From contig NZ_CP107930.1 of the NCBI RefSeq assembly GCF_036021035.1, forward strand, positions 372,001 to 436,000: DNA of 64,000 nt, in the 5' to 3' direction. Position 1 is the stretch's first letter. Every line of letters begins with the position of its first letter. The translations under genes and the position numbers were made by a program. This DNA comes from Kineococcus sp. NBC_00420. Lineage in GTDB: Bacteria > Actinomycetota > Actinomycetes > Actinomycetales > Kineococcaceae. This document shows, in pieces, positions 1 to 64,000 of the stretch. A model generated the notes under the pieces. That model did not search any database. It was given only the letters and a program-made list of their open reading frames with translations, and was not told the DNA's origin.

Positions 1-1
1 C

Positions 2-1447
2 ATGGCCGAGGCAGAGGAACGTTGGGAGCTGAGCGAGGTCATCGGGGAGACCATCGACGTCGGCTTGGTCGTAGTCGATCCACGAGGTCACCTCACCTCG
101 TTCAACCGCACCGCCCGACGCTGGCACGGCCTGGGTCCCGACGCGTCCTTGGACCCAGGCGAGCACGCAGGGACCTACGCCCTCTTCGCCGCCAACGGCA
201 CGACCCCCCTGCCCGCGCAGAACGTCCCGGTGCACCGCGTCCTGCGCGAGGGGGCGGTGGACGGAGTGGAGATCGTCATCGCTCCTCGAGGCCGTTCACG
301 ACGCATGGTGGTGTGCTCTGGTCGCCTAATGCGCCGCGCCGACGGCACCCCCCTGGGGGCGGTGGTCGCGATGACCGACGTCACCGCAGACCGCGCCCAG
401 GCCCAGGCCCTGGGTGCAGCCCACACCGAACTGGCTAGTGCCCACTCCGAGCTGGCCGCGCACACCGCCCGGGTCGAAGCCCTGGCCGAAGCCTCGCGGG
501 CCCTGGCCACGGCTGAGGAACCCCACGAAGTGATCTGCCAGGCGGTACGTGACCTCACCGGCGCCGATGCCGTCTACCTCCTGCAGCCTGATGAGCAGGG
601 CAACCTGGGCACCAGCGCGAGCGTGGGCCTGCCGGTGGACTCCCTGCACGTCCCCGCCGGGGAGACCTCGCTACCAGGTCTAGCCCTGGCCGCCGGGCGC
701 AGCCTCTTCGTCGCCGACGTCCCCGCGCACCCCGCCGCCTCCGCGCGTCTGGTGCAGACCCTGGGCACGGCCTCAGGCATCTGGCAGCCGGTGGTGCTGC
801 CCGGCCGGCGGGTCGTTGGAGTGCTGGGGGTCTACTGGCGAACCCCTCACCAGCAGCTGCCATCCCATGTCCTCCCTGTGCTGCAGACGCTCTCGGCAGA
901 AGCTGCTCACGCCATCGAACGGGCCGAACTCCTGGCGCGTTTGGCACAGGCGGCGGAACGCGACTCGCTGACCGGCTTGGCTAACCGTCGTCGCTGGGAC
1001 CAGGTCGTTGACGCTGAGGTCCAGCGAGCCGAACGCAGTGGGGCGCCGTTGACGCTGGCGATGATCGACCTGGACCACTTCAAGCGGTACAACGACACCC
1101 ACGGCCACCTCGAAGGTGATGCGCTGCTGCGCGAGTTCGCCGACGCGGCCTCCTCGTGCCTGCGCGGCATCGACACCCTCGCACGCTGGGGTGGGGAAGA
1201 GTTCGTTCTGGCTCTGCCAGGATGCACCGGGGAAGACGCGCGCGTCGTGGTGAACCGCATCCGCACTCTCGTGCCGCGGGGGCAGACCTGCACCGTCGGG
1301 GTGGCGCAGTGGAGTCCAGGACTCACCGCAGCGCAAGTCATCGCCCAGGCCGACGAGGCGCTCTACCGAGGCAAGGAAGGCGGGCGCGACACCACGATCG
1401 TGTGCTCCTCGCTGCACCTCGAGAGGACCGCACCTGCCGCAGAATGA
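2..1447 (+). CDS. PAS-GAF-GGDEF diguanylate cyclase (possibly 5'-partial)
   Basis: A predicted cytoplasmic diguanylate cyclase making c-di-GMP from GTP. The N-terminal ~115 residues read as a PAS domain (GLVVVDPRGHLTSFN), residues ~160-300 as a GAF domain, and ~310-475 as GGDEF. The active-site motif is GGEEF at residues 397-401. An inhibitory-site RxxD (RGID, 388-391) lies exactly five residues upstream, so product feedback is expected. No transmembrane segment is visible. The first ATG is at base 2 and no ribosome site can be seen, so the protein may extend upstream of the window with further sensor domains. It is the first of three c-di-GMP genes in a row. Family assignment is secure; the sensed signal is unknown. 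Confidence 0.9.
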   Translation: MAEAEERWELSEVIGETIDVGLVVVDPRGHLTSFNRTARRWHGLGPDASLDPGEHAGTYALFAANGTTPLPAQNVPVHRVLREGAVDGVEIVIAPRGRSRRMVVCSGRLMRRADGTPLGAVVAMTDVTADRAQAQALGAAHTELASAHSELAAHTARVEALAEASRALATAEEPHEVICQAVRDLTGADAVYLLQPDEQGNLGTSASVGLPVDSLHVPAGETSLPGLALAAGRSLFVADVPAHPAASARLVQTLGTASGIWQPVVLPGRRVVGVLGVYWRTPHQQLPSHVLPVLQTLSAEAAHAIERAELLARLAQAAERDSLTGLANRRRWDQVVDAEVQRAERSGAPLTLAMIDLDHFKRYNDTHGHLEGDALLREFADAASSCLRGIDTLARWGGEEFVLALPGCTGEDARVVVNRIRTLVPRGQTCTVGVAQWSPGLTAAQVIAQADEALYRGKEGGRDTTIVCSSLHLERTAPAAE

Positions 1448-1562
1448 ACCTGGAGGTGACGTGCAACCCGCAAGCAAGCTCCGACCTTGACGGCAAGAGA
1501 CCGGATCCAGCCAGACGTTATGGCGGTAGGCGGTTCAGTGCGTTGTCCGGTCACCCGTAATC

Positions 1563-1590
1563 GCACGGTCATCCCGCGGTGCGCGCGGTC
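1563..1590 (+). repeat. Dispersed polar repeat, first copy
   Basis: Copy of a short dispersed element with core CGGTCATCCCGC followed by GGTGCGCGCGGTC. The ends GCAC and GTGC can pair over a ~12-base loop. Roughly 29 related copies occur in the window, all in this orientation; the finding on this repeat gives the full list. Confidence 0.75.
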
Positions 1591-1630
1591 TCGAGCGGCC
1601 AGCAACGACCTCACATGCCGAGGAGCAAAA

Positions 1631-1730
1631 CGCTCGCTCATACCGACGAGCGCAACGCTCGCTCATACCGACGAGCGCAACGCTCGCTCATACCGACGAG
1701 CGCAACGCTCGCTCATACCAACGACCGCGA
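1631..1730 (+). repeat. Four tandem 25-bp hairpin-forming units
   Basis: Three identical 25-base units and a fourth diverged one fill this stretch, between the diguanylate cyclase gene and the next GGDEF-EAL gene. Each unit junction holds CGAGCG-CAA-CGCTCG, a 6-bp stem with a 3-base loop, so the array is a row of small hairpins. It lies about 170 bases upstream of the chosen start of the next gene. Function is unknown; termination, transcript stabilisation or protein binding are possible. Confidence 0.8.
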
Positions 1731-1901
1731 GTTGGGTTAAAGGCCGTAGAACCTTTCGCGTCGGGACAAATGGGTCTCAGCAGTCACCCGCCTTCTAGTC
1801 CGTTCCTACTATGGTTCTGCGGGTCGAGCAAGACGGAGGCAGCACACTCTCGCTCACCCAGTCGGTCGAGCCAGTGCACAGCAGTAGCATCCGACAACTT
1901 T

Positions 1902-4586
1902 ATGGTGGGGATAAGTTCCGGCGCTGGGATCGGGGAGCGGAGGTCACGCGGTGCTGGCCTGGTGGGAATCACGCTCGTGGTCAGCGTCTTCATCCTGCTG
2001 TCCCTGGCCACCCTGCATCTGAAGCACCTTGGGGAGCGGGGGCTGCTGGCCGAACGGGATCTTCGCGCGGCCAGCGCTGAACTGCACCGACAGGATGCAC
2101 TGGAATGGCGCGCCATCAGCGGCCGCGTCCCCATCGACGACGTCCGCATGCAGATCACTGACTCTAGGACGCATACCGCCCAGCTCCTGACCGCTGTCGC
2201 GAACCAGAGCAGGCTCCTGCAAACCTTCGGCAGCAGCGCAGGGACCGCCGCAACCAGCAGCAACACGACATCCCTGCGCGTGGCCCAGCAGCAGTACGAC
2301 CACGCAGTGGACACCGAACTGAACCTGCTCCAGACCGGAGACGACGCCGGCGCTACCACGCAGGACGAAGAGGTGGTGGATCCCGCCTTCGAGACACTGA
2401 CGGAAGCGCTGGACCGTCAAGCCACCACCCTCTCCCACGCCGCCCGTCGGGCCCAACACCTCAGCGACGTCGGAGTCCTGGCCCTCGTCCTAATCTCGAT
2501 CGCGGCCGCCGCAGTCCTGCAGCAGCGATGGACCGCCAACAACACCCGTCGAAGTGCCGAACGGGCTAGCGAAGCCCGCTACCACGCTCTCATCGAGCAC
2601 AGCGCCGACCTGGTGCTCGTCTGTGAGCGCGCCGGATCGCTGACCTACCTCAGTCCCTCCCTGCAACGCCTACTCGGGGAGCAGACACCGCTTCAGGGAC
2701 AGAACTTGCTGCACCTGCTCGACGAAGACGACCGCCGGCGTCTGAGCGCAGCGGTTCGCGACGCCCGGCCAGAGCACCTCGCCCGTCTCGACCTACGTCT
2801 GCACGTCCCAGGTGGTGAACGCTTGCTCGAGCTGGTGGTCCAAGACCTCAGCAACGACCCGGCCGTCTCGGGCATCGTGCTGACCGCCCACGACATCACC
2901 GAGCGGCATCACCTGCAGCAGGAGCTGGAACATCGCGCCCTGCACGATCCACTGACCGGCCTTCCCAACCGGCTGTCCCTGGCGCGACGTCTGCGAGAAG
3001 TGGCAGACCGAGACGCGGCAGACACCGTCGCTCCCTCTGAGACCGCCTCGCTCAGCACCACTTTGCCCAGCATCACCTTGCCCAGCACGATCGGCGCGGT
3101 GCAGGCGATAGAGCTAGCGCAATCGCCGGCCGCAGCTCTGCTTCTCCTGGACCTGGACCGGTTCAAGGACGTGAACAACACTTTTGGTCACCTGGTCGGG
3201 GACCAACTCCTCATGCAGGTCGCACCGCGACTTCGAGCCGTCCTGCGAGAAGAAGACGTCGTGGCGCGTCTGGACGGTGATCAGTTCGCTGTTCTCCTAA
3301 GTGACCTCACGCCTGGCGCCGACGCGCTGAGCCTCACCGCCGAGGAGGCCGGAGCAGGGCACGCCTCGAAGCATGGTGTGGACGGGCCCGAGAGCCCCGA
3401 GCACGACGGCAACCCAGGCTGCTTCGCCCGTGAGGTCGCCACCAGGCTGCAAAGCGCCCTCGAAGAACCGTTCACCATCACCACCGGCTCGGGACAGATC
3501 GACCTCACCGTCGAAATCAGCATCGGCATCGCGGTGCACGAGGTCGCACAGATCAACCGCGAACAGACCGCCAGCAAATCGATCGCCAGCATGCAGATCG
3601 CCCCAGGAAGAATTGGCGGGATCGACCTCACTGCGCTGCTGCAACGCGCCGACATCGCCCTGCACCAGGCCAAGCAGACTGGACAAAAGATCACAGTCCA
3701 TGACCCGACCATGAACCCGGACAGCGGCAAGCGTCTGGACCTACTGACCGACCTGCACCGCCTCCTCCATCACGACGGTGATGCAGGAACTGACCCGAGC
3801 GGCCAGCTGCGGCTGCACTACCAACCCAAGGTCGACAGTCGGACAGGAGAGCTACTCGGGGCTGAAGCCCTGCTTCGCTGGCACCACCCCGAACACGGCC
3901 TCATCAACCCCGACCTCTTCATCCCCCTCGCCGAAAGCACCGGGCTGATCGGCCCGCTCACCCAACACGTGCTCGAGCTGGCGGTGTCCCAGGCAGCGCG
4001 GTGGTCCGCGACAGGTCACGCCGTCCCGCTGGCGGTCAACCTCTCGGCACGCAACCTCATGGAACAGGACCTGCCGAACAGGGTCGCCGCCACCTTGGCC
4101 CGTCACGATCTGGACCCCCAGTTGCTCAAGCTCGAGGTGACCGAGACCGCCGTCATGACTGATCCAGAACGGGCTACGGTGCTGCTCCACGCCCTGTGCG
4201 ACCTTGGTGTTGCCATCTCCCTCGACGACTTCGGCGCCGGTTACACCAGCCTGGCGCAACTGCGGAACCTGCCGCTGTCGGAGCTGAAGATCGACCGGTC
4301 GTTCATCACCAACATGAGCATCAACCCTGCCGACACCACCATCGTGGCCAGCGTCATCACCCTGGCCCACAACCTGGGCCTGAGTGCCGTCGCCGAAGGG
4401 GTCGAGGATGGGTACACCCTGCAGACCCTCGCCGACTACGGTTGCGACGTCATTCAGGGCTATCACGTCAGCCGTCCCCTGGACGGCGTCGCTTTCGCGA
4501 CGTGGCGCGAGACCCGCACCTTAGGCGCGACCACCGCAGAAAGTCAGGTACGCCGCCAGAGTGCCCTCCACGGGGCGCACCCATGA
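1902..4586 (+). CDS. Membrane PAS-GGDEF-EAL protein, probably a c-di-GMP phosphodiesterase
   Basis: An 894-residue two-component-style c-di-GMP enzyme. Two membrane helices (about residues 19-40 and 190-208) bracket an extracytoplasmic region, followed by a PAS domain (~230-333), GGDEF (~343-596) and EAL (~635-880). The GGDEF motif is degenerate (DGDQF, 458-462), so cyclase activity is doubtful. The EAL domain keeps the key motifs: EALLRW at 655, NLSAR, LEVTE, LDDFGAGY, LKIDRSF, AEGVE and QGY, so hydrolysis of c-di-GMP is likely. Two Ser/Thr/Ala-rich insertions interrupt the GGDEF domain, which is unusual. An upstream ATG at 1770 would add 44 residues that look non-coding in character; 1902 is preferred, although no strong ribosome site precedes either. 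The stop overlaps the next gene by 4 bases. Confidence 0.9.
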   Translation: MVGISSGAGIGERRSRGAGLVGITLVVSVFILLSLATLHLKHLGERGLLAERDLRAASAELHRQDALEWRAISGRVPIDDVRMQITDSRTHTAQLLTAVANQSRLLQTFGSSAGTAATSSNTTSLRVAQQQYDHAVDTELNLLQTGDDAGATTQDEEVVDPAFETLTEALDRQATTLSHAARRAQHLSDVGVLALVLISIAAAAVLQQRWTANNTRRSAERASEARYHALIEHSADLVLVCERAGSLTYLSPSLQRLLGEQTPLQGQNLLHLLDEDDRRRLSAAVRDARPEHLARLDLRLHVPGGERLLELVVQDLSNDPAVSGIVLTAHDITERHHLQQELEHRALHDPLTGLPNRLSLARRLREVADRDAADTVAPSETASLSTTLPSITLPSTIGAVQAIELAQSPAAALLLLDLDRFKDVNNTFGHLVGDQLLMQVAPRLRAVLREEDVVARLDGDQFAVLLSDLTPGADALSLTAEEAGAGHASKHGVDGPESPEHDGNPGCFAREVATRLQSALEEPFTITTGSGQIDLTVEISIGIAVHEVAQINREQTASKSIASMQIAPGRIGGIDLTALLQRADIALHQAKQTGQKITVHDPTMNPDSGKRLDLLTDLHRLLHHDGDAGTDPSGQLRLHYQPKVDSRTGELLGAEALLRWHHPEHGLINPDLFIPLAESTGLIGPLTQHVLELAVSQAARWSATGHAVPLAVNLSARNLMEQDLPNRVAATLARHDLDPQLLKLEVTETAVMTDPERATVLLHALCDLGVAISLDDFGAGYTSLAQLRNLPLSELKIDRSFITNMSINPADTTIVASVITLAHNLGLSAVAEGVEDGYTLQTLADYGCDVIQGYHVSRPLDGVAFATWRETRTLGATTAESQVRRQSALHGAHP

Positions 4587-5758
4587 ACCGACCCCGGCGC
4601 TCTGATGATCATTTCCGAAGCGCACCGATCGGAGAAACCGCCAAGATCGCCCGTACCCCTGTCACGATCGCCCGCGAGGTGCTGCGGAGACTCACACCCC
4701 GAGATGATGGTTCGGTTCGGCTGCAGTTCACCATCCCCAGCGAGCGGTGGACCTCGCTGAGTGTCGGTCTCATGCTCGCACTAGCTGCAGCCGGACTGTG
4801 GTGGCTCCACGGACATGCAGCGGCAGTCTCTCTGCAGGGCCACAAGACCTTGGCTCTGATGGCCGCGGTCACCTACACCGCGTTGACGATTCTGATCCTT
4901 CCGCGACGGCGCATCTCACCCCGCACCGGGGTCGTCCTCGTCACGACTCTTCAGGCGCTCATGCTGGCCGAGGGAACGACCTACCCCGAGGTCTCGCTCC
5001 GCTGGATCTGTCTAAGTGTCCTGACGGTGTTGCCTCTGGTCGCTGTCGTCCTGATCGGACGCCGCGGCGCGATGGTCTCAACACTGGTGTCCTGTCTGAT
5101 CACCCTGGTCATCGCTGTCCAGTTACCGGCGACTACAGAAGTACGGACCTACGTGGCCACTACGATGGCCTCCCTGGTCTGCGTGCCCGTTCTGGTAGTG
5201 GGGGTCCTGCTGGCCCGGCTGGAACAGGCTCGCGTCGCGGCTCAGCGCATGGCCGATCTCGATCCGCTCACGGGGCTGTTGAACCGTCGGGGGATGCTGG
5301 AGCGACTTCCCCGCCTCGTCGACGAGGCACGCCGTGCCGGGGAACGGATCAGTATAACCGTCGTGGACCTGGATCACTTCAAACGAGTCAACGACGAACA
5401 CGGTCACCTCGTTGGAGACCAGGTGCTCGCGGCGGTGGCGGACGTTCTGGCCGCCACCACCCGATCCCAGGACGTCCTGTGGCGTCTAGGCGGTGAAGAG
5501 ATCGCCTGGGCGGCCACTCACCTGGATCCCGCCGACGCCGCGGCGGTAGCAGAACGAGCGCGCGCAGCTGTCGCCGGCTGCGGTCTTCAGAACTGGCCGT
5601 CGGTCACGATCAGTCTGGGCGTTGCCACGAGCAGCGTGATCACCGCCGAGGACGACACGATCCAGCTGCTCCACTCCCTCCTCACCACCGCCGATGCCGC
5701 TCTCTACCGCGCTAAAGCCGCAGGACGTGACCGTGTCGAAACCACCACGCCAGCCTGA
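4583..5758 (+). CDS. Membrane-bound diguanylate cyclase
   Basis: A 391-residue protein beginning at an ATG that overlaps the preceding stop (ATGA), which indicates translational coupling with the GGDEF-EAL gene. Residues ~60-215 form about six hydrophobic helices acting as a membrane sensor module. The C-terminal GGDEF domain has the motif GGEEI (303-307) instead of GGEEF, with an RxxD inhibitory site (RSQD) five residues before it. The substrate-binding motif DLDHFKRVND is intact. The final Phe to Ile change in the signature leaves activity likely but unproven. Together with the upstream EAL protein it forms a synthesis/degradation pair at the membrane. Confidence 0.88.
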   Translation: MNRPRRSDDHFRSAPIGETAKIARTPVTIAREVLRRLTPRDDGSVRLQFTIPSERWTSLSVGLMLALAAAGLWWLHGHAAAVSLQGHKTLALMAAVTYTALTILILPRRRISPRTGVVLVTTLQALMLAEGTTYPEVSLRWICLSVLTVLPLVAVVLIGRRGAMVSTLVSCLITLVIAVQLPATTEVRTYVATTMASLVCVPVLVVGVLLARLEQARVAAQRMADLDPLTGLLNRRGMLERLPRLVDEARRAGERISITVVDLDHFKRVNDEHGHLVGDQVLAAVADVLAATTRSQDVLWRLGGEEIAWAATHLDPADAAAVAERARAAVAGCGLQNWPSVTISLGVATSSVITAEDDTIQLLHSLLTTADAALYRAKAAGRDRVETTTPA

Positions 5759-5799
5759 CGTCTTGCCATATGGATCTGCGGGAGGTCGCAACCCGCCTG

Positions 5800-6968
5800 G
5801 AAGGATGCGCCCGTGCAGACCTACCTGCCCGAGTTCCACACCGCCGACGCATGGGCCAGCGCGCGAATCACCTTCCGCCACCTGCTGACTCACACGGCAG
5901 GCTTCGACGGTGACCTGTAGCAACCCACGACCACCGGCCACGACGCCCTCGAGCGCCTCGTCGCCGACCTGGTCACCCAGGCCCCCCAGCACAGCGCACC
6001 CGGGCGGTACTTCGCCTACTGCAACGCCGGATTCGGTACCGTGGGACGCCTCGTCGAGGTCCTGCGCGACCCCCCTACGAACAGGCCCTGCGACACCACC
6101 TCAGCGACCCCCTCGGCATCGAAGAGCTCGCCTTCAGCGCCGAGCAGGCCTTGGCCTTCCGCACCGCCATCGGGCATGTGCGGGCAACCCCCTCAGCCCC
6201 GCTGCGTCCCACACGGCGGTGGTCACTCACACCCCCGTCGAACCCGGCCGCCGGCAACCAGCTCGCCATGTCCGCCCGCGGACTGCTCAGCCTGGGCGCC
6301 TCTTCCTGACCCGTGGAACAACCTAGGGATCGGCCCCCGACGGCGCCCAGCTCCTCTCCGCCGAAGCAGCCACCCTCATGCTCCAACCGCAGCTGCAGCA
6401 CCGCCCGGCCGTCCCGGCCCCCTCCTTCCAGGGCCTGGGCTGACGGCTACCGCGCCCCCGGCTCGCCGAGCATGGCGGCGGCATGCCCGGAGTGGCGGCC
6501 CTGCTCGCCATCGCCCCCGACGAGGACCTGGCCGCTGTCGTGCTCACCAACTCCGACGACGGCGGTCGCCTGGCCCGCCGGCTGCTGGACCCGCTGTTCG
6601 CCGACCTGGCCCACGTAGCACCCGCCCCGCCCCTCCCCACCCCCGAGGCCAGCATCCGCGTCCTGGACGCCGAGCCGTTCCTCGGGCGCTACTCCACGCG
6701 GCAGTCCTGCTTCGAGGTCACGTCCGACGTCGAGGGCCGGCTCTGGCTGACCAGCCACCCTCGCCACGAGAGCGCGGCGAAGAGCGAGGCGGCCGGGTTC
6801 ACTTCCTCGATCGAGCGCAACGAGATCCGTCGCCTGGAGCAGGACACCTTCGCCGTCATCGACGACCGGGGTCAGGCCACCCGCACCATCACCTTCCTCG
6901 ATCCCGACCCCGGCGGTCGCTTCCGCCTCCTAGCGACTGAACGAGCAGCACTCAGGGTCGACCGGTAA
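5800..6968 (+). pseudogene. Degenerate beta-lactamase-family serine hydrolase
   Basis: Remnant of a class-C-like serine hydrolase. Reading from about 5800 gives a typical central stretch with RHLLTHTAGF, then an in-frame TAG at 5918-5920. Beyond it the same frame continues through a YCN triad-like motif (PGRYFAYCNAGFG), after which the homology moves between frames to a C-terminal piece starting near 6483 and ending at 6968. The 5' third, which would carry the SxxK nucleophile, is missing. One stop, at least two frameshifts and the lost nucleophile make this non-functional. An intact relative lies at 42867-43856. Confidence 0.8.
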
Positions 6969-7082
6969 CTCCTCACCACCGCCGTACCTGCCGTGACGGA
7001 AGTACACCAGCGATGTCAGGGTCATCCCGCTCTCAGCGTGCAATCACGGCCCTGAGAGATCCCCGACTCAAAGCGTCCCCGC

Positions 7083-7304
7083 TCAGAGGTAGGTATCGAC
7101 GCCACCCTTCGCGGCCGCAGCCTGAGCTGCGGTAACAACCTTCTGGTCAGCGGCAATCGCCTTTTGGTCCGCAGCCAGCACGGTGGCCGAGGCCCTAGCC
7201 ACGGTGTCCTGGGCAAGCTTCTGCTGGTCGGTCTGGAGCTTCTGCTGCGCGACAGCAAAGGCTTGGCTGCTCCCGGTGGACGCGGTGCTGCTGGTGATGG
7301 TCAT
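7083..7304 (-). CDS. Small Ala/Gln/Lys-rich coiled-coil protein
   Basis: A 73-residue reading frame starting at ATG 7304; a GTG three codons upstream is an alternative. Composition is Ala, Gln, Asp and Lys rich with repeated DQK units (LQTDQQKLAQDT, AADQKAIAADQKVV), which predicts an amphipathic helix or coiled coil. There is no signal peptide or membrane segment. I recall similar short Ala/Gln-rich hypothetical proteins from actinobacteria but cannot name a family. It stands alone between the decayed hydrolase and a repeat-rich gap. Confidence 0.55.
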   Translation of the reverse strand: MTITSSTASTGSSQAFAVAQQKLQTDQQKLAQDTVARASATVLAADQKAIAADQKVVTAAQAAAAKGGVDTYL

Positions 7305-7469
7305 GGTCACCACATCGGGCGCGGACCGTTCGCCACTGAGTCCGAAACCCCTGTGTTGCTGCTATGCATTCCCTCGATAGGTGGCCAATACACCTGAGAA
7401 TCAGTTCAGGTCGCATCGGTTGGGACGATCAGTACTTCCGCCTTGATCTTGCCGCTACCGCAATCTACG

Positions 7470-7520
7470 GGTCATCTCGCTGTGCGCGCAGCGCACGGTC
7501 ATCTCCCCGTACGAGTGACC
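7470..7520 (+). repeat. Diverged double copy of the dispersed repeat
   Basis: Two adjacent weak copies of the GGTCATCCCGC element, with GTCATCTCGCTGTGCGCGC followed by CGCACGGTCATCTCCC. From here to about 30.2 kb I see no further copy. Confidence 0.5.
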
Positions 7521-7579
7521 ATGTTGTCAGGAATTCAGGTGCTCAACCACGATGCGTCCTGTGCCCTGTTCCCCACACC

Positions 7580-7825
7580 ATGCCCAAGCCGGCCCAGCGA
7601 TAGAGCATCGCTCGCTGGAAACGCGGGACGCCACTCAAGCACAAAGCCCTTGTCCCACTGGACATCGTCCTGGCGATCCTGATGGTGCTCATGGCGGTAC
7701 TGATCTTACTCAACGACTTCGGGTGGTGGCTGAACATCCCGGGCGCGATCGCAGCTCTTGGTGACGTATCTGAGGCTGTGCACAAGGTTCACCTACTGCG
7801 TAGCCGACGGCCCGACCGCGCCTGA
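7580..7825 (+). pseudogene. Small two-helix membrane protein, broken by an early stop
   Basis: Reading from ATG 7580 gives seven codons and then TAG at 7601-7603. The same frame continues for 73 codons as a convincing small membrane protein: a basic stretch, a strong hydrophobic helix (VLAILMVLMAVLILL) and a Lys/Arg-rich tail ending at 7825. No ATG, GTG or TTG follows the stop until ATG 7682, which would begin inside the helix and leave 47 residues. Either the gene is a nonsense-disrupted ~80-residue protein or a shortened product is made. No clear ribosome site precedes 7580. Confidence 0.45.
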
Positions 7826-7948
7826 TCCTTGCTTCTCCGCTGCCGAGGCCGCGACCTCACTGGCACAGCCTTGAACCACGACACCCCGCCCACTGCGACG
7901 TCGCGGCGGTAGCTGCCATATGAGTCCACCGCGGAGCGGCCTCATCCT

Positions 7949-8016
7949 CCCGGGACCCGGGACCCGGGACCCGGGACCCGGAACCCGGAACACAGGCGCC
8001 AGGACACAGGCGCCGG
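7949..8016. repeat. Heptamer microsatellite plus a short direct repeat
   Basis: About five tandem copies of the self-complementary heptamer CCCGGGA (7949-7989) are followed by two near-identical copies of ACACAGGCGCC. The array sits just downstream of the 8024-8302 gene, in the non-coding gap from 7826 to 8023. Nothing else is recognisable in that gap. Confidence 0.75.
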
Positions 8017-8023
8017 GCAACCG

Positions 8024-8302
8024 CTACGCCGGGGCGGGGATCCGCGGACGTCGGGGAACGCTCTCCTGCAACGCCAGGCCGGTGATCGCGTCACACAAAC
8101 GCGGAAAGGACTCCAGCACCTCCTCAGCGATCTCCAGCCGGATCGGACGATTGGAGAGGATGACCGCGCTGACCCGTCCCCGACTACTCGGCCCCTGAGA
8201 CACGAAGCACCCCGGAACGCGGGCGCTGAAGCCGGCGAAGAAGTCGTTCAGCTCATGGATCGCGACCGGACGGGCCGTCTCGATCGAGAGGACTGTCTTC
8301 AT
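8024..8302 (-). CDS. Hypothetical protein, 92 residues
   Basis: Starts at ATG 8302 with GGAGAG about ten bases upstream; an ATG six codons earlier has worse spacing. The N-terminal ~75 residues look globular, with alternating hydrophobic and charged positions and VLSIETARPVAIHELNDF near the start. The tail is Pro/Arg-rich. No catalytic motif, signal or membrane segment is seen. It lies just downstream of the chemotaxis transducer gene on the same strand, about 70 bases away, so it could be an independent gene or the upstream neighbour's partner. Function not recognised. Confidence 0.55.
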   Translation of the reverse strand: MKTVLSIETARPVAIHELNDFFAGFSARVPGCFVSQGPSSRGRVSAVILSNRPIRLEIAEEVLESFPRLCDAITGLALQESVPRRPRIPAPA

Positions 8303-8375
8303 CTCGTGACCACTCTCCATTACCTTCTACTGCCTTCTGCTACTTTCCAATGACTCAACGGCCGCCATTTCGATA

Positions 8376-10052
8376 TCAGGCGAGGACGGCGCGGGTCGTG
8401 GCTTCCTGCTCCGTGAGCACCCCAGCGATCAACGACTGACGCTGGTTGATCTCCTCCACCGCCGAATGAATCCCACTCAACGACGTCACCACCGCCTGCA
8501 CCCGATCCTGAATGGTCGCGACCTTCCGGCTCACGTCATCAGTAGCACGCTCGGTCTGACTCGAAAGCTCCTTCACCTCACCAGCCACGACCGCGAACCC
8601 CTTACCCGCCTCCCCCGCCCGCGCCGCCTCGATCGTGGCGTTCAACGCCAGCAGCTTCGTCTGCGCCGCGATCGACTGGATCGCCCGCACCACATCATCG
8701 ATCTCCGAGCTGGCCTGCCCCAGCGCCGCGACCTGACTGTTGGCCTCCTGCGTCAACGACTCCCCCTGAGCAGCGACCTCAGCCGCGGAAGTCACGTTGC
8801 GCTCCACCTCCGCGATCGAGGACAGCAACTCCCCACCCGCCTGGTGCAGACGGGTCTCAGCAGCGAAACGCTCCATCGCCTGTCCCACGAGGAACGCAGT
8901 GTTGCGCAACGCGCTCTCCCGACTACTCGACATGATCAAGGTCCGGGTGGCGAAGAAGTCCATCGTCCCGACCAGGCGCCCACCGACCAGCACCGGCAGG
9001 CAGACTCCTGACTTCACCCCCGCCCGCTGCGCCGCGGGAGCGCGGACACAGTCGGTCATCTCCCCGAGGTCCTCGACGAACATGAAGTCCTGCTTCGCCC
9101 AAGTCCGACCCGAGAGACCGACGCCCTTGGCGAAGGACGCCGAGAGCGTGACCCGGCGGAACTCCTCCCCCGCATCCCCCGACTCCAACTCGAAGCGCAA
9201 CACAGGTGTCCGCGCATCGGATTCATCCAGTCGCCAAAACGATCCGTACTGCCAGTCGAAGTCACGGCGGATCGTCTCCAACGCGGTCCGCAGCGCGCTC
9301 TGCTCATCCGCAGCGGTGGTCAGTTCCCGGATGACGGTGGAGACGGCATCGACGTCCTGAGCGGCCTTCTCCTGGCGGACCTGCTCGTGGACACGTTCCA
9401 ACGCCCCCGACACCAGCACGCCGACCGCGCGCAGGGCGTCCAACCGGCCCGGAGAAGGGTCAAGTTCCTCGGTGGTGAAGAAGTCCATCGTCGCCACGAC
9501 CTGGCCGTGCTCGATGATGGGGAAGCACACCCCGGACTTCACCCCGGCCCGCTGCGCCGCGGGTGCCCGGACGCAGTCGGTCATCTGGGCCAGGTCCGCG
9601 ACGAAGACCAGCTCACGCGAACGCCACGCCCGTCCCGAGAGCCCGACACCCTCAGCGAAGGACGCAGTCAGGGTGACCTCGCGGAACTCAGCACCCGCGG
9701 TCCCCGACTCCTGCGCGAAGCGCAGGACACCTGCCTCACGGCGGTGGCCCCGCTCACCGGATGGGTCGAGGGTCCAGTAGGAGCCGTAGGCCCAGCCGAA
9801 GCGTTCGCGCACCGTCTCCAACGCGACCCGCACCGCCTCGCCCGGGGTGGTGACCGTCGCCAACGCGCGTACGACCTCCGTCATCGCCGCGACGTCGGCG
9901 TCACTGTCAGCCGCGTGGCGGGTCAGGTCAGCGATCACCGCCGCCTTCCCGGACGACCTACCCAGCGATTTGCCGGACAGTCTGACGCGCGACGTCTTCG
10001 CTGCGGGATTCGTGAACACGGCTCTCGGTCCGATCTGAGTGACACGCCCCAC
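8376..10052 (-). CDS. Soluble methyl-accepting chemotaxis-type transducer with two GAF domains
   Basis: A 558-residue cytoplasmic chemoreceptor-like protein. Residues ~60-215 and ~225-390 are two GAF sensor domains that are obvious duplicates. Each carries the same block, MTDCVRAPAAQRAGVKSGVC, with two conserved cysteines. The C-terminal ~150 residues are an MCP signalling domain with the hairpin-tip sequence LNATIEAARAGEAGKGFAVVA, which would contact CheA and CheW. No membrane helix or HAMP domain is present, and the protein ends soon after the descending helix, so the signalling domain is short. It implies a motile host. No che genes are in the window. Redox or ligand sensing through the paired cysteines is possible but untested. 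Confidence 0.9.
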   Translation of the reverse strand: MGRVTQIGPRAVFTNPAAKTSRVRLSGKSLGRSSGKAAVIADLTRHAADSDADVAAMTEVVRALATVTTPGEAVRVALETVRERFGWAYGSYWTLDPSGERGHRREAGVLRFAQESGTAGAEFREVTLTASFAEGVGLSGRAWRSRELVFVADLAQMTDCVRAPAAQRAGVKSGVCFPIIEHGQVVATMDFFTTEELDPSPGRLDALRAVGVLVSGALERVHEQVRQEKAAQDVDAVSTVIRELTTAADEQSALRTALETIRRDFDWQYGSFWRLDESDARTPVLRFELESGDAGEEFRRVTLSASFAKGVGLSGRTWAKQDFMFVEDLGEMTDCVRAPAAQRAGVKSGVCLPVLVGGRLVGTMDFFATRTLIMSSSRESALRNTAFLVGQAMERFAAETRLHQAGGELLSSIAEVERNVTSAAEVAAQGESLTQEANSQVAALGQASSEIDDVVRAIQSIAAQTKLLALNATIEAARAGEAGKGFAVVAGEVKELSSQTERATDDVSRKVATIQDRVQAVVTSLSGIHSAVEEINQRQSLIAGVLTEQEATTRAVLA

Positions 10053-10207
10053 CAGGTGGTGGATCGTTCAAGGCATCGGGGTCTTTCCCCAGGCCCTTGA
10101 ACGGTTCGTGAACCGTTCACTCCCCAGGCGGTATCCGCACCCACCGTGTGGGTGAGCCCACACGCCACCCATTCGCCGGGGTTATCACGCACGGGTACGA
10201 GCCACTG

Positions 10208-10247
10208 TCTAGAACTAACTAGAAACTCATGAGAACTGACTATAACT
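10208..10247 (+). promoter_or_regulatory. Candidate promoter and operator of the carbonic anhydrase gene
   Basis: The divergent gap 10053-10414 contains a perfect dyad, TCTAG-AACTAA-CTAGA (10208-10223), followed by a -10-like TATAAC at 10241. A good -35 is not evident. The surrounding DNA is locally lower in GC than the rest of the region. Inference only. Confidence 0.35.
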
Positions 10248-10414
10248 CAGCAGAACCCCCCGTCCTGGGTCTCCGATGGTGCGCGGTGTCTACAGGCGGC
10301 CGCAGACGTCATTGCTGCTGCGAACGGGCGTTCTACACCCCGCAGCGCTCAACCACCCCCCGTCCGGCACCGACCACCATCAGGCACCTCCCGCGCCTCA
10401 ATGGAAAGAAGCCC

Positions 10415-11329
10415 ATGAACCTCCCCTCCACACCCACGACTGCTCTCACCCCCGCACAGCCCCCGGTTCGCGCTTCCTCCCCCACCCCGCACGACACCCC
10501 TGACACCGAGCCGGACCACCAACTACGCGCCACCGCGGACACCCTGGATCAGACCGGCGACCGGCGCAGCGCAGCCTGGATCCGGCTCCAGCAAGGCAAC
10601 CACCGCTGGGCGCACGGAGAGAGCGACGCCGGCCTCGGGCGGGGTGTGCAGCGCCGTGCAGACCTGGTCTCCGGGCAGACCCCGTTCGCGATGATCCTGT
10701 CCTGCGCCGACTCCCGCGTCCCCGCCGAACTCGTCTTCGACCAAGGCCTGGGTGACCTGTTCGTCGTCCGCACCGCCGGACACGCTCTCGACGACACCGT
10801 CCTGGGGTCCCTGGAGTACGCCGTCAGCATCCTCGGTGTCGACCTGGTACTGGTGATGGGCCACCAGGGCTGCGGAGCCGTTGCCGCTGCAGCTCAGGCC
10901 GTTACCGGTGGCGCGATCCCCGGGGGCCACATCCGCGGCCTGGTGGAGCGTCTCAGCCTCAACATCACCGCCGCCCACCACGCCGGCTTCACCGAGGGCC
11001 ACGACCTCGCCCGGTGGCACGCCGCCGCCACCCTCGAACAACTCCAGCAGCGTTCCAGCGTCTTGAGCGAAGCGGTCTTCCACACCCGTGTCGGTGTCAT
11101 GGCCGCCACCTACGAACTGACCACCGGACTCGTCGTTCCCGTGCCCGCCCGCCGCCCTGTCCCCACCGCGGAAGACGTCAACCAGAAAACCGCGCGCATA
11201 GAGGAAGGCCTCCACGTCGAGACCCCGAGTTTCAAACTTGTGGACGTCGAGGCCCGGGATGTAGAACCAGCCCACGCAACCACCGCATCAATAGCAGCAA
11301 TGCTGGCGGCGTCGAAGTCGACCGTTTGA
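10415..11329 (+). CDS. Beta-class carbonic anhydrase
   Basis: Interconverts CO2 and bicarbonate. The motif SCADSRVPAE supplies the zinc cysteine and the Asp-Arg pair, and GHQGCGA supplies the zinc histidine and second cysteine, so all ligands of the beta class are present. The chosen start is ATG 10415, preceded by AAAGAAG at a suitable distance. The frame is open upstream to 10229, but that part is Arg/His/Cys-rich and non-coding in character. The 304-residue product is longer than a typical ~200-residue enzyme, with a Pro/Thr-rich N-terminal ~45 residues and a C-terminal extension after the core. No signal peptide is seen. It is transcribed divergently from the chemotaxis gene and converges on the GGDEF-EAL gene. 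Confidence 0.9.
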   Translation: MNLPSTPTTALTPAQPPVRASSPTPHDTPDTEPDHQLRATADTLDQTGDRRSAAWIRLQQGNHRWAHGESDAGLGRGVQRRADLVSGQTPFAMILSCADSRVPAELVFDQGLGDLFVVRTAGHALDDTVLGSLEYAVSILGVDLVLVMGHQGCGAVAAAAQAVTGGAIPGGHIRGLVERLSLNITAAHHAGFTEGHDLARWHAAATLEQLQQRSSVLSEAVFHTRVGVMAATYELTTGLVVPVPARRPVPTAEDVNQKTARIEEGLHVETPSFKLVDVEARDVEPAHATTASIAAMLAASKSTV

Positions 11330-11406
11330 ACGTCCACGCGAGCGGAGCTGGGCTCAACAATATAGGCAGCTCAAGACCGGCGGTGCTCGCGAATGTGCAC
11401 GCCCAT

Positions 11407-13284
11407 CTACTCCATCCACTGAGCACTGAGGTCCTCCGCGGACTGCGGGGGACCGCAGTGGAAACCCTGCACGTAGTGGCAACCTGCACGAGCGACCTGC
11501 TCAGCTTGCTCCTCTGTCTCCACCCCTTCAGCGATCACCTTCAAGTCCAAACTGTTCGCAACGGTGACCACGGCGCTCACCAGGGCCTTGCGGCGCGGGT
11601 CCTGACCCAGCCCCGCGATCAGGGAACGATCGATCTTGGCCATACGCACCGGCAGCTCCACCAGCCGTGACAAGGAGGAGTAACCGGTCCCGAAGTCATC
11701 CACCGACAGCGGATGCCCGCGACGTTGCTGCTCATGCAGGTTGGGCAGCACCTGCGGATCGATGAAGGCACTCTCCAACAACTCCAAACCCAAGTGCTGG
11801 GCTCGCAAGCCGTGGCGGGCCACGGCCGTGGCCACCGTCGCGGTCAAACCCGGGTCGGCCAGCTCCCGGGCACTGAGGTTGACGTAGACGCACTGGGGGG
11901 CCCGCTCCCCCAGCTGCTGCAGCCAACGGCCCATCTGTGCACACGCCTGGTCGATGACCCACTGCCCAATACCCACGATCAGACCGTTGGCGATGGCCAC
12001 GTCGATGAAGTCCGCCGCAGGCAGCAGACCGTGATCAGGGTGCTGCCAACGCAGCAGGGCCTCGACGGCGTGCACGGCCCCGCCCGCATCGACGATGGGC
12101 TGGTAGTGCACCCGCAACTGCCCGTAGGGCAGAGCACGCGCCAACTGGCGCTCCAACTGACGGGTGGAGCGGTGCCAGCGCACCGCCTCCAGCGGCAACG
12201 GGTCAGGTGCTGCCCCCTCTGAGGTGCCGAGTTCGATCAGCTGGTCGTGGTGGTGCTGCTTGACGCGATACATCGCGGCGTCGGCATCAGCCAGCAGGTC
12301 ATCGGCGCTGAGGTGCTCTTTGCTAAACGCCACCCCGATGCTGGCCGAGACCACCAGATCCACCCCGGCCGCGCGGATCGGTTGAGCCAGGATGCGACGC
12401 AGACGCTCGAAGACGGCCTGCACGTGATCTTGCAGTTCAGCGGCATCACTTTGCGGCAGGTTCTCGCACATCAGGACCATCTCGTCCCCGGCCAGACGCG
12501 CCAGGGTGTCCTCATCGCGCAGCGTGGCGCTCATACGGGTAGCCAGAACGCTCAGCACCGTGTCCCCGGCGGCGTGTCCGAGAGTGTCGTTGACGGCCTT
12601 GAAGCGATCCAGGTCGATGAAGAAGACCGCGACAGTGCGCTGGTGACGTCGTGCGGCGTGCAGGGCGTGGGCGAGACGGTCGAAGAGCAACACCCGGTTG
12701 GGCAGGCCCGTCAGCGCATCGTGGTTGTTGCGGTGAGCCAGTTCGACCTCGGCTCGGCGGGCGTGGTCACGGTCGGCGGCCATCGTCAGGTAGGACGCGG
12801 TCACCTGGGCCAGCAGGCGCGCCGCCAGCAGCTCCTGCATCTGCCAGGTACCGACTTGGTGTCGGTAGAGGTCCAACGTTCCCCACACACGCCCGCGGCT
12901 GAGGAGCGGGACCGCGACCATGGCGGCGAAACCCGCCTTCAGGGCCAGCTCCGCGAACTGCGGCCACGCCGTCTGCACCGGGTCGCGGAAGTCGTCGACG
13001 ATCACGTCGACCTGAAAGAGCAGCGCGTCGTGGCAGGGGCCTTCCTGCATCAGCTGCTGCAACCCCTCCAGGTCGTCCAGCTCGGGGCGACTGGCGTGCA
13101 CGAAACGCATCGGTTCATCCGTCTTGATCATCACGCCGATGCCGTCGACGTGCAGGTGCTCCACCGCGATGTGCGCCAGGTGCGTGAGCAGCTCGTCGGG
13201 GCTGATGTCCTCGCTGGCGGCTGCGGCCAACTCGACCATGGCGCTGAGCAGTGTTTGCGAGCCTGGACCTGCGTCGGAGCTCAT
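11407..13284 (-). CDS. GAF-GGDEF-EAL protein
   Basis: A 625-residue soluble c-di-GMP enzyme. The N-terminal ~165 residues form a GAF sensor, followed by GGDEF (~185-355) and EAL (~375-620). The cyclase signature is AGDEM, a degenerate form, so this domain probably binds GTP or is inactive. The EAL domain keeps EALLRW, VNLSARE, the glutamate of LELLES, DDFGTGYSS, KIDRSL, AEGVE and QGF, so phosphodiesterase activity is likely. Start ATG 13284 is supported by a strong GGGGAGGG five bases upstream. It is the fourth c-di-GMP gene in the first 13 kb and faces the carbonic anhydrase gene. Confidence 0.9.
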   Translation of the reverse strand: MSSDAGPGSQTLLSAMVELAAAASEDISPDELLTHLAHIAVEHLHVDGIGVMIKTDEPMRFVHASRPELDDLEGLQQLMQEGPCHDALLFQVDVIVDDFRDPVQTAWPQFAELALKAGFAAMVAVPLLSRGRVWGTLDLYRHQVGTWQMQELLAARLLAQVTASYLTMAADRDHARRAEVELAHRNNHDALTGLPNRVLLFDRLAHALHAARRHQRTVAVFFIDLDRFKAVNDTLGHAAGDTVLSVLATRMSATLRDEDTLARLAGDEMVLMCENLPQSDAAELQDHVQAVFERLRRILAQPIRAAGVDLVVSASIGVAFSKEHLSADDLLADADAAMYRVKQHHHDQLIELGTSEGAAPDPLPLEAVRWHRSTRQLERQLARALPYGQLRVHYQPIVDAGGAVHAVEALLRWQHPDHGLLPAADFIDVAIANGLIVGIGQWVIDQACAQMGRWLQQLGERAPQCVYVNLSARELADPGLTATVATAVARHGLRAQHLGLELLESAFIDPQVLPNLHEQQRRGHPLSVDDFGTGYSSLSRLVELPVRMAKIDRSLIAGLGQDPRRKALVSAVVTVANSLDLKVIAEGVETEEQAEQVARAGCHYVQGFHCGPPQSAEDLSAQWME

Positions 13285-13458
13285 CGTGCCCTCCCCCTCG
13301 TTTGGAGCGAGCTGAGGTCACCTGACCCTGTGACGATCCTCGTCTCCGAAGGCCACGGCGTCGTAGGACTGACCCGGCGCCACCCGCGGTGACACGTCAT
13401 ATCGCTTCAAACTACTGCACCCCGGATCCCCTGACTCCACGTTTGGGAAACAGACGCA

Positions 13459-13740
13459 ATGATGTCCGGCATGACGGACCCCACCAGCAGCAGCCGCACT
13501 GACGTTGACAGCACTGCCGACGACGGCACAGGTATTGACGGCACAAGCAGTGACCAGCTGGGCGGGCAGGACAGCGGCGAAGACATGACCGGTGCCTCTC
13601 ATCAAGAGGTCGCCGACCTCGTGGACGAGCTGGAGGAGAAGGCCCTAGCCGAAGCCGGCGACCCCCAGCACAAGATCGCCGAGGAGGCTCACACTTCCGG
13701 GACTGACCGGGCCGCTGGAGACGCCGAGCCACCTGTCTGA
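13459..13740 (+). CDS. Small acidic hypothetical protein
   Basis: A 93-residue, Asp/Glu/Ser/Thr-rich protein without a membrane segment. The first ~45 residues are low-complexity (Thr, Ser, Asp, Gly). The second half has a helical acidic segment (HQEVADLVDELEEKALAEAG). The start is uncertain: ATG codons occur at residues 1, 2 and 5 and none has a good ribosome site. Divergent from the upstream GGDEF-EAL gene. Function not recognised. From its stop to 14048, about 300 bases, I see only a short open stretch near 13800-13937 that may be a gene remnant. Confidence 0.5.
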   Translation: MMSGMTDPTSSSRTDVDSTADDGTGIDGTSSDQLGGQDSGEDMTGASHQEVADLVDELEEKALAEAGDPQHKIAEEAHTSGTDRAAGDAEPPV

Positions 13741-14048
13741 GGTGGACCTGACCGCCCCACCCCTCGAGCCCACGAAGTGCTCAGGCCCCGGAAGACGACA
13801 CCGAGGATGCGCCGGTCGTCGTCAGACCCAGCTGCCTCCGGCCGCCCGTTTCCGAGATGCTCCGCCAGCACCAGGCGGCGCCACGAGACCTCGTTGATCT
13901 GCTACTCGCGGCGATGAGCGCTTGGTCGTGAAGGACGATCGCGCAGCACCCGGGCCTGCACAGACCGCCGCCGGTTCTTCGTGTCCCAAAAGAGGTCACC
14001 GGCGCAAGCGCGGACGTGCAGGCGCCAGGATGGTCTGTGTCAGCGACG

Positions 14049-14336
14049 ATGAGCACCGTGAGTCAGCGATCCTGGTTGATGGTGCGGGCGAGACGCAGCG
14101 AGTTGCGCACCATCGCCGTGCTCCAACTGATAGCCGCCGCCGGCTGGTGGCTGCTCGCCTTCTACCCGGACCGCAACGACTGGTTCCTCCTGGTAGCGAT
14201 CCTGTGGACCCTTGTGGCCGTTCGGTCGCTGGTGTCCTGGCGGCTGTGGCGACCGCAGCCGTGGCCACCGGCCGAGCCATTTGGGTCCGAGTCGTATGGG
14301 GCCGAGTCGTGTGGGGCCGAGCCACCCAAACGCTGA
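14049..14336 (+). CDS. Small two-helix membrane protein
   Basis: A 95-residue protein starting at ATG 14049. A basic N-terminus leads into two hydrophobic helices (IAVLQLIAAAGWWLLAF and WFLLVAILWTLVAVRSLV) joined by a short polar turn (YPDRND). The tail contains a 15-base tandem repeat that translates as GSESYGAESCGAE, a recent-looking expansion. No enzymatic motif is seen. A frame extending 11 codons further upstream has no better ribosome site. Confidence 0.6.
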   Translation: MSTVSQRSWLMVRARRSELRTIAVLQLIAAAGWWLLAFYPDRNDWFLLVAILWTLVAVRSLVSWRLWRPQPWPPAEPFGSESYGAESCGAEPPKR

Positions 14337-14458
14337 GGACAGTACGTGAGCATGACGCGGGCCCGGAGTTAGGGAATCATCGGCATCGGGCCTAACGATC
14401 CACAGGCAGCGGCCTCGTTCGACGAAAGACCCACCACGCGCGTGCGTGAAAAATCCGC

Positions 14459-14910
14459 TCATAGGCCTCTACTTCGCGTTAGTAAGCCCTCAGCAGCAGT
14501 CGCTTTCAAACCAGCAACTGCCTGGCCCCTCGTCCTCCCCCGGCGCAGCAGCAAGACCACGATGACGATGACGTTCAGCTTGATCCAGACGTCGAACGTG
14601 ACGACGTCCTTGGGCGCCGCCAGCCCGACAATTACTACCGACGGGGCGACCCCATTGAAGGCCAGGACGGTTGAAGCGCGCTGGGCGAAGGCTTCCCCCG
14701 CTTGTCGTGGTGATCGTGCATCCAGCGTGCCTGCTCGATGAAGGCCTGCACGATGCTGGGGTCCGTAGCGGGGTGAGTAGCCGGTGCCTCCTGGCCCGAG
14801 CCCGCCCCCTCGTGACGAGACGCAGCCCCAGACCCGGGCTGGGCTGGGCTGGGCTGGGCAGACCATGTCGGCGGTGCCGGACATCTCACGATCCGGTCCG
14901 TGATCGCCAT
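14459..14910 (-). pseudogene. Membrane protein gene broken by a frameshift
   Basis: Two overlapping frames together make one protein. The first (from 14910) gives a Pro/Ala-rich start and then a helix, VQAFIEQARWMHDHHDKR. Near 14694 the homology-like sequence moves to the next frame, which reads AFAQRASTVLAFNGVAPS and then a hydrophobic segment (KLNVIVIVVLLL). The switch falls in a run of G. A (GGGCT)4 pentamer repeat in the N-terminal part could also shift frame. The likely ancestor is a small bacterial integral membrane protein. It could be a phase-variable gene or simply dead. Confidence 0.4.
14836..14860. repeat. Pentanucleotide repeat (GGGCT)4 GGGCA
   Basis: Five tandem pentamers inside the N-terminal part of the frameshifted membrane gene. 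A unit length not divisible by three means copy-number change would alter the reading frame. Confidence 0.7.
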
Positions 14911-14937
14911 CTCGCTGCCTGCCTCGGCGTTTGCTTC

Positions 14938-14968
14938 TGTAATTGTTACACCTAGAGCGTTACATTTG
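14938..14968 (+). promoter_or_regulatory. Candidate AbiE operator and promoter
   Basis: An AT-rich island just upstream of the antitoxin start contains a dyad, TGTAA-TTG-TTACA (14938-14950), and a further half-site GTTACA at 14959-14964. AbiEi-type antitoxins are known to repress their own operon by binding inverted repeats upstream. The position fits that role. Confidence 0.5.
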
Positions 14969-14972
14969 CAGC

Positions 14973-16400
14973 ATGAGGACGTCGGATCTGACCACGGTCA
15001 CCGACCTAGCCGCCGGCCAGTGGGGCCTACTCACCACCGCCCAAGCCGCTCAAGCCGGCATCAACCGGGTACAGCTGACCCGCATGGTCACCGCCGGTGT
15101 CCTCGAGCGCGTCGCGCACGGCGTCTACGCCACCCCCGCCGTCCTCGGCGACGACCTGCTGTCCCTGCGGACCGCGTGGCTAGCGCTACAACCACGCGCC
15201 TCCGCCAGTGACCGCCTCGCTGACCCCCTCACCGCCGGGGTGGTCTCGCACACCTCCGCCGCCCACCTGCACCAGCTCGGTGACCTTCTCGCCGACGAGC
15301 ACGAGCTGACCCTGCCGAAGCGATATCAGTCCACCCGCGCCGGCGTCCGCGTCCACCGAGCCACCCTCACCGCCGGCGAGGTCACGCTCGCCGCGGGTCT
15401 ACCCGTGACCACGCCAGCACACACCGTCGCTGACCTGCTCAGCGCCGGTTACGACCTCGAGCACGTCGGGCAGGTCGCAGCCGATGCCGTCCGCCGCGGC
15501 TCGACCACCCCTGACGAGCTCGCCGTAGCGCTGCACCCGGCCGCCCCACGCTACGAAGCCGCCGACGGCACAGCCCTGACCCAGCGACTACTGGACGCCG
15601 GCGGCCTGGCCCCTCACGAACGGCCCGGCTACGACATCCGACTCGCCTCCCGACTGGAGCTGCTGCGCCGCTCCCTGGAGCAATCCGGGATGCACTCTCC
15701 CAGCACCAGCACCGGCGATGACAGCAACCGCCCCGTCATCGCCGGTGAGAGCAATCTCGCCATCGTGGCCACTGGCGTCATCACCCTGGCCACGCTGATG
15801 GAAGAGATCGCCGCCGACCCGCGGGTACGTGCGGCAGTAGCCGGACTCGCCCAGCGCACCCGCGCAACTCTCGCTCCGCTACGCAACCAACTCGTTCACG
15901 GCATCACCCCCGCAGTGCATGGCGCACGTAGCGCACGTTCTCGCCTTGAGGCGGCGCTACCCAGCCCGGACACTCAAGAACGAATCGTGGATTGGTTCGC
16001 CGACCCGGACAACCAGGCCGCGCTGACCCAGATGCTCACCACGCTGCAGATGCTGACCGCCAATCGGACGCCCGAGGGCTTCTCCACAGCCATCGACGAG
16101 CCCGCTCACCACGACACAGACAACGACGCAGACAACGACGCAGACAACGATGAGGACGCAGTCTCAGATGAGACCGGGGACGGCCACAGCGGGGACCGCG
16201 AGCGCCGTGGCGATCAGTCTGGGCGGGGTGGCCATCTCGGGAGTCCACGTGAGGAGTGCCGCGCTGTCCGGGGAGCTACCCAGAGTGGTCATGATCGTTT
16301 AGGTGAGGGCGCTGACGTTGGCGCACTGACCGGCGATGGTGTCGATGGTGGTCGTGCTGCTCGTCCAGCGGCCGCGGTAGACGAGGGGCGCGAGCAGTGA
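14973..16400 (+). CDS. AbiEi-family type IV antitoxin with a long C-terminal extension
   Basis: Antitoxin of an AbiE abortive-infection system. Residues ~5-60 form the AbiEi winged-helix domain (TTAQAAQAGINRVQLTRMV, then VYATP). The following ~150 residues match the usual C-terminal antitoxin domain (VVSHTSAAHLH, LPVTTPAHTVADLL). ATG 14973 is preferred over the upstream alternative at 14943 because the latter overlaps the putative operator. At 475 residues it is roughly twice the usual size. After residue ~240 there is an added helical segment, then an Asp/Asn repeat built from 12-base units and a Gly/Arg-rich tail of non-coding character. The stop overlaps the toxin start (GTGA), which supports this frame. 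Confidence 0.82.
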   Translation: MRTSDLTTVTDLAAGQWGLLTTAQAAQAGINRVQLTRMVTAGVLERVAHGVYATPAVLGDDLLSLRTAWLALQPRASASDRLADPLTAGVVSHTSAAHLHQLGDLLADEHELTLPKRYQSTRAGVRVHRATLTAGEVTLAAGLPVTTPAHTVADLLSAGYDLEHVGQVAADAVRRGSTTPDELAVALHPAAPRYEAADGTALTQRLLDAGGLAPHERPGYDIRLASRLELLRRSLEQSGMHSPSTSTGDDSNRPVIAGESNLAIVATGVITLATLMEEIAADPRVRAAVAGLAQRTRATLAPLRNQLVHGITPAVHGARSARSRLEAALPSPDTQERIVDWFADPDNQAALTQMLTTLQMLTANRTPEGFSTAIDEPAHHDTDNDADNDADNDEDAVSDETGDGHSGDRERRGDQSGRGGHLGSPREECRAVRGATQSGHDRLGEGADVGALTGDGVDGGRAARPAAAVDEGREQ

Positions 16401-17440
16401 ACGCCTTGCCCTACCGTGACGGCACCGCGTTGTGGCGGGCGCTGACCGCCCGGGCGCGGACTGCAGCAGCTGACAGTTCCCGCCCGGGTAATGAGCTGCT
16501 TCGACGCTTCGTTTACGACCGTCTCCTGGCCCGCGTCTTCGCTGATCTCCCCCCAGACCCAGACCTGGACCCGGGATCGAACTCGACGCGGGATACGGAG
16601 TGGGTGCTTAAAGGTGGGACGGCGGTCTTGGCCCGCGTCCACGACGCCCGCCACAGCAAAGACATCGACCTCCTGCACCGCCTCGGGGACATCGATGACG
16701 CCCTGGCTGCGCTGCGCGCAGCGCTCGAACGTGACCTGGGCGACTACTTCCGTTTCGTGCTGGGGACGGTGCGCCCCGTGGGTGGGCGCCAGCAGCCAGG
16801 CTTGGCCGGATACCGCGTGCAGGTCGAGGCCTACTGCGGGGTGCGGCGCTGTGAGAGATTCGGCATCGACCTGGTCACGGGTTCCCTCATGACCGCCGCC
16901 CCCGAACTGGTCCGTTCCAGCACCCCTTTGGACCTGCCCGGTCTACCCGCACCGACCGTGCGCGCCTACCCGGTCGTGGACCACATCGCCGACAAGGTCG
17001 CCGCGACCGAAGCCCGCTACCACAACGGCATCCCCACCATCCCCAGCATGCCCACCCACGTCGCCGACGTCGTTGTGGGAGACGCGGGAGTTGCGGGACA
17101 TGTGCGCGACGCCTTGGAAGGGAATCCCTCGACCCGGGTCCGTGACCTCATTGACCTGATCGTGCTCGCCCGCACCCAGGACGTCGACGGCGCCGCCCTG
17201 CACACCGCCATCGCCGCGGAGCGAACCCACCGCGGCCTAATGCACCGCGACACCTTCACCGTCCCCGCCGACTGGGCCACCACCTATCCGAAGCTGGCGG
17301 CCGCGACCCCGCACTGCCACGACCTGCCACAGCTGACATCGGCCGTAGCCTTTGTCAGCTCGTTCCTCGAACCCGCCATGACCGGCAGCGTCGAGCATCA
17401 TGTGTGGTCCGCTGTCGGCCACCTGTGGCGACCTCGCTGA
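16397..17440 (+). CDS. AbiEii-family nucleotidyltransferase toxin
   Basis: A 347-residue toxin partner of the AbiE system. The nucleotidyltransferase core is visible around residues 70-92, with LKGGTAVLARV and then KDIDLL, which provide the Gly-rich loop and metal-binding Asp-x-Asp. Later residues include LPAPTVRAYPVVDHIADKVAAT, typical of the family's C-terminal helical part. The GTG start overlaps the antitoxin stop by 4 bases and has GAGGGG upstream, so translation is coupled and toxin follows antitoxin. AbiE systems act as bacteriostatic toxin-antitoxin modules in phage defence. Type IV means the antitoxin does not bind the toxin directly. Confidence 0.87.
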   Translation: MNALPYRDGTALWRALTARARTAAADSSRPGNELLRRFVYDRLLARVFADLPPDPDLDPGSNSTRDTEWVLKGGTAVLARVHDARHSKDIDLLHRLGDIDDALAALRAALERDLGDYFRFVLGTVRPVGGRQQPGLAGYRVQVEAYCGVRRCERFGIDLVTGSLMTAAPELVRSSTPLDLPGLPAPTVRAYPVVDHIADKVAATEARYHNGIPTIPSMPTHVADVVVGDAGVAGHVRDALEGNPSTRVRDLIDLIVLARTQDVDGAALHTAIAAERTHRGLMHRDTFTVPADWATTYPKLAAATPHCHDLPQLTSAVAFVSSFLEPAMTGSVEHHVWSAVGHLWRPR

Positions 17441-17619
17441 CACCGAACCGCGCCCGCGGCTTGACCTCTCCTAACCGCGCCTACCGACCTACCGGTGAGG
17501 GGCGACTGAAGTCGGGGCAGATCGGTAGTGGAAAAGCAGAACGTTCACGATGACTGCTCGTGCCCTCTACGTCGCACGAATACGTGGGTATCACCGGTGG
17601 CAAGGCGGCGGCGAACACG

Positions 17620-18639
17620 CTAGGACATCTTGACCGTGCGCCTGGTGCTTTCTCGGGTGATGAGACTGCCGCTGAGGGACAGCACCGTGCTGGGCCGTTC
17701 TGGTTGATCGATGCGGGCCATCAGCAGACGGACAGCCTCAGCCGCCATCAGCTGTCGAGGTTGTCGCAGCGTCGTCAAGGTGGGCATGGTCAGCGATGCC
17801 AGAGAGATGTCATCGAAGCCAGTGACCAAGACGTCGCGGGGAACGCTGATGCCGTGGTGGGCGAGGCGGGTGATGAGCCCGATCGCTGAGAGGTCGCCGC
17901 CACAGATGATGGCCTGAGGTAGTGCGCCGGTCCTCATGAGCTTGTCGGCTGCTTCGGCTCCCCACTCCAGGGAGAACTGACCGTCCAGCACGTGGTCTGG
18001 GCGCAGATTGATCCCGTGATGACTAGACCAGCGCTTGACGCTCGCCAGACGCAGCAGTGCGGATGAGCTGCCGGCAGTGGAGGTGACAAAGGCTGCGTTC
18101 TTGATGTCGAGTGCAGCGAGGTGTTCCACGACCAAGCGCATCGCCTGGTCGTCGTCCAGGATGACGCGGTCGGTCTGGCTGCCCTCGACGTAGCGGTCGA
18201 GCTGGACTACGGGCACCGCGGCCGCAGTCAAGTCCAGCGCGGCCTGGCTCGCTGTGGACTGACAGGGACTGATCAAGACACCGTCGACGGTGCCTCTGGT
18301 CAGCGACGCCAAGCGCATCGCCTCAACTTGCGGACTGTCTCGGGCGTCGCACAGGAACAGGTTCAGGTCGCGTTGAGCGAGGTCGAGTTCGACGTGCTCG
18401 ACCAGGCTGGTGAAGAAGGGGTTGCTGATGCTGGGGATGACCATGCCGATGTTGCCCGTGCGGCCTCGTCGCAGGGCTCGGGCTATCGAGTTGCCCTGGT
18501 AGCCCAGCTGGGTCGCAGCCTGGCGAACCCTGGCCGCGGTGCGGGGGTCACCAGCGCGGGTGCCGGAGAGGATGCGCGAGGCGGTCGCGGTGGACACCCC
18601 AGCCGCTGAGGCGACGGTCGCGAGCGTGACGTCAGGCAA
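17620..18639 (-). CDS. LacI-family transcriptional repressor
   Basis: A 339-residue regulator. An N-terminal helix-turn-helix (residues ~4-24, VTLATVASAAGVSTATASRI) and hinge helix (NSIARALRRGRTGNIG) are followed by a periplasmic-binding-protein-like effector domain (IGMVIPSISNPFF, IICGGDLSAIGLI, VTGFDDISLASL). It is transcribed away from the seven-gene transport/hydrolysis operon, with a classical LacI operator between them, so it is very likely that operon's ligand-controlled repressor. The effector is unknown; it need not be a sugar given the neighbouring genes. Confidence 0.92.
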   Translation of the reverse strand: MPDVTLATVASAAGVSTATASRILSGTRAGDPRTAARVRQAATQLGYQGNSIARALRRGRTGNIGMVIPSISNPFFTSLVEHVELDLAQRDLNLFLCDARDSPQVEAMRLASLTRGTVDGVLISPCQSTASQAALDLTAAAVPVVQLDRYVEGSQTDRVILDDDQAMRLVVEHLAALDIKNAAFVTSTAGSSSALLRLASVKRWSSHHGINLRPDHVLDGQFSLEWGAEAADKLMRTGALPQAIICGGDLSAIGLITRLAHHGISVPRDVLVTGFDDISLASLTMPTLTTLRQPRQLMAAEAVRLLMARIDQPERPSTVLSLSGSLITRESTRRTVKMS

Positions 18640-18732
18640 TCGGTCTCCTCAAAGCACTCATGTTAAATCCCCGTTTCACCGCACCAGACGTCTTGACCGG
18701 CGCTTCCCGGCCATCCTAGGGTCACCGACGCA

Positions 18733-18747
18733 TGGTAATCGATTGCA
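18733..18747. promoter_or_regulatory. LacI-type operator
   Basis: TGGTAATCGATTGCA is a dyad of the form TGnnAATCGATTnnCA with the central CG typical of LacI/PurR-class operators. It lies between the repressor gene and the divergent operon, 30 bases before the operon's first start. Confidence 0.7.
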
Positions 18748-18776
18748 CCGCTGGTGCCGTAGGGAGCACACCCACC

Positions 18777-19595
18777 GTGACGAAAGTTCTACTGGCCGGG
18801 GAGTCCTGGTCGGTCACCTCGGTCCACACCAAGGGCTTCGACAGCTTCACCACCGTGGACTACGCCGAGGGCGGTCGGGCGCTGATCAACGCCCTCGATC
18901 AGGACGGCATCGAGCTGACCTACATGCCCTGCCACGTGGCTGCCACGCACTTCCCCAGCGACCTCGAGGCCCTCGCCGCCTACGACGTGGTGCTGCTCTC
19001 CGACATCGGCGCCAACACCCTCCTGCTGCCCGCGCGCACCTTCGTCACCGGCCAGGCCAGCCCCAACCGGCTGCACCTGCTTAGGGACTGGGTACTCAGC
19101 GGTGGCGGCTTGGGCATGATCGGGGGCTACCTGTCCTTCCAGGGCATCGAGGCGAAGGCGAACTACCGCACCAGCGCACTGGCCGAGGTGCTACCCGTCT
19201 TCATGGAGGCCGGTGATGACCGCGAGGAAGCACCTCAGGGCGTCAGTGCCCTCATCCAGGCCGAGCACCCGATCACGCGCGGCTTGGCGGGTCGCACTCC
19301 CGAACTACTCGGCTACCAGCGACTCACCGCCAAACCGGACGCGCAAACCCTGGCCACCATCGACCGGGACCCACTGCTGGTGGTGGGACAAGCCGGCGCC
19401 GGACGCACCCTGGCCTATTCAAGCGACATCGGGCCGCACTGGGCCCCTGACTCCTTCACCGACTGGTCCGGTTTCGCCCCCTTGTGGCAACAAGCCGTGC
19501 GGTGGCTCGCAGGCACCGACCGTCCCTCGACCGACAACACCGTTCTCGGCGAGTATCCCCTGACCAACCTGCACCACTTCGCGTCGAAGGAGTGA
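18777..19595 (+). CDS. Glutamine-amidotransferase-like protein (DUF1355/COG5426 type)
   Basis: First gene of the LacI-controlled operon, 272 residues. The sequence has a flavodoxin/class-I amidotransferase-like fold pattern: VLLAGESWSV, YDVVLLSDIGANTLLL, LGMIGGYLSFQG, and a C-terminal WQQAVRWLAG. In this family the nucleophilic cysteine of true amidotransferases is not kept, and none is seen at the GGYLSF position. The start is GTG 18777 with AGGGAG ten bases upstream; an ATG at 18732 is excluded because it overlaps the operator. It is followed two bases later by the binding-protein gene. The catalytic role is unknown. Confidence 0.75.
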   Translation: MTKVLLAGESWSVTSVHTKGFDSFTTVDYAEGGRALINALDQDGIELTYMPCHVAATHFPSDLEALAAYDVVLLSDIGANTLLLPARTFVTGQASPNRLHLLRDWVLSGGGLGMIGGYLSFQGIEAKANYRTSALAEVLPVFMEAGDDREEAPQGVSALIQAEHPITRGLAGRTPELLGYQRLTAKPDAQTLATIDRDPLLVVGQAGAGRTLAYSSDIGPHWAPDSFTDWSGFAPLWQQAVRWLAGTDRPSTDNTVLGEYPLTNLHHFASKE

Positions 19596-19597
19596 CC

Positions 19598-20683
19598 ATG
19601 AGCGTTCGTCAAATCCGCCTCAAGACCACCGGCACCACGGCAAAGACCTCGCGCCGGGTCCTGTTGGCCGCCTTCGCCGGTGCAAGTCTCACCCTGCCCC
19701 TGGACGCGTGCAGCGCTGAAGGGAACACCAGTACGCAAACCTCGGGGACCGGCGCTGATGCGGCGGGACTGACCAAGGTGCGCTTCGTGCAGGAGTGGCC
19801 CGTCGCCGACGGCTTCTGGATTCCATGGGTTGTCGCTGCGGAGAAGGGTTTCTTCGAGCAGGCCGGCCTCGACGTGAAGATCATCACCCCGCCCAATGTC
19901 GCAGCCACCATGCAGTTCCTCGGTACCAACGAGGCCGATCTGGCCTTCAGCACATCCCTGGACGTCTTGACGGCGCGCTCACAAGGAGTGCCCGTGATCG
20001 GCATCGGAAAGTACGGGAACGGAAACAACTGGGGGCTGATGTCGAAGTCGAAGAAACCCGTCACTCCTGCGGAGCTGGTCGGCAAGAACATCGGTACCTA
20101 CAACGACGCCTGGTCCAACGCACAGCTGTCCATCATGCTCGGCTCGATCGGCAAGACCATCGACGACGTCACTCTCGTGAGCGCTGACTCCAGTACGGTG
20201 CCACTGCTCGTCCAGAACAAAGTAGACGTGATCACCGGCATCACCAACGCTGAGGGCAGTGAGCTGGAGTCCCTCGGAGTCAATGACTACTCCATCGCCT
20301 ACTCCCGTGACTACGGCGCCCCTGATGCTCCCGTCTTCCTGCTGGCCGGCAACGAGAAATGGCTCTCAGCCAATCCCCAGGCCGCGAAGTCCTTCATCAC
20401 CGCAGTCCTGCAGGGCCTGAACTACGCCCGCGAGCACCAACAAGAGGCCGTCGACATCTTCATGAAGACCTACCCCGACGCTCAAACAGCGGAGTTCACC
20501 ACGCTGCAGTGGACCGCAACAGCTGCCCTCTTCGGAGATGCGAAGACTGCAGTCGAGGCAACCGCCTTCACCCAGCAAGACACCACCTGGCAGGAGCTCA
20601 TCGACGTCGCGGTGAAGTACGACGTCATCTCCTCCTCCCTAAAACCCAGCGAGCTGTACACCAACACCCCTCTGGGGGCCTGA
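19598..20683 (+). CDS. ABC transporter substrate-binding lipoprotein (NMT1/THI5-like)
   Basis: A 361-residue extracytoplasmic solute-binding protein. The N-terminus has a twin-arginine-like basic segment (TSRRVLL), a hydrophobic core and a lipobox-like LDAC, so it is exported and lipid-anchored. The mature part shows the NMT1/SsuA/TauA-type pattern (VRFVQEWPVADGFWIPWVVA, EKGFFEQAGLDVKII, ADLAFSTSLDVL). These proteins bind sulfonates, nitrate, thiamine pyrimidines or other small nitrogen compounds. ATG 19598 is preceded by GAAGGAG. Its ATPase and permease are encoded three and four genes on. Confidence 0.88.
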   Translation: MSVRQIRLKTTGTTAKTSRRVLLAAFAGASLTLPLDACSAEGNTSTQTSGTGADAAGLTKVRFVQEWPVADGFWIPWVVAAEKGFFEQAGLDVKIITPPNVAATMQFLGTNEADLAFSTSLDVLTARSQGVPVIGIGKYGNGNNWGLMSKSKKPVTPAELVGKNIGTYNDAWSNAQLSIMLGSIGKTIDDVTLVSADSSTVPLLVQNKVDVITGITNAEGSELESLGVNDYSIAYSRDYGAPDAPVFLLAGNEKWLSANPQAAKSFITAVLQGLNYAREHQQEAVDIFMKTYPDAQTAEFTTLQWTATAALFGDAKTAVEATAFTQQDTTWQELIDVAVKYDVISSSLKPSELYTNTPLGA

Positions 20684-20685
20684 GC

Positions 20686-21474
20686 ATGCCTGATATCGAC
20701 CACGACATGGACATGGACATGGACATGGGCACCGACATGGACACGGGCACCGCCCTCCGCACCACTGCCAGTCCATCCCCCACGACCGAGAAGGATCACG
20801 GCGGCTTCCCCCGTGAGGTGAGCGATGAGCCACCGCCGGGGCTGGTGCGCGCCCAGCGCCTGGCCATCGAGGTCGCTGAGTACGCTGCCGCGACCGCGCA
20901 GCCGGGACAGAGCGAACGTGAACTACGCGACATGATCGATGCTGAGGTCCTGCGCCGAGGTGGGGCGGGAGTCTGGACACCGACGGTCGTCGGCTTCGGC
21001 ATCGGGACCCTCAGCTGCTTTCCCACCGACGTGCCCTCAGAACGCGTGCTGTGGAACCTCGACCTGGGCATGGTCGACGTTCACCCGGTGACCCAGGACG
21101 GTTGGTGGGGCGACTGCACCCGCAGTCTGCAGCGCGGGGACAACCGACCCCAGGCCGCGGCGTTGACCGCGATCGAGGACCTGCACGCCGCACTGCTTCA
21201 AGCGGCGCGTCCCGGCATGAGGGCGTGTGACTGGTTCGCGCAGTTTCAGACCCTGCTGGAGCCGACCGGGCTGGTCCTACTGGACCGGCTCTGCAACATC
21301 GGGCACTCCCTGACCCAGGACTCCTCCTACGACGACGGCTACATCGACGCTTACAACGAGACCGTGATGCAGGGGGCCTGGGCGGTGGAACCCTTCATCG
21401 GCAACCATCTCTACGGGGTCAAGCGTGAAGACGTCGTCTGGTTCGGCCCCACACGTTGCACCGTGCTGCGATGA
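20686..21474 (+). CDS. M24-family metallopeptidase-like protein
   Basis: A 262-residue protein of the methionine-aminopeptidase/prolidase fold. The five metal ligands can be assigned: Asp in NLDLG, Asp in GDCTRS, His in NIGHSL, Glu in VEPFIG and Glu in KREDV. The N-terminus includes DHDMDMDMDMG, encoded by a GACATG hexamer repeat, which could vary in length without breaking frame. ATG 20686 lies two bases after the binding-protein stop. It probably cleaves an imported peptide- or amide-like compound, in line with the nitrilase and M20 enzyme encoded downstream. Confidence 0.8.
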   Translation: MPDIDHDMDMDMDMGTDMDTGTALRTTASPSPTTEKDHGGFPREVSDEPPPGLVRAQRLAIEVAEYAAATAQPGQSERELRDMIDAEVLRRGGAGVWTPTVVGFGIGTLSCFPTDVPSERVLWNLDLGMVDVHPVTQDGWWGDCTRSLQRGDNRPQAAALTAIEDLHAALLQAARPGMRACDWFAQFQTLLEPTGLVLLDRLCNIGHSLTQDSSYDDGYIDAYNETVMQGAWAVEPFIGNHLYGVKREDVVWFGPTRCTVLR

Positions 21475-22226
21475 GTTCACCCAAGATCGTCCTGGAGGAC
21501 GTCTCCCAACGGTTCGGATCCACCCAGGCGCTGGCAGCGACCTCACTGTCGGTAGCAGCAGGCGAGTTCGTCTGCGTCGTGGGTCCCTCCGGGTGCGGCA
21601 AGACCACCCTGTTCAACGTCTTGTCCGGTCTGCTCAAACCTTCCAGTGGGCGCGTCCTCATCGACGGCGCCGACGTCACCGGCAAGCCCGGCCAAGTCGG
21701 GTACATGCTGCAGAAGGACCTACTCGTTCCCTCCCTGAGCGCTCTGGAGAACATCACCTTGGGCGCGCGGTTGCAGGGACGGGTCACCCGTGCCCAACGC
21801 CACGCGGCTGCGGAGATGGCGCGCCGATACGGCCTGGGCGACTTCCTGGACCACTTCCCCCACGCGATGAGCGGGGGGATGCGCCAGCGTGTCGCGCTGA
21901 TGCGCACCATGGCCTTCGCCAAGGACGTCATGCTGCTGGACGAGCCCTTCGGAGCGCTGGACAGCCAGACCCGCCTGACGATGCAGAGCTGGTTGCTCAG
22001 TGTCTGGCAGGAGACCCGATCCACCGTGCTGTTCATCACCCACGACATCGACGAAGCGGTCTTCCTGGCCGATCGAGTGGTCGTGATGTCCCCGCGCCCG
22101 GGACGCATCAGCGAGATCTTGGACGTAGACCTGCCCCGGCCTCGAGGCATCGACGTCTTGACCGAGACGTCCTTCACCGACACCAAGCGCCACATCCTGG
22201 ACCTCATCTACGCGCGGACGGACTAG
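21471..22226 (+). CDS. ABC transporter ATP-binding protein (NrtD/SsuB/TauB type)
   Basis: A 251-residue ATPase powering the importer. Walker A is GPSGCGKTT (~residues 38-46), the signature is MSGGMRQR (~133), Walker B is VMLLDEPFG (~153) and the switch histidine is in ITHDIDEA (~190). The start ATG overlaps the preceding stop by 4 bases, indicating coupled translation. Sequence class agrees with the NMT1-type binding protein and the adjacent permease. Confidence 0.93.
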   Translation: MSSPKIVLEDVSQRFGSTQALAATSLSVAAGEFVCVVGPSGCGKTTLFNVLSGLLKPSSGRVLIDGADVTGKPGQVGYMLQKDLLVPSLSALENITLGARLQGRVTRAQRHAAAEMARRYGLGDFLDHFPHAMSGGMRQRVALMRTMAFAKDVMLLDEPFGALDSQTRLTMQSWLLSVWQETRSTVLFITHDIDEAVFLADRVVVMSPRPGRISEILDVDLPRPRGIDVLTETSFTDTKRHILDLIYARTD

Positions 22227-22229
22227 GAC

Positions 22230-23174
22230 ATGAGCCTCGCCGCACCACCCCGCTCACCCCGCTCACCCCGCCCACCTCGTCGTCGGCGGCTGCGCAGCCT
22301 TGTACCCCTGCTGGCACCGGTGGCCTCGTTGCTCGCCCTACTACTGGTCTGGGACCTGGTAGTGCGCGTCTTCAGCATTCCCCCTTTCGTTCTGCCCTCC
22401 CCCGCCGCCGCCTTCAGCGCGGTCGTGGGTGACTGGGACCGCATCCAGGTGGGGCTACTTTCCACCAGTCGGGTCTTCGGGGTCGGCTTCGTGGCCGGCG
22501 CCGTACTCGGTTTCGTCCTGGCGGTCGCCATGGCCTCCTCGCTGTGGCTCTACCGCCTGGCCTACCCCGTAATGATCATCACGCAGGCGGTGCCGGTCGT
22601 GGCTATCGGCGCCGCGCTGGTGATCTGGCTCGGTTTCGGTCTGGCGCCCAAGGTCGTCGTGGTCGCGATGATCGTGTTCTTCCCCGTGCTGGTCAACGTC
22701 GTCGACGGACTGCGCTCAGTGGATACCGATGCCCTGAACCTGGCCCGTGCCATGGGCGCCTCCCGGCTACGCACCTTCATGGTGATCAGGCTGCCCGCGA
22801 CGTACACGCCCCTGTTCTCCGCGTTGAAGATGTCTGCGACCTTCTCCGTCACCGGCGCGGTACTCGCTGAATCGCTGGCCTCCACCACCGGCGGCCTGGG
22901 GGTGTACCTGTCCACCATGCAGGGCCGCTTCAACACCCCCGGCGTCTTCGCGGCCATCATCGTGCTCGCCGCGGTGGGCCTGACCGCCTTCCTGATCATT
23001 GCGCTGTGGGAGAGTGCCGCGACTCCCTGGCGCAGGACCAGTGTGGTGCCCCGCCGGCGCCGCTACACCGGGTCGCCGGCCGCCGCGGCCACGACGCCCG
23101 TTGAGGGTGATGCGACTCGCCTGCTGAGCACCACCCCTTCCACTGCGTCAGGACAAGGCAGGAAGACCTCGTGA
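22230..23174 (+). CDS. ABC transporter permease (SsuC/TauC type)
   Basis: A 314-residue inner-membrane permease with about six hydrophobic helices, e.g. LVPLLAPVASLLALLLVWDL and VVVAMIVFFPVLVNVV. The cytoplasmic EAA loop that docks the ATPase is seen as ARAMGASRLRTFMVIRLPA. The N-terminus is Pro/Arg-rich from a short CTCACCCCG tandem. The C-terminal ~40 residues are a polar, Thr/Ala-rich tail. The stop overlaps the nitrilase start by 4 bases. Confidence 0.92.
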   Translation: MSLAAPPRSPRSPRPPRRRRLRSLVPLLAPVASLLALLLVWDLVVRVFSIPPFVLPSPAAAFSAVVGDWDRIQVGLLSTSRVFGVGFVAGAVLGFVLAVAMASSLWLYRLAYPVMIITQAVPVVAIGAALVIWLGFGLAPKVVVVAMIVFFPVLVNVVDGLRSVDTDALNLARAMGASRLRTFMVIRLPATYTPLFSALKMSATFSVTGAVLAESLASTTGGLGVYLSTMQGRFNTPGVFAAIIVLAAVGLTAFLIIALWESAATPWRRTSVVPRRRRYTGSPAAAATTPVEGDATRLLSTTPSTASGQGRKTS

Positions 23175-23998
23175 CCGTCATCGCCGTCGCCCAACTCGAG
23201 CCGCGTCTGGGCGATCTCCCCGGCAACCTCGAGCGCAGCGTGCAAGCCATCCGTCGAGCCCACGCCGCCGGCGCCGAGATCATTGTTCTGCCCGAACTCG
23301 CCAGCTCCGGCTACATGTTCGCCAGCCGGGCGGAGGCCTACGCGGCCAGCGAAGTCGCGGGTGCTGGACCGGTGACCACGGCATGGCGGGCCCTCGCCGA
23401 CGAGCTCGACGTCATCGTGGTCGCCGGCTTCCCCGAACGCGACGGTGAGCGGCTGTACAACGCAGCCTTCATGGCCGTACCCCACCTCGGCACGACGGTG
23501 TATCGCAAGGTCCACCTGTGGGATGAGGAGGCGCTCTACTTCGAGCCCGGTGACCTCGGCTTCCCCGTGGTGCCCACCCGCCACGGCAGACTGGGCATGC
23601 TGATCTGCTACGACGGCTGGTTTCCCGAAAGCTATCGGACCCTGGCGCTGGCCGGCGCCGACGTCGTCTGCGTGCCGACCAACTGGGTGCCCATCCCCGG
23701 CCAGCGCGCAGAAGCATCAGCCATGGCCGTCACGCTGAGCATGGCCGCCGCGCACAGCAACGGTCTGGTCATCGCCGCCGCGGCCCGCGTCGGAGGCGAA
23801 CGCGGACAGGACTTCATCGGACAAAGCACGATCATCGACCACACCGGCTGGCCGGTAGCGGGCCCCGCCGACGCCACCGGCATCACCCAGCTCCTCGCCG
23901 ACGTCGACATCTCCCAAATCCGTCGCAGCCGCTCCTGGGGCAACTTCAACAATCCGGTACGAGACCGCCGACCCGACCAGTACCAAGGCCTTGGATGA
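23171..23998 (+). CDS. Nitrilase-superfamily amidohydrolase
   Basis: A 275-residue carbon-nitrogen hydrolase. The catalytic triad is complete: Glu42 in LPELASSGY, Lys113 in YRKVHLW and Cys146 in ICYDGWFPE. Such enzymes hydrolyse amides, N-carbamoyl compounds or, less often, nitriles. GTG 23171 overlaps the permease stop. In this operon it most likely acts on the imported amide-containing solute together with the M20 and M24 enzymes. Exact substrate not deducible. Confidence 0.9.
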   Translation: MTVIAVAQLEPRLGDLPGNLERSVQAIRRAHAAGAEIIVLPELASSGYMFASRAEAYAASEVAGAGPVTTAWRALADELDVIVVAGFPERDGERLYNAAFMAVPHLGTTVYRKVHLWDEEALYFEPGDLGFPVVPTRHGRLGMLICYDGWFPESYRTLALAGADVVCVPTNWVPIPGQRAEASAMAVTLSMAAAHSNGLVIAAAARVGGERGQDFIGQSTIIDHTGWPVAGPADATGITQLLADVDISQIRRSRSWGNFNNPVRDRRPDQYQGLG

Positions 23999-25169
23999 CA
24001 GCCCGTCCTGCCCCCACGAGCACCCGCCAGAGGCTTTCGTGGATGGTCTGAGTGCTGTCGTCGACCTCGCCGCGCAACTCATCGCCTGCGACACATCCCA
24101 CGGTGGTGAGGACGACGCTCTGCACCTCATCGCCACCCAACTGACAGCGGCTGGTTTCGATCTGCACTGGGTGCCCTGGCGCCCCGGGCGCAGCAATCTG
24201 GTGGCCCACCACGCCCACGGCGCAGCCTTCACCTTCGCCGCGCACCTCGACACGGTTCCCTTCACCGCCGATGGCTGGAGTTTCGACCCCTTGGGCGCCC
24301 AGGTCCTCGACGGGCGCCTGTACGGGCGGGGCAGCAGCGACATGAAAGCGGCAACCGCAGCCATGCTCCTGGCGGCAGTGGACGCCGCGGAACGGGGCTG
24401 TCGCCCCTTCAGCATGGTCTTCACCTCCGGAGAGGAGACCGGATGCCACGGTGCCCGAGCCGTCCATGGACGTCACCTGCTGCACACCGACCCCCTGCTG
24501 ATCGTCGGTGAAGCCACCGGTAACCAGCTACGTCTCGGGCACAAGGGAGCCACCTGGCTGGAAGTCAACGCCACCGGACGCTCCGCACACGGCTCACGAC
24601 CCGACCTCGGCGTCAACGCCATCGAAATGATCTCTGCGCTGATCACCCGCCTCTCCCTAGCCACTGCCGCAGACGCAACTCTCGGACCGAGTCATCCACT
24701 CCTCGGATCACCCACCGTAAACGTCGGCACCATCACCGGGGGTCAGCAGACCAATCTCGTTCCCGATCACTGCCAGATGAGCCTGGACGTGCGCACCGTG
24801 CACCCAGACAACCTCGCCGCGGTACTCAAGCTGCTGCACCATGAAGGCGTAGTCCTCACCGAGACGGTCAACGTCCCCAGCGTCTGGAGTGAACCTTCAA
24901 CAGCCACCGCGCAGGCCGTCCTCAGAGCCGTCCAACGCAGTACAGGTCGCCCCCAGGAACCTCGATCCGTTCCCTACTTCACCGACGGCGCCGTCCTCGC
25001 CGGCCGCCAACCGCATGTCTTCATCATCGGCCCAGGGGATCCCGACCAACCTCATACCACCGATGAATCGTGCTCAGTGGTTCTACTCCACGAAGCAGTC
25101 TCGGTCTACACCGAACTCCTAACCAGTTGGGACACCGGCCAGCTCACACCTACACATCCCGCTCACTAA
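23991..25169 (+). CDS. M20-family amidohydrolase/deacylase (ArgE/DapE-like)
   Basis: A 392-residue two-zinc hydrolase. Ligand motifs are visible: AHLDTVPF, RGSSDMKA, SGEETG, GEATG and a C-terminal His in PGDPDQPHTTDE. A dimerisation insert occupies the middle (WLEVNATGRSAHGSRPDLGVNA). The frame begins with TTG 23991, overlapping the nitrilase stop by 8 bases as expected in this tightly packed operon; a GTG at 24039 is a possible alternative. It probably removes an acyl or formyl group from the transported compound. Last gene of the operon. Confidence 0.87.
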   Translation: MDDSPSCPHEHPPEAFVDGLSAVVDLAAQLIACDTSHGGEDDALHLIATQLTAAGFDLHWVPWRPGRSNLVAHHAHGAAFTFAAHLDTVPFTADGWSFDPLGAQVLDGRLYGRGSSDMKAATAAMLLAAVDAAERGCRPFSMVFTSGEETGCHGARAVHGRHLLHTDPLLIVGEATGNQLRLGHKGATWLEVNATGRSAHGSRPDLGVNAIEMISALITRLSLATAADATLGPSHPLLGSPTVNVGTITGGQQTNLVPDHCQMSLDVRTVHPDNLAAVLKLLHHEGVVLTETVNVPSVWSEPSTATAQAVLRAVQRSTGRPQEPRSVPYFTDGAVLAGRQPHVFIIGPGDPDQPHTTDESCSVVLLHEAVSVYTELLTSWDTGQLTPTHPAH

Positions 25170-25321
25170 CTGGAATACCGCTTGCCAGAGTCCACTCATC
25201 CAATCGCATCCGAGATGTCTTATCGATCTTCGACGAAGACAACTCCCGCCGAGGGACGACTTCACGACCGAGGCGATCTCCGCACGATCCTCGTCGCGGG
25301 ACTTGAGGCATCCTCAAGACC

Positions 25322-25559
25322 GTGAAAGCCGTGGTCTTCGACTTCTTCGCTACCCACACCGACCCTGCCGCAGAGCTGAACCGAAACCAGGTCCTCGTTG
25401 ACACCGCAGGGCTCCTGGGGCTAAACCCAACGACCTTCGCTGAGCAGATGCGGACCAGCCCCCACGAGCGGTACACCGGGGCGCTGGGCGACACCGCCAC
25501 CACCTTCACCGTCATCGCCGACCGTTGCCGACCGTTGCCGATGACGCCCGGACCCTCCC
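25322..25559 (+). pseudogene. 5' remnant of a HAD-superfamily hydrolase, cut by an IS3 element
   Basis: GTG 25322 opens a frame with AVVFDFFATHTDP, the HAD motif-I region (haloacid-dehalogenase type, with the usual second Asp missing or shifted). After ~75 residues the frame runs into the left end of the IS3 element. A duplicated GACCGTTGCC lies just before the break. A possible 3' end of the same gene survives at 28585-28704, beyond the two insertion sequences. Confidence 0.55.
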
Positions 25560-25629
25560 TGCCAGGCTGAGGTGAGACACGCAGTACAGATCCACTCACT
25601 GCCGTAGGGCGAGAAGCGAGACACCTCCT

Positions 25630-26061
25630 GTGACCCTGACACTGTCCGATGTGGACAGCACCGACCGCACCGACCCGACCGAGCCCGGCGAGTCGACCGA
25701 GCCAGGCCCCCGTGCCGAGCGACCCCGCCGCCGGTCGTTCACCGCCGAGTACAAGGCCCGGATCCTGGCCGAGTACGACGCCGCACCCCGCGGCCAACGC
25801 GGGGCGATCCTGCGCCGTGAAGGCCTGTACGACACCCACCTCATCCACTGGCGCAAAGCCGCCGCCGGCGCCACCAACGCCCTGAGCCCGCGCAGAGCTG
25901 ATCCTCGGGACAAGGAGATCGCTGAACTGCGGGCCCGCGCCGAACGTGCCGAAGCCGACCTGGACCGGACCCGGACGGCGCTGGAGATCGTGGGAAAAGC
26001 GCACGAGCTCTTGGAGAAACTCTCCGAGAGCACGGGCACACCGAAGCCGCCGCGGAGGTGA
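25630..26061 (+). CDS. IS3-family transposase OrfA
   Basis: A 143-residue DNA-binding subunit. After an acidic start it shows RRSFTAEYKARILAEYD, the helix-turn-helix of OrfA proteins, then HLIHWRKAAA and a C-terminal heptad-rich coiled coil (DKEIAELRARAERAEADLDR) ending in HELLEKLSEST. The stop overlaps the orfB GTG by 4 bases, so OrfB may be made by coupling rather than only by frameshifting. Confidence 0.85.
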   Translation: MTLTLSDVDSTDRTDPTEPGESTEPGPRAERPRRRSFTAEYKARILAEYDAAPRGQRGAILRREGLYDTHLIHWRKAAAGATNALSPRRADPRDKEIAELRARAERAEADLDRTRTALEIVGKAHELLEKLSESTGTPKPPRR

Positions 26062-27074
26062 TCAACCCCGCCGTCGACGACCTCGCGACGGTGCTGTGCG
26101 GCCGTCTCGGCGGGACCCGCCGCGCCTGTGGCCTATTGGGCCGCGCACGCGCATCGCATTACCGCGCGAGTGCAGGACCCCGGCTGGGACCCGTCCGTCC
26201 CCGACCACGCCCGGCCAGTGCCCTGAGCCTGGCTGAGGAGCAGCACGTCGTGGACGTGGTGACCTCGCAGCGGTTCGTGGACAAGTCCGTAGCCCAGATC
26301 TGGGCGGTCCTCCTGGATGAGGGGACGTACCTGTGCTCGCAGTCGACGATGCACCGTCTGTTGCGGCGCAACGGTATCGCCGGTGACCGCAGGAACCAGG
26401 CCACGCATCCGGCGAAGGTGAAACCAGAACTCGTCGCGGTCAAGGTCGGCCAGGTCTGGAGCTGGGACATCACGAAGTTGAGAGGTCCAGCCCGCGGCGT
26501 CTACTTCAAGTTGTACGTCGTGATCGACATTTACTCCCGCTACGTCGTCGCCTGGCGCGTCGAGGCCACCGAAGACGCCGCCCTGGCTGAGCAGATGCTG
26601 ACCGAGGCGATGGGACGACACCAGATCCCCGACGTCGTGCACGCCGACCGGGGCACGTCGATGACGTCCAAACCGGTTGCGCAACTGCTGGTGGACCTGG
26701 GGGTGACGCGGTCGCATTCGCGGCCGCGGGTGTCGAACGACAACCCGTACAGCGAGGCGCAGTTCAAGACGTTGAAGTACGCCCCGGCGTTCCCGGACCG
26801 GTTCGAGACGCTCGAGCAGGCCCGGGAGTTCTGTGAGGTGTTCTTCGGCTACTACAACTACGTGCACCGGCATTCCGGGATCGGGCTGCATACCCCGGCC
26901 TCGGTGCACTACGGCACCGCCGGACAGGTCCGAGCCGCGCGGCAGGAGACTCTGGACGCGGCCTACGCCGCGCACCCTGAACGGTTCAGCGGCCGTCATC
27001 CCGAACCGCCCGAGCTGCCCACTGAGACATGGATCAACCAGCCCTCGAGGGAGGCCCAGATTCAGAGCGCGTAA
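26058..27074 (+). CDS. IS3-family transposase OrfB (DDE integrase domain)
   Basis: A 338-residue catalytic transposase. The triad is visible: Asp in WSWDITKLRG, Asp in VHADRGTSM and Glu in NPYSEAQFKTLKY. N-terminal helices include KSVAQIWAVLLDEG. The copy looks intact. Its homologue at 61902-62918 has the same length and is highly similar. Confidence 0.9.
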   Translation: MINPAVDDLATVLCGRLGGTRRACGLLGRARASHYRASAGPRLGPVRPRPRPASALSLAEEQHVVDVVTSQRFVDKSVAQIWAVLLDEGTYLCSQSTMHRLLRRNGIAGDRRNQATHPAKVKPELVAVKVGQVWSWDITKLRGPARGVYFKLYVVIDIYSRYVVAWRVEATEDAALAEQMLTEAMGRHQIPDVVHADRGTSMTSKPVAQLLVDLGVTRSHSRPRVSNDNPYSEAQFKTLKYAPAFPDRFETLEQAREFCEVFFGYYNYVHRHSGIGLHTPASVHYGTAGQVRAARQETLDAAYAAHPERFSGRHPEPPELPTETWINQPSREAQIQSA

Positions 27075-27122
27075 GTAGTCCGTGTCTCACCGAGCTTGAC
27101 AGACATCCCATGCTGTTTGATG

Positions 27123-28373
27123 TCAAGCTGCTGCCGGGGCGGCGGCGTGTTCTGCGGGCTCGGGGCAGGCGGCGTGATGCGACCAGGCAGTTGCCTCGTC
27201 GTAGAGGGTTCCCGTCTTCAGACACCCGTGCAGGACGCCGACCAGGCGGTTGGCGAGCTGACGCAACGCGGCGTGATGGCCGACTCCACGACTGCGGAGC
27301 TGGTCGTAGTAGGACCGCGCGCCCGGTGAGGCGACCATCGCCGCGAAGGCCTGACGTCCGAGAGCGTCTACGAGCCGGTCGTTGTGGACGTAGCGGGCCA
27401 CGACCACCTTCTTCTTGCCCGACTGGCGGGTGATCGGGCTGGTCCCGGCGTAGTTCTTGCGGGTGCGGGCATCGCCGTAGCGGACGGAGTCGTCACCGAA
27501 CTCGGCAAGCACCCAGGCGCTGAGGACAACACCGAGACCGGGTTGGCTGAGGTAGATCTCAGCGGCCGGGTGCTCACCGAAATGCGCCTGCACCTGCTCG
27601 GCCATCGCAACGATCTGCACCTGCAACGTGCTCAGGATCGCCACTTGGGCGCGGACCGTGGCGGCGTAGGCCGCGGTCACCGCAACGGATTGACCGAGGT
27701 GTTCGGTGCGCGACGCCGCACGAATCGCCTGCGTCTTGTCATCCACGTGGTGACGCCGGGCACGTTTGAGGGCAGCGGTGATCTGCGTGCTACTCAACCG
27801 CGCCGCGGCCGCCGGGTCAGGAGCCTTGCCGAGTAACTCCAACGCCTCGGCCCCGGCGAGATCAGGAAATGCTTGCAGGGCAGCAGGAAAGAAGTCCAGC
27901 AGCACCTGCCGCAGTCGTTGGACGTGGCGAGTGCGCTCCCAGATCAGCGTCTTGTGCGCCCGCGTGACCACCTTGATCGCTGCGGCCTGGTCGCTGTCCC
28001 CGGCGACTATGCGCAGTTGGTGGCCATCCGTGCGGACCATGTCAGCCAACGCGTGCGCATCACCGGCGTCACTCTTGGCACCGGAAACGCTGCCGCGTTC
28101 TCGATACCTCGCCGCCTGCAACGGGTTGATCGCGTACACGCGATACCCCGAAGCGATCAGTGCCTGCACCCACGGACCGCGGTCGGTCTCGATCCCTACC
28201 ATGACCTGGTCGGGATCGGCGTCAGGGCCGGCGTGTTGGGCCAGTATCGCGTGCAGTCGGGCGACCCCGGCGATGCCTTCCTCGAGTCTGGCCTTCGCCA
28301 GCCGGCGGCCGGTTTCATCCTGGATCTCCACGTCGTGGTGGTCCTCGGCCCAGTCGTCTCCGACGAACAACAT
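27123..28373 (-). CDS. IS110-family transposase (DEDD recombinase)
   Basis: A 416-residue recombinase. The RuvC-like N-terminal domain carries the acidic residues of the DEDD site in VGDDWAEDHHDV, VGIETDRG and KSDAGDAHALADMVR. The C-terminal transposase_20 domain shows LSQPGLGVVLSAWVLAEFG and the serine-containing YAGTSPITRQSGKKK. IS110 recombinases are guided by a bridge RNA encoded in the element's non-coding end. ATG 28373 begins MLFVGDDWAEDHH. The gene appears intact. Confidence 0.92.
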   Translation of the reverse strand: MLFVGDDWAEDHHDVEIQDETGRRLAKARLEEGIAGVARLHAILAQHAGPDADPDQVMVGIETDRGPWVQALIASGYRVYAINPLQAARYRERGSVSGAKSDAGDAHALADMVRTDGHQLRIVAGDSDQAAAIKVVTRAHKTLIWERTRHVQRLRQVLLDFFPAALQAFPDLAGAEALELLGKAPDPAAAARLSSTQITAALKRARRHHVDDKTQAIRAASRTEHLGQSVAVTAAYAATVRAQVAILSTLQVQIVAMAEQVQAHFGEHPAAEIYLSQPGLGVVLSAWVLAEFGDDSVRYGDARTRKNYAGTSPITRQSGKKKVVVARYVHNDRLVDALGRQAFAAMVASPGARSYYDQLRSRGVGHHAALRQLANRLVGVLHGCLKTGTLYDEATAWSHHAACPEPAEHAAAPAAA

Positions 28374-28480
28374 GTCGTTCTCCTCTGCCCTCGACAGCGT
28401 CTCCTTCGAGCAGCCAGTGGGAGAGACCCAGCAACCTAATGATCAAGTGCTCACGCCAGGCGGCGGGCACGACATCCCAT
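28374..28480 (-). ncRNA. Candidate bridge-RNA region of the IS110 element
   Basis: IS110-group elements transcribe a structured bridge RNA from the non-coding end upstream of the recombinase gene. This stretch occupies that place and lies inside the GACATCCCAT-bounded element; conserved-looking DNA may continue to about 28550. No structure was calculated, so this is positional inference. Confidence 0.4.
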
Positions 28481-28584
28481 CAGCGATCACCTCTCCCAAC
28501 CACCGGCGGGGGCACGGTCTGTCAATAGGACTTCCCTGAAGGGTGTCCTGGTTCCGTGAGTGCTCACCCACCGGCGGCTACCGG

Positions 28585-28704
28585 CGCCGAGTCTGCCCCA
28601 AGGCCGACCCGGTAGCTCTCATTAGGTTCCGGGACGCCAGCACCGGCCTCCCCGCTCACATGCTGTCGTCACTGTCTGAGATCCCAGCCCTCATCCTGGG
28701 CTGA
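28585..28704 (+). pseudogene. Possible 3' remnant of the HAD hydrolase
   Basis: An open stretch ending at TGA 28702 translates at its end as LPAHMLSSLSEIPALILG. This strongly resembles the C-terminus of HAD hydrolases (usually H-V-V-x-S-L-A-E-L-P-A-L-L). It would be the tail of the gene whose 5' part lies at 25322-25559, with the middle lost during insertion of the two elements. Confidence 0.42.
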
Positions 28705-28727
28705 CTTCACCGACTGTCCCGGCCAGC

Positions 28728-29411
28728 TCAGGAGTGGGTCAGGAGTGCGGTGTCTGCGGGCTGGCCAGGTCGCACGGCCACCGCGGCCACTCGAAGGTCA
28801 GGGTCGAGCCGGCCCCAGACCTGCTCCAGCAACTGCTCGCCGCTGTCGGCGGTCACGCTCACGTCCAGCGGTGTCGCACTGCTGCGGGGATCCTCGCGGG
28901 TCCCGTCGTAGGTGGTCAGCAGGACCCCCGCGCCCGGCGGGAGCGCGGGGATGGACAGCAGCCCGTGCTCGCTGGCGCCGTCGCCGCGGTTGCTGCGGCG
29001 GGCCCAGCCCGCCAGGACGTGCGGGGTCGAGGCATGCTGAGCCATCCAGATGCGCGGCGTGTAGATCGGCGGGTCAGGCTCGTAGTCGTGCCGGCGCCAC
29101 GCGATGAGCTCACTGGCGCCACCGGCCAGGTCCTCGGCCAGCGGAACGACCTGGTCACCGTTGCCGATCACCGTCCACAGTCCTCGACGGGCGTAGGCGA
29201 CGTAGTGGCGCAGGGCGTCGTGCGCTCCGTCGCTGGTGTCGCGGACCTGCAGATCACCGCCGGCCACGGGGTGCAGATCCCGGCTGCGGGAGGCGGGACT
29301 GCGGCCGGTGAGGAAGTAGACGAACCACAGCACGCCGTCGGCGGTGGCGGCGGCCAGGCATCCGCGTCCCGGGTAGGGGCGGTGAAGCAGAGCCTCGTCC
29401 AGAACAGTCAT
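28728..29411 (-). CDS. IMP cyclohydrolase-like protein
   Basis: A 227-residue protein resembling the PurO/IMP cyclohydrolase-like family. The N-terminus has YPGRGCLAAATADGVLWFVY and then FLTGRSPASRSR, matching the family's conserved Y-x-x-S/T-G-R-S-x-x-S/N-R motif. Later there is TYDGTREDP. ATG 29411 is chosen because upstream residues in the same frame are Pro/Arg-rich and overlap the divergent gene region. In actinobacteria purine synthesis normally uses PurH, so this may be a divergent NTN-hydrolase-fold enzyme of other function. No purine genes are adjacent. Confidence 0.7.
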   Translation of the reverse strand: MTVLDEALLHRPYPGRGCLAAATADGVLWFVYFLTGRSPASRSRDLHPVAGGDLQVRDTSDGAHDALRHYVAYARRGLWTVIGNGDQVVPLAEDLAGGASELIAWRRHDYEPDPPIYTPRIWMAQHASTPHVLAGWARRSNRGDGASEHGLLSIPALPPGAGVLLTTYDGTREDPRSSATPLDVSVTADSGEQLLEQVWGRLDPDLRVAAVAVRPGQPADTALLTHS

Positions 29412-29547
29412 GGCGAGCACGCTAGGGCACGCCGAAGAGTCAGCGTCCGCCCTCTCACCGCCGTTCCGAAAGGGACGCGGCTTCGATGAGGCGGTGATGT
29501 CGTCGCGGTCTTGCCCCGGCCGCGGAGGTACGTGAGGGTCTGGGGCC

Positions 29548-30243
29548 ATGACCACGAGCCCGTCCCATCGTGCCCGCGGCGTGCTGGCCGGCTTCGCGAA
29601 CTCCGCCGATGTGGGTGGACTGGCGTTGCCCAGCGGTGAGCCAGTCCCTCACAAGAGGATCATCCGCGCCAACACCCCGACCCAGTTGAGCCAGACCGAA
29701 TTCGACGCTGCTCTTGCCTTCGAGTTCAGTGCTGTCCTCGACCTCCGCTCCGAGGAGGAGGTCCAGGCAGTCGCGCATCCGCTGAATCAGCTGGCGGGGT
29801 ATCGGTCGCTGCCGTTGATCGACCCCGCGGCCGAGGCGCGGGAGGACTTCCATCGCTTCACCAGTTTGGGTGAGATCTACAGCAGCAGCCTGCAGCGCAA
29901 CGCCGCTCACATCGCGCCGATCTTCTCCGCGCTAGCCGATGCCCCACCTGGTCCGGTGTTGATCTCTTGCCGTGCCGGGCGCGACCGGACCGGCATGATC
30001 GTGGCCCTGTTGCTGGACCTGGTGGGGGTGGATCGCGAGGCCATCGCCGAGGACTACGCGCTCGTGAACGAAACCCCGAACACGTCGGCTGGCGAATCCG
30101 GTCATCGACGCAACGGTGGTGTCGACATCTTGGCGATGCTCGATCACGTCACAGCTGCCTACGGCTCGACTGACGCCTACCTGCGTTGGCTAGACCTCAC
30201 TGACCCTTCCGTCGCCGCAGTCAAGGAGCGTCTCTTGCCCTGA
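29548..30243 (+). CDS. Tyrosine-protein phosphatase (Tyr_phosphatase_3 type)
   Basis: A 231-residue phosphatase. The P-loop is SCRAGRDRTGM starting near residue 140, with the catalytic Cys and Arg of the Cx5R signature. The upstream LDLRSEEEV and DYALVNE segments fit the bacterial tyrosine phosphatase/lipid phosphatase family. No signal peptide. Transcribed away from the IMP cyclohydrolase-like gene. A copy of the dispersed repeat follows its stop. Confidence 0.88.
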   Translation: MTTSPSHRARGVLAGFANSADVGGLALPSGEPVPHKRIIRANTPTQLSQTEFDAALAFEFSAVLDLRSEEEVQAVAHPLNQLAGYRSLPLIDPAAEAREDFHRFTSLGEIYSSSLQRNAAHIAPIFSALADAPPGPVLISCRAGRDRTGMIVALLLDLVGVDREAIAEDYALVNETPNTSAGESGHRRNGGVDILAMLDHVTAAYGSTDAYLRWLDLTDPSVAAVKERLLP

Positions 30244-30263
30244 CTCGGACGCTCCGTCGTGAC

Positions 30264-30310
30264 ATCACGGTCATCCCGCCGTCCGCGCGGTCATCCGCCG
30301 TACGCGTGAT
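30264..30310 (+). repeat. Dispersed polar repeat, double copy
   Basis: Begins CACGGTCATCCCGCCGTCCG and is followed by a second partial copy GGTCATCCGCCGTACGCG. First copy after a 22-kb stretch without the element. Confidence 0.7.
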
Positions 30311-30351
30311 CTTGCAGGCACGTCCACACCCGGTACTGCGAACATCGACAC

Positions 30352-30729
30352 ATGGCAGCAGACCCGGTCACCTTCTCGGCAGCGCTGCGGAGCACCGCAC
30401 CCCCAGACGAAGTGCTAGCCCGGTTGCACCGCCTGCCCATAGGCTCATCAGCTCGCTTCGAACAGCCGGACCCCACGACCCTGGTCGTCTCCAGCGGCTC
30501 CAAGCTCAGGTACCGCCTCCTGGGAGCGTGATCGAGTAAGGCGCACCTGCCGCTGAAGATTCGGTTCGAGCTGGATCCACGTGACGACGGCACCTCGGTG
30601 CACTTCACGCTGACCAGTGACGCGGGCTGGCACCTCCTACAGACCCCGATGGGCCGGAAGGCGTATCAGGCCCGCTTCGCTGAGCTAGTGACCGTGCTGA
30701 CGGCGAACGGCGTCATCAAGGGCGCCTAA
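30352..30729 (+). pseudogene. SRPBCC-like small protein gene with one nonsense codon
   Basis: ATG 30352 opens a frame of 126 codons ending TAA 30727, interrupted once by TGA at 30529-30531 (codon 60). Both halves read as one continuous globular protein: FSAALRSTAPPDEVLARLHR and SSKAHLPLKIRFELDP, then TSVHFTLTSDAGWHL. The pattern of beta-strands with a long C-terminal helix (AYQARFAELVTVLTANG) recalls START/SRPBCC domains. A single TGG-to-TGA change (Trp) would explain the break. No ribosome site is obvious. Confidence 0.6.
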
Positions 30730-30744
30730 CCCCATAGGACGAGA

Positions 30745-30773
30745 CTTCACGGTCATCCCGCTTGTGTGCGGTC
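30745..30773 (+). repeat. Dispersed polar repeat
   Basis: TTCACGGTCATCCCGC followed by TTGTGTGCGGTC, just after the interrupted SRPBCC-like gene. Confidence 0.7.
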
Positions 30774-30882
30774 CTGAGCTGCCGGCGACGTCGCGATCAC
30801 CCGCATAATCCCGTTCTCCGCGCGATACGGAGCGGCCCGCCCTCCGGCAATCCGCTCCGCACCGTTTTCGCAGCCCGAGGTT

Positions 30883-32166
30883 CTACGGGGTCAGCCGGTG
30901 CAGGTCACGCGGGAAGAGCGTGCTGCGCCGGACGTTGTCCAGACCAGCCAACCGCGCGACCCACCGCTCCAACCCCAGCGCGAACCCACCGTGCGGGGGC
31001 ATGCCGTGAGCGAAGGTGTCCAGGTAGGTGCGGTAGTCGTCTGGGTCTTGCCCGCGAGCCCTCAACGCGGTGACGTAGTCGGCGTGCTCGTGCAGGCGCT
31101 GCCCGCCGGTCACCAGTTCCAACCCCCGGAAGAGCAGGTCGAAGGAGTTCGTCCACCGCGGGTCGTCAGGCTGAGGGTGGGTGTAGAACGGCCGCTTGGC
31201 CGAGGGGTAGCCCTCCACAGCGAGAAAGTCGCTGTCGTGCTCACGCAGCGCCCACCGGCTCAGCTCCCGCTCGTGCTCGGGTGCGAGGTCCGGCTCGTCC
31301 GGGTCGGCACCGATCAGGCGCAGCGCGTCGCGGAAGTGGATGAGCGGGATCTTTTCCGGAACGACCGGCACCTGCACCCCGGCCAGCCCGCAGGCCTCGC
31401 CTCCTCCGGCCACGGCGGTGACCATCCCGGCCAGGACCTCACGCAGCACGGCCAGGACGTCGCGGTGGTCGGTGATGAAGCCCAGCTCGACGTCCAGGGA
31501 GGTGTACTGAGCCAGGTGGCGGACGGTGTCGTGCGGTTCAGCGCGAAACACCGGGCCGGTCTCATAGACCCGCTCGAAGACCCCGACCAGCATCTACTTG
31601 TAGAACTGCGGGGACTGGGCCAGGTAGGCGGGACGGCCGAAGTAGTCCACGGCGAACACGTTCGCGCCGGACTCGGTAGCGGTGGCGGTGAACTTCGGGG
31701 TGGCGACCTCAGTGAACCCGCCCGCGTCCAGCGTGGTGCGGAAGCCACGCAAGGAGGCCGCCGCCACCTCCCACACCGCTCGACGTTCCCGGTGGCGCCA
31801 GGTGAGGGGGGCGTGGTCCAGCAGGGTCGGCAGCGCCGCGTCCAGGTGCGGGCGCCACAGCTCGACCGGCGAGGTCGCGGCGGGTGCGCTGAGAGCAGTG
31901 ATGGTGGGGCCGGTGACCTCCACCCCGCCGGGCGCCTTGGTGTTGGCGGTAGCTGTCCCGGTGATGCGGACGACGGTCTCCTCGGGCAAGCCGTCGAGGG
32001 CGGCCCGGGTCGCTTCGTCGCTCACCACGATCTGGGCCAGGCCGCTGCGGTCGCGCAGGACGAGGAAGGTCACCGCGGCCAGTCGCCGACGTCGGTGAAT
32101 CCAGCCTTCAAGGCGGACGGGTTCGCCGATGTGCGCGGCAAGGGTGGTGTTGAGCGTGCGTTTCAT
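30883..32166 (-). pseudogene. aspS: Archaeal-type aspartyl-tRNA synthetase interrupted by one amber codon
   Basis: A class II Asp-tRNA synthetase of the short, archaeal/non-discriminating type, 427 codons. The N-terminal OB-fold anticodon-binding domain is seen (VRLEGWIHRRRRLAAVTFLV). The catalytic domain has AQSPQFYK, motif 2 in GPVFRAEPHD and motif 3 in GFALGLERWVARL. ATG 32166 has an exceptional ribosome site, GGAGGTGATC. The frame is broken only by TAG at 31594-31596, where the family normally has Gln (QFYKQ-M), so one C-to-T change of CAG would suffice. Downstream sequence stays intact. It may be a recent pseudogene, a sequencing error or, less likely, a read-through gene. A T-box-like leader precedes it. 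Confidence 0.85.
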
Positions 32167-32322
32167 GATCACCTCCAGGTGGTTCCTACCCCGGAGGTGT
32201 GGGCGATCGGGTTGCTCGCGGTGCCACCACACCTTCACCGGTCCGTACTGGACCGGCCTCGTCGGTCCGATGTCGGGGACCACCCGTCGCGGCTCGGGGG
32301 TCGTCACGCCCGTCAACGCCGC
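32167..32322 (-). promoter_or_regulatory. Candidate translational T-box leader of the aspS-like gene
   Basis: The minus-strand leader contains the T-box core TGGCACCGCGAGC (32214-32226). Its TGGC would pair with a tRNA acceptor end GCCA, i.e. discriminator G, as in tRNA-Asp. Upstream a hairpin GGTCC-CCGACATC-GGACC (32264-32281) shows GAC, an Asp codon, in its loop at 32272-32274, as expected of a short Stem I specifier. A perfect 7-bp hairpin lies between (32238-32256). Downstream CCTCC (32193-32197) can sequester the GGAGG ribosome site (32172-32176), so control would be on translation. Length and layout resemble actinobacterial ileS T-boxes. Confidence 0.6.
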
Positions 32323-32328
32323 ACCACC

Positions 32329-32334
32329 ACTATA
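32329..32334 (-). promoter_or_regulatory. -10 element for the T-box/aspS transcript
   Basis: TATAGT on the minus strand, about 160 bases before the aspS start, would begin transcription just before the structured leader. A convincing -35 is not seen. Confidence 0.4.
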
Positions 32335-32408
32335 GGGACCGGGCGGTGGTCTCGTCGAGACCAACTTCGGCGCCGCGTCCACGGCGCATCCCCACCGCAG
32401 GGAACGAC

Positions 32409-32434
32409 CTCACGGTCATCCCGCGGTGCGCACG
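32409..32434 (+). repeat. Dispersed polar repeat
   Basis: CTCACGGTCATCCCGCGGTG followed by CGCACG, between the divergent aspS-like and nucleotidyltransferase genes. Confidence 0.7.
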
Positions 32435-32515
32435 AAATGCCCGTGCTCACGTAGCGGGCGATGTGCCAGCCTCTACGAACTCCTGCCGTCGGCCGGAGTA
32501 GCCAGGAGGGGGCGC

Positions 32516-33304
32516 ATGGACCTGCAACTGCCAGACCACCTCACCAAGGACCACCGACAGCTCATCGTCGATCTCGCCGAGCGAAACCTGGCCGAACACG
32601 GTGACGGCCTGCTCGGTCTCGTCCTCTCCGGCTCTGCCGGGCGAGCCGTGGCCACCGAGCGTTCCGACCTCGACGTCTACGTCATCCTCAGCGACGACGC
32701 GGCCAAGCACCGCTCGGCCACCCGCTCTACCACCGTCGACGAGCTGCCGGTGCCCCTGACGGAACTCGAACGGGCGCCTGCCTTCGGATCAGGAGGCTGG
32801 TGGTTCCGCTGGTCCTTCGCCTGGGTACCGACCCTGCTGGACCGCACCAGCGGGCGCATCCCCGCCGCCCTGCACCGCCAGGCCACCCTGACCTCCGACG
32901 AAGTTGAGGCCGTCGTGATCGAGCACAGTTGCCTCGACGGCTGGCTCAACTACGCCTACCGAGCCCTGAAGTCCGACCGGGACGGGAACCGTCTGGAATG
33001 CCGCCTGGACGCCGCGGAGTCGATGCCGTGGCTGCTCGACCTCATCTTCGCCCTCGCCGGACGGGTCCGGCCGTATCACAAGTACCTGCCGTGGGAGCTG
33101 CGCGAGCACCCGCTGCCGGACTGGCCCGCAGACGTTCTGCTGCCGCTGCTGCAACGCACCCTTGATGGTGATCCCGCCGCCCTGCAGGAAACCTTCGCCC
33201 GCGTCGAAGCCGGGTGCGCGGCCTATGACGCAGCCAGGGGCCACGACCGCACGAAGGGGATCATCGATGACTGGGGCGAGGGGCTCCTGCTGTTTCAGTC
33301 CTGA
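32516..33304 (+). CDS. Nucleotidyltransferase-domain protein
   Basis: A 262-residue protein with a DNA-polymerase-beta-like nucleotidyltransferase core: LGLVLSGSAGRA followed by RSDLDVYVI, giving the Gly-Ser loop and the metal-binding Asp-x-Asp. The C-terminal half is helical, with RPYHKYLPWELREHPLP, similar to aminoglycoside/streptomycin adenylyltransferase-like proteins of unknown substrate. ATG 32516 has GGAGGGGG upstream. It stands alone between two dispersed repeats. Confidence 0.8.
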   Translation: MDLQLPDHLTKDHRQLIVDLAERNLAEHGDGLLGLVLSGSAGRAVATERSDLDVYVILSDDAAKHRSATRSTTVDELPVPLTELERAPAFGSGGWWFRWSFAWVPTLLDRTSGRIPAALHRQATLTSDEVEAVVIEHSCLDGWLNYAYRALKSDRDGNRLECRLDAAESMPWLLDLIFALAGRVRPYHKYLPWELREHPLPDWPADVLLPLLQRTLDGDPAALQETFARVEAGCAAYDAARGHDRTKGIIDDWGEGLLLFQS

Positions 33305-33330
33305 GCGCCAGACCCCCGGAGCGACGGGAG

Positions 33331-33383
33331 TTCACGGTCATCCTGCGGGGCGCGGGCGCATGGTCATCCCGCCGTCACGGTGA
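33331..33383 (+). repeat. Dispersed polar repeat, double copy
   Basis: TTCACGGTCATCCTGCGGGG then GGTCATCCCGCCGTCACGG. The second copy overlaps the 3' end of the minus-strand gene that ends at 33375. Confidence 0.65.
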
Positions 33384-34004
33384 GGTGAGGACGCGCAGCT
33401 GCTCGATCCACACGTTTGTCGCATCGCTCAGCTGCAGGGCCTCGATCAGCCAGGTGCGTTGGGAACTGTCGAGCACCCCCGCGATGTGAGCGAAATCATC
33501 CTCATCTTTCGCCCGCGGAGTCGTGCTCTTGTAGAGGAGCTGCACCTCCGGCGCCAGCACACTCCGCTGCGGACTGGAGGCAGGACCGCTGAGGGTGCGC
33601 CACGTCCGCTGGACCCGCGGATCTCGCCGGTACACCCACTCCTGCTCACCCCCAGTGCCGCCGTCGGCCCCATCATCGACCGAGTCGTCGGCCAGGTCAT
33701 CGACCATCAACTGCAGGCACCAGTCAGCGGCGGGGGTTGGCCGACACCAGATGTCGTGCACACCCAGCGGCAGCTCCTCCACCACCGGCCACGGTCGCAG
33801 CGTGCCCGGCGGGTCAGCCGCGTGCAGATCCCACCCGCCCAACCGCTCCCGCAGCCGCGGCAGGTGCGGGCGCAGGACCAGAACGTCGATGTCCTCGTGA
33901 ACTCGGGTCTGCCGGCCCAGGTGCAGATCGATCGCCCAGCCACCAGCGATCCACCAGGGCACACCCGCCCGGCCCAGCAGGTGGGTCACCTCGTCGGGGT
34001 TCAT
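33375..34004 (-). CDS. Aminoglycoside adenylyltransferase-like nucleotidyltransferase
   Basis: A 209-residue protein of the aminoglycoside-2''-adenylyltransferase fold. The core motif is WWIAGGWAIDLHLGR, followed by RVHEDIDVLVLR with the catalytic Asp-x-Asp. Later YRRDPRVQR and a C-terminal helix (FAHIAGVLDSSQRTWL) fit the family, which includes many chromosomal members of unknown substrate. ATG 34004 (MNPDEVTHLL) is chosen; the open frame reaches 34139 but overlaps the divergent methyltransferase. Resistance is not implied by sequence alone. Confidence 0.8.
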   Translation of the reverse strand: MNPDEVTHLLGRAGVPWWIAGGWAIDLHLGRQTRVHEDIDVLVLRPHLPRLRERLGGWDLHAADPPGTLRPWPVVEELPLGVHDIWCRPTPAADWCLQLMVDDLADDSVDDGADGGTGGEQEWVYRRDPRVQRTWRTLSGPASSPQRSVLAPEVQLLYKSTTPRAKDEDDFAHIAGVLDSSQRTWLIEALQLSDATNVWIEQLRVLTSP

Positions 34005-34116
34005 CGGCGACCAGGACCCCAGCTCGTTCGTCACCCCCGACAGCCTGGGGCATCTCTGCCCAACGAGACTGCCGGGGTGAGTTGAGGCCTCTACGACCGG
34101 CTGCCACGATGCCCAC

Positions 34117-34917
34117 GTGACGTCGCAATCCGCCAGCACCGCCAGCGAGCGTCCCTTCTACGACGCCCACGCCGAGGCCTACGACCACTTCATCGTCGAC
34201 CCCGTCACCCCCTGGATCGACGCTGTCGAAGCCGCCCTCACCGCACGCGGTCTCACCGTGCGCGGCCTCACCGTGCACGACCTCAACGCACGCGGCCTCA
34301 ACGATGCGACCCTGCTGGACGCCGGCTGCGGAACAGGCCGCCACGCTGCAGCCTTCAGCGCCCTGGGCCACGAAGTGACCCTCCTGGACGCTTCCGCGAA
34401 ACTGCTCGCCATCGCCGCTCGTCGCTGCCCTACCAGCCCCGTCCACCACGACGACGTCTGCAACCCCTCGCTGAGCGGCCCCTTCGACGTCGTCACCTGC
34501 CGCGGAGTCCTCAACGACCTCACCACAGACGTGGAGCGTGACGCCGCCCTACGCTCCTTCGCCCGCCTCCTGCGTCCTGGCGGTCTGCTCGCCCTCGACG
34601 TCCGCGATGTCGAGCGCTCGCGGGCAGGCGCGGACGGCCATCCCCGCACGAAGACCACCACCCTCAACTCCGGCGCGGTCGTCATCTTCACCAGCCGCAC
34701 CGTCTGGTGCGATGACCGCCTCGTCGTGAGCGAACGCCACGAAGAAGTCGACTCTCACGGCGAAATGCACGTGCAGGAGTACCTGTTCACGATGCGGCCG
34801 TGGACGTCGGAGGAAGCCCGCGACCGTCTGAGCTCAACCGGCTTCGAGGACGTCGAGGTGGGACCTGGGGTCGGCGGGCGTTCGGACCGACTATTCATTA
34901 CGGCCACCGCAGGCTGA
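34117..34917 (+). CDS. SAM-dependent methyltransferase
   Basis: A 266-residue class I methyltransferase. Motif I is LLDAGCGTGRHA, followed by VTLLDASAKLLAIA and the post-motif FDVVTCRGVLNDL. Between residues ~43 and 62 a 15-base tandem expansion gives RGLTVRGLTVHDLNARGL, inserted just before motif I. Start GTG 34117. Substrate unknown. Divergent from the adenylyltransferase-like gene. Confidence 0.85.
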   Translation: MTSQSASTASERPFYDAHAEAYDHFIVDPVTPWIDAVEAALTARGLTVRGLTVHDLNARGLNDATLLDAGCGTGRHAAAFSALGHEVTLLDASAKLLAIAARRCPTSPVHHDDVCNPSLSGPFDVVTCRGVLNDLTTDVERDAALRSFARLLRPGGLLALDVRDVERSRAGADGHPRTKTTTLNSGAVVIFTSRTVWCDDRLVVSERHEEVDSHGEMHVQEYLFTMRPWTSEEARDRLSSTGFEDVEVGPGVGGRSDRLFITATAG

Positions 34918-34952
34918 GGCCGGGCGGCACGGGCTGAGGCCGGGCGGCACGG
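34913..34952. repeat. 20-bp perfect tandem duplication
   Basis: Two exact copies of GCTGAGGCCGGGCGGCACGG, starting in the last codons of the methyltransferase gene. Confidence 0.85.
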
Positions 34953-35007
34953 TACGTCGCGTGAGGGCCCTGGCGCGTCTGCAGCACTTCTGCCAGCGTG
35001 GCCGGTC

Positions 35008-35880
35008 GTGACGAAGCTGCCAGCTTCACCGCCTGACGGTCCCGCTGCCCCCGCTCCGTCCCGCTCAGCCGAATCGGCCGAATCTGGGGTGGCTGATGTC
35101 GACGGCATGCACCTGGCCTGGACCCGCAGCGGCCCCCGCGGCACGAACAAGCCCAGTCTGCTGCTGGCCCACGGTCTGAGCGACTCCGCAGACACCTGGA
35201 ACCGGGTGAGCCAACACCTGACGCAGTCCTACGACGTCATCTGCTTCGACGCCCGCGGCCACGGCTCCTCCGACCGCTCCAACGACTACCAAGCCCACGC
35301 CCACACCCGCGACCTCGTCGGGATCGCGCAGGCCCTGCAGCTACAGCGTCCAGTCATCGTGGGTCACTCCATGGGCGGCATCCACGCCACCCTGGCTGCC
35401 ACCCGCTTCCCCGTGCGAGCTCTCGTCCTGGAAGACCCCGCCTGGCCCCAGATACCCCAGGACGGCACCAAAGACATCGCCGACAGCCGACGACGCGTAG
35501 CCGAGGTCGCGGCCATGTCCGAAACCGACCGGCAAGCCCACGGACGCACCCGACACCCACGGTGGGACGCCGTCGACCTCCAACCGTGGTCGAGAGCCCA
35601 GACCCGCCTCGACCCCGACGTGGTCGACTGGTTCGCTTCCTGGAAGATCAGGAACGCCTGGCGCGAGCACGTGTCAGCCCTGCGCGTTCCCGGCCTGCTG
35701 CTGATCGGCGACGCCGACCCAGCCACGGTGGCGGTCCTGCCGGCCATGGCCACCGAAGCCCAGCAGCGCTGGCCCCAGCTGCAGGTGCAGCAGATCACCG
35801 GCGCGGCCCACGACATCCGCCGAGACCAGTTCCACTCCTTCGTGCAGGCGCTGACTACTTTTCTCGACAACCTCGGGTGA
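35008..35880 (+). CDS. Alpha/beta hydrolase
   Basis: A 290-residue alpha/beta-fold hydrolase. The oxyanion/cap start is LLLAHGLSDSADTW, the nucleophile elbow is VGHSMGG, an acidic residue lies in LIGDADPAT and the catalytic His in GAAHDIRRDQ. The N-terminal ~30 residues are Pro/Ser/Ala-rich. GTG 35008 is the start. Likely an esterase or lactonase; substrate unknown. About 90 bases downstream of the methyltransferase, so co-transcription is possible. Confidence 0.87.
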   Translation: MTKLPASPPDGPAAPAPSRSAESAESGVADVDGMHLAWTRSGPRGTNKPSLLLAHGLSDSADTWNRVSQHLTQSYDVICFDARGHGSSDRSNDYQAHAHTRDLVGIAQALQLQRPVIVGHSMGGIHATLAATRFPVRALVLEDPAWPQIPQDGTKDIADSRRRVAEVAAMSETDRQAHGRTRHPRWDAVDLQPWSRAQTRLDPDVVDWFASWKIRNAWREHVSALRVPGLLLIGDADPATVAVLPAMATEAQQRWPQLQVQQITGAAHDIRRDQFHSFVQALTTFLDNLG

Positions 35881-35920
35881 GCAGTGAGGGGTTCCAGTAG
35901 CCCGTGCCAGCCGAACAGGG

Positions 35921-36736
35921 CTACGACGCTCGCCGGGCCGTCACCTGCCAGAACCGCCCCAGGCGCCAGAACGGCTCCCGCTCACACACCACCCGCTCCA
36001 ACCGCGCCAACCGCCCGTAGAAGTCCGGATCACGCTTGAGGTCGTCATCGACCAGCAGGTCCATGACGCAACGGATGCCGAAGCGGTGCTCCACCTGACA
36101 CCCCACCCCGACCAACGCCGCCTCCACCGTGCCCGCCTCCACCCGACGCATCGGGTGGTCGAAGGTCTGCCCGTGCACGGTCTCGGCGTCCAGGACGTCC
36201 AACGCCGCCTGGGGGTCGCTGCGGCGCACCGCAGCGGAGAGGACGTCCATCGCCGGGTTCGGAGCCATGACCGAGACGATGCCGCCACCTCGCAGGAGCC
36301 GCACCAGTTGCTGCACGGTGCCCGCAACGTCGCGGCGGTAGTGGATCACGTTGTGGCACAGCACGACGTCGAAGGCCTCACCCACGCCGACACCGTCCGA
36401 CTGCAGCTCCTCCAGGTCGTCCAGATCTGCGCAGATGGTGCGGACCGAGGCTCTGAGCCCTCCCGCGGCGGCGACCGTATCAGCGACCTTCAGCAGTTCC
36501 CCGGCGTGATCCACGATCGTCACTTGGTGCCCGGCGCGGGCCAGCGGGATGCTGTCCGCCCCGTCACCACCGCCCACGTCGATGACCCGCAGGGGCCCCG
36601 ACCGCTCGGGGAGGACTTGGGTGAGGGTGTGGGCTACGAGTTCGTAGCGCAGTCGACCCCAGGGCTCGGCTTGCCACGTGGCCCAGGCCGCGGCCTTGTC
36701 GTCGAAGACGTCTGCGGTGCTGTGCTGATCCGTCAC
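35921..36736 (-). CDS. SAM-dependent methyltransferase (SmtA/CmoA-like)
   Basis: A 271-residue class I methyltransferase. Motif I is RVIDVGGGDGADS, then VTIVDHAGELLKVA and FDVVLCHNVIHYRRD. The helical C-terminal part (DPDFYGRLARLERVVCEREPFW) fits the SmtA family. GTG 36736 begins VTDQHSTADVFDDKA; the frame is open further upstream but with Arg/Cys-rich, non-coding-like residues. Convergent with the hydrolase gene. Substrate unknown. Confidence 0.83.
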   Translation of the reverse strand: MTDQHSTADVFDDKAAAWATWQAEPWGRLRYELVAHTLTQVLPERSGPLRVIDVGGGDGADSIPLARAGHQVTIVDHAGELLKVADTVAAAGGLRASVRTICADLDDLEELQSDGVGVGEAFDVVLCHNVIHYRRDVAGTVQQLVRLLRGGGIVSVMAPNPAMDVLSAAVRRSDPQAALDVLDAETVHGQTFDHPMRRVEAGTVEAALVGVGCQVEHRFGIRCVMDLLVDDDLKRDPDFYGRLARLERVVCEREPFWRLGRFWQVTARRAS

Positions 36737-36900
36737 GACACCGCACCCTACGAAACAGCAGCACCTCGCGACAGAAGCTGATGACCTTTCGGTTGCCCCG
36801 CGGTGCGCGCGGTCGACGGCTGCACAGGCCCAGAAACTGTCTGCCCCCGTCCTGGTCCGACCCGGGCCCGCACGGCATGGCCCGAACTGCATCGTCACGA

Positions 36901-37665
36901 TCAGCGGCGCCGCGCGAGCAGCAGGAAGCGGACCTCAGTGAACGTCAGGGGTGCGGCCCGCTGCTGCAGCCGCAACAGCGCAGACGCGTACCGCTTGACG
37001 GTGAAGTCACCGGGCAGTTGCCACGGCATCATCCGCAGGTACGACAGCAAAGTGGCCACGTCCGCGAAACGGATCGACCCGCTCCACTCCTGTGCCTCCT
37101 CGACCACCAGCCCGGCGTCCACGACCTGCTGCCGGCACACCTCCAACGTCGTGTCGGGATAGACCGGATCAGCGCCGAAGACAGTGGACAGATCGACCAG
37201 GTTGCGCCCGTCGACCTGCTGAGTGAGGAAGACACCACCGGGCCGCAGAACCCGCGCCACGTCAGCCGCGTCAAAGGCGGCGTGACGCGACATGACGACG
37301 TCGAAGCGCCCGTCGGGATACGGCAAGTGCTCGCCCCGCTCCGCGCTGTGCGCCACCAGGTCGATGCCGTGAGGTGCCAAGGCTGCCCGGGCGACCGCCA
37401 CGTTCGGCTTCCAGCCTTCCGTGGCGTGGGTGTCGGGAGGTAGGACCTCTGCCAGGCCCAGAAGTTGCTCGCCCCCACCGGTGCCCAGGTCCAGGACCGA
37501 CCTGGCTGCCGGCAGGAACCGGCGGGCCAGGTCGGTGTAGGACCAGGGCGGGTTCTCGCTGCGAACCTTCCCCTCGAAAGAAGCGAACGACCAGCCGGTG
37601 GATGGTTCGGAGAACCGCTGGGCCCACTCATCGATGAGTTCTTGATCGTGGTCGGTCACCAGCAC
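36901..37665 (-). CDS. SAM-dependent methyltransferase (type 11)
   Basis: A 254-residue methyltransferase with motif I VLDLGTGGGEQLL, a following DVVMSRHAAFDA and LRPGGVFLTQQV. GTG 37665 gives VLVTDHDQELIDEWAQRF; a GTG two codons later is equally possible. It is the third methyltransferase in 3.5 kb but is not closely similar to the other two. Substrate unknown. Confidence 0.83.
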   Translation of the reverse strand: MLVTDHDQELIDEWAQRFSEPSTGWSFASFEGKVRSENPPWSYTDLARRFLPAARSVLDLGTGGGEQLLGLAEVLPPDTHATEGWKPNVAVARAALAPHGIDLVAHSAERGEHLPYPDGRFDVVMSRHAAFDAADVARVLRPGGVFLTQQVDGRNLVDLSTVFGADPVYPDTTLEVCRQQVVDAGLVVEEAQEWSGSIRFADVATLLSYLRMMPWQLPGDFTVKRYASALLRLQQRAAPLTFTEVRFLLLARRR

Positions 37666-37730
37666 AGGCAACCAGTGCCCTTGCGGTTCAGGCGAGCGAT
37701 TAAGCCGGCCGAGGACGCCAAGAGACCACT

Positions 37731-37757
37731 CGGTCACCCCGCAGTGCGCACGGTCGC
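37731..37757 (+). repeat. Dispersed polar repeat
   Basis: CGGTCACCCCGCAGTGCGCA followed by CGGTCGC, between two minus-strand genes. Confidence 0.6.
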
Positions 37758-37846
37758 CCCGAGTTGGGGACGACCGGATCTGACGATGAGCGAACCGAGT
37801 ATCGCTCCCGCGCCTGCCATCTCGATGCGGCACTCGACACGTCAGC

Positions 37847-38704
37847 TCACGCCGCCTCCAGCGCCCCGGTGCTCCAGTCCGAGCAGTTCACGACCTGCGG
37901 ACCCTCATCCGTCAGCAGAACCAGCACCCTGCCGCCGCACATCGTCGCCACGTCACGGAACGGTTCATAAGGACGTTGCTCCAGGACTTCCCCATCGTCG
38001 CTGAGCCGAAGCAGCGAGGTCTGACCGTCATCGGAGAATCGCACCAGGACCCACGTCGCGGTCACCGGGTCACGGACGACGTGTCGGAAGTGGCCGGCCA
38101 CGCTCGCGCGCTCCCGCCCCTCGAGATCAAGGAAGCGCAGAGGTCCACCGATCCCGCTGACCGCCAGGTGCTCCCCGTCGCCGGCCGCGAGCCAGGCCGG
38201 GTTCAGACCCGTCATGATCCGAGGCCCCAGCGGCCCCAGCGGATCCAGCGAAGCATCCAGCAGACGGCACCAGCCGCCGCTCACCCCCAGCGAGAGGTCC
38301 GGAGTCAACGCGATCACCCGCAGCACACCCCGCAGGGAGCGCACCTCCTCCCCGGTGGCGGCTTCGAGTACCCGGGTGGGGCTGCGGTTGTAGCTGACCG
38401 CCACTCGACCTCCCGCCAGGGCAGTCAGGATCTGCACGTTGGAGCGGCTGCGGTCCTGCCACAGCCGCTCACCGCTCAGGTCGTAGCCGCACACCCCGTG
38501 GCGGGTGTAGGCCCCCGCGACCACCACCGGGCGTTCACCAGGGACCAGCGTCACCCGGCGGCCGCCGAAGTCGTGGACGGTCTCGAACGTGGCGCAGCGG
38601 GCAGCGCGCTCCCGCGACCACACGTGCACGACCGGCCCGGACTCGGCCGTGACCAACAGGTCTTCCCCCCACGGCGGCGCGGCGACCTCCTGCAGGCCGA
38701 TCAC
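37847..38704 (-). CDS. Beta-propeller-like protein of unknown function
   Basis: A 285-residue protein with repeated short beta-strand blades, e.g. PVVHVWSRERAARC, RFLDLEGRERASVAGHF and SLLRLSDDGEVLEQRP, resembling WD40/quinoprotein propellers. No signal peptide or membrane helix. GTG 38704 (VIGLQEVAAPPWG) is chosen because the preceding ~120 residues of the open frame cross a dispersed repeat and look non-coding. Function not recognised. Confidence 0.65.
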   Translation of the reverse strand: MIGLQEVAAPPWGEDLLVTAESGPVVHVWSRERAARCATFETVHDFGGRRVTLVPGERPVVVAGAYTRHGVCGYDLSGERLWQDRSRSNVQILTALAGGRVAVSYNRSPTRVLEAATGEEVRSLRGVLRVIALTPDLSLGVSGGWCRLLDASLDPLGPLGPRIMTGLNPAWLAAGDGEHLAVSGIGGPLRFLDLEGRERASVAGHFRHVVRDPVTATWVLVRFSDDGQTSLLRLSDDGEVLEQRPYEPFRDVATMCGGRVLVLLTDEGPQVVNCSDWSTGALEAA

Positions 38705-38860
38705 CAGTGAGCACCCTCTGTGAGCACATCGAAGATCATGCTGGGAGTCTGACCGAGGGTTCCGACACCAGCCTCCCGCCAAGGTTCGGTGCGCCACCTC
38801 GCCCAGCGGAGGTGAGCAGCCGGTGGGAGCCGCGATGAGCGACGATCGCGCCTCGACTGA

Positions 38861-38896
38861 CTTCACGGTCATCCCGCTGTCCAGGACGTCGCGGCG
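38861..38896 (+). repeat. Dispersed polar repeat, CTGTCCAGGACGTCG variant
   Basis: TTCACGGTCATCCCGCTGTC followed by CAGGACGTCGCGGCG. This second subtype recurs at 41930, 49824 and, diverged, at 55960. Confidence 0.7.
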
Positions 38897-38969
38897 CCTG
38901 CACCCGCCACGGATCAGTTGCAGTGGGGAGACCACCAACATCCCAGCCTGCAGCCGAGAGACTGTCGGG

Positions 38970-39182
38970 ATGGCACGTTGGAAGCATGACCAGGTCACGA
39001 AGTACGAAGGCGTCAACGCCATCGCCTGCTTCGTGCTCGGTCTCGTCTTGGTGGTTCTAGCCATCGCCCCGGCCGATCCAGAACCAGTGTCGTCAGTGAT
39101 CGCAGCGATGGTCGCCCTCGGGTTCCTCGGCTTGGGCTTCCACTACGCATCGGTCTGGCGGGAGAAGCGCTCGACTCGTTGA
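38970..39182 (+). CDS. Small two-helix membrane protein
   Basis: A 70-residue protein starting at ATG 38970 with a basic N-terminus (MARWKHDQVTKYEG). Two hydrophobic helices follow (AIACFVLGLVLVVLAIA and SVIAAMVALGFLGLGFHY), then a basic tail (WREKRSTR). A longer frame from 38823 crosses a dispersed repeat and is rejected. Function unknown. Confidence 0.65.
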   Translation: MARWKHDQVTKYEGVNAIACFVLGLVLVVLAIAPADPEPVSSVIAAMVALGFLGLGFHYASVWREKRSTR

Positions 39183-39183
39183 A

Positions 39184-39210
39184 CTTCACGGTCATCCCGC
39201 GGTGCGCGTG
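39184..39210 (+). repeat. Dispersed polar repeat
   Basis: CTTCACGGTCATCCCGCGGT followed by GCGCGTG, starting one base after the small membrane gene ends. Confidence 0.75.
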
Positions 39211-39356
39211 TGCTCTACTCCCCCGGCCAGGGCGTCGACTGCAAGGCAGCTCCGGTCAGTCCTGCTGGATGGTGAATCGGCGAGGTGCAAACAGAGATCT
39301 TGCTCGCGAGGAGATTTTGACCGAGTAGGCAACGCCACTCGGCAGCAACCGCCACT

Positions 39357-40298
39357 GAGCCTTTGTCAGTAACGGTTCTCCATCTGGCTGAGAACGAGGG
39401 CCGTGGCAGCGATCGCGGAGATGCGCCGGGGGCAGAGGCTGACGCGACGTAGCGCCCGCCAGCGGGTCTTGAGGTGAGCGATGCCGTGCTCGACGAAAGC
39501 ACGGGCGGAGTTCACATAGGAGTTCCAGCCCCGAGTTGTTCGATCCAAGACCTGCCCGCCTCGGGGACGTCGGACGGGAACGCGGATGCCGACTCCAGCA
39601 CCGGTGTACGCCTTGTCGGCCAAGGTGGGGACACCGTCACGAGCAGCGGGATAGAGCGCAGGCAGGGCATGGACACGAGCTGCGGTCAGATCGTGGGTGC
39701 AGCCCGGCTCGACCGGCGACACCCACAATGGCCGCCCGTCAGGATCGGTGACGACCTGGACGAGACCGCCGTGCTGGCGGTGCTTTCCGGAGTACCAGCG
39801 GTCGCGTCGGCTACCTGGGTCGTGGACGCGGTCGGTGTCGATGAGGGTGCCATCGAGCAGCAGGTGGTCGGTTCCTTTGTTCACGGCTTCGGCAACCACC
39901 TCAGGCAGTTCGGGAGCCTGGTCGGCGAGGACGTCCAGGGCTTCGTGCAGGTAGCGGTAGGCGGTCTTCAAGCTGACGGCGTTGTCGCGGGCGAGGTCAG
40001 CGACCGCGGCGCGTTGGCGCATGAACCGCAGCAGCAGTACCGCCTGAGCGAAACAGCCAAGCACACGGCGTCCACGGCGGGTGCCGATCCGGATGCGGTG
40101 AGCGGACAGCAGGCGGGCGACGGCCTGGGCGAGGTCGCGGGAGACGTCGAGGCTGGCACGATAGGAGAGCACGTAGGGTCCTGACGGGCACGGCGGTTGA
40201 GCTTGGTCGCCACCATCGTGACCGGCCAGGCCCTACGTGCCCCAACGCCTCTGCCCCGGGGATGCGGCAGTTGCTCACGCCGCTACTGACAAAGGCTC
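39357..40298 (-). mobile_element. IS5-type insertion sequence with 3-bp target duplication
   Basis: A 942-bp element with inverted ends GAGCCTTTGTCAGTA. It is flanked by the direct repeat ACT on both sides (39354-39356 and 40299-40301). It holds one intact transposase gene, so the insertion looks recent. Confidence 0.88.
39366..40172 (-). CDS. IS5-family transposase
   Basis: A 268-residue DDE transposase. N-terminal helix-turn-helix residues (ADLARDNAVSLKTAYRYLHE) are followed by the DDE_4-type catalytic part: LLLDGTLIDTDR (first Asp), TLADKAYTGAG (second Asp) and AFVEHGIAHLKTRW (Glu). The stop lies nine bases from the element's inverted repeat. The element appears intact. Confidence 0.9.
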   Translation of the reverse strand: MLSYRASLDVSRDLAQAVARLLSAHRIRIGTRRGRRVLGCFAQAVLLLRFMRQRAAVADLARDNAVSLKTAYRYLHEALDVLADQAPELPEVVAEAVNKGTDHLLLDGTLIDTDRVHDPGSRRDRWYSGKHRQHGGLVQVVTDPDGRPLWVSPVEPGCTHDLTAARVHALPALYPAARDGVPTLADKAYTGAGVGIRVPVRRPRGGQVLDRTTRGWNSYVNSARAFVEHGIAHLKTRWRALRRVSLCPRRISAIAATALVLSQMENRY

Positions 40299-40311
40299 AC
40301 TGAGCCAGCGC

Positions 40312-40347
40312 AAGAGGAACCAGAGGTATCCGCGTCTGGTTCCTCTT
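40312..40347. other. Perfect 13-bp inverted repeat
   Basis: AAGAGGAACCAGA and TCTGGTTCCTCTT are separated by 10 bases, just outside the IS5-type element and inside the split gene. It could form a strong hairpin or be a binding site. There is no U-tract to make it a classical terminator. Confidence 0.6.
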
Positions 40348-40653
40348 CGGCGGCGGGATGAGGAAGACGTGCTCCTCGTCTTCATGTGGAACCCGGTTGC
40401 AAGCGATGATCTCGGCCTTGCCGATGTGCCAGCCAGGTAGAGGCGCTGAGCAGCGAGCCAGATCCTCTTGTTGTCGGTGTCTCCATCTGGTCACCCATTG
40501 AGGTTGCCATCTCGGATCCACTTGCGGCTGTGGTGGGCGCACACCTGCCCGTCTTCGACCTCGCGGTCATCCTGCTGTCCGCTCGGCCGCGGCCGGCCGG
40601 CCATGCCCGGACCTCAGGATGAGCCGGAAAGTCGCCCACGGGGTACCGCTGGC

Positions 40654-41610
40654 CTACGACAAGACGGCGGAGCGAACGTCAGACCGCCCCAACAACGCAG
40701 CGCACCACCGGAAATGCCCATCCGCGGTGCCGCTGTAAGCGTTGGCGCCGATGAGGGCGTACACCGCCTTGAACCGCAAGACGTCTCCACGCTCCACGTC
40801 AAACGCTTCGGCGAACACGTCGCTCAGACGTCGATCCGTGCGCAGGGCGTGCGGGCCGTACATGTCGAAGAAGCTCGAGGTCAGGGCCATCTCCAGCACC
40901 GGATCGGCCAGCATGGTCAGGAAGCCCCAGTCCAGGACCGCGCTGAGCCGGCAGTCGTCGTCGACCAGCACGTTCTCCGGGCAGAGGTCGCCATGCTGCA
41001 GCGTGACCGCCACGTCCCGGCGCCTGGCCAGGAAAGCGCTGCAGGCGTGCAGCAGGTCGTCGAGACCGTTGACGTGGGTCCGCAGCAGGCCGGCGAAGCG
41101 CTGAGTGCGGTCTTCGAGCAGCTGCTGCAGCGCTCTCGCCCAGGGCTGGGCGGTGGTCACCGCCGTCTCGCCCAGCAGAGGCAGATCAGGCATCGGATCG
41201 AGCGCAGAGACCGGATGCTGATCCGGGATGGTGTGCAGGGCGCTCAGCAGCTCGACCAGCGCCTGCTCCGCGCGGGGGTCCAGGTGCCCGCTGGTCGGGT
41301 CGTAGAAGTCGCCGATGCTGCGCCCACGCAGACGCGGCTGACGCAGCAGCGAACGGCCGTCGGGCAGGGTGAGGCACCCAAGTGGGGCGGGGACGGTGAA
41401 CGGGAGACGGCACCTGCTCAGCGCTTGGAGCAGTCGCTCTACAGGCCCCTCGGACGCGGTAGCGGCTGCGGCCGCGTCCCGGGGCAGCCGGGCGACGCTC
41501 TGCTCGTCGAGGGCGTAGACGTCGGCCTCCATCCCCGCAGCCAGCCAGTGCACGTCGGGGTAGCCCAGAGCACGCAGCTGGGCGGGCACCAGGTCGCTCT
41601 CCTCGATCAC
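40654..41610 (-). CDS. Aminoglycoside-phosphotransferase-family kinase
   Basis: A 318-residue APH/choline-kinase-fold protein. The catalytic loop is LQHGDLCPENVLVDDD and the metal-binding Asp follows in AVLDWGFLTMLADP. The N-terminal lobe has AAGMEADVYAL in the nucleotide-loop position. GTG 41610 (VIEESDLVPAQL) is chosen; the open frame extends to 41826 but runs through a dispersed repeat and the small gene at 41741-41851. Small-molecule kinase of unknown substrate. Confidence 0.83.
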   Translation of the reverse strand: MIEESDLVPAQLRALGYPDVHWLAAGMEADVYALDEQSVARLPRDAAAAATASEGPVERLLQALSRCRLPFTVPAPLGCLTLPDGRSLLRQPRLRGRSIGDFYDPTSGHLDPRAEQALVELLSALHTIPDQHPVSALDPMPDLPLLGETAVTTAQPWARALQQLLEDRTQRFAGLLRTHVNGLDDLLHACSAFLARRRDVAVTLQHGDLCPENVLVDDDCRLSAVLDWGFLTMLADPVLEMALTSSFFDMYGPHALRTDRRLSDVFAEAFDVERGDVLRFKAVYALIGANAYSGTADGHFRWCAALLGRSDVRSAVLS

Positions 41611-41702
41611 GCGCCCAGTCAGCCAGAGACGCAGCGGGCTCGTCCACGGCGATACCGGCCTGCGGTGGCCCTGGGCTGGCGGCGGTGGAGGCAAGGACTC
41701 AA

Positions 41703-41730
41703 CATCACGGTCATCCCGCGGAACGCGCGG
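41703..41730 (+). repeat. Dispersed polar repeat
   Basis: ATCACGGTCATCCCGCGGAA followed by CGCGCGG, between two minus-strand genes. Confidence 0.7.
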
Positions 41731-41740
41731 TGGTGGCGAC

Positions 41741-41851
41741 TCAGTCGCTTGACACGGCGTCGTCTCCGCTGTTGGCCCGCTTGCGCGGCCACAACGCGAT
41801 CCACACCACCGAAGCGATAGCGGCACCCATGATCATCGACGGGACGTCCAT
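41741..41851 (-). CDS. Micro-membrane protein, 36 residues
   Basis: ATG 41851 is preceded by GAGAGGG at good spacing. The product starts MDVPSMIMGAAIASVVWIAL, a single membrane helix, then continues with a basic WPRKRANSG and an acidic end. It has the same layout as the small proteins at 55373-55913. Function unknown. Confidence 0.6.
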   Translation of the reverse strand: MDVPSMIMGAAIASVVWIALWPRKRANSGDDAVSSD

Positions 41852-41929
41852 GGTTCACCCTCTCAAGACCGTCCCCGGCACGGCGAGATGACCTACCGCA
41901 GCCGGGCAGCTCATCTCGCGGCCCGCGGC

Positions 41930-41965
41930 CTCACGGTCATCCCGCTGACCAGGACGTCGACGACG
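41930..41965 (+). repeat. Dispersed polar repeat, CTGACCAGGACGTCG variant
   Basis: CCTCACGGTCATCCCGCTGA followed by CCAGGACGTCGACGAC. Confidence 0.7.
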
Positions 41966-42092
41966 TCGGGACTTGCTGATCTCTCACACCGCCGGGTGCA
42001 AGACCCCGAATATCGTGGGGCCGCGATGAGCCGCAGGCGGTACCTGGCTGGCGGCGGACTCTGCTTGGTCGTCCCGGGGAGGGCAGTGATGT

Positions 42093-42722
42093 ATGCGTCA
42101 GGCCGAGGACAGGCGACATCTGATCTTCATCAGGCACGGTCAATCGCTTCACTCCCAACGGCAGATCCTCGCCGGCGTTGCGAACTGCCCCGGCCTCACT
42201 CCCCACGGGCGCACGCAAGCGCATGACTTGGCGACGCAGCTACTGCAGATCTGCGGTGCCCCCGACGCCATCGACAGCAGTCCCGTCGCCCGCGCCCGCG
42301 AGACTGCCGAGATCGTCCGAGAGACCCTCGCCCTGAACCTCCCCATCGACGACGACGCTCGCTTGAGTGAACCCAGTCCAGGCACAGCCGACGGGCTGAG
42401 CCTCATCGACTACGAGGCGCAGTTCGGCACCTTCGACATGCAGACCGAACCGGATCGCCTTCTCGCGCCGGGAGGCGAGAGTTGGCGCCAGTTCCTCGCA
42501 CGAGTGGACGACTTCGTCGCTGAACGCAGCATCCCCGACGGGACGCACTGTCGGTGGATCTTCACGCATGCCGGCTTCATGGTCTGGCTCGTTCGAAGCC
42601 TGGTTGGCGCCACCGCCACCCGACTTCGTCTCGAGTTCGAGAACTGCTCGATGCTGCACTTCGAGGTCTCCGACGGCCACTGGATCCTCCGGTCGTACCT
42701 GCCGCCCGACGACGTCAGTTGA
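42093..42722 (+). CDS. Histidine phosphatase superfamily protein
   Basis: A 209-residue phosphoglycerate-mutase-like phosphatase. The catalytic RHG motif is in LIFIRHGQSLHSQ, the second Arg in SSPVARARETAEI, and the late His in IFTHAGFMVWL. ATG 42093. Phosphatase or mutase activity is likely; substrate unknown. Confidence 0.85.
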   Translation: MRQAEDRRHLIFIRHGQSLHSQRQILAGVANCPGLTPHGRTQAHDLATQLLQICGAPDAIDSSPVARARETAEIVRETLALNLPIDDDARLSEPSPGTADGLSLIDYEAQFGTFDMQTEPDRLLAPGGESWRQFLARVDDFVAERSIPDGTHCRWIFTHAGFMVWLVRSLVGATATRLRLEFENCSMLHFEVSDGHWILRSYLPPDDVS

Positions 42723-42866
42723 GATTAGCGATCAGCCGATGAGAGCGATCACGTCGTCCTGCCCCAGACCGGCGCCGCCCGGTTATGCCGCTGTCGTGGA
42801 CGTCGACGACCTTGCGGTCTCATCGCAGACCATCGCGCACAGTTCCGTCTGCGCCACGATGAGCAC

Positions 42867-43856
42867 GTGAGCCCCGACGCGCAGTCAACCGTTCCCGCCT
42901 CCTCGCCGGACTGGCGAACCGAACTGGCTCACCTCGACTCCGCCGCCGCGGCCTGCGCTCGTGACCGCGCCGGAACAGTTCTGACGTGGGCCCGCGGCAG
43001 CAACCCCGACGCGTGTGCGGTTACCGCCAGCACCGTCCAGTACGCGGCCTCGATCACCAAGCAGTTCACCGCAGCCCTCATCGCCCGCGCCGTCCTGGAC
43101 GGCCTGCTCCGCGAAGACACCGCCCTGCGCGCGGTCCTGCCTCACCTGCCCACCTGGGCCCGCGATGTCACCGTGCACCACCTCATCCACCACACCGCAG
43201 GCCTGCCCACCACGCAGGCCGTGACCGCAGCCGCCGGGTGCGCCGAGCACGACCTGGACAACGATCGCGTCCTGCAGGCCCTGACCCGCATCGATCAGCC
43301 GCAGCACCCACCGGGGCGAGCCTTCGCCTACAGCAACACCGGCTACGTCCTGCTGGCTGAGGTGCTGCACCGCGTCACCGGCACCGACCTGGACGTCCTG
43401 GCCCGTGCCGTCCTCTTCGCGCCCTTGGGCTTGGCCAGCGCCCGCTGGGGTGGACCCCCGGTCGCTGTCGTCCCCGGGCAGCCCACCCCACCGGGCACGA
43501 CGGGCGACGGTGGACTGTGGCTGAGCACCGCGGACCTGCTGCGCTGGCTGACGGCTCTCAACGAGGACGCTCTGGGCTCCGCCGTGACGGAACTGATGAG
43601 CCAGCCAGGACTGCTGCAGGATGGAACGACCGTGCCCTACGCGTGGGGCGCAACCGCCCGCCGGCACCCGAGGGGAACCTTGTTCACCCACGGCGGGGAC
43701 TGGCCCGGTTGGACCGCGAAGACCGTGCGCCAGCCCGCAACCGGTGCCGCGGTGGCGGTGATGACCTACGGGGCCGACGCGGTCGCGGTCAGCACCGCGG
43801 CCGTGAACGTCGTCGAGTACCTGCTGCCTGCGTGGCCCGGCGGAGAGGGGAGCTGA
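42867..43856 (+). CDS. Beta-lactamase-family serine hydrolase
   Basis: A 329-residue class-C-like hydrolase. The active-site SxxK is SITK (62-65), the tyrosine triad is YSN (from 155) and the third motif is HGG (from 275). HLIHHTAGLPTT marks the family. No signal peptide is evident, so it is probably a cytoplasmic esterase/peptidase rather than a secreted beta-lactamase. GTG 42867. The decayed gene at 5800-6968 belongs to the same family. Confidence 0.87.
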   Translation: MSPDAQSTVPASSPDWRTELAHLDSAAAACARDRAGTVLTWARGSNPDACAVTASTVQYAASITKQFTAALIARAVLDGLLREDTALRAVLPHLPTWARDVTVHHLIHHTAGLPTTQAVTAAAGCAEHDLDNDRVLQALTRIDQPQHPPGRAFAYSNTGYVLLAEVLHRVTGTDLDVLARAVLFAPLGLASARWGGPPVAVVPGQPTPPGTTGDGGLWLSTADLLRWLTALNEDALGSAVTELMSQPGLLQDGTTVPYAWGATARRHPRGTLFTHGGDWPGWTAKTVRQPATGAAVAVMTYGADAVAVSTAAVNVVEYLLPAWPGGEGS

Positions 43857-43905
43857 ACGACCTCCCGATCATCCCGCCCGCCGTACGTGCTCCCCGCCCC
43901 TGCTG

Positions 43906-44970
43906 TCAGATCGCGAGGTCGAGGTAGCCGCGCCCGGCCACCACCAGCGCACCCAACGCAGAACCCGGCTCAGGCTCCGCCTCGAGCCCCAGGAAACAGA
44001 CCTCGCACCGTGCGTTGTACGTCATCACCCAGCACGCCGCCGCCGCAGCCGCCCACTGCTCACCGACCACAAACCCAGGTCGGGCCCGCTGGTAGTCCTC
44101 CAGGAACGCCGCCACCTGCGCGACCGTCGGGGCGGCCGCGTTCGCGGACCCGCCCGCGGTGTAGGAACCGGCGCACATCCCCACCAGCACCGCCTCCGGA
44201 CGCGCAGTCAGGCTGTCCCAGTCGAACGCCCCACTCACCACGACCTCCCCGACGGAACCGCCGTCCTCGCCGGCTTCTGCGGGCCGCAGGAGCACGTTGC
44301 CGTCGTACCAGTCGCTGTGCCCGATGACGTCGGACCCCAGCAGACCGCGGCTCCCGAAACCGTTCAGCACCCCGGCCGCCTCGCCAGCCAGATCGTCCAC
44401 CCACCCGAAACGCTCCGGCCGATGGGTGAAGTCGAAGATCGGGTCATGCGGTACCGGCCAGGGACCCTCCTCGTAGCGCGCCCACGCCGGCGCCCCCGCC
44501 CGCAACGGCCCACCCAGAACAGGGTCAGCCGCCAACGGCCGCAACAGGTCGATCTGTTCGGCGAGACCGGCGACCAGCGCCCGCCGAACAGCAGGCTCGG
44601 TGGCGTCGGCGAGTTCCCCCTCGCTCAGCAGCGTCTCGGCCACCACCACCCGCCCGTCCTCCACGGTGGGCCCGTGCACCGGTCGGGGGCAGGGGTAGCC
44701 GCGGGCGGCCAGGTGGCGCTGAGCTTGGACTGCGGCGGCGAGGTGGGCGAGGTCAGCGCCGCGGCGGTGAACCTTCAGCGCGACGTCGCGTCCATCGTCG
44801 AGTCGGCAGCCGTAGACCGCGGCGACCCGCCCGGCGCGGAAGAGAACCTGGCGCAGCCCTGAGCCGACCTGATCACGCAGGTACCGGTCGAGCCAGGCGT
44901 CGACCTCGTGCTGCGGCACCGGACCGAACGTGGCCCGTTCGATCCCGTCCACGACCTCCTCCGCCGTCAC
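43906..44970 (-). CDS. Aminoglycoside-phosphotransferase-family kinase
   Basis: A 354-residue APH-fold protein. The N-lobe has GRDVALKVHRRG with the ATP-binding Lys, the catalytic loop is IGHSDWYDGNVLL and the metal Asp is in GAFDWDSL. It differs clearly from the other kinase at 40654-41610. The substrate is unknown; both may inactivate or phosphorylate small molecules. ATG 44970. Confidence 0.85.
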   Translation of the reverse strand: MTAEEVVDGIERATFGPVPQHEVDAWLDRYLRDQVGSGLRQVLFRAGRVAAVYGCRLDDGRDVALKVHRRGADLAHLAAAVQAQRHLAARGYPCPRPVHGPTVEDGRVVVAETLLSEGELADATEPAVRRALVAGLAEQIDLLRPLAADPVLGGPLRAGAPAWARYEEGPWPVPHDPIFDFTHRPERFGWVDDLAGEAAGVLNGFGSRGLLGSDVIGHSDWYDGNVLLRPAEAGEDGGSVGEVVVSGAFDWDSLTARPEAVLVGMCAGSYTAGGSANAAAPTVAQVAAFLEDYQRARPGFVVGEQWAAAAAACWVMTYNARCEVCFLGLEAEPEPGSALGALVVAGRGYLDLAI

Positions 44971-45032
44971 CGGTGCCTACTCGCCCAGCGCGATGTGATC
45001 ATGCGGCCACCTTCTCCAACCTCGACAAGGAA

Positions 45033-45058
45033 CGCACGGTCATCCCGCGCTGCGCGTA
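45033..45058 (+). repeat. Dispersed polar repeat
   Basis: CGCACGGTCATCCCGCGCTG followed by CGCG. Confidence 0.7.
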
Positions 45059-45087
45059 CAGCCAGGTCGACGACCAGACGACGGACG

Positions 45088-45462
45088 TCAGCTGCTTGGC
45101 GGCTGGAGGACGCACAGCTCATTGCCATCTGGGTCGGCCAGGACGTGCCAACGCCAGCCGTGCTCGACGATGGCTTCGGACGTCAGGCGGACACCGCCGG
45201 CCGCCTCCACTCGCGCCACCTCACCGTCCAAGTCTTCGGTCCGCAGGTCCAGGTGCACCCGGTTCTTGTCGGACTTCTGATCCCCCGTGCGCTGCAGGAG
45301 CAACTCCACTCCCTGTCCGCCGGACGGGACCAAGCTCAGGTAGGCACCTCCTCCGTAACCATCGCGGTGGTAACCGAGGACCGTTGTCCAGAAGTCCGCC
45401 GCCCTGTCGAGGTCGCTGGTGTCCAGGACTACGATCAGTTCTCCGTGCGAGTAGCGCTGCAT
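45088..45462 (-). CDS. VOC-family (glyoxalase/bleomycin-resistance fold) protein
   Basis: A 124-residue single VOC domain: ELIVVLDTSDLDRAADFWTT at the start and ADPDGNELCVLQPP at the end, with the usual metal-ligand positions (NRVHLDLRTEDLD). ATG 45462 is chosen over the longer open frame. Homologues bind metals and small toxic ligands or catalyse dioxygen or isomerase chemistry. Function here unknown. Confidence 0.85.
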   Translation of the reverse strand: MQRYSHGELIVVLDTSDLDRAADFWTTVLGYHRDGYGGGAYLSLVPSGGQGVELLLQRTGDQKSDKNRVHLDLRTEDLDGEVARVEAAGGVRLTSEAIVEHGWRWHVLADPDGNELCVLQPPSS

Positions 45463-45517
45463 GTGCCGAGCCTGGCACCGAGCGACCTCTGCAACGACCT
45501 GGTGCTGTGCACGCGGC

Positions 45518-45541
45518 GCGCGGTCATCCCGCAATGCGGTC
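45518..45541 (+). repeat. Dispersed polar repeat
   Basis: GCGCGGTCATCCCGCAATGC followed by GGTC. Confidence 0.65.
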
Positions 45542-45575
45542 GTGTCGTCGCTTGGTGGGACCTCAGACTGAGTCC

Positions 45576-45782
45576 ATGACGAAGCGACCCCACGTCGACT
45601 GGACGGCCGCCGAGATGTCGAGGCTCTCCGACGAGGAGCTGCGACTTCGTCGTGAAGATGCCCGCCGTGCGGAAGTCCGAGCGGATGCTCCTGGGGTAGG
45701 GCGATCGAGCAAGGGGCGGCGCCTCTGGCGTATGAACCGCGAGCTTGTCGAGTCAGAGATGGCGACTCGCGGCCTGTTGTAG
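45576..45782 (+). CDS. Small charged hypothetical protein
   Basis: A 68-residue protein from ATG 45576, rich in Arg and Glu and predicted helical: WTAAEMSRLSDEELRLRRED and then GRRLWRMNRELVESEMATRG. No membrane segment. Function not recognised. A dispersed repeat follows its stop. Confidence 0.55.
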   Translation: MTKRPHVDWTAAEMSRLSDEELRLRREDARRAEVRADAPGVGRSSKGRRLWRMNRELVESEMATRGLL

Positions 45783-45809
45783 CAGCGGACCCAGCCGCAA
45801 CAGGCGAGA

Positions 45810-45838
45810 CTTCACGGTCATCCCGCAGAACGCGCGGC
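45810..45838 (+). repeat. Dispersed polar repeat
   Basis: TTCACGGTCATCCCGCAGAA followed by CGCGCGG. Confidence 0.7.
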
Positions 45839-45881
45839 CCACGGACCCGCGCACCCCGGCCGACACCTACTCCCACAGCTC

Positions 45882-46502
45882 ATGCGTCACAGTGCCTTGG
45901 TGAGCGTGCTCCCGTGCCATGACCTCTCCGCCGCTAACTGGCTCCAGACCAGTGACCGGCCCTGGAACCAGCTGGTCACCCTCGGACCCGCCGGCTACGA
46001 CGCCTACGCCCGCCTGCGCTTCATCCCCGACCCCACCCACCCCGGCCAAAGCGAAGGGGACGTCGACTTCGACCCGGGCCCCGACGCCCCCAGCGAGAAC
46101 GACCAGATGCGCTCCGCCCTCACGCTGCTCACCACGCACACCACCACCGAGCGGTGCTACTTCGCCATCTGGGACGGCTGGGGTCTGCTCCCCACCGACA
46201 AGACCACCGCCCGCCTGCAGCTGCCCAACCGGAACTACTTCCTCTTCGATGGCGCCGTTGCCGACCTCGGCGACGGCGCGCAGTGGAATCGGGTGCTGTC
46301 AGGACCAGCCGGGGCGTGGCCGTCTGGACCCGACCCCGCGTTCGTGTGGCCAGCAGATCGCACCTGGTGCCTGACCAAGGACGTCGACCCGCACTACGCC
46401 ACCATCGCCGCCTCGAGCGTGGCGATCACGGCCCTGCTGAACCACCCCGGCCTGGACATCGTCCCCGCCGACCTCGCCGAGGAACCTCTCCACTACCTGT
46501 GA
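45882..46502 (+). CDS. Hypothetical protein, 206 residues
   Basis: Globular protein with Trp/Tyr/Asp-rich stretches: DRPWNQLVTLGPAGYDAYAR near the start, TERCYFAIWDGWG in the middle and WCLTKDVDPHYATIAAS towards the end. No signal peptide, membrane helix or catalytic motif. I recall similar unannotated proteins in actinobacteria. Start ATG 45882; an internal GTG nearby is an alternative. Confidence 0.7.
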   Translation: MRHSALVSVLPCHDLSAANWLQTSDRPWNQLVTLGPAGYDAYARLRFIPDPTHPGQSEGDVDFDPGPDAPSENDQMRSALTLLTTHTTTERCYFAIWDGWGLLPTDKTTARLQLPNRNYFLFDGAVADLGDGAQWNRVLSGPAGAWPSGPDPAFVWPADRTWCLTKDVDPHYATIAASSVAITALLNHPGLDIVPADLAEEPLHYL

Positions 46503-46543
46503 CCCTGCCGAACGCAGGTTCCTCGCTCCAGGAAGAGTGCGGA

Positions 46544-46568
46544 GCGCACGGTCATCCCGCGGTGCGGG
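46544..46568 (+). repeat. Dispersed polar repeat, hairpin form
   Basis: GCGCACGGTCATCCCGCGGT followed by GCGG; CGCAC and GTGCG can pair. Confidence 0.75.
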
Positions 46569-46616
46569 GCGTCGTCGATCTCACGGTCTTGGTGAAAAAC
46601 GAGTAGCCCAGACATC

Positions 46617-47237
46617 TCACCAGCCAGTCTCTGTCGAGGCCGTCGTTCCAGACGGCGACGCCTCCGCTGCGATATCAAGGTCGACTTGAACCTGTCCAGA
46701 TACATCCGCACTTGATGGCCCGCTCCAGCGCGCCGGAGCCGTCCATCGGTACGAACCAGGCTCAGCCTCGGAAAAGTCGACGTACCACCCCGTGAAGTAC
46801 CCGAACGATCCCCCGCCTTGAGAATCAACATCGTTGACCGCCTGATCGGTGACGAACACCCGACCCTGGCCATGACCAGCGTCAACGCCCTGGTGGTCCA
46901 TTCTGGACGCCAACACGAAAGTCCCACCAGAGACGCCCCCCGGCAGCGCACTCAAGACCGCGATGACGCACGGGGTGACCTCGGACAACGGGCCACCGGC
47001 AGCGCCGTCGGGTGAGCCCTTCGCGTAGGTCATCCGCCACATGAGCGCCGGGCCGGGTGAGTCAGCGTCGTCCTGCGCCTGCACGCGAGCACTGACCTGA
47101 CCCACCACCTCCGAGCACTCGGTAGTCACCGGCGCAGGATGCGCCTCGGTCTCATCAGAACAACCAGCAACGGCTGGGATCAGCAGGAAGCTCATGAAAG
47201 CGACGGCCGACCTCGTACTTGATGCCCTCTTCTGCAT
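46617..47237 (-). CDS. Predicted lipoprotein
   Basis: A 206-residue exported protein. ATG 47237 has AGGAGAAG upstream. The signal sequence MQKRASSTRSAVAFMSFLLI ends in a lipobox, VAGC. The mature part is Gly/Ser/Asp-rich with SFGYFTGWYVDFSEAEPGSY. Function unknown. A second lipoprotein gene lies just upstream on the same strand. Confidence 0.75.
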   Translation of the reverse strand: MQKRASSTRSAVAFMSFLLIPAVAGCSDETEAHPAPVTTECSEVVGQVSARVQAQDDADSPGPALMWRMTYAKGSPDGAAGGPLSEVTPCVIAVLSALPGGVSGGTFVLASRMDHQGVDAGHGQGRVFVTDQAVNDVDSQGGGSFGYFTGWYVDFSEAEPGSYRWTAPARWSGPSSADVSGQVQVDLDIAAEASPSGTTASTETGW

Positions 47238-47392
47238 AGCTTCTCCTGGCTCGTCCCATGACGTCACGGGTGAGATGACCTCGGACTCACCACGGTTCCC
47301 TCGTCACCAAGATGGCCTAGAAGGTTCTGAACTAGGTCCAACGCACGCTCACCGCGCAGAGCGTGCCCCTCGCGGTCATGGCGCTGCGCGCC

Positions 47393-47416
47393 GTCACGGT
47401 CATCCCGCCTTCAGCG
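47393..47416 (+). repeat. Dispersed polar repeat
   Basis: GTCACGGTCATCCCGCCTTC, in the 282-base gap between the two lipoprotein genes. Confidence 0.65.
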
Positions 47417-47519
47417 AAAGTCGCCGACCGAGGATGAGCATCGCGGCGGCCCGGGCGAACCTGACGGCTGAGTACGACTAGCCCACTGCCCGCGAGGTCT
47501 GAGCGGTGGATATCCCACC

Positions 47520-48470
47520 TCAACCCGTGGGTAAGCGCAGGACACTGCCCAAGCGCACGACACCGGCCCCGTACTGCTCGTCGAGACGACGCTGATCGCC
47601 TTCACGAGCCAGCAGAGCCGTGGCGGTGACCTGCCCGGCCAACTGATCCAGCTGGAGGTCGAGCAGCGGCAGCAGCGCCTCGGGCCCGTCGAGAGCGTCT
47701 CGCACAGAGGTCAGCTCCGCGGCGGAGTGCGCGGCGGCGCTGACGCACAACGCGCCGCCCCAGACCGCCCGCACCGCGGACTCCATCTCAGCGAGGTCCC
47801 CAGTGGTCGAGACGTTCAAGACGTAGCGCAACGGGTCGTTCGCGCTTTCACTTCCGGCCCCCAGCTCCTCCGGGGTCACAGTGGGCTGGTCGATCCACAG
47901 CAGGCCGTACCCCGAGACGGCCTCGGCCCGCACCGACGCGGCCTGCAGCGCCTCCTCGGTGGTCCGCGCCGAATCCAGCGGTTGCCACCCGCCCACCGGT
48001 TCTGGGCAAGGACTGGTGAAGGACGGCTCCGGTCCCCGCGTTTGATCCTCCAGGTCCGCCGGGCTGGCGGGGCGGGCGGGTGCGGTGAGCCGGATCGCGT
48101 CGCCCTGCGGCGTCCCGGTGATGACGAAAGAGCCGTACCGGCTCTGCAGCACCGACTCGTAGGAGCCCGCGGGCAGGGAGGCGAAGTCCCAGCCCATCAG
48201 GTCCGGACCTCCGCACTGCGGCGGTAGCGACATCGCGATACCGCCCACGCATAGCTGCGGGCCGTGGCTCTCGTCCTGCAGGACAAACCCGGTGGCCTCG
48301 AAGGGCCCCGGGTGCGCGTCGGGGACGAGGTCGGGTCGTGCCACGTCGGACGTCCCCGGACCGGGCCGACCGCTGGGTGATGAACCACCAGGCACCGAGG
48401 CCTGCTGCCCGCACGCGCTGACAAGGAGAACGGCCAGCAGTCCCGTCCAGGCGAGGAGACGTGAGGTCAT
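47520..48470 (-). CDS. Predicted lipoprotein
   Basis: A 316-residue exported protein. The signal is MTSRLLAWTGLLAVLLVSAC with a lipobox ending at that Cys. A Pro/Ser/Gly linker leads to two regions: one with four cysteines (LCVGGIAMSLPPQCGG and SPCPEPVGGW) and a C-terminal helical part. ATG 48470 is chosen; upstream frame crosses a dispersed repeat. Function unknown. Confidence 0.75.
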   Translation of the reverse strand: MTSRLLAWTGLLAVLLVSACGQQASVPGGSSPSGRPGPGTSDVARPDLVPDAHPGPFEATGFVLQDESHGPQLCVGGIAMSLPPQCGGPDLMGWDFASLPAGSYESVLQSRYGSFVITGTPQGDAIRLTAPARPASPADLEDQTRGPEPSFTSPCPEPVGGWQPLDSARTTEEALQAASVRAEAVSGYGLLWIDQPTVTPEELGAGSESANDPLRYVLNVSTTGDLAEMESAVRAVWGGALCVSAAAHSAAELTSVRDALDGPEALLPLLDLQLDQLAGQVTATALLAREGDQRRLDEQYGAGVVRLGSVLRLPTG

Positions 48471-48539
48471 GATGGTTCGACGTAGCCGGTCCGCGGCCCG
48501 TTCCCCACCAACATCACGAGACCGCCCGGTGAGCTGAGA

Positions 48540-48570
48540 CTTCACGGTCATCCCGCGTTGTGCGCGGTCC
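48540..48570 (+). repeat. Dispersed polar repeat
   Basis: CTTCACGGTCATCCCGCGTT followed by GTGCGCGGTCC. The rest of the 48471-48767 gap shows nothing recognisable. Confidence 0.7.
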
Positions 48571-48767
48571 TGCGCTGGTGGCGATGCCGTAGACATGGCG
48601 AATTGAGGACGGTCACTGAGAACGTCGATCAAGCCGCATCGCCAACGACGCAGCCACAGACCATCTAGATCCCCAGCTCAAGACAGCACCGGGTCAGACG
48701 ATGAAGACGGAAACGAACTCGTTCCCGTCGCCGCACCCAGCAGGCCCCGGCCCCCTCCAGGAGCGTC

Positions 48768-49790
48768 ATGACGTCTATCAGCGCTACAGGCGGCGTCCAC
48801 AAGACGCTGCCTCAGCCCACCGCCACCAACGCAGCTAAGGGCCTACAGCGCGCCGAATCGGCCACCGCCAGCACTGTCGCTCTCACCGGGGCCGCCAGCA
48901 GCCCCGGACCTGACACCGTCGAGGTCAGCGGCCACTCCATCCTGCTCTCACGTCTGTTCCCCGGTCAGGACGCCGCGACAGCGACGCAGGTACGCCCACC
49001 CGGCAGCAACCCTGACGGGGTATCGATCGCCTCCTTCCTGACCACCAGCGATCGCAGCGCAATCTCCTCGCTGTACGAATACGCCCGTGACCACGGCATC
49101 GACGCCGCAGACATCGACAACATCGCCTTCGACCTGGGCGGCTACCGCCGCACGGCGCCAGGCGTCCTCCAAGACACCGTCGGGCAGATGTTCGACGAAG
49201 ACGGCGAACCCATCACCTACGCCTTCAGCCAGCACGATGAGGCCACGGCCATCGACATCTTGGGTAGTCGCGCCGCCAGCGACAGCGCTCTGCCCCGCGG
49301 CTTCCTCGAGCACCTGCTGGACCCCGGTCTGACGGGCGGCAACCACGCCACCAACTTCGACGTCTTGCAGAGAGTCGTCTACGCCACCTCGGCTTCCGGA
49401 GCTGACGGCTCCCGCGACCCGCACGCCACCATCGCCCCGCGACCACTGGAGCGGCTGGCTCAGATGAAGGCCGCCGGCCTGATACCCACCCCTGCGCAAA
49501 TGCGTGCCACCGCCGCGGGCGCCGTCATCGGCCCCAACGGTCAGCCCGTCTCGCTCTTTGAGCAGTACGCTTCCCGTCTGGGGACGGCGGCGGCCGCGCT
49601 CAGCGACGCGGACAAGGACCTCCTGGGACCGTTGTACGCGGCCACCGCCAGCCAGTACGGCCCGTTGAGTACGCAGATGAAGCAGGTTGATGAGCTCGCC
49701 CGCACCTTGGCGACGGTGCGCGCATTGGGCCATGGCGACGACCTCGGAGACTTCCTCAAACAGCTGCTGCAGGACCGCGCGCCGAAGTAG
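48768..49790 (+). CDS. Hypothetical protein, 340 residues
   Basis: ATG 48768 has AGGAGCG upstream. The first ~75 residues are Ala/Thr/Ser-rich. The rest looks globular and helical: DRSAISSLYEYARDHGIDAA, FDLGGYRRTAPGVLQDT and MKAAGLIPTPAQMRATAAGA. No signal peptide or membrane segment. The style recalls flagellum-associated or secreted helical proteins, but no family is recognised. Confidence 0.7.
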   Translation: MTSISATGGVHKTLPQPTATNAAKGLQRAESATASTVALTGAASSPGPDTVEVSGHSILLSRLFPGQDAATATQVRPPGSNPDGVSIASFLTTSDRSAISSLYEYARDHGIDAADIDNIAFDLGGYRRTAPGVLQDTVGQMFDEDGEPITYAFSQHDEATAIDILGSRAASDSALPRGFLEHLLDPGLTGGNHATNFDVLQRVVYATSASGADGSRDPHATIAPRPLERLAQMKAAGLIPTPAQMRATAAGAVIGPNGQPVSLFEQYASRLGTAAAALSDADKDLLGPLYAATASQYGPLSTQMKQVDELARTLATVRALGHGDDLGDFLKQLLQDRAPK

Positions 49791-50336
49791 TCACCGAGCT
49801 CGTTCCGACCCCGTGCTCGGCGACGTCACGGTCATTCCGCTGACCAGGATGTCGCCGACATCCGCACCCAAGAGCGGCAGAAACAACCTCTGGACGGCGC
49901 GCCTCATCCGACGACTTTGCACCCTCGCAACGCCCACAGCAACCACCATTGTCACCCCCACAAGAGCGACCTGGACCAGCGGCGCGAAGAGCAGACCGAG
50001 CACCGCGGTCGAGGAGTCCGAGGTCAAGACGCTCCACAACGCCCACACCGTGAAGGCCAGCAACAGCAGGTCTCCCACGAGCACCACAGCGAGCGCACCA
50101 CGCCAGTGCCGGCGCACGGAGACACCCACGACGACCGCGGCGGCGAACGGCAGCAGCGCCCACCCCGTGAAGACGATCGCGAACACCACCGCTCCGACGC
50201 TCTCGGTGGTGAGTTCCCAACTCGTCAGGGTCGCTGTCGTCGCCAGGGTCGTCACCGCCCCTACCGCAGGCAGCCCCACCAGAGCCAGCAGGAGGGGGTC
50301 GCGCAGCGACGATGATCGGCGGGACGCAGTGCTCAC
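49791..50336 (-). CDS. Four-helix membrane protein
   Basis: A 181-residue integral membrane protein starting at GTG 50336. Four hydrophobic helices are clear (LLLALVGLPAVGAVTTLA, VVFAIVFTGWALLPFAAAVV, LAVVLVGDLLLLAFTVWAL and FAPLVQVALVGVTMVVAVGV). The last ~25 residues are encoded by a reverse-read copy of the dispersed repeat (49824-49862). Function unknown. Convergent with the preceding gene. Confidence 0.7.
   Translation of the reverse strand: MSTASRRSSSLRDPLLLALVGLPAVGAVTTLATTATLTSWELTTESVGAVVFAIVFTGWALLPFAAAVVVGVSVRRHWRGALAVVLVGDLLLLAFTVWALWSVLTSDSSTAVLGLLFAPLVQVALVGVTMVVAVGVARVQSRRMRRAVQRLFLPLLGADVGDILVSGMTVTSPSTGSERAR
49824..49862 (+). repeat. Dispersed polar repeat, CTGACCAGGATGTCG variant, inside a gene end
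   Basis: GTCACGGTCATTCCGCTGAC followed by CAGGATGTCGCCGAC. On the opposite strand it encodes the C-terminus of the four-helix membrane protein. Confidence 0.7.
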
Positions 50337-50538
50337 ACGTCACGGTGACATCCGCACGGTATCCGTGGGGCGTTGCAGCCTTGCGCTCATCAAGATGCGC
50401 GCGATCACAACCCAGAAGACTCGACCAGCGACCCAGCGGTCATGGCGATGACTGGACGCAAGCCAGGCCCGAAGATCACCCGCCCATCGCCGAAAAACCG
50501 CAGTCAAGACCACGTCCGCAGTGCACCGCGGACGGTGC

Positions 50539-51123
50539 TCACGCCAGGCTGTCGATCACCGGCCGCAGGAACGCCTCGAGGCTCCGCTCATCGTCGAGAA
50601 GGGCTGAGCTGACCACGACCACACCGGGCTCGAGGACCCACCCCGCGCTGCCTTCGACCGGCACCTCGCGCAGGTTCAGGGAGAAGGGCCGCAACGGGCG
50701 TCCCAGCGTGCCCTCGTAGCTGTTGACGAAGTGCACCAACCCCAGCGAGCCGTTCTCAGCACGCGCCTGCTCGGCCAGCTGCACCTGCCGGCTCCACCGG
50801 GTGAAGTCCTCGAAGTGCTGCTCGACCAGGGCCTGCAGCACCGGCAGGTCCTCCAGCCCCGGCCAACGGGGCGGGCCGAAGGGCGCGGCGTCATCGGAAC
50901 GTTCAGCCAACGCGCGGGGCCACCACCGTTCCCACTGCCGGATCGCCTCACCGAGGTCGACACCCACCGGCTGCACCGCAACCGACGGCTGCAGAGGCGG
51001 AAGGTCTGGCTGTGCGGAGGCGTAGCGACCCAGACCAGCAGCGTCACGCACGTACAGCGCCAGCGTCAGGGGGCCGTCGAAGCCGCTCTTGATCTGCCAG
51101 CTGGGGACACCCGCCATGTGCAT
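50539..51123 (-). CDS. Hypothetical protein, 194 residues
   Basis: ATG 51123 has AAGGG upstream. The protein is globular, with VDLGEAIRQWERWWPRALAE, PVLQALVEQHFEDFTRWSRQ and a C-terminal VVVVSSALLDDERSLEAFLR. No membrane helix or catalytic motif. Family not recognised. From 50337 to 50538 I see nothing convincing. Confidence 0.68.
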   Translation of the reverse strand: MHMAGVPSWQIKSGFDGPLTLALYVRDAAGLGRYASAQPDLPPLQPSVAVQPVGVDLGEAIRQWERWWPRALAERSDDAAPFGPPRWPGLEDLPVLQALVEQHFEDFTRWSRQVQLAEQARAENGSLGLVHFVNSYEGTLGRPLRPFSLNLREVPVEGSAGWVLEPGVVVVSSALLDDERSLEAFLRPVIDSLA

Positions 51124-51372
51124 GACGACCACCCTTCACGAGGCGAGACGCCGCGACAAGGGCAACCGTTCGGCGCTAGCCCGACGCGCGGGCATCTTGC
51201 GACCTGTGATCGCACCGCCACCGGAGCAGCATCGATAGACAACCGAACAGTTGAGAGCCGCAAACCTTTACGCCTCCTCGCCCGCGGAGCGAGGCAACCC
51301 GGCCCGCGGGCTCATCGTCGTCCTTAGTGAGAGGTGTCGCAGACAAGTCCTAGGCAGAGGGGAGGCAGAGCG

Positions 51373-51870
51373 ATGCAGATGCCGTTCGAGCAGTTCGTCG
51401 ACCACAACGCCCGAGCACTCCTCGGCAGCGCCTACCTACTCACCGGCGACACCCACGCCGCCGAAGACCTTCTCCAAGACGCCCTCGAACGAGTCTTCAT
51501 GCATTGGTCACGTGTACTGGACCCCCTGCCCTACACGCGCACCGTCATGGCCCGCCGCGTCACCGACGGCTGGCGCGCCTCTCGCCGCAGGCCACGCCAG
51601 GAACCCCTCATCGTCGATGACCACGATGTTCCCGTCCCCGACACCACCCAAGGCCACGCCGAGCACGCCGACATGGCCGCCCTCCTGCGCCAACTTCCAC
51701 CCCGACAACGAGCCGTGATCGTCCTGCGCTACTACGAAGACCGTTCAGAAGCGGAGATCGCCCATGCCTTGGACTGCGCGCCGGGCACGGTGAAGTCCCA
51801 GGCCGCGAAGGCCCTCCGCACGCTGCGCCAACTCACCGACGACCTCACCGAGCACGGGAGAGCGACGTGA
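51373..51870 (+). CDS. ECF sigma factor (SigE-like)
   Basis: A 165-residue RNA-polymerase sigma factor. Region 2 is FVDHNARALLGSAYLLTGDT with AEDLLQDALERVF, and region 4 is LRQLPPRQRAVIVLRYYEDR followed by the helix-turn-helix EAEIAHALDCAPGTVKSQAA. ATG 51373 has GGGAGG upstream. The stop overlaps the next gene by 4 bases; that gene is probably its membrane regulator. First of three such pairs within 9 kb. Confidence 0.92.
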   Translation: MQMPFEQFVDHNARALLGSAYLLTGDTHAAEDLLQDALERVFMHWSRVLDPLPYTRTVMARRVTDGWRASRRRPRQEPLIVDDHDVPVPDTTQGHAEHADMAALLRQLPPRQRAVIVLRYYEDRSEAEIAHALDCAPGTVKSQAAKALRTLRQLTDDLTEHGRAT

Positions 51871-52736
51871 CCAACCTCGAAGATCAGCTGCGTCAGCGAC
51901 TGCGCACCACCGCCGAGCGCGTCGTGGTCCCCCCCGACTTCGCCGCCCACGCCCACCACCGAGGAGTGCGACGTCGACGTCGACGCCGGCTGCTCCTGGT
52001 GACGCCAGTCGTCGTAGCCGCTACCGGTCTCGGTGTCCTCGCATGGTTGCTTCCCTCCCCAGCGACGACGTCGCTGACACCGGCCACCACCACGGAGACC
52101 GCCGCCACTGCGCCGGTCGAGCTCACCCCCGATCTAGAGGCGGATCTCACCGCGCTTCGACCCTCGGGACTGCTGACGGCCGGTCAGAATGACCCCTTCA
52201 CTCAGCAGATCCCCCTGTCGCAGTGGACGACCTGGTTGCCGTGTGATCAGGTCAGCAGGCACCTCGGGATCTCGTTGCCGACTTTTGACCGTCTCGATGG
52301 CTATCAGCTGCGGTGCGGCAGCCAGCGAGGGGCAGCGATCTTCGACCGTGAGGTCCCCTCGGCTCCATCAGGACTCGCCGATGAGGAAGCGACCCGGGTA
52401 GAAATCGCCTACATCCCTCCCGGGGTCGATGAGCAGACAACGACCATCGCCCAGGCCACTGCCCAGGGGATGAGCTGGATCCTCATCTCCTACGGCGGCG
52501 ACCTCGGCGGGAGCGGGGGTGAAGCCCCCGGAGCCGGGCGGTTGGGGCAGCCGGACACCACGGCAGTGTCCTTGCGCACCGGGGAAAGCGCAGTCGCGTG
52601 GATGGCGGAGTCCGGGACGACGATCGGATGGACCTCCACGGTCGGTGGCCATGCTTTCGCCCTCAGCATGTATCAACCGCGAACCCCCCTAGAAAGTGTC
52701 CGCGTCTTCAGTGGTGGCCACGACGTCCCGCTGTAG
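51867..52736 (+). CDS. Single-pass membrane partner of the ECF sigma factor
   Basis: A 289-residue protein beginning at a GTG overlapping the sigma gene stop. A short cytoplasmic N-terminus ends in an Arg-rich block (RRRRRRRLLL), followed by one membrane helix (VTPVVVAATGLGVLAWLL) and a Thr/Ala linker. The extracytoplasmic domain contains two cysteines (WLPCDQ and LRCGSQ). The arrangement fits an anti-sigma or sigma-linked membrane sensor, although no zinc anti-sigma motif is seen. Confidence 0.75.
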   Translation: MTNLEDQLRQRLRTTAERVVVPPDFAAHAHHRGVRRRRRRRLLLVTPVVVAATGLGVLAWLLPSPATTSLTPATTTETAATAPVELTPDLEADLTALRPSGLLTAGQNDPFTQQIPLSQWTTWLPCDQVSRHLGISLPTFDRLDGYQLRCGSQRGAAIFDREVPSAPSGLADEEATRVEIAYIPPGVDEQTTTIAQATAQGMSWILISYGGDLGGSGGEAPGAGRLGQPDTTAVSLRTGESAVAWMAESGTTIGWTSTVGGHAFALSMYQPRTPLESVRVFSGGHDVPL

Positions 52737-52782
52737 GCACGCCGAAGGCGTATGCCGCGCGGTAGTTCTGGGCCAACTAGAG

Positions 52783-52828
52783 ACGCACGGTCATCCCGCG
52801 GTGCGCGTGAAGCGCGCGGTCATCCGCG
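52783..52828 (+). repeat. Dispersed polar repeat, double copy
   Basis: CGCACGGTCATCCCGCGGTG then CGCGCGGTCATCCGCG, directly after the sigma partner gene. Confidence 0.75.
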
Positions 52829-52925
52829 AACCTGGTGCTGGGTGACCTCGGATCACCTACTTCGTCGGGAAGTCTTCGTCGGGAAGTCGCTGACGGACTG
52901 AGGTTCCGCAGGACATGCTGCTGCG

Positions 52926-53279
52926 GTGAAGGACTGGAGCGGCTACCCCCTGCAGCCGGGGGAACCGGAGTACACCGACGATGACCGCTTCTGGGACGGA
53001 ACCCGCACCTACCACCTGACCAGCGACCGAGTGTGGAAGCGCGAAAGCGACCTACTCAACGCCGCCGACGTCATGGTTTTCAACCTCCTCGACTGCAGCC
53101 CCAACCCCCACGTGGGGTCAAAACGCGTGGCCACCGACTCCGAACGGCGCAAGATCGTCAAAGCCGGTCTGGTCCGCTTCGTGGACAATGAAGGCGGGCT
53201 GCAGCGCTGGGAGAGTAAGGACGGTACGGTGCTCGCCCTGCTCCTCGGCGAGCTACGCAGTCCACGTATCCCCTTCTAG
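52926..53279 (+). CDS. Hypothetical protein, 117 residues
   Basis: GTG 52926 opens a short globular protein with WSGYPLQPGEPEYTDDDRFW, RKIVKAGLVRFVDNEGGLQR and a C-terminal LALLLGELRSPRIPF. No membrane segment or known motif. Repeat copies lie on both sides. Confidence 0.65.
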   Translation: MKDWSGYPLQPGEPEYTDDDRFWDGTRTYHLTSDRVWKRESDLLNAADVMVFNLLDCSPNPHVGSKRVATDSERRKIVKAGLVRFVDNEGGLQRWESKDGTVLALLLGELRSPRIPF

Positions 53280-53315
53280 CAGCAGCGCTCCCTTCGCTCC
53301 CTGCAGCCGAGGCCT

Positions 53316-53372
53316 CAACCGCAAGGGCATCCCGCAGTGCGCAGGCGTGCGGTGATCCCCCGCTGCGCGTAG
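53316..53372 (+). repeat. Dispersed polar repeat, diverged double copy
   Basis: GCAAGGGCATCCCGCAGTGC and then GCGGTGATCCCCCGCTGCGC. Confidence 0.55.
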
Positions 53373-53609
53373 TCGCTGTCGCAAGCAGATGGGTGGCACC
53401 CAGACACCGAGCCCACTCTCAGCCCAGCGTCCCACCAGACTGACGCCGTTGAGAGCCACAGCAGCCGCGTAGGAGACCCACCCATGCAGGTCCTGTTCGA
53501 CAGTAACGTTCACGTGCACTACGGCTTCATCAAGCTGCAACACGAAGACGCCGACCCGATAGCCGACCTCGACGGCGCCTGGACTGTTCCCGGTTTAGTA
53601 GACACGGGA

Positions 53610-54446
53610 TTAAGCTGCGAGTTCAGCAATCTGATCGATGTTTCGGTAGCCTAACTCAAACTCTCGCGGTGTCAAATATCCGAGCGTCGAATGACGCCGG
53701 ATCGTGTTGTAGTAGTTCTCGATCCAGTCGAACGTCGCCCGTTTCACATGATCCAGACTCGGCCAGGGGCGGGGGTGGATGAGTTCCTTCTTGTAGGTCG
53801 CGAAGAACGATTCCGAGACGGCGTTGTCGTAACAGATTCCGGTCCGCCCCAGGGAGCGGCGAACGCCGTTCCTCGCGCAGAACCTGTCGAACTGTTTCGA
53901 GGTGTACTGGCAGCCGCGGTCGGAGTGGAAGATCACACCCGCCGGGGGTTGGCGATGCTTGATCGCCATCAACAACGCGGCCTCGATCAAGTCGGTGCGC
54001 ATGTGCGTGTCCACCGCGTAGCCCACGACCGCGCGCGAGTGCAGGTCGATGACGGTTGCCAGATACACCCAGCCGTTCCAGGTCTTGATGTAGGTGACGT
54101 CTCCGCACCAGCGGGTGTTGGCCTCTGCGGCGGTGAAGTCACGGCCGATGAGATCTGGCGCAGCGACCGGATCCGCTCCGCGGATCGTGGTGCGTTTCCA
54201 CGCCTTCGGGTGCCGCCCAGCCATTTTCAGGCCGCTCATGAGCCGGTGGACGCGCTTGAGGCCGACCCGGACGCCCTGGGCGCGCAGCTGGGCCAGGACC
54301 CGACGTCGGCCGGGGTTGGCGCGCAACTTCTCGTGGATCGCGATGATCAACTGCCGCAGGGCGGCGTCGTCGACCTCACGGGCCGAGAGTCCCCGTCCGC
54401 GCCAGGCGTAGTAGCCCGAACGGGACACATCCAGCTGAGTGCACAT
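53610..54446 (-). CDS. IS3-family transposase OrfB
   Basis: A 278-residue catalytic subunit counted from ATG 54446; the natural product is probably an OrfAB fusion made by frameshifting upstream. An HTH_21 segment (LDVSRSGYYAWRGR) precedes the DDE integrase domain: Asp in WCGDVTYIKT, Asp in FHSDRGCQY and Glu in NAVSESFFATYKKE. OrfB itself is intact. Confidence 0.9.
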   Translation of the reverse strand: MCTQLDVSRSGYYAWRGRGLSAREVDDAALRQLIIAIHEKLRANPGRRRVLAQLRAQGVRVGLKRVHRLMSGLKMAGRHPKAWKRTTIRGADPVAAPDLIGRDFTAAEANTRWCGDVTYIKTWNGWVYLATVIDLHSRAVVGYAVDTHMRTDLIEAALLMAIKHRQPPAGVIFHSDRGCQYTSKQFDRFCARNGVRRSLGRTGICYDNAVSESFFATYKKELIHPRPWPSLDHVKRATFDWIENYYNTIRRHSTLGYLTPREFELGYRNIDQIAELAA

Positions 54447-54499
54447 GAACGTGACGGGGTAAGTCTTGGAGTCGTCCCAGTCCGCGATCGCCGCGAAGA

Positions 54500-54794
54500 T
54501 TACTTCTGGTCTTTCGCAAACCAGGACGCTACTTTTTTTGCGAACTCAGCTTCCATCCGCAGTTGCCGATTCTCTGCGCGGAGGCGTTCGAGTTCGGCGT
54601 TCTCCTTCGTCCAGTGGCGGCTGGGTCGTCTCGCCCTGGCGGGAGTCGCGTTCTTTCTTCACCCACTTGCCTAACGTCATCTCGTGTACGCCGATGTTGC
54701 GGGCGACCTCGGCGATGGATCGGTGGTCGTCCAGGACGCAGGCTATCGCTTGAGTCTTGTACTCATCGGTGAAGTGCCGGCGGGTCGAACCCAT
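54500..54794 (-). pseudogene. IS3-family OrfA with an internal frameshift
   Basis: ATG 54794 begins MGSTRRHFTDEYKTQAIACV, the helix-turn-helix of OrfA. Near 54615 the frame slips: the expected leucine-zipper sequence KENAELERLRAENRQLRMEA and its end ASWFAKDQK lie in another frame ending at TAA 54500. The natural frame from ATG ends at 54546. The slip would prevent normal OrfAB production, so the element is probably no longer self-mobile. Confidence 0.65.
54533..54539 (-). other. A7 slippery site for programmed -1 frameshifting
   Basis: Seven A residues on the minus strand (GCAAAAAAAGT) sit at the end of orfA. A -1 slip joins FAKK to SSVLVCERPEV, which continues open into OrfB, as expected for IS3 elements. 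Confidence 0.7.
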
Positions 54795-55294
54795 TGTTGG
54801 TGCCTGCTTTCATGTCAGGCAGCCAATCCGAGTGTCCACCGAACCGGGAACGGTCCAGCCGTCCGCGGTCAGGCCAACGGCCTGTGCGGAGCAGCCTTCC
54901 CCGGACGACTGCACCTGTTCACCGGCCTGCACACCGGCGACGTCCCCCTGCGTATGGAGTTACACGAGAAAGCCCCAACCGTGGACCTTGACTGGGAGGA
55001 GGTCGTCGAAGCCACCTTGGTCACCGAGCCCGGCCCGTACTGGCTCAGCACCTTCAACTGGTGGCAGGAGCTGGAGACACCAGATGCCGGGACCTATCGC
55101 GTCCGTTGGTCGGCCAACGGCATGGACGAAGCTCACGACCTCACTCGACTGTCCGGCGAGCCAGCCCGCGACAGGTACCTGCTGCAGCTGTGGCCGGCTC
55201 CAGCTGCCCCTGACGTAGTGATCCGCCAGCACGCGCGCATCGCTGAGCAGTACCACCGGTCAGCCACTCAGCCCCCGTCTCGCTAGGCCTCACT

Positions 55295-55316
55295 GCACCG
55301 CCCCCGAGGGCGGTGC
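55295..55316 (+). terminator. Hairpin terminator-like structure
   Basis: GCACCGCCC and GGGCGGTGC form a perfect 9-bp stem with loop CCGA, eight bases after the split gene ends at 55286. No U-tract follows. Confidence 0.55.
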
Positions 55317-55340
55317 GTACATGCGCTCTACAACGCGCAG

Positions 55341-55369
55341 GCGCACGGTCATCCCGCAGTGCGCGCGGG
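55341..55369 (+). repeat. Dispersed polar repeat, hairpin form
   Basis: GCGCACGGTCATCCCGCAGT followed by GCGCGCG. Confidence 0.75.
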
Positions 55370-55372
55370 CGC

Positions 55373-55492
55373 TCAGAAAAGTTTGAAGCAAGCGGCGGTC
55401 ACGAAGGCGACACCGAAGGTGCCGAACATGATGATCTTGCCGGTGCGGCTTGTAGGACTCCAACCGCCTCCGGGAGAGGGATCCCAAGGCAT
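55373..55492 (-). CDS. Micro-membrane protein, 39 residues
   Basis: ATG 55492 begins MPWDPSPGGGWSPTSRTGK and continues into a hydrophobic segment IIMFGTFGVAFVTAACF before ending KLF. It starts 13 bases after the stop of the next small gene on the same strand. No strong ribosome site; coupling to the upstream small gene is possible. Confidence 0.5.
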   Translation of the reverse strand: MPWDPSPGGGWSPTSRTGKIIMFGTFGVAFVTAACFKLF

Positions 55493-55505
55493 CAGCTACC
55501 GCACC

Positions 55506-55613
55506 TCACTTCTTGCGCCGAGCGAAGCGCGCTGCGGCTCCTGCAAGGATGATCACCAGGACCACGATGAAGGCAATGGCGCCAAACGACCCACCGCCGC
55601 TGGTCGGGTCCAC
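55506..55613 (-). CDS. Micro-membrane protein, 35 residues
   Basis: GTG 55613 is preceded by a perfect GGAGG at five bases. The product is a Gly/Ser start (MDPTSGGGSFG), one membrane helix (AIAFIVVLVIILAGAA) and a basic end (RFARRKK). The strong ribosome site and clean topology support a real gene. Function unknown. Confidence 0.65.
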   Translation of the reverse strand: MDPTSGGGSFGAIAFIVVLVIILAGAAARFARRKK

Positions 55614-55710
55614 GTAGTCCTCCAGAGATCACGAGACCCGCAGGCTACTGCTGGACCCCATTTAGAGCTCGCCGCAGAGGCAGCGGCGTACTCCGGATGG
55701 GGCCACTAAC

Positions 55711-55768
55711 GCACGATCATTTCGCGATGCGCGTGAAGCGCATGGTCATCCCGCCGTCCATGCGGGCG
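55711..55768 (+). repeat. Dispersed polar repeat, double copy
   Basis: GCACGATCATTTCGCGATGC followed by GCATGGTCATCCCGCCGTCC, between two micro-membrane genes. Confidence 0.65.
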
Positions 55769-55808
55769 GTAGCCGCCAGGCCGCAACGTGACCAAGGTCA
55801 GGGGTGGC

Positions 55809-55913
55809 CTACTTCCGACGGCGAGAGCGTTCGATCAGGACGCCCACCACGATGACGACGGCCACCAGCACGACCCCCAGCCAGCCCGGGATGGACCCGC
55901 CATGACCGCCCAC
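55809..55913 (-). CDS. Micro-membrane protein, 34 residues
   Basis: GTG 55913 with GGGGGAC upstream gives a Gly-rich start (GGHGGSIPGW), one helix (LGVVLVAVVIVVGVLI) and a basic end (ERSRRRK). It is a structural look-alike of the 35-residue protein at 55506-55613. An upstream in-frame extension (SEAIKRAGALLGDE) could make it longer, ~50 residues. Confidence 0.58.
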   Translation of the reverse strand: MGGHGGSIPGWLGVVLVAVVIVVGVLIERSRRRK

Positions 55914-55959
55914 TTCGTCCCCCAAGAGTGCTCCAGCCCGCTTGATCGCCTCCGACGAT

Positions 55960-55997
55960 CTCACGGTCACCCCGCTGGCCAGAACGTTCTAGACGCC
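55960..55997 (+). repeat. Dispersed polar repeat, diverged CTGGCCAGAACGTTC variant
   Basis: CTCACGGTCACCCCGCTGGC followed by CAGAACGTTCTAGACGCC. Confidence 0.6.
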
Positions 55998-56077
55998 ACA
56001 GCTCACCAGGAAGAGCAAGCCCCACCACCGTTCGGAGCCTGGTGTAACCACCGGCACCCCTGCGGACACTAGGCAGT

Positions 56078-56668
56078 GTGGACACCCGCACCGAGGACAC
56101 CTTGTGGGCCGCCGCCCGTAACGGCGACGGTGATGCCTTCGGCGTCCTCTTCGACCGTCACCACCCCCGGGTCCACCGCCACGCCACCCGCCTGCTGACT
56201 TCGCGCGCAGACGCCGAAGACGTCACCGCCTCGACCTTCCTCGAAGCCTGGCGCCGCCGTGACCACGTGCGCCTGGTCAACGCCTCCGTCCTGCCCTGGC
56301 TGCTGGTCACCACCACCAACCTCGCCCGCAACACCCACCGCGGCGCCCGCCGCTATCGCGACTTCCTACAACGCCTACCGCGCGAGGCCACCGTGCCCGA
56401 CGCCGCCGAGACCGCCCTGTCCGGACCTCTCAGCCTCGATGGGCAGTTGAACGCGGCCTTGGCCACCCTGCGCCCGATCGACCAGCAGCTCATCAGCCTC
56501 GTCGTCCTCGAAGACGTCACCCTCACCGACGCCGCGACCGTCCTGGGTCTCACCCCCGGAGCGGCCAAGACCCGCATGCACCGCGCTAACGCCCGACTGC
56601 GGGCCGCCCTTGGCGATCCCCCCTCTCCCGCTCACCTCCATCCCGCGTCTGAAGGGCAGCACTCATGA
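56078..56668 (+). CDS. ECF sigma factor
   Basis: A 196-residue sigma-70 family protein starting at GTG 56078. Region 2 is AFGVLFDRHHPRVHRHATRL and ADAEDVTASTFLEAWRRRD; region 4 is LRPIDQQLISLVVLEDVTLT with DAATVLGLTPGAAKTRMHRA. The stop overlaps the ATG of the downstream membrane-protein gene. Second of three sigma/partner pairs. Confidence 0.9.
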   Translation: MDTRTEDTLWAAARNGDGDAFGVLFDRHHPRVHRHATRLLTSRADAEDVTASTFLEAWRRRDHVRLVNASVLPWLLVTTTNLARNTHRGARRYRDFLQRLPREATVPDAAETALSGPLSLDGQLNAALATLRPIDQQLISLVVLEDVTLTDAATVLGLTPGAAKTRMHRANARLRAALGDPPSPAHLHPASEGQHS

Positions 56669-57516
56669 GCGATCCGCAGCTGAACTCTTCCCTGGACTTG
56701 CCGCTGGATCCCGTCTTCCGCGACGCCCTGCGCAAGGAGCTCGTCCGCACTGTCGACACCACACCAGCGCCCCGGCCGCCCCGCCGATGGACACAGCGCT
56801 GGACACGGCGACGGACCCGGCGCTGGACGCGGCGGCGCACGCTCACCCTCAGCGCAGTCCTGCTCGTGGGCCTCGGGGGCGGCGGGGCCGCGGTCGCCAC
56901 CGGCGCCCTGCCCCTACCCGGGGCCGACCAGGTCGTCCTGCACGGACCGGCCAGCACCGTCGTCCACACCGGCCCCGCCACCGTCGACCTCGGAGATCGA
57001 CCCGCAGGCACCACCAGCGTCGAACTGGTCTTGACCTGCCTGAGCCCGGGTGGTTTCTCCTTCGCGGACGGGGCGGGCATGACGTGCTCAGCTGAAGACG
57101 TCGCGCGAGAAGGTGGAGCGGGCGGTGCTGGCTACACCCTGGCCTTGAAACCAGGCCAGACGTCCACCCAGATCACCGCGGCCGCTGGCACCCGCTGGTC
57201 GCTGACCAGCACCTACTCCACCCACACCCCCACCGACTGGGCCACCAACGCCAACGGCGACACCTACGGCGTTACCAAGGACTGCGGGGGTCAATTCGTC
57301 GTACAGGTCGACGGATGCGAACCCGACCTGGTCGCAGTAGTGGCCAGCAACGGCCAACAGGGATACGCCTACAACACCGACCTCAACCCCCAACCAACCT
57401 TCACCTCACCCGCCGATGCCCTGGCCTGGCAGAAGTCCAACCCACCTGCAGCGCACACCATCCCCGTCTACACCTCCGACGGGGTCACCGTCATCGGTGA
57501 ATTTCAGACCGGCTGA
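56665..57516 (+). CDS. Single-pass membrane partner of the ECF sigma factor
   Basis: A 283-residue protein. The cytoplasmic part contains an Arg/Trp/Thr tandem (RRWTQRWTRRRTRRWTRRRT) encoded by degenerate short repeats, followed by one helix (LTLSAVLLVGLGGGGAAVA). The outer domain has cysteines in LTCLSPGGFSF, GMTCSAED, KDCGGQ and DGCEPD. Gene order and 4-base overlap match an anti-sigma or sigma-linked sensor. No known anti-sigma motif is seen. Confidence 0.75.
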   Translation: MSDPQLNSSLDLPLDPVFRDALRKELVRTVDTTPAPRPPRRWTQRWTRRRTRRWTRRRTLTLSAVLLVGLGGGGAAVATGALPLPGADQVVLHGPASTVVHTGPATVDLGDRPAGTTSVELVLTCLSPGGFSFADGAGMTCSAEDVAREGGAGGAGYTLALKPGQTSTQITAAAGTRWSLTSTYSTHTPTDWATNANGDTYGVTKDCGGQFVVQVDGCEPDLVAVVASNGQQGYAYNTDLNPQPTFTSPADALAWQKSNPPAAHTIPVYTSDGVTVIGEFQTG

Positions 57517-57637
57517 CCCAGCACATGGTCGTACCGCGGTCCGGGGCTGCGGCCGTCGACGACGTCGCGCGCATATTGAAATCGCTGGGAGCGAGATGAA
57601 GCAGGGCGATCATCCGCCCAAGCCCTCACACCACCCA

Positions 57638-57710
57638 AGACCTCCATCCCCAATACCACGGTGTGGTGGTCTCAGGGATGGTTCACGCAGGGGCCTGAAA
57701 ACCCCACACC
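57638..57710 (+). ncRNA. Structured leader with mutually exclusive helices
   Basis: In the 57517-57755 gap several complementary segments overlap. CCATCCC (57644-57650) pairs with GGGATGG (57675-57681), ACCAC (57655-57659) with GTGGT (57663-57667), AGACC (57638-57642) with GGTCT (57668-57672), GGGG (57690-57693) with CCCC (57702-57705), and GGTGTGG (57660-57666) with CCACACC (57704-57710). These cannot all form at once, suggesting a switch, terminator or pseudoknot ahead of the 57756 gene. Not matched to a known class. Confidence 0.35.
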
Positions 57711-57755
57711 CTCCTGGAAGACTCGCCAGATGATCACGATTCAGGTGCTGCGACC

Positions 57756-58355
57756 GTGACTGGTCGCAGCGTGGACGGGCCGCAGGTCACTGCTCACTCG
57801 CCGCTGCGCGCCCGGCCCGCACTACGTGCTCGCCTCGCCCTGTCAGCGGTAGCGGCCCTGGTCCTGGTGGGCGCTGCTTTCGCGGTGCGCGACGAGCCCG
57901 CCGCGGCCCCCCTGTCTGGCGCCGACGAACTGGCCCAAGGCGCCGCGCAGCGAGTCGTCGACGACGTGCAGGACTACGTCCAGACCGGGCGCATCCCTGG
58001 AGAGCTCGATCCCGACGGCGCAGCAGTGACACCCCTCCGTGTCGACGACATCCGAGACTGGCTGCAAGAACCGCCGGCCACGTACTGGAAGGGCCGGTCC
58101 AAGGAGTCGTGGCGGGTGCTCAGCAGCGACGTCCCGACTGCCGGTGGCCCGACTGCCGGTGGCTCGACCTCGCCGGCGGAGGCCACCTTCGTCCTCGCCG
58201 TTTACCTGCTCTCCCAGGACACCAGCTTCGTCAACAGCTCCGAGTGGGGCCGCACCTGCTTGCGACTGCACGTCGAGCCCGCGGCCTACGTCGTTCAGCA
58301 CCAGCGGGTGGCGTGCGCTGACGACGTCCCAGAAAAGGGACTGCCGCACTACTGA
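57756..58355 (+). CDS. Membrane-anchored hypothetical protein, 199 residues
   Basis: GTG 57756. A basic N-terminus precedes one helix (LALSAVAALVLVGAAFAV), so the ~150-residue remainder is extracytoplasmic. It includes DDVQDYVQTGRIPGELDPDG, a TAGG-rich short tandem and two cysteines (RTCLRLHVE and RVACADDV). It resembles the outer domains of the sigma partners only in general layout. Function unknown. Confidence 0.65.
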   Translation: MTGRSVDGPQVTAHSPLRARPALRARLALSAVAALVLVGAAFAVRDEPAAAPLSGADELAQGAAQRVVDDVQDYVQTGRIPGELDPDGAAVTPLRVDDIRDWLQEPPATYWKGRSKESWRVLSSDVPTAGGPTAGGSTSPAEATFVLAVYLLSQDTSFVNSSEWGRTCLRLHVEPAAYVVQHQRVACADDVPEKGLPHY

Positions 58356-58370
58356 CTCGAGCACCTCAAC

Positions 58371-58395
58371 TTCACGGTCATCCCGCCATCCGGGG
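58371..58395 (+). repeat. Dispersed polar repeat
   Basis: TTCACGGTCATCCCGCCATC followed by CGGGG. Confidence 0.7.
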
Positions 58396-58472
58396 GTATT
58401 CGGGTCGGAAGTACCTGGCTCAGGGTCCAACGGTGCCACGCTCGCCAACGAAACCCGATCATGGAGGTTGGT

Positions 58473-58661
58473 GTGCGCCGCGAGGTCATCCAGGACTGCG
58501 TGCAGCTGTCTGCCTGGGTCTTCTTCACCCTCGTAGTGCTGGATAGCGACGTCAGTCGATGGCTGGTCACCCTTGGGTTCGTGCTGATCGCCTTGCAGGT
58601 TCTGGTGCTGGTCCGGCGCGTCGTCCGCATCCGGCGTGAGCGGGCCCGGCACACGCCTTGA
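58473..58661 (+). CDS. Small two-helix membrane protein, 62 residues
   Basis: GTG 58473 has a perfect GGAGG at five bases, which decides the start over ATG 58461. Two hydrophobic segments (LSAWVFFTLVVL and LVTLGFVLIALQVLVLV) flank a short polar loop (DSDVSR), and the tail is strongly basic (RRVVRIRRERARH). Function unknown. Confidence 0.65.
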   Translation: MRREVIQDCVQLSAWVFFTLVVLDSDVSRWLVTLGFVLIALQVLVLVRRVVRIRRERARHTP

Positions 58662-58666
58662 GAACC

Positions 58667-58690
58667 GCACGGTCGTCCCGCCATCCGGTC
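58667..58690 (+). repeat. Dispersed polar repeat
   Basis: CGCACGGTCGTCCCGCCATC, diverged. Confidence 0.55.
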
Positions 58691-58795
58691 GCGGTGAGGA
58701 GTCCTGCACCGGTCTCGACACGGGCGCCGCCCGCCGCCACCGACACCGAACCCACCCCGCGTGCAACGTTCGGTGCTGTGAGGCGTCTAAGCAGT

Positions 58796-59374
58796 GTGAG
58801 AGCCGACGACGTCGCCAGCAGGCGCGCCCGCAGCGACAGGCCCGCAAGGTCGTTCGCTGGCACGGCAGCGGGTTGGGGCACCGGTGGTGTCACCGACGAC
58901 GCCGGCTACCAGACGCTGTTCGAGCAGCACTTCCACCCCACTGTCCGCCTCGCCCGCCTCCTCGGCGCCGACGACCCCGAAGACATCGCCCAGGAAGCCT
59001 TCGTGCGCCTACACCGCCACCACCACCGCCTGCACGAGTCGAACTCGGCCCTGGCCTACCTGCGCCGCACCACCGCAAACCTGACCACCTCCCGCCTGCG
59101 TCACCTGCGGGTGGTGCACCGCACCCCCGGTGACGCCACCCGCGTCCATGCCTCCGCTGAGGACAGCGCCCTGGCCGCTGAACGCGTCGACCACCTCCTC
59201 GCCGCCGTGCAGCGCCTGCCGCGCCGCCAACGCCACGCGCTGATCCTGCGGTACTGGATGGACCTGCCCGTCGCCGAAGTCGCTGAGGCCCTGCAGATAC
59301 CGGTGGGGACGGCGAAGTCCGACATCTCCCGCGCTCAGCGCACTTTGGCGACCCGCCTGGAGGACCTGGCATGA
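58796..59374 (+). CDS. ECF sigma factor
   Basis: Sigma-70 family protein of about 192 residues. Region 2 is YQTLFEQHFHPTVRLARLLG and DPEDIAQEAFVRLHRH; region 4 is VQRLPRRQRHALILRYWMDL followed by VAEVAEALQIPVGTAKSDIS. The start is uncertain: the frame is open to 58658, GTG 58796 is the nearest plausible start to the conserved domain, and another GTG lies at 58778. The stop overlaps the next gene by 4 bases. Third sigma/partner pair. Confidence 0.87.
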   Translation: MRADDVASRRARSDRPARSFAGTAAGWGTGGVTDDAGYQTLFEQHFHPTVRLARLLGADDPEDIAQEAFVRLHRHHHRLHESNSALAYLRRTTANLTTSRLRHLRVVHRTPGDATRVHASAEDSALAAERVDHLLAAVQRLPRRQRHALILRYWMDLPVAEVAEALQIPVGTAKSDISRAQRTLATRLEDLA

Positions 59375-60312
59375 CCACTCCCGACAAGACCCCCGAGCGC
59401 GCAGCACAACTGCAGGAGCACCTGGACGCCGTCGCCGCCGACACCGCCTACCGGCGCGACCAGCAGCCGGTGGCCGGGGCTGGGGACTGGGCGCGTCTGC
59501 AGCAGCGCCTGCACACCGACGAGCGTCGCCACCGCCGAATTCGGGTCGGCCTCTTCAGCGCCGGCGCAGCGTGCGCGGTCGTGGCGGCGGGGGTGGGCTG
59601 GTCGCACCTGGGTGGGAGCGGTTCCAGTGTCCGAGTGGTCCCCGCTGCAGCACCCACCACCTCAGCCGAGGCCGCCGAGAGGGCCGATGCCGAGGCCACC
59701 GTTTCCGCCCGCGCGCAGGTGGCCGGCCAGTGCCCCGCCGTCACCGACCTCCCCGCCCTGGGACCTGATGCCGTCGACGAAGGGCAGCGACTTTCCCAAG
59801 GGCTCTCTCTGGAAGAGGCCGTCCGACGAGCGCAGAGCGAGCAGCAGGCCTCCGTCCTAGACGCGTGGCTGCGGTGCACCTACCCCGACGCCTACGGGCA
59901 ACTGCGCGTGGCCCACGAGCCGCAGTTCGACGCCGTCGTCGCCCTCACCGACGCTGCTGGCCCCGATCCGCTGGCCGGAGCACCGCTGGGAGTTCTCGCC
60001 GGGCGGGTCCAGCTAGAGACCGTTGCGTTTTCGGAGCTGCAGATGCAGGTGCTGTGGCAGCGCATGGACACCGCCCTCGACGACTGCGGTTTGGTGACGT
60101 CGAGCTGGATCGATTTGGGGGTCATCCGCATCGGCGCCGGCACAGCGAGCACCAGCATCAGAGATCAGGCCACGACCGGCGAAGCCACTGCCGCACAGGA
60201 CGAACCTGGGGTCGAGGCTGTTGAGCGGTGCCTGGACGCCGCCGACCTCGGCGCACAGCCCGGCAGAGCGCAGATCGAAGTCACCGACGAAACGAGTCAC
60301 GTCGTGTGGTGA
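59371..60312 (+). CDS. Single-pass membrane partner of the ECF sigma factor
   Basis: A 313-residue protein starting at the ATGA overlap. Cytoplasmic N-terminus with WARLQQRLHTDERRHRRIRV, one helix (VGLFSAGAACAVVAAGVGW) and a long extracytoplasmic domain containing paired cysteines (AGQCPAV, WLRCTYPD, DDCGLV, ERCLDA) and helical SEEQ-type repeats. Likely an anti-sigma-like sensor. The WARLQ start recalls conserved cytoplasmic tails of such partners. Confidence 0.75.
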   Translation: MTTPDKTPERAAQLQEHLDAVAADTAYRRDQQPVAGAGDWARLQQRLHTDERRHRRIRVGLFSAGAACAVVAAGVGWSHLGGSGSSVRVVPAAAPTTSAEAAERADAEATVSARAQVAGQCPAVTDLPALGPDAVDEGQRLSQGLSLEEAVRRAQSEQQASVLDAWLRCTYPDAYGQLRVAHEPQFDAVVALTDAAGPDPLAGAPLGVLAGRVQLETVAFSELQMQVLWQRMDTALDDCGLVTSSWIDLGVIRIGAGTASTSIRDQATTGEATAAQDEPGVEAVERCLDAADLGAQPGRAQIEVTDETSHVVW

Positions 60313-60322
60313 CGCCCTCGAA

Positions 60323-60352
60323 CCGCGCGGTCATCCCGCGTTGTGCGCCGTC
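60323..60352 (+). repeat. Dispersed polar repeat, last copy seen
   Basis: CGCGCGGTCATCCCGCGTTG followed by TGCGCCGTCG, just upstream of the ISL3 element. Confidence 0.7.
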
Positions 60353-60382
60353 GCGGGCGGCTGGTGACGTCACGCTTTTTAG

Positions 60383-61836
60383 GGCTCTTGTGACACATGT
60401 ATGAGCTCAGATTGGCTGTCCCGACGCCTCTGAGCAGCTGAGATGCAGGGCGCACGCCGTCCTGGTGGCTACGGTCCTGATTGTCGAGATCATGATCGTC
60501 ACCACGGGAGAACGGCGTGCGCGGAGCCAGGATATGGGTTGAGCTGCTCGGACTGCAGCAGGCCGTCGTCGAAGACGTCGAGCTCGACGAGGACGCCGGG
60601 GTGCTCGTCGTGTCGGTGCGGGTGCCTAAGCGCGCCGCTAACCGGTGCGGGCGGTGTCGGCGGCCGTGCCGCCGCTTCGATGCCGGGCGCGGAGTCCGGC
60701 GGTGGCGGGCGCTGGACGTGGGCAGTGTGCGCGCGTTCGTCCAAGCGGCAGCGCCGCGGGTCCAGTGCCGAAGGCATGGAGTGGTGGTGGCTGCCGTGCC
60801 GTGGGCTCGTCACGACGCCGGTCACACTCTCGCCTTTGACGAGCAGGTCGCGTGGCTGGCGGTTCACACGTCCCGATCAGCTGTGGCGCAGTTGATGCGG
60901 GTGGCGTGGCGGACGGTTGGGGTGATCGTCGAGCGGGTCACGGCGGGCGCATTGACAGGGGCGGACCGGTTCGCGGGGCTGGCGCGGATCGGCATCGATG
61001 AGATCTCCTACAAACGCGGCCACAAGTACCTGACCGTCGTGGTGGATCACGACACCGGGCGGTTGGTGTGGGCCGCGCCGGGTCGGGACAAGGAGACGCT
61101 GCGGGGGTTCTTCGACGCACTCGGTCCCGAGCGGTCGGCGTCGATCACGCACGTCTCCGCCGACGGTGCGAACTGGATCGCGACGGTTGTGGCGCAGCGG
61201 TGTGCGAACGCGGTGCGCTGTGCTGATCCGTTCCATGTCGTGCAGTGGGCGAGCAAGGCGTTGGACGAGGAGCGTCGGGGTTCGTGGAACCGGGCTCGAG
61301 GCGCGGTTGGTCGTGACCGATCGCTGGGTAGAGCGCCGGCGGCGACCGGGGGTGCGCGGTCGTTGAAGGGGGCGCGGTGGGCGTTGTGGAGGAACCCTGA
61401 AGACTTGAGCGAGAACCAGGCGGCGCAGTTGGGATGGATCGCGCGGACGGATCCGCGCCTGCATCGGGCGTACCTGTTGAAGGAGGGTCTGCGGATGGTT
61501 TTCCGGATCGCCCGTCAGGACGGTCCGGGCGCGGCGAGCCAGGCGTTGGATCGGTGGATCGGGTGGGCCCGGCGGTGTCGGATCCCGGCGTTTGTGGCTC
61601 TCTCGCGCAACATCATCAGGCACCGGCCGGCGATCGAGGCGACGTTCGAGCATGGCCTCTCGAATGGGTTGGTGGAGTCGATGAACACGAAGATCCGGGT
61701 CCTGACGCGGGTGGCGTTCGGGTTCCACTCTTCGGCACCGTTGGTGGGGTTGGCGATGCTGGCGTTGGGTGGGTTCTGCCCGCCGCTACCGGGGCGGGGA
61801 GGCCGGTGACGGCTTCACACATGTGTCAGGAGAGCC
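60383..61836 (+). mobile_element. ISL3-family insertion sequence
   Basis: A 1454-bp element with inverted ends GGCTCT..TGACACATGT. The left flank is ordinary host DNA and the right flank is internal IS3 sequence. The two 8-base flanks (CTTTTTAG and GGAAAAGC) do not match, so there is no target duplication. Confidence 0.85.
60517..61809 (+). CDS. ISL3-family transposase
   Basis: A 430-residue transposase. The N-terminus has a zinc-ribbon-like set of cysteines (NRCGRCRRPCRRF and QCRRHG), followed by the DDE_Tnp_ISL3 domain: Asp in ARIGIDEISYKRGHKYL, Asp in RCADPFHVVQW and Glu in NGLVESMNTKIRVLTRVAFG. GTG 60517. The gene appears intact. Confidence 0.92.
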   Translation: MRGARIWVELLGLQQAVVEDVELDEDAGVLVVSVRVPKRAANRCGRCRRPCRRFDAGRGVRRWRALDVGSVRAFVQAAAPRVQCRRHGVVVAAVPWARHDAGHTLAFDEQVAWLAVHTSRSAVAQLMRVAWRTVGVIVERVTAGALTGADRFAGLARIGIDEISYKRGHKYLTVVVDHDTGRLVWAAPGRDKETLRGFFDALGPERSASITHVSADGANWIATVVAQRCANAVRCADPFHVVQWASKALDEERRGSWNRARGAVGRDRSLGRAPAATGGARSLKGARWALWRNPEDLSENQAAQLGWIARTDPRLHRAYLLKEGLRMVFRIARQDGPGAASQALDRWIGWARRCRIPAFVALSRNIIRHRPAIEATFEHGLSNGLVESMNTKIRVLTRVAFGFHSSAPLVGLAMLALGGFCPPLPGRGGR

Positions 61837-61837
61837 G

Positions 61838-62940
61838 GAAAAGCACACGAGCTCTTGGAGAAACTCTCCGAGAGCACGGGTACGCCCGAGCCGCCGAAGC
61901 GGTGATCAACCCCGCCATCGACGACCTCGCCAGCCATCTCGCGGGCCGTCTCGGTGGAGTGCGACGCGCATGCGCACTGCTGGGTCGGGCCCGCGCCTCG
62001 CACTACCGAACCCGCCGATCACCGCGCCTGGGACCGGCCCGGCGACGTCCCCGACCGGCCAGTGCGCTGAGCGCGGTCGAGGAGCAGCAGGTAGTTGATT
62101 TGGTGACTTGCGAGCGATTCGTGGATAAGTCCGTCGCGCAGATTTGGGCGATGCTGCTGGACGAGGGCACCTACCTGTGCTCGCAATCCACGATTCATCG
62201 CCTGCTGCGGCGCAATGGGTTGGCCGGTGACCGCCGCGCCCAGGCCACGCATTCAGCGAAGGTAAAACCCGAACTGGTCGCCGCCGGTGTTGGGCAGGTC
62301 TGGACCTGGGACATCACCAAACTCCGCGGCCCGGCCCGGGGCGTCTACTACGAGTTGTACGTCGTCATCGACATCTACTCACGCTTCGTCGTCGCCTGGC
62401 GGGTGGAGACTCGAGAAGACGCAGGTCTGGCCCAGGACATGCTCGAGCAGGCCATGGGGCGCCACCAGATTCCCGACGTCGTCCACGCTGACCGGGGCAC
62501 GTCGATGACTTCCAAGCCCGTCGCTCAGTTGTTGGTCGATCTGGGTGTCACGCGGTCGCATTCGCGGCCGCAGGTGTCGAACGACAATCCGTACAGCGAG
62601 GCGCAGTTCAAGACGTTGAAGTACGCCCCGGCCTTCCCAGACCGATTCAGGACGCTCGAGCACGCGCGGGAGTTCTGCGAACAGTTCTTCAAGCACTACA
62701 ACTACGTCCACCGCCACTCCGGGATCGGCCTGCACACCCCGGCCTCGGTGCACTACGGGACCGCCAGGCAGATCCAAGCCGCCCGCCAGATCACCCTGGA
62801 CGCGGCCTACGCCGCGCACCCTGAACGGTTCGGCGCCCGCCACCCGAAACCGCCGGCCTTGCCAAGTGCGGCGTGGATCAACGAACCCAGCCGAGAGGCT
62901 CAGATACAGAGCGCGTAGACAGCCCGTGTCTCACCGAGCT
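61838..62940 (+). mobile_element. 5'-truncated IS3-family copy 2
   Basis: Homologous to the element at 25560-27101 but beginning inside the last codons of orfA (KAHELLEKLSESTGT), immediately after the ISL3 right end. The right end CGTGTCTCACCGAGCTTGAC is preserved. The left end and most of orfA are missing. Confidence 0.85.
61902..62918 (+). CDS. IS3-family transposase OrfB, copy 2
   Basis: A 338-residue DDE transposase, same length as copy 1. It starts at the equivalent GTG and keeps WTWDITKLRG, VHADRGTSM and NPYSEAQFKTLKY. It differs at scattered residues, so it is not a recent duplicate. Without OrfA it is probably not mobile by itself. Confidence 0.88.
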   Translation: MINPAIDDLASHLAGRLGGVRRACALLGRARASHYRTRRSPRLGPARRRPRPASALSAVEEQQVVDLVTCERFVDKSVAQIWAMLLDEGTYLCSQSTIHRLLRRNGLAGDRRAQATHSAKVKPELVAAGVGQVWTWDITKLRGPARGVYYELYVVIDIYSRFVVAWRVETREDAGLAQDMLEQAMGRHQIPDVVHADRGTSMTSKPVAQLLVDLGVTRSHSRPQVSNDNPYSEAQFKTLKYAPAFPDRFRTLEHAREFCEQFFKHYNYVHRHSGIGLHTPASVHYGTARQIQAARQITLDAAYAAHPERFGARHPKPPALPSAAWINEPSREAQIQSA

Positions 62941-63301
62941 TGACGGGTTCCGCTGCGCGCGGACGTCGACACCGAGTCCACGCTCGACACGGGTACCGCG
63001 CTCACGGCATAGTCCGAAACTCAGCGCTTCACGCGCGAGGAGTTACACCACTCCGCGGGACGTCATCCGACTTGCAGGTAACAACGTCGGTGGAGGTGCG
63101 GGTGGTGGCGTTGTAAGGGGTGGTGCTGTGTGGTGTGGCTGTCGCAGGGCCCCCATCAGGACAGAATCAACGGGGAAGGTGTGTGAGGAACGAGGAGCCT
63201 GTAGCAGCTAGTCGCTCCGAGAAAACCTTAGTGTCGGCGGTGAAGCTGTTGCGCAGGGAAGCCGAAGGATCCGCTACCGACAAAGTCTCACGGTAAGCTC
63301 A
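62941..63301. other. Intergenic stretch, nothing recognised
   Basis: About 360 bases between the IS3 remnant and the terminal gene pair. GC content falls towards the right. A Gly-rich open stretch near 63085-63150 and GTAAGCTCACT near the end are visible, but no gene, repeat copy or clear promoter. Confidence 0.5.
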
Positions 63302-63712
63302 CTATCCATTTATGCAAGCAACCTCATAGCTGATTGGACCTTCTAGGCTGAATAGTGGGATACGACTCTGATCCTGACGGTCCCATAGAGTCAACAACCA
63401 CTGGCCGTAGGTTTCTTCGCTCACGAGTTCCAGTGTCCAACCGTTTTGCGTCTCAAAGATTACATCGAACTCTAGTTCACGTTTGACGAACTGGACATAC
63501 ACTAGATCATCGTCTACGAGTGGCGCCACCGGTCGTTCTACAGAATCACCGCCTGCTGCATCAATGGCCGAACTTGGTGGCGTGAGACGCCACGACCCGT
63601 TTATGCGTAGTTGCCAGTCGCGACCTTGAAGGTAAGGCCCTGCCTCATCGACATTCGCGTGTTCGACATGCAGGGGGAGCAAATCCCGAATTTCCTTCAG
63701 TAAGTTACTCAT
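63302..63712 (-). CDS. Hypothetical protein, candidate immunity protein
   Basis: A 136-residue acidic globular protein (MSNLLKEIRDLLPLHVEHAN, then VDDDLVYVQFVKRELEFDVI and ETYGQWLLTLWDRQDQSRIP). Its ATG overlaps the preceding stop as TAATG, so translation is coupled. Base composition is clearly less GC-rich than the rest of the window. Small acidic genes directly after a toxin-like C-terminus are typical immunity proteins. No named family recognised. Confidence 0.65.
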   Translation of the reverse strand: MSNLLKEIRDLLPLHVEHANVDEAGPYLQGRDWQLRINGSWRLTPPSSAIDAAGGDSVERPVAPLVDDDLVYVQFVKRELEFDVIFETQNGWTLELVSEETYGQWLLTLWDRQDQSRIPLFSLEGPISYEVACING

Positions 63713-64000
63713 TACTGCATCAATTCGATGTGAGTGCGCTCGTTGACGTATTGACGAGTTGCCGCCCCCCTAGGTGTCCCCCTGGGCGGATTGGGCGTCG
63801 TTCCGGTAAAGGGACTCACTCTTCCGCCGTTGCCATTTTCGAAAGAGGCGCGCAGTCCCGCGCCATTTTTCTGCGGATCCATGATGCGGATGCTACTGCC
63901 GTCAGGCAGCCGGTACCCGGCGCCCAGAGACTTAGTTGGATACGAGCTGAACCCTGGCGTTCCAGCATCCACTGCCCTCTGCAGACCACTTCCCAGCCGG
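63712..64000 (-). CDS. C-terminal end of a probable polymorphic toxin (runs off the window)
   Basis: The frame is open to the window edge, so only ~95 C-terminal residues are visible. They read GLQRAVDAGTPGFSSYPTKS, then GYRLPDGSSIRIMDPQKNG, FENGNGGRVSPFTG and VNERTHIELMQ at the end. Short Gly/Asn/Pro-rich modules of this kind, ending in RTHIEL-like sequence, occur at the tips of secreted polymorphic toxins. The GTG at 63972 is only an internal codon. The toxic activity cannot be named from this fragment. Confidence 0.55.
   Translation of the reverse strand, partial: RLGSGLQRAVDAGTPGFSSYPTKSLGAGYRLPDGSSIRIMDPQKNGAGLRASFENGNGGRVSPFTGTTPNPPRGTPRGAATRQYVNERTHIELMQ

Follow-up and report, generated by a model that had tools for sequence, protein, structure and literature searches.

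What is the function of the leader that precedes an aspartyl-tRNA synthetase (AspRS) gene in Kineococcus sp. NBC_00420, and to which tRNA would it respond? The leader occupies positions 32322-32167 on the minus strand of the 64,000-nucleotide stretch of DNA analysed here (the window), and the original prediction described it as a translational T-box with specificity for tRNA-Asp. Our results support this assignment, to which we give a probability of about 0.92, and the leader belongs to a widespread actinobacterial T-box family that is missed by Rfam.

Read on the minus strand, the leader has the layout of a translational T-box with a GAC specifier and a UGGC bulge. A promoter-like site, TCGACG and TATAGT separated by 18 nt, lies upstream (32329-32358, minus strand) and may drive its transcription; in a consensus scan it matched 9 of 12 positions (mean for shuffled sequences 0.0), and in an alignment the paralogous locus L002 of the same genome reads TACAGT at the -10 position. 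Stem I (32289-32322) is short, with an outer stem GCGGC/GCCGC, an internal loop GTTGAC/CCGA that may be K-turn-like, and a specifier loop closed by GGG/CCC. The predicted short hairpin presenting GAC in an 8-base loop is present at 32311-32298, where the loop CGTGACGA is flanked by GGG and CCC, and the specifier itself, an Asp codon, occupies 32303-32305. A probable Stem II region (32263-32284), suggested by its position and by partial likeness among leaders, is followed at the Stem III position by the perfect middle hairpin that had also been predicted, with 8 bp formed by GCCGGTCC and GGACCGGT around the loop AGTAC (32257-32237). The antisequestrator (32195-32234) consists of the strands AGGTGTGG and CCACACCT, a 7-nt bulge and an upper stem GCGA/TCGC; it carries the T-box core TGGCACCGCG at 32226-32217 and the bulge TGGCACC at 32220-32226, the TGGC of which is complementary to the tRNA 3' end GCCA. 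In the minimum-energy fold of the window leader, a sequestrator hairpin (32170-32199) is formed by CACCTCCGGG (32199-32190) and CCTGGAGGTG (32179-32170), and it covers the ribosome site with the Shine-Dalgarno sequence GGAGG (32172-32176), 5 nt upstream of the ATG at 32166. Antisequestrator and sequestrator are mutually exclusive, as the CACCUCC strand is common to both. A scan of the leader region found no terminator-like site.

The leaders of related genes were collected by a scan with the C-terminal piece of the AspRS, so that relatives were picked by protein and not by leader. The T-box core was found upstream of the gene in all of the best 80 relatives that were kept out of at least 518, in the form TGGNACCGCG in 67 cases and TGGCACAGCG in the other 13. 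Together with the window and its paralogue they make up a set of 82 leaders, 81 of which have the bulge UGGC (UGGU in L076); UGGCACA is read in 13. At the specifier position, 81 of the 82 leaders read GAC, a count that is not blind because the motifs used required NNT[GA]AC or GAAGAC; a stricter motif missed L033 and L075. The remaining leader, L020 from Nocardia suismassiliense, has AAC at the specifier position in Stem I upstream of 2326, possibly a natural switch from Asp to Asn or an error. Two forms of Stem I occur: 55 leaders have the short form, in which simple pairing gives an apical specifier loop of 7-9 nt (non-canonical closing pairs are possible), and 27 have a GAAGAC-type form. 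In some of the latter there is a part resembling AGAGAG...GGTTGCTG, which we take to be the elbow-binding motif.

The original prediction had named a covariance-model search and an alignment of homologues as checks, and both were carried out. Model R2 was built from 26 GAAGAC-type loci, without the window or any short-Stem-I leader, yet it matched the window at 32262-32194 with 81.2 bits (E 3.8e-16, covariance-model E-values being from a shortened calibration), far above the runner-up in the 64 kb at 15.1 bits. In a set of 23 loci it scored all 20 T-box loci at 55.6 bits or more and gave no match in the three loci that lack a T-box (L003, L086, L087), with stray matches not exceeding 17.2 bits. 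The middle hairpin and the antisequestrator covary strongly, so that neither of the two outcomes named beforehand as refuting the original prediction occurred. Alignment A1 comprised 81 sequences, 75 of them distinct, L002 having been excluded as its leader is identical to that of the window; in the middle hairpin and the antisequestrator, 94.0% of cells were paired, 11 pairs showed double changes, and the covariation score was 0.294 versus 0.106 (sd 0.007) for shuffled and at most 0.090 for slid alignments. All eight pairs of the middle hairpin changed on both sides among the 75 distinct sequences. Alignment A2 comprised the GAAGAC-type loci except L076, whose middle hairpin is very long (26 of 27); here the score was 0.376 versus 0.149 shuffled and at most 0.079 slid, and the count of double-change pairs was equalled in 20 of 500 shuffles. 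The lower stem of the antisequestrator covaries in both alignments; three of the four pairs of the upper stem are invariant and thus uninformative on covariation.

The two hairpins at the ends of the leader were assessed separately. At the proposed register of the short Stem I, the five loop-adjacent pairs were paired in 174 of 205 cells among 41 distinct leaders, and in at most 127 of 205 when slid by -3 to +2, the loop position having been picked beforehand by best stem. The suggestion that a CCTCC strand could mask GGAGG also held: CACCTCCGGG can pair with CCTGGAGGTG, and over the 82 leaders the sequestrator strand folded with its own partner at a mean of -16.2 kcal/mol versus -14.7 (sd 0.18) with permuted partners. 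None of 2000 permutations was as good, although kinship of the sequences was uncontrolled, and the start codons in this test, assigned by a script, are uncertain in L055, L082 and L084; pairing is weak in a few leaders (L031, L072, L082). The folding energy of the window leader as a single sequence is ordinary (z -1.25, 25 of 200 shuffles being equally good), hence the support is comparative and not thermodynamic.

From this architecture, and by analogy with established T-box work on tRNA binding, charging readout and direction of switching, a mode of action may be proposed. When no uncharged tRNA is available, the CACCUCC strand would pair with the ribosome site GGAGGUG and translation would be off. 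Uncharged tRNA-Asp would bind at two places, the short Stem I, where its anticodon GUC would pair with the GAC specifier, and the bulge, where UGGC would pair with its 3' end GCCA. With the antisequestrator stabilised in this way, the ribosome site would become accessible and AspRS would be made, while charged tRNA would cause no switch-on. The leader would thus very probably turn on a spare AspRS as uncharged tRNA-Asp accumulates.

Additional versions of the element were found in the genus of genome G495, which we infer to be Streptomyces. Model R1 matched 41 of 343 genomes of the genus sample at E 1e-4, and of 30 loci that were read, 22 have GAC leaders before AspRS and 7 have UCC leaders before SerRS; L182 is a GAC leader without a recognisable gene. 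Specifier and gene therefore agree in 29 of 29 assignable loci, and here too the specifier motif, GAA(GAC|TCC), was not blind, while the open pattern GAANNN gives the same specifier codons. The one AspRS of this genus that was compared with the window type shares about 37% identity with it. The bulge is UGGC in 21 of the 30 loci, UGGU in 6 and UGGA in 3 (L168, L177 and L183, all GAC); UGGA also occurs in L187, L189, L190 and L191. The UGGA and UGGU loci are exceptions to the match of bulge and discriminator seen in the window genome, and UGGA would be expected not to pair with a discriminator G. In six genomes with two leaders (G724, G924, G653, G839, G775 and G878) one leader precedes SerRS and the other AspRS. 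At L186-L191 a SerRS and an AspRS gene, each with its own T-box, lie about 3 kb apart, and the surroundings differ between several genomes; the pair may form a mobile or island module. All eight Ser-T-box genomes tested have two or three SerRS genes, and G620, which has no Ser T-box among its matches, has one. No dedicated tRNA gene was found beside the Streptomyces-type loci in any of nine stretches.

With both versions at hand, the assignment to tRNA-Asp can be weighed against other readings. The discriminator G that had been predicted from TGGC is indeed carried by the tRNA-Asp(GUC) of the host, and it is also carried by its tRNA-Asn(GUU) (the genome gave 48 tRNA matches, 41 of them in the stretches that were read and the other 7 being 82-93 nt long). 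UGGC consequently fits both tRNAs, and it is the GAC specifier that selects Asp. Sensing of tRNA-Asn, or of both tRNAs, has to be considered because of this shared discriminator and because the enzyme family is annotated as aspartate--tRNA(Asn) ligase. The closest solved relative of the window-type enzyme is the non-discriminating AspRS2 of T. thermophilus (1n9w/3kfu), so the window-type AspRS may charge tRNA-Asn as well, and no AsnRS scored above the cut-off in any of 27 genomes, five lower matches being AspRS genes, so that formation of Asp-tRNA(Asn) presumably falls to an AspRS. As none of these 27 genomes, with or without a T-box, has an AsnRS match above the cut-off, the absence of AsnRS was rejected as an explanation for the T-box. 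The AAC specifier of L020 would also suit an Asn sensor. Against this, the specifier of 81 of the 82 leaders is GAC and not AAC, and both leaders found on bacterial-type AspRS genes likewise carry GAC in the Stem I loop, which makes a response to tRNA-Asn very improbable.

It could also be argued that the leader is a T-box look-alike, a structured RNA that answers a metabolite or a protein. In favour of this, tRNA binding is a prediction, and the Rfam T-box model RF00230 gave no match to the leader even at E 10 and none in the window or its genome; it likewise scored below the gathering cut-off, with no match, in all of 15 loci. However, the specifier, the UGGN bulge, the antisequestrator and the identity of the synthetase agree with one another as the T-box mechanism demands, in the Asp and the Ser versions alike, and we consider a look-alike exceedingly improbable. 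We therefore retain the T-box reading with tRNA-Asp as the predicted ligand, in line with GAC and UGGC each in 81 of 82 leaders, the AspRS genes downstream, and UCC before SerRS in 7 of 7 loci.

The gene behind the leader (30883-32166, minus strand) only partly corresponds to what had been expected. It is of the aspS type, more precisely an archaeal-type AspRS gene with NF003483 and TIGR00458 as the top family matches and PF00152 and PF01336 as the Pfam domains; however, an in-frame TAG (31596-31594) breaks it into two open stretches, 190 and 236 residues long, the family matches being the same for both. The paralogue L002 is intact, shares 94% DNA identity with the window gene and scores 527.2 bits against an NF003483 cut-off of 353. 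All 161 bases compared agree between the two leaders, as do 69 of 73 just upstream. Upstream of the promoter region of the paralogue, L002:551-684 contains tandem near-repeats (CACCGCGGGATGACCGTG..., spaced by about 29 bp). A bacterial-type AspRS is encoded in the same genome as well. The window copy may thus be a decayed duplicate, that is, a T-box before a pseudogene without a present local function, which would be compatible with the T-box reading itself. The TAG codon, the intact paralogue with its identical leader and an IS110-type transposase ORF 2.5 kb past the end of the gene speak for decay, and we are inclined to favour it, with some reservation: most differences between the two copies are synonymous (58 of the nucleotide differences fall in codons that are unchanged and 31 in changed ones), so the break would be recent or a sequencing error, and the TAG is directly followed by an ATG, so two pieces could be made. 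Since the window gene is broken, functional enzyme under this control would most likely be produced from the intact paralogue, which has the same leader. Rfam also gave a match to Ms_AS-4, narrowly above the cut-off, at 27465-27546, antisense inside the IS110-type transposase ORF.

Model R1 gave matches of at least 43 bits in 24 of the 345 genomes of the class sample. In 21 of them the T-box stands before an archaeal-type AspRS (the gene appears interrupted in G300), in G399 and G575 before a bacterial-type AspRS, and in G495 before SerRS. At least two of the 24 genomes (G438 and G557) correspond to the R1 training loci L027 and L075, and their scores are therefore not independent. A bacterial-type AspRS is present in all 24, and for the most part the T-box therefore governs an extra synthetase. 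L105 and L106 are Asp T-boxes before bacterial-type AspRS genes, in two genomes without an archaeal-type match. NF003483 matched 34 genomes of the class sample at E 1e-60, 13 of them without an adjacent R1 match, and 12 of these 13, which form one family, lack the bacterial-type AspRS; the exception, G522, combines a low-scoring NF003483 match with a bacterial-type AspRS and no T-box. In the phylum sample of 296 genomes, strong matches were confined to G000 and G204, and of 11 genomes matched by NF003483, 9 (L086-L094) show no T-box core upstream. The weak R1 matches in this sample, which make up 19 of its 22 matches and score 27.5-35.9 bits, were set aside: of ten whose DNA was read, seven (L096-L101, L104) carry TGG[TC]ACC[GA]CG upstream of other genes and resemble classical T-boxes, and three (L095, L102, L103) show no convincing T-box. 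G433 and G495:C1 (L109, L112) in the class and genus samples were rejected because the bulge core is missing. As the controlled gene is a second AspRS in most genomes examined, the switch would most likely provide a backup against failure of the main AspRS or of the aspartate supply, a role to which the second-copy status and the patchy distribution point.

A search of the literature turned up no Asp or Ser T-box described for Actinobacteria, the entries of TBDB themselves lying outside the search, in agreement with the initial view that actinobacterial T-boxes are mainly ileS elements and that an Asp one would be new. In the accessible parts of these sources, ileS T-boxes are reported for Actinobacteria (Seliverstov 2005, PMC1262725; Wels 2008, PMC2494555), translational classes are treated in a review (PMC7583486) and, via ileS examples, in PMC10482949, and TBDB (PMC7778990) ran its own class II model on actinobacterial genomes and names no actinobacterial Asp entries. 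The Class III/IV ileS T-boxes of Nocardia farcinica, Mycobacterium and Actinomyces share with the present family the masking of the ribosome site, the UGGN bulge and a short Stem I whose apical loop presents the specifier (55 of 82 leaders, that of the window included). They differ in that they respond to Ile and not to Asp (and Ser); in addition, our leaders control a second synthetase, one gene family has both short and GAAGAC-type forms of Stem I, and the apical loop is 7-9 nt by pairing versus the 5-6 nt given for Class III in the accessible text of PMC10482949. With the Class I T-boxes of Firmicutes (RF00230, some of them Asp), the family shares the UGGN bulge, the control of aminoacyl-tRNA synthetases and, in 27 of 82 leaders, the GAAGAC specifier region, whereas the window leader has a ribosome-site sequestrator in place of a terminator-like site and goes undetected by RF00230. 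A T-box on one of several gene copies has been described in Firmicutes, e.g. for aspS of C. acetobutylicum (PMC2494555, accessible part). Second, inhibitor-insensitive synthetase genes are known from antibiotic producers, such as SerRS2 in albomycin resistance (PMC9437257, accessible part), and an extra SerRS beside the housekeeping one was likewise found in 8 of 8 Ser-T-box genomes tested. For the T-box-controlled genes, unlike in SerRS2-type systems, a neighbouring biosynthetic cluster and a part in resistance would be hypotheses. Our search found no account of T-box control over a second, inhibitor-insensitive synthetase gene in Actinobacteria.

The family thus adds Asp and Ser to actinobacterial T-boxes, which the accessible literature otherwise describes as ileS elements. 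As GAAGAC-type and ultrashort forms of Stem I stand before related genes, the shortening of Stem I can be compared directly, and the Asp and Ser versions represent natural specifier swaps. It is tempting to regard these leaders as a dispersed actinobacterial family of translational T-boxes, for Asp and Ser at least, that act as inducible sensors of synthetase failure, a tentative idea about which we remain rather more doubtful than convinced. If it were true, an antibiotic of a rival that blocks the main enzyme would lead to uncharged tRNA, and a distant spare synthetase, insensitive to the inhibitor, would be switched on. The link to second synthetases connects tRNA charging, in a way that can be tested, with a backup enzyme that is possibly antibiotic-tolerant.
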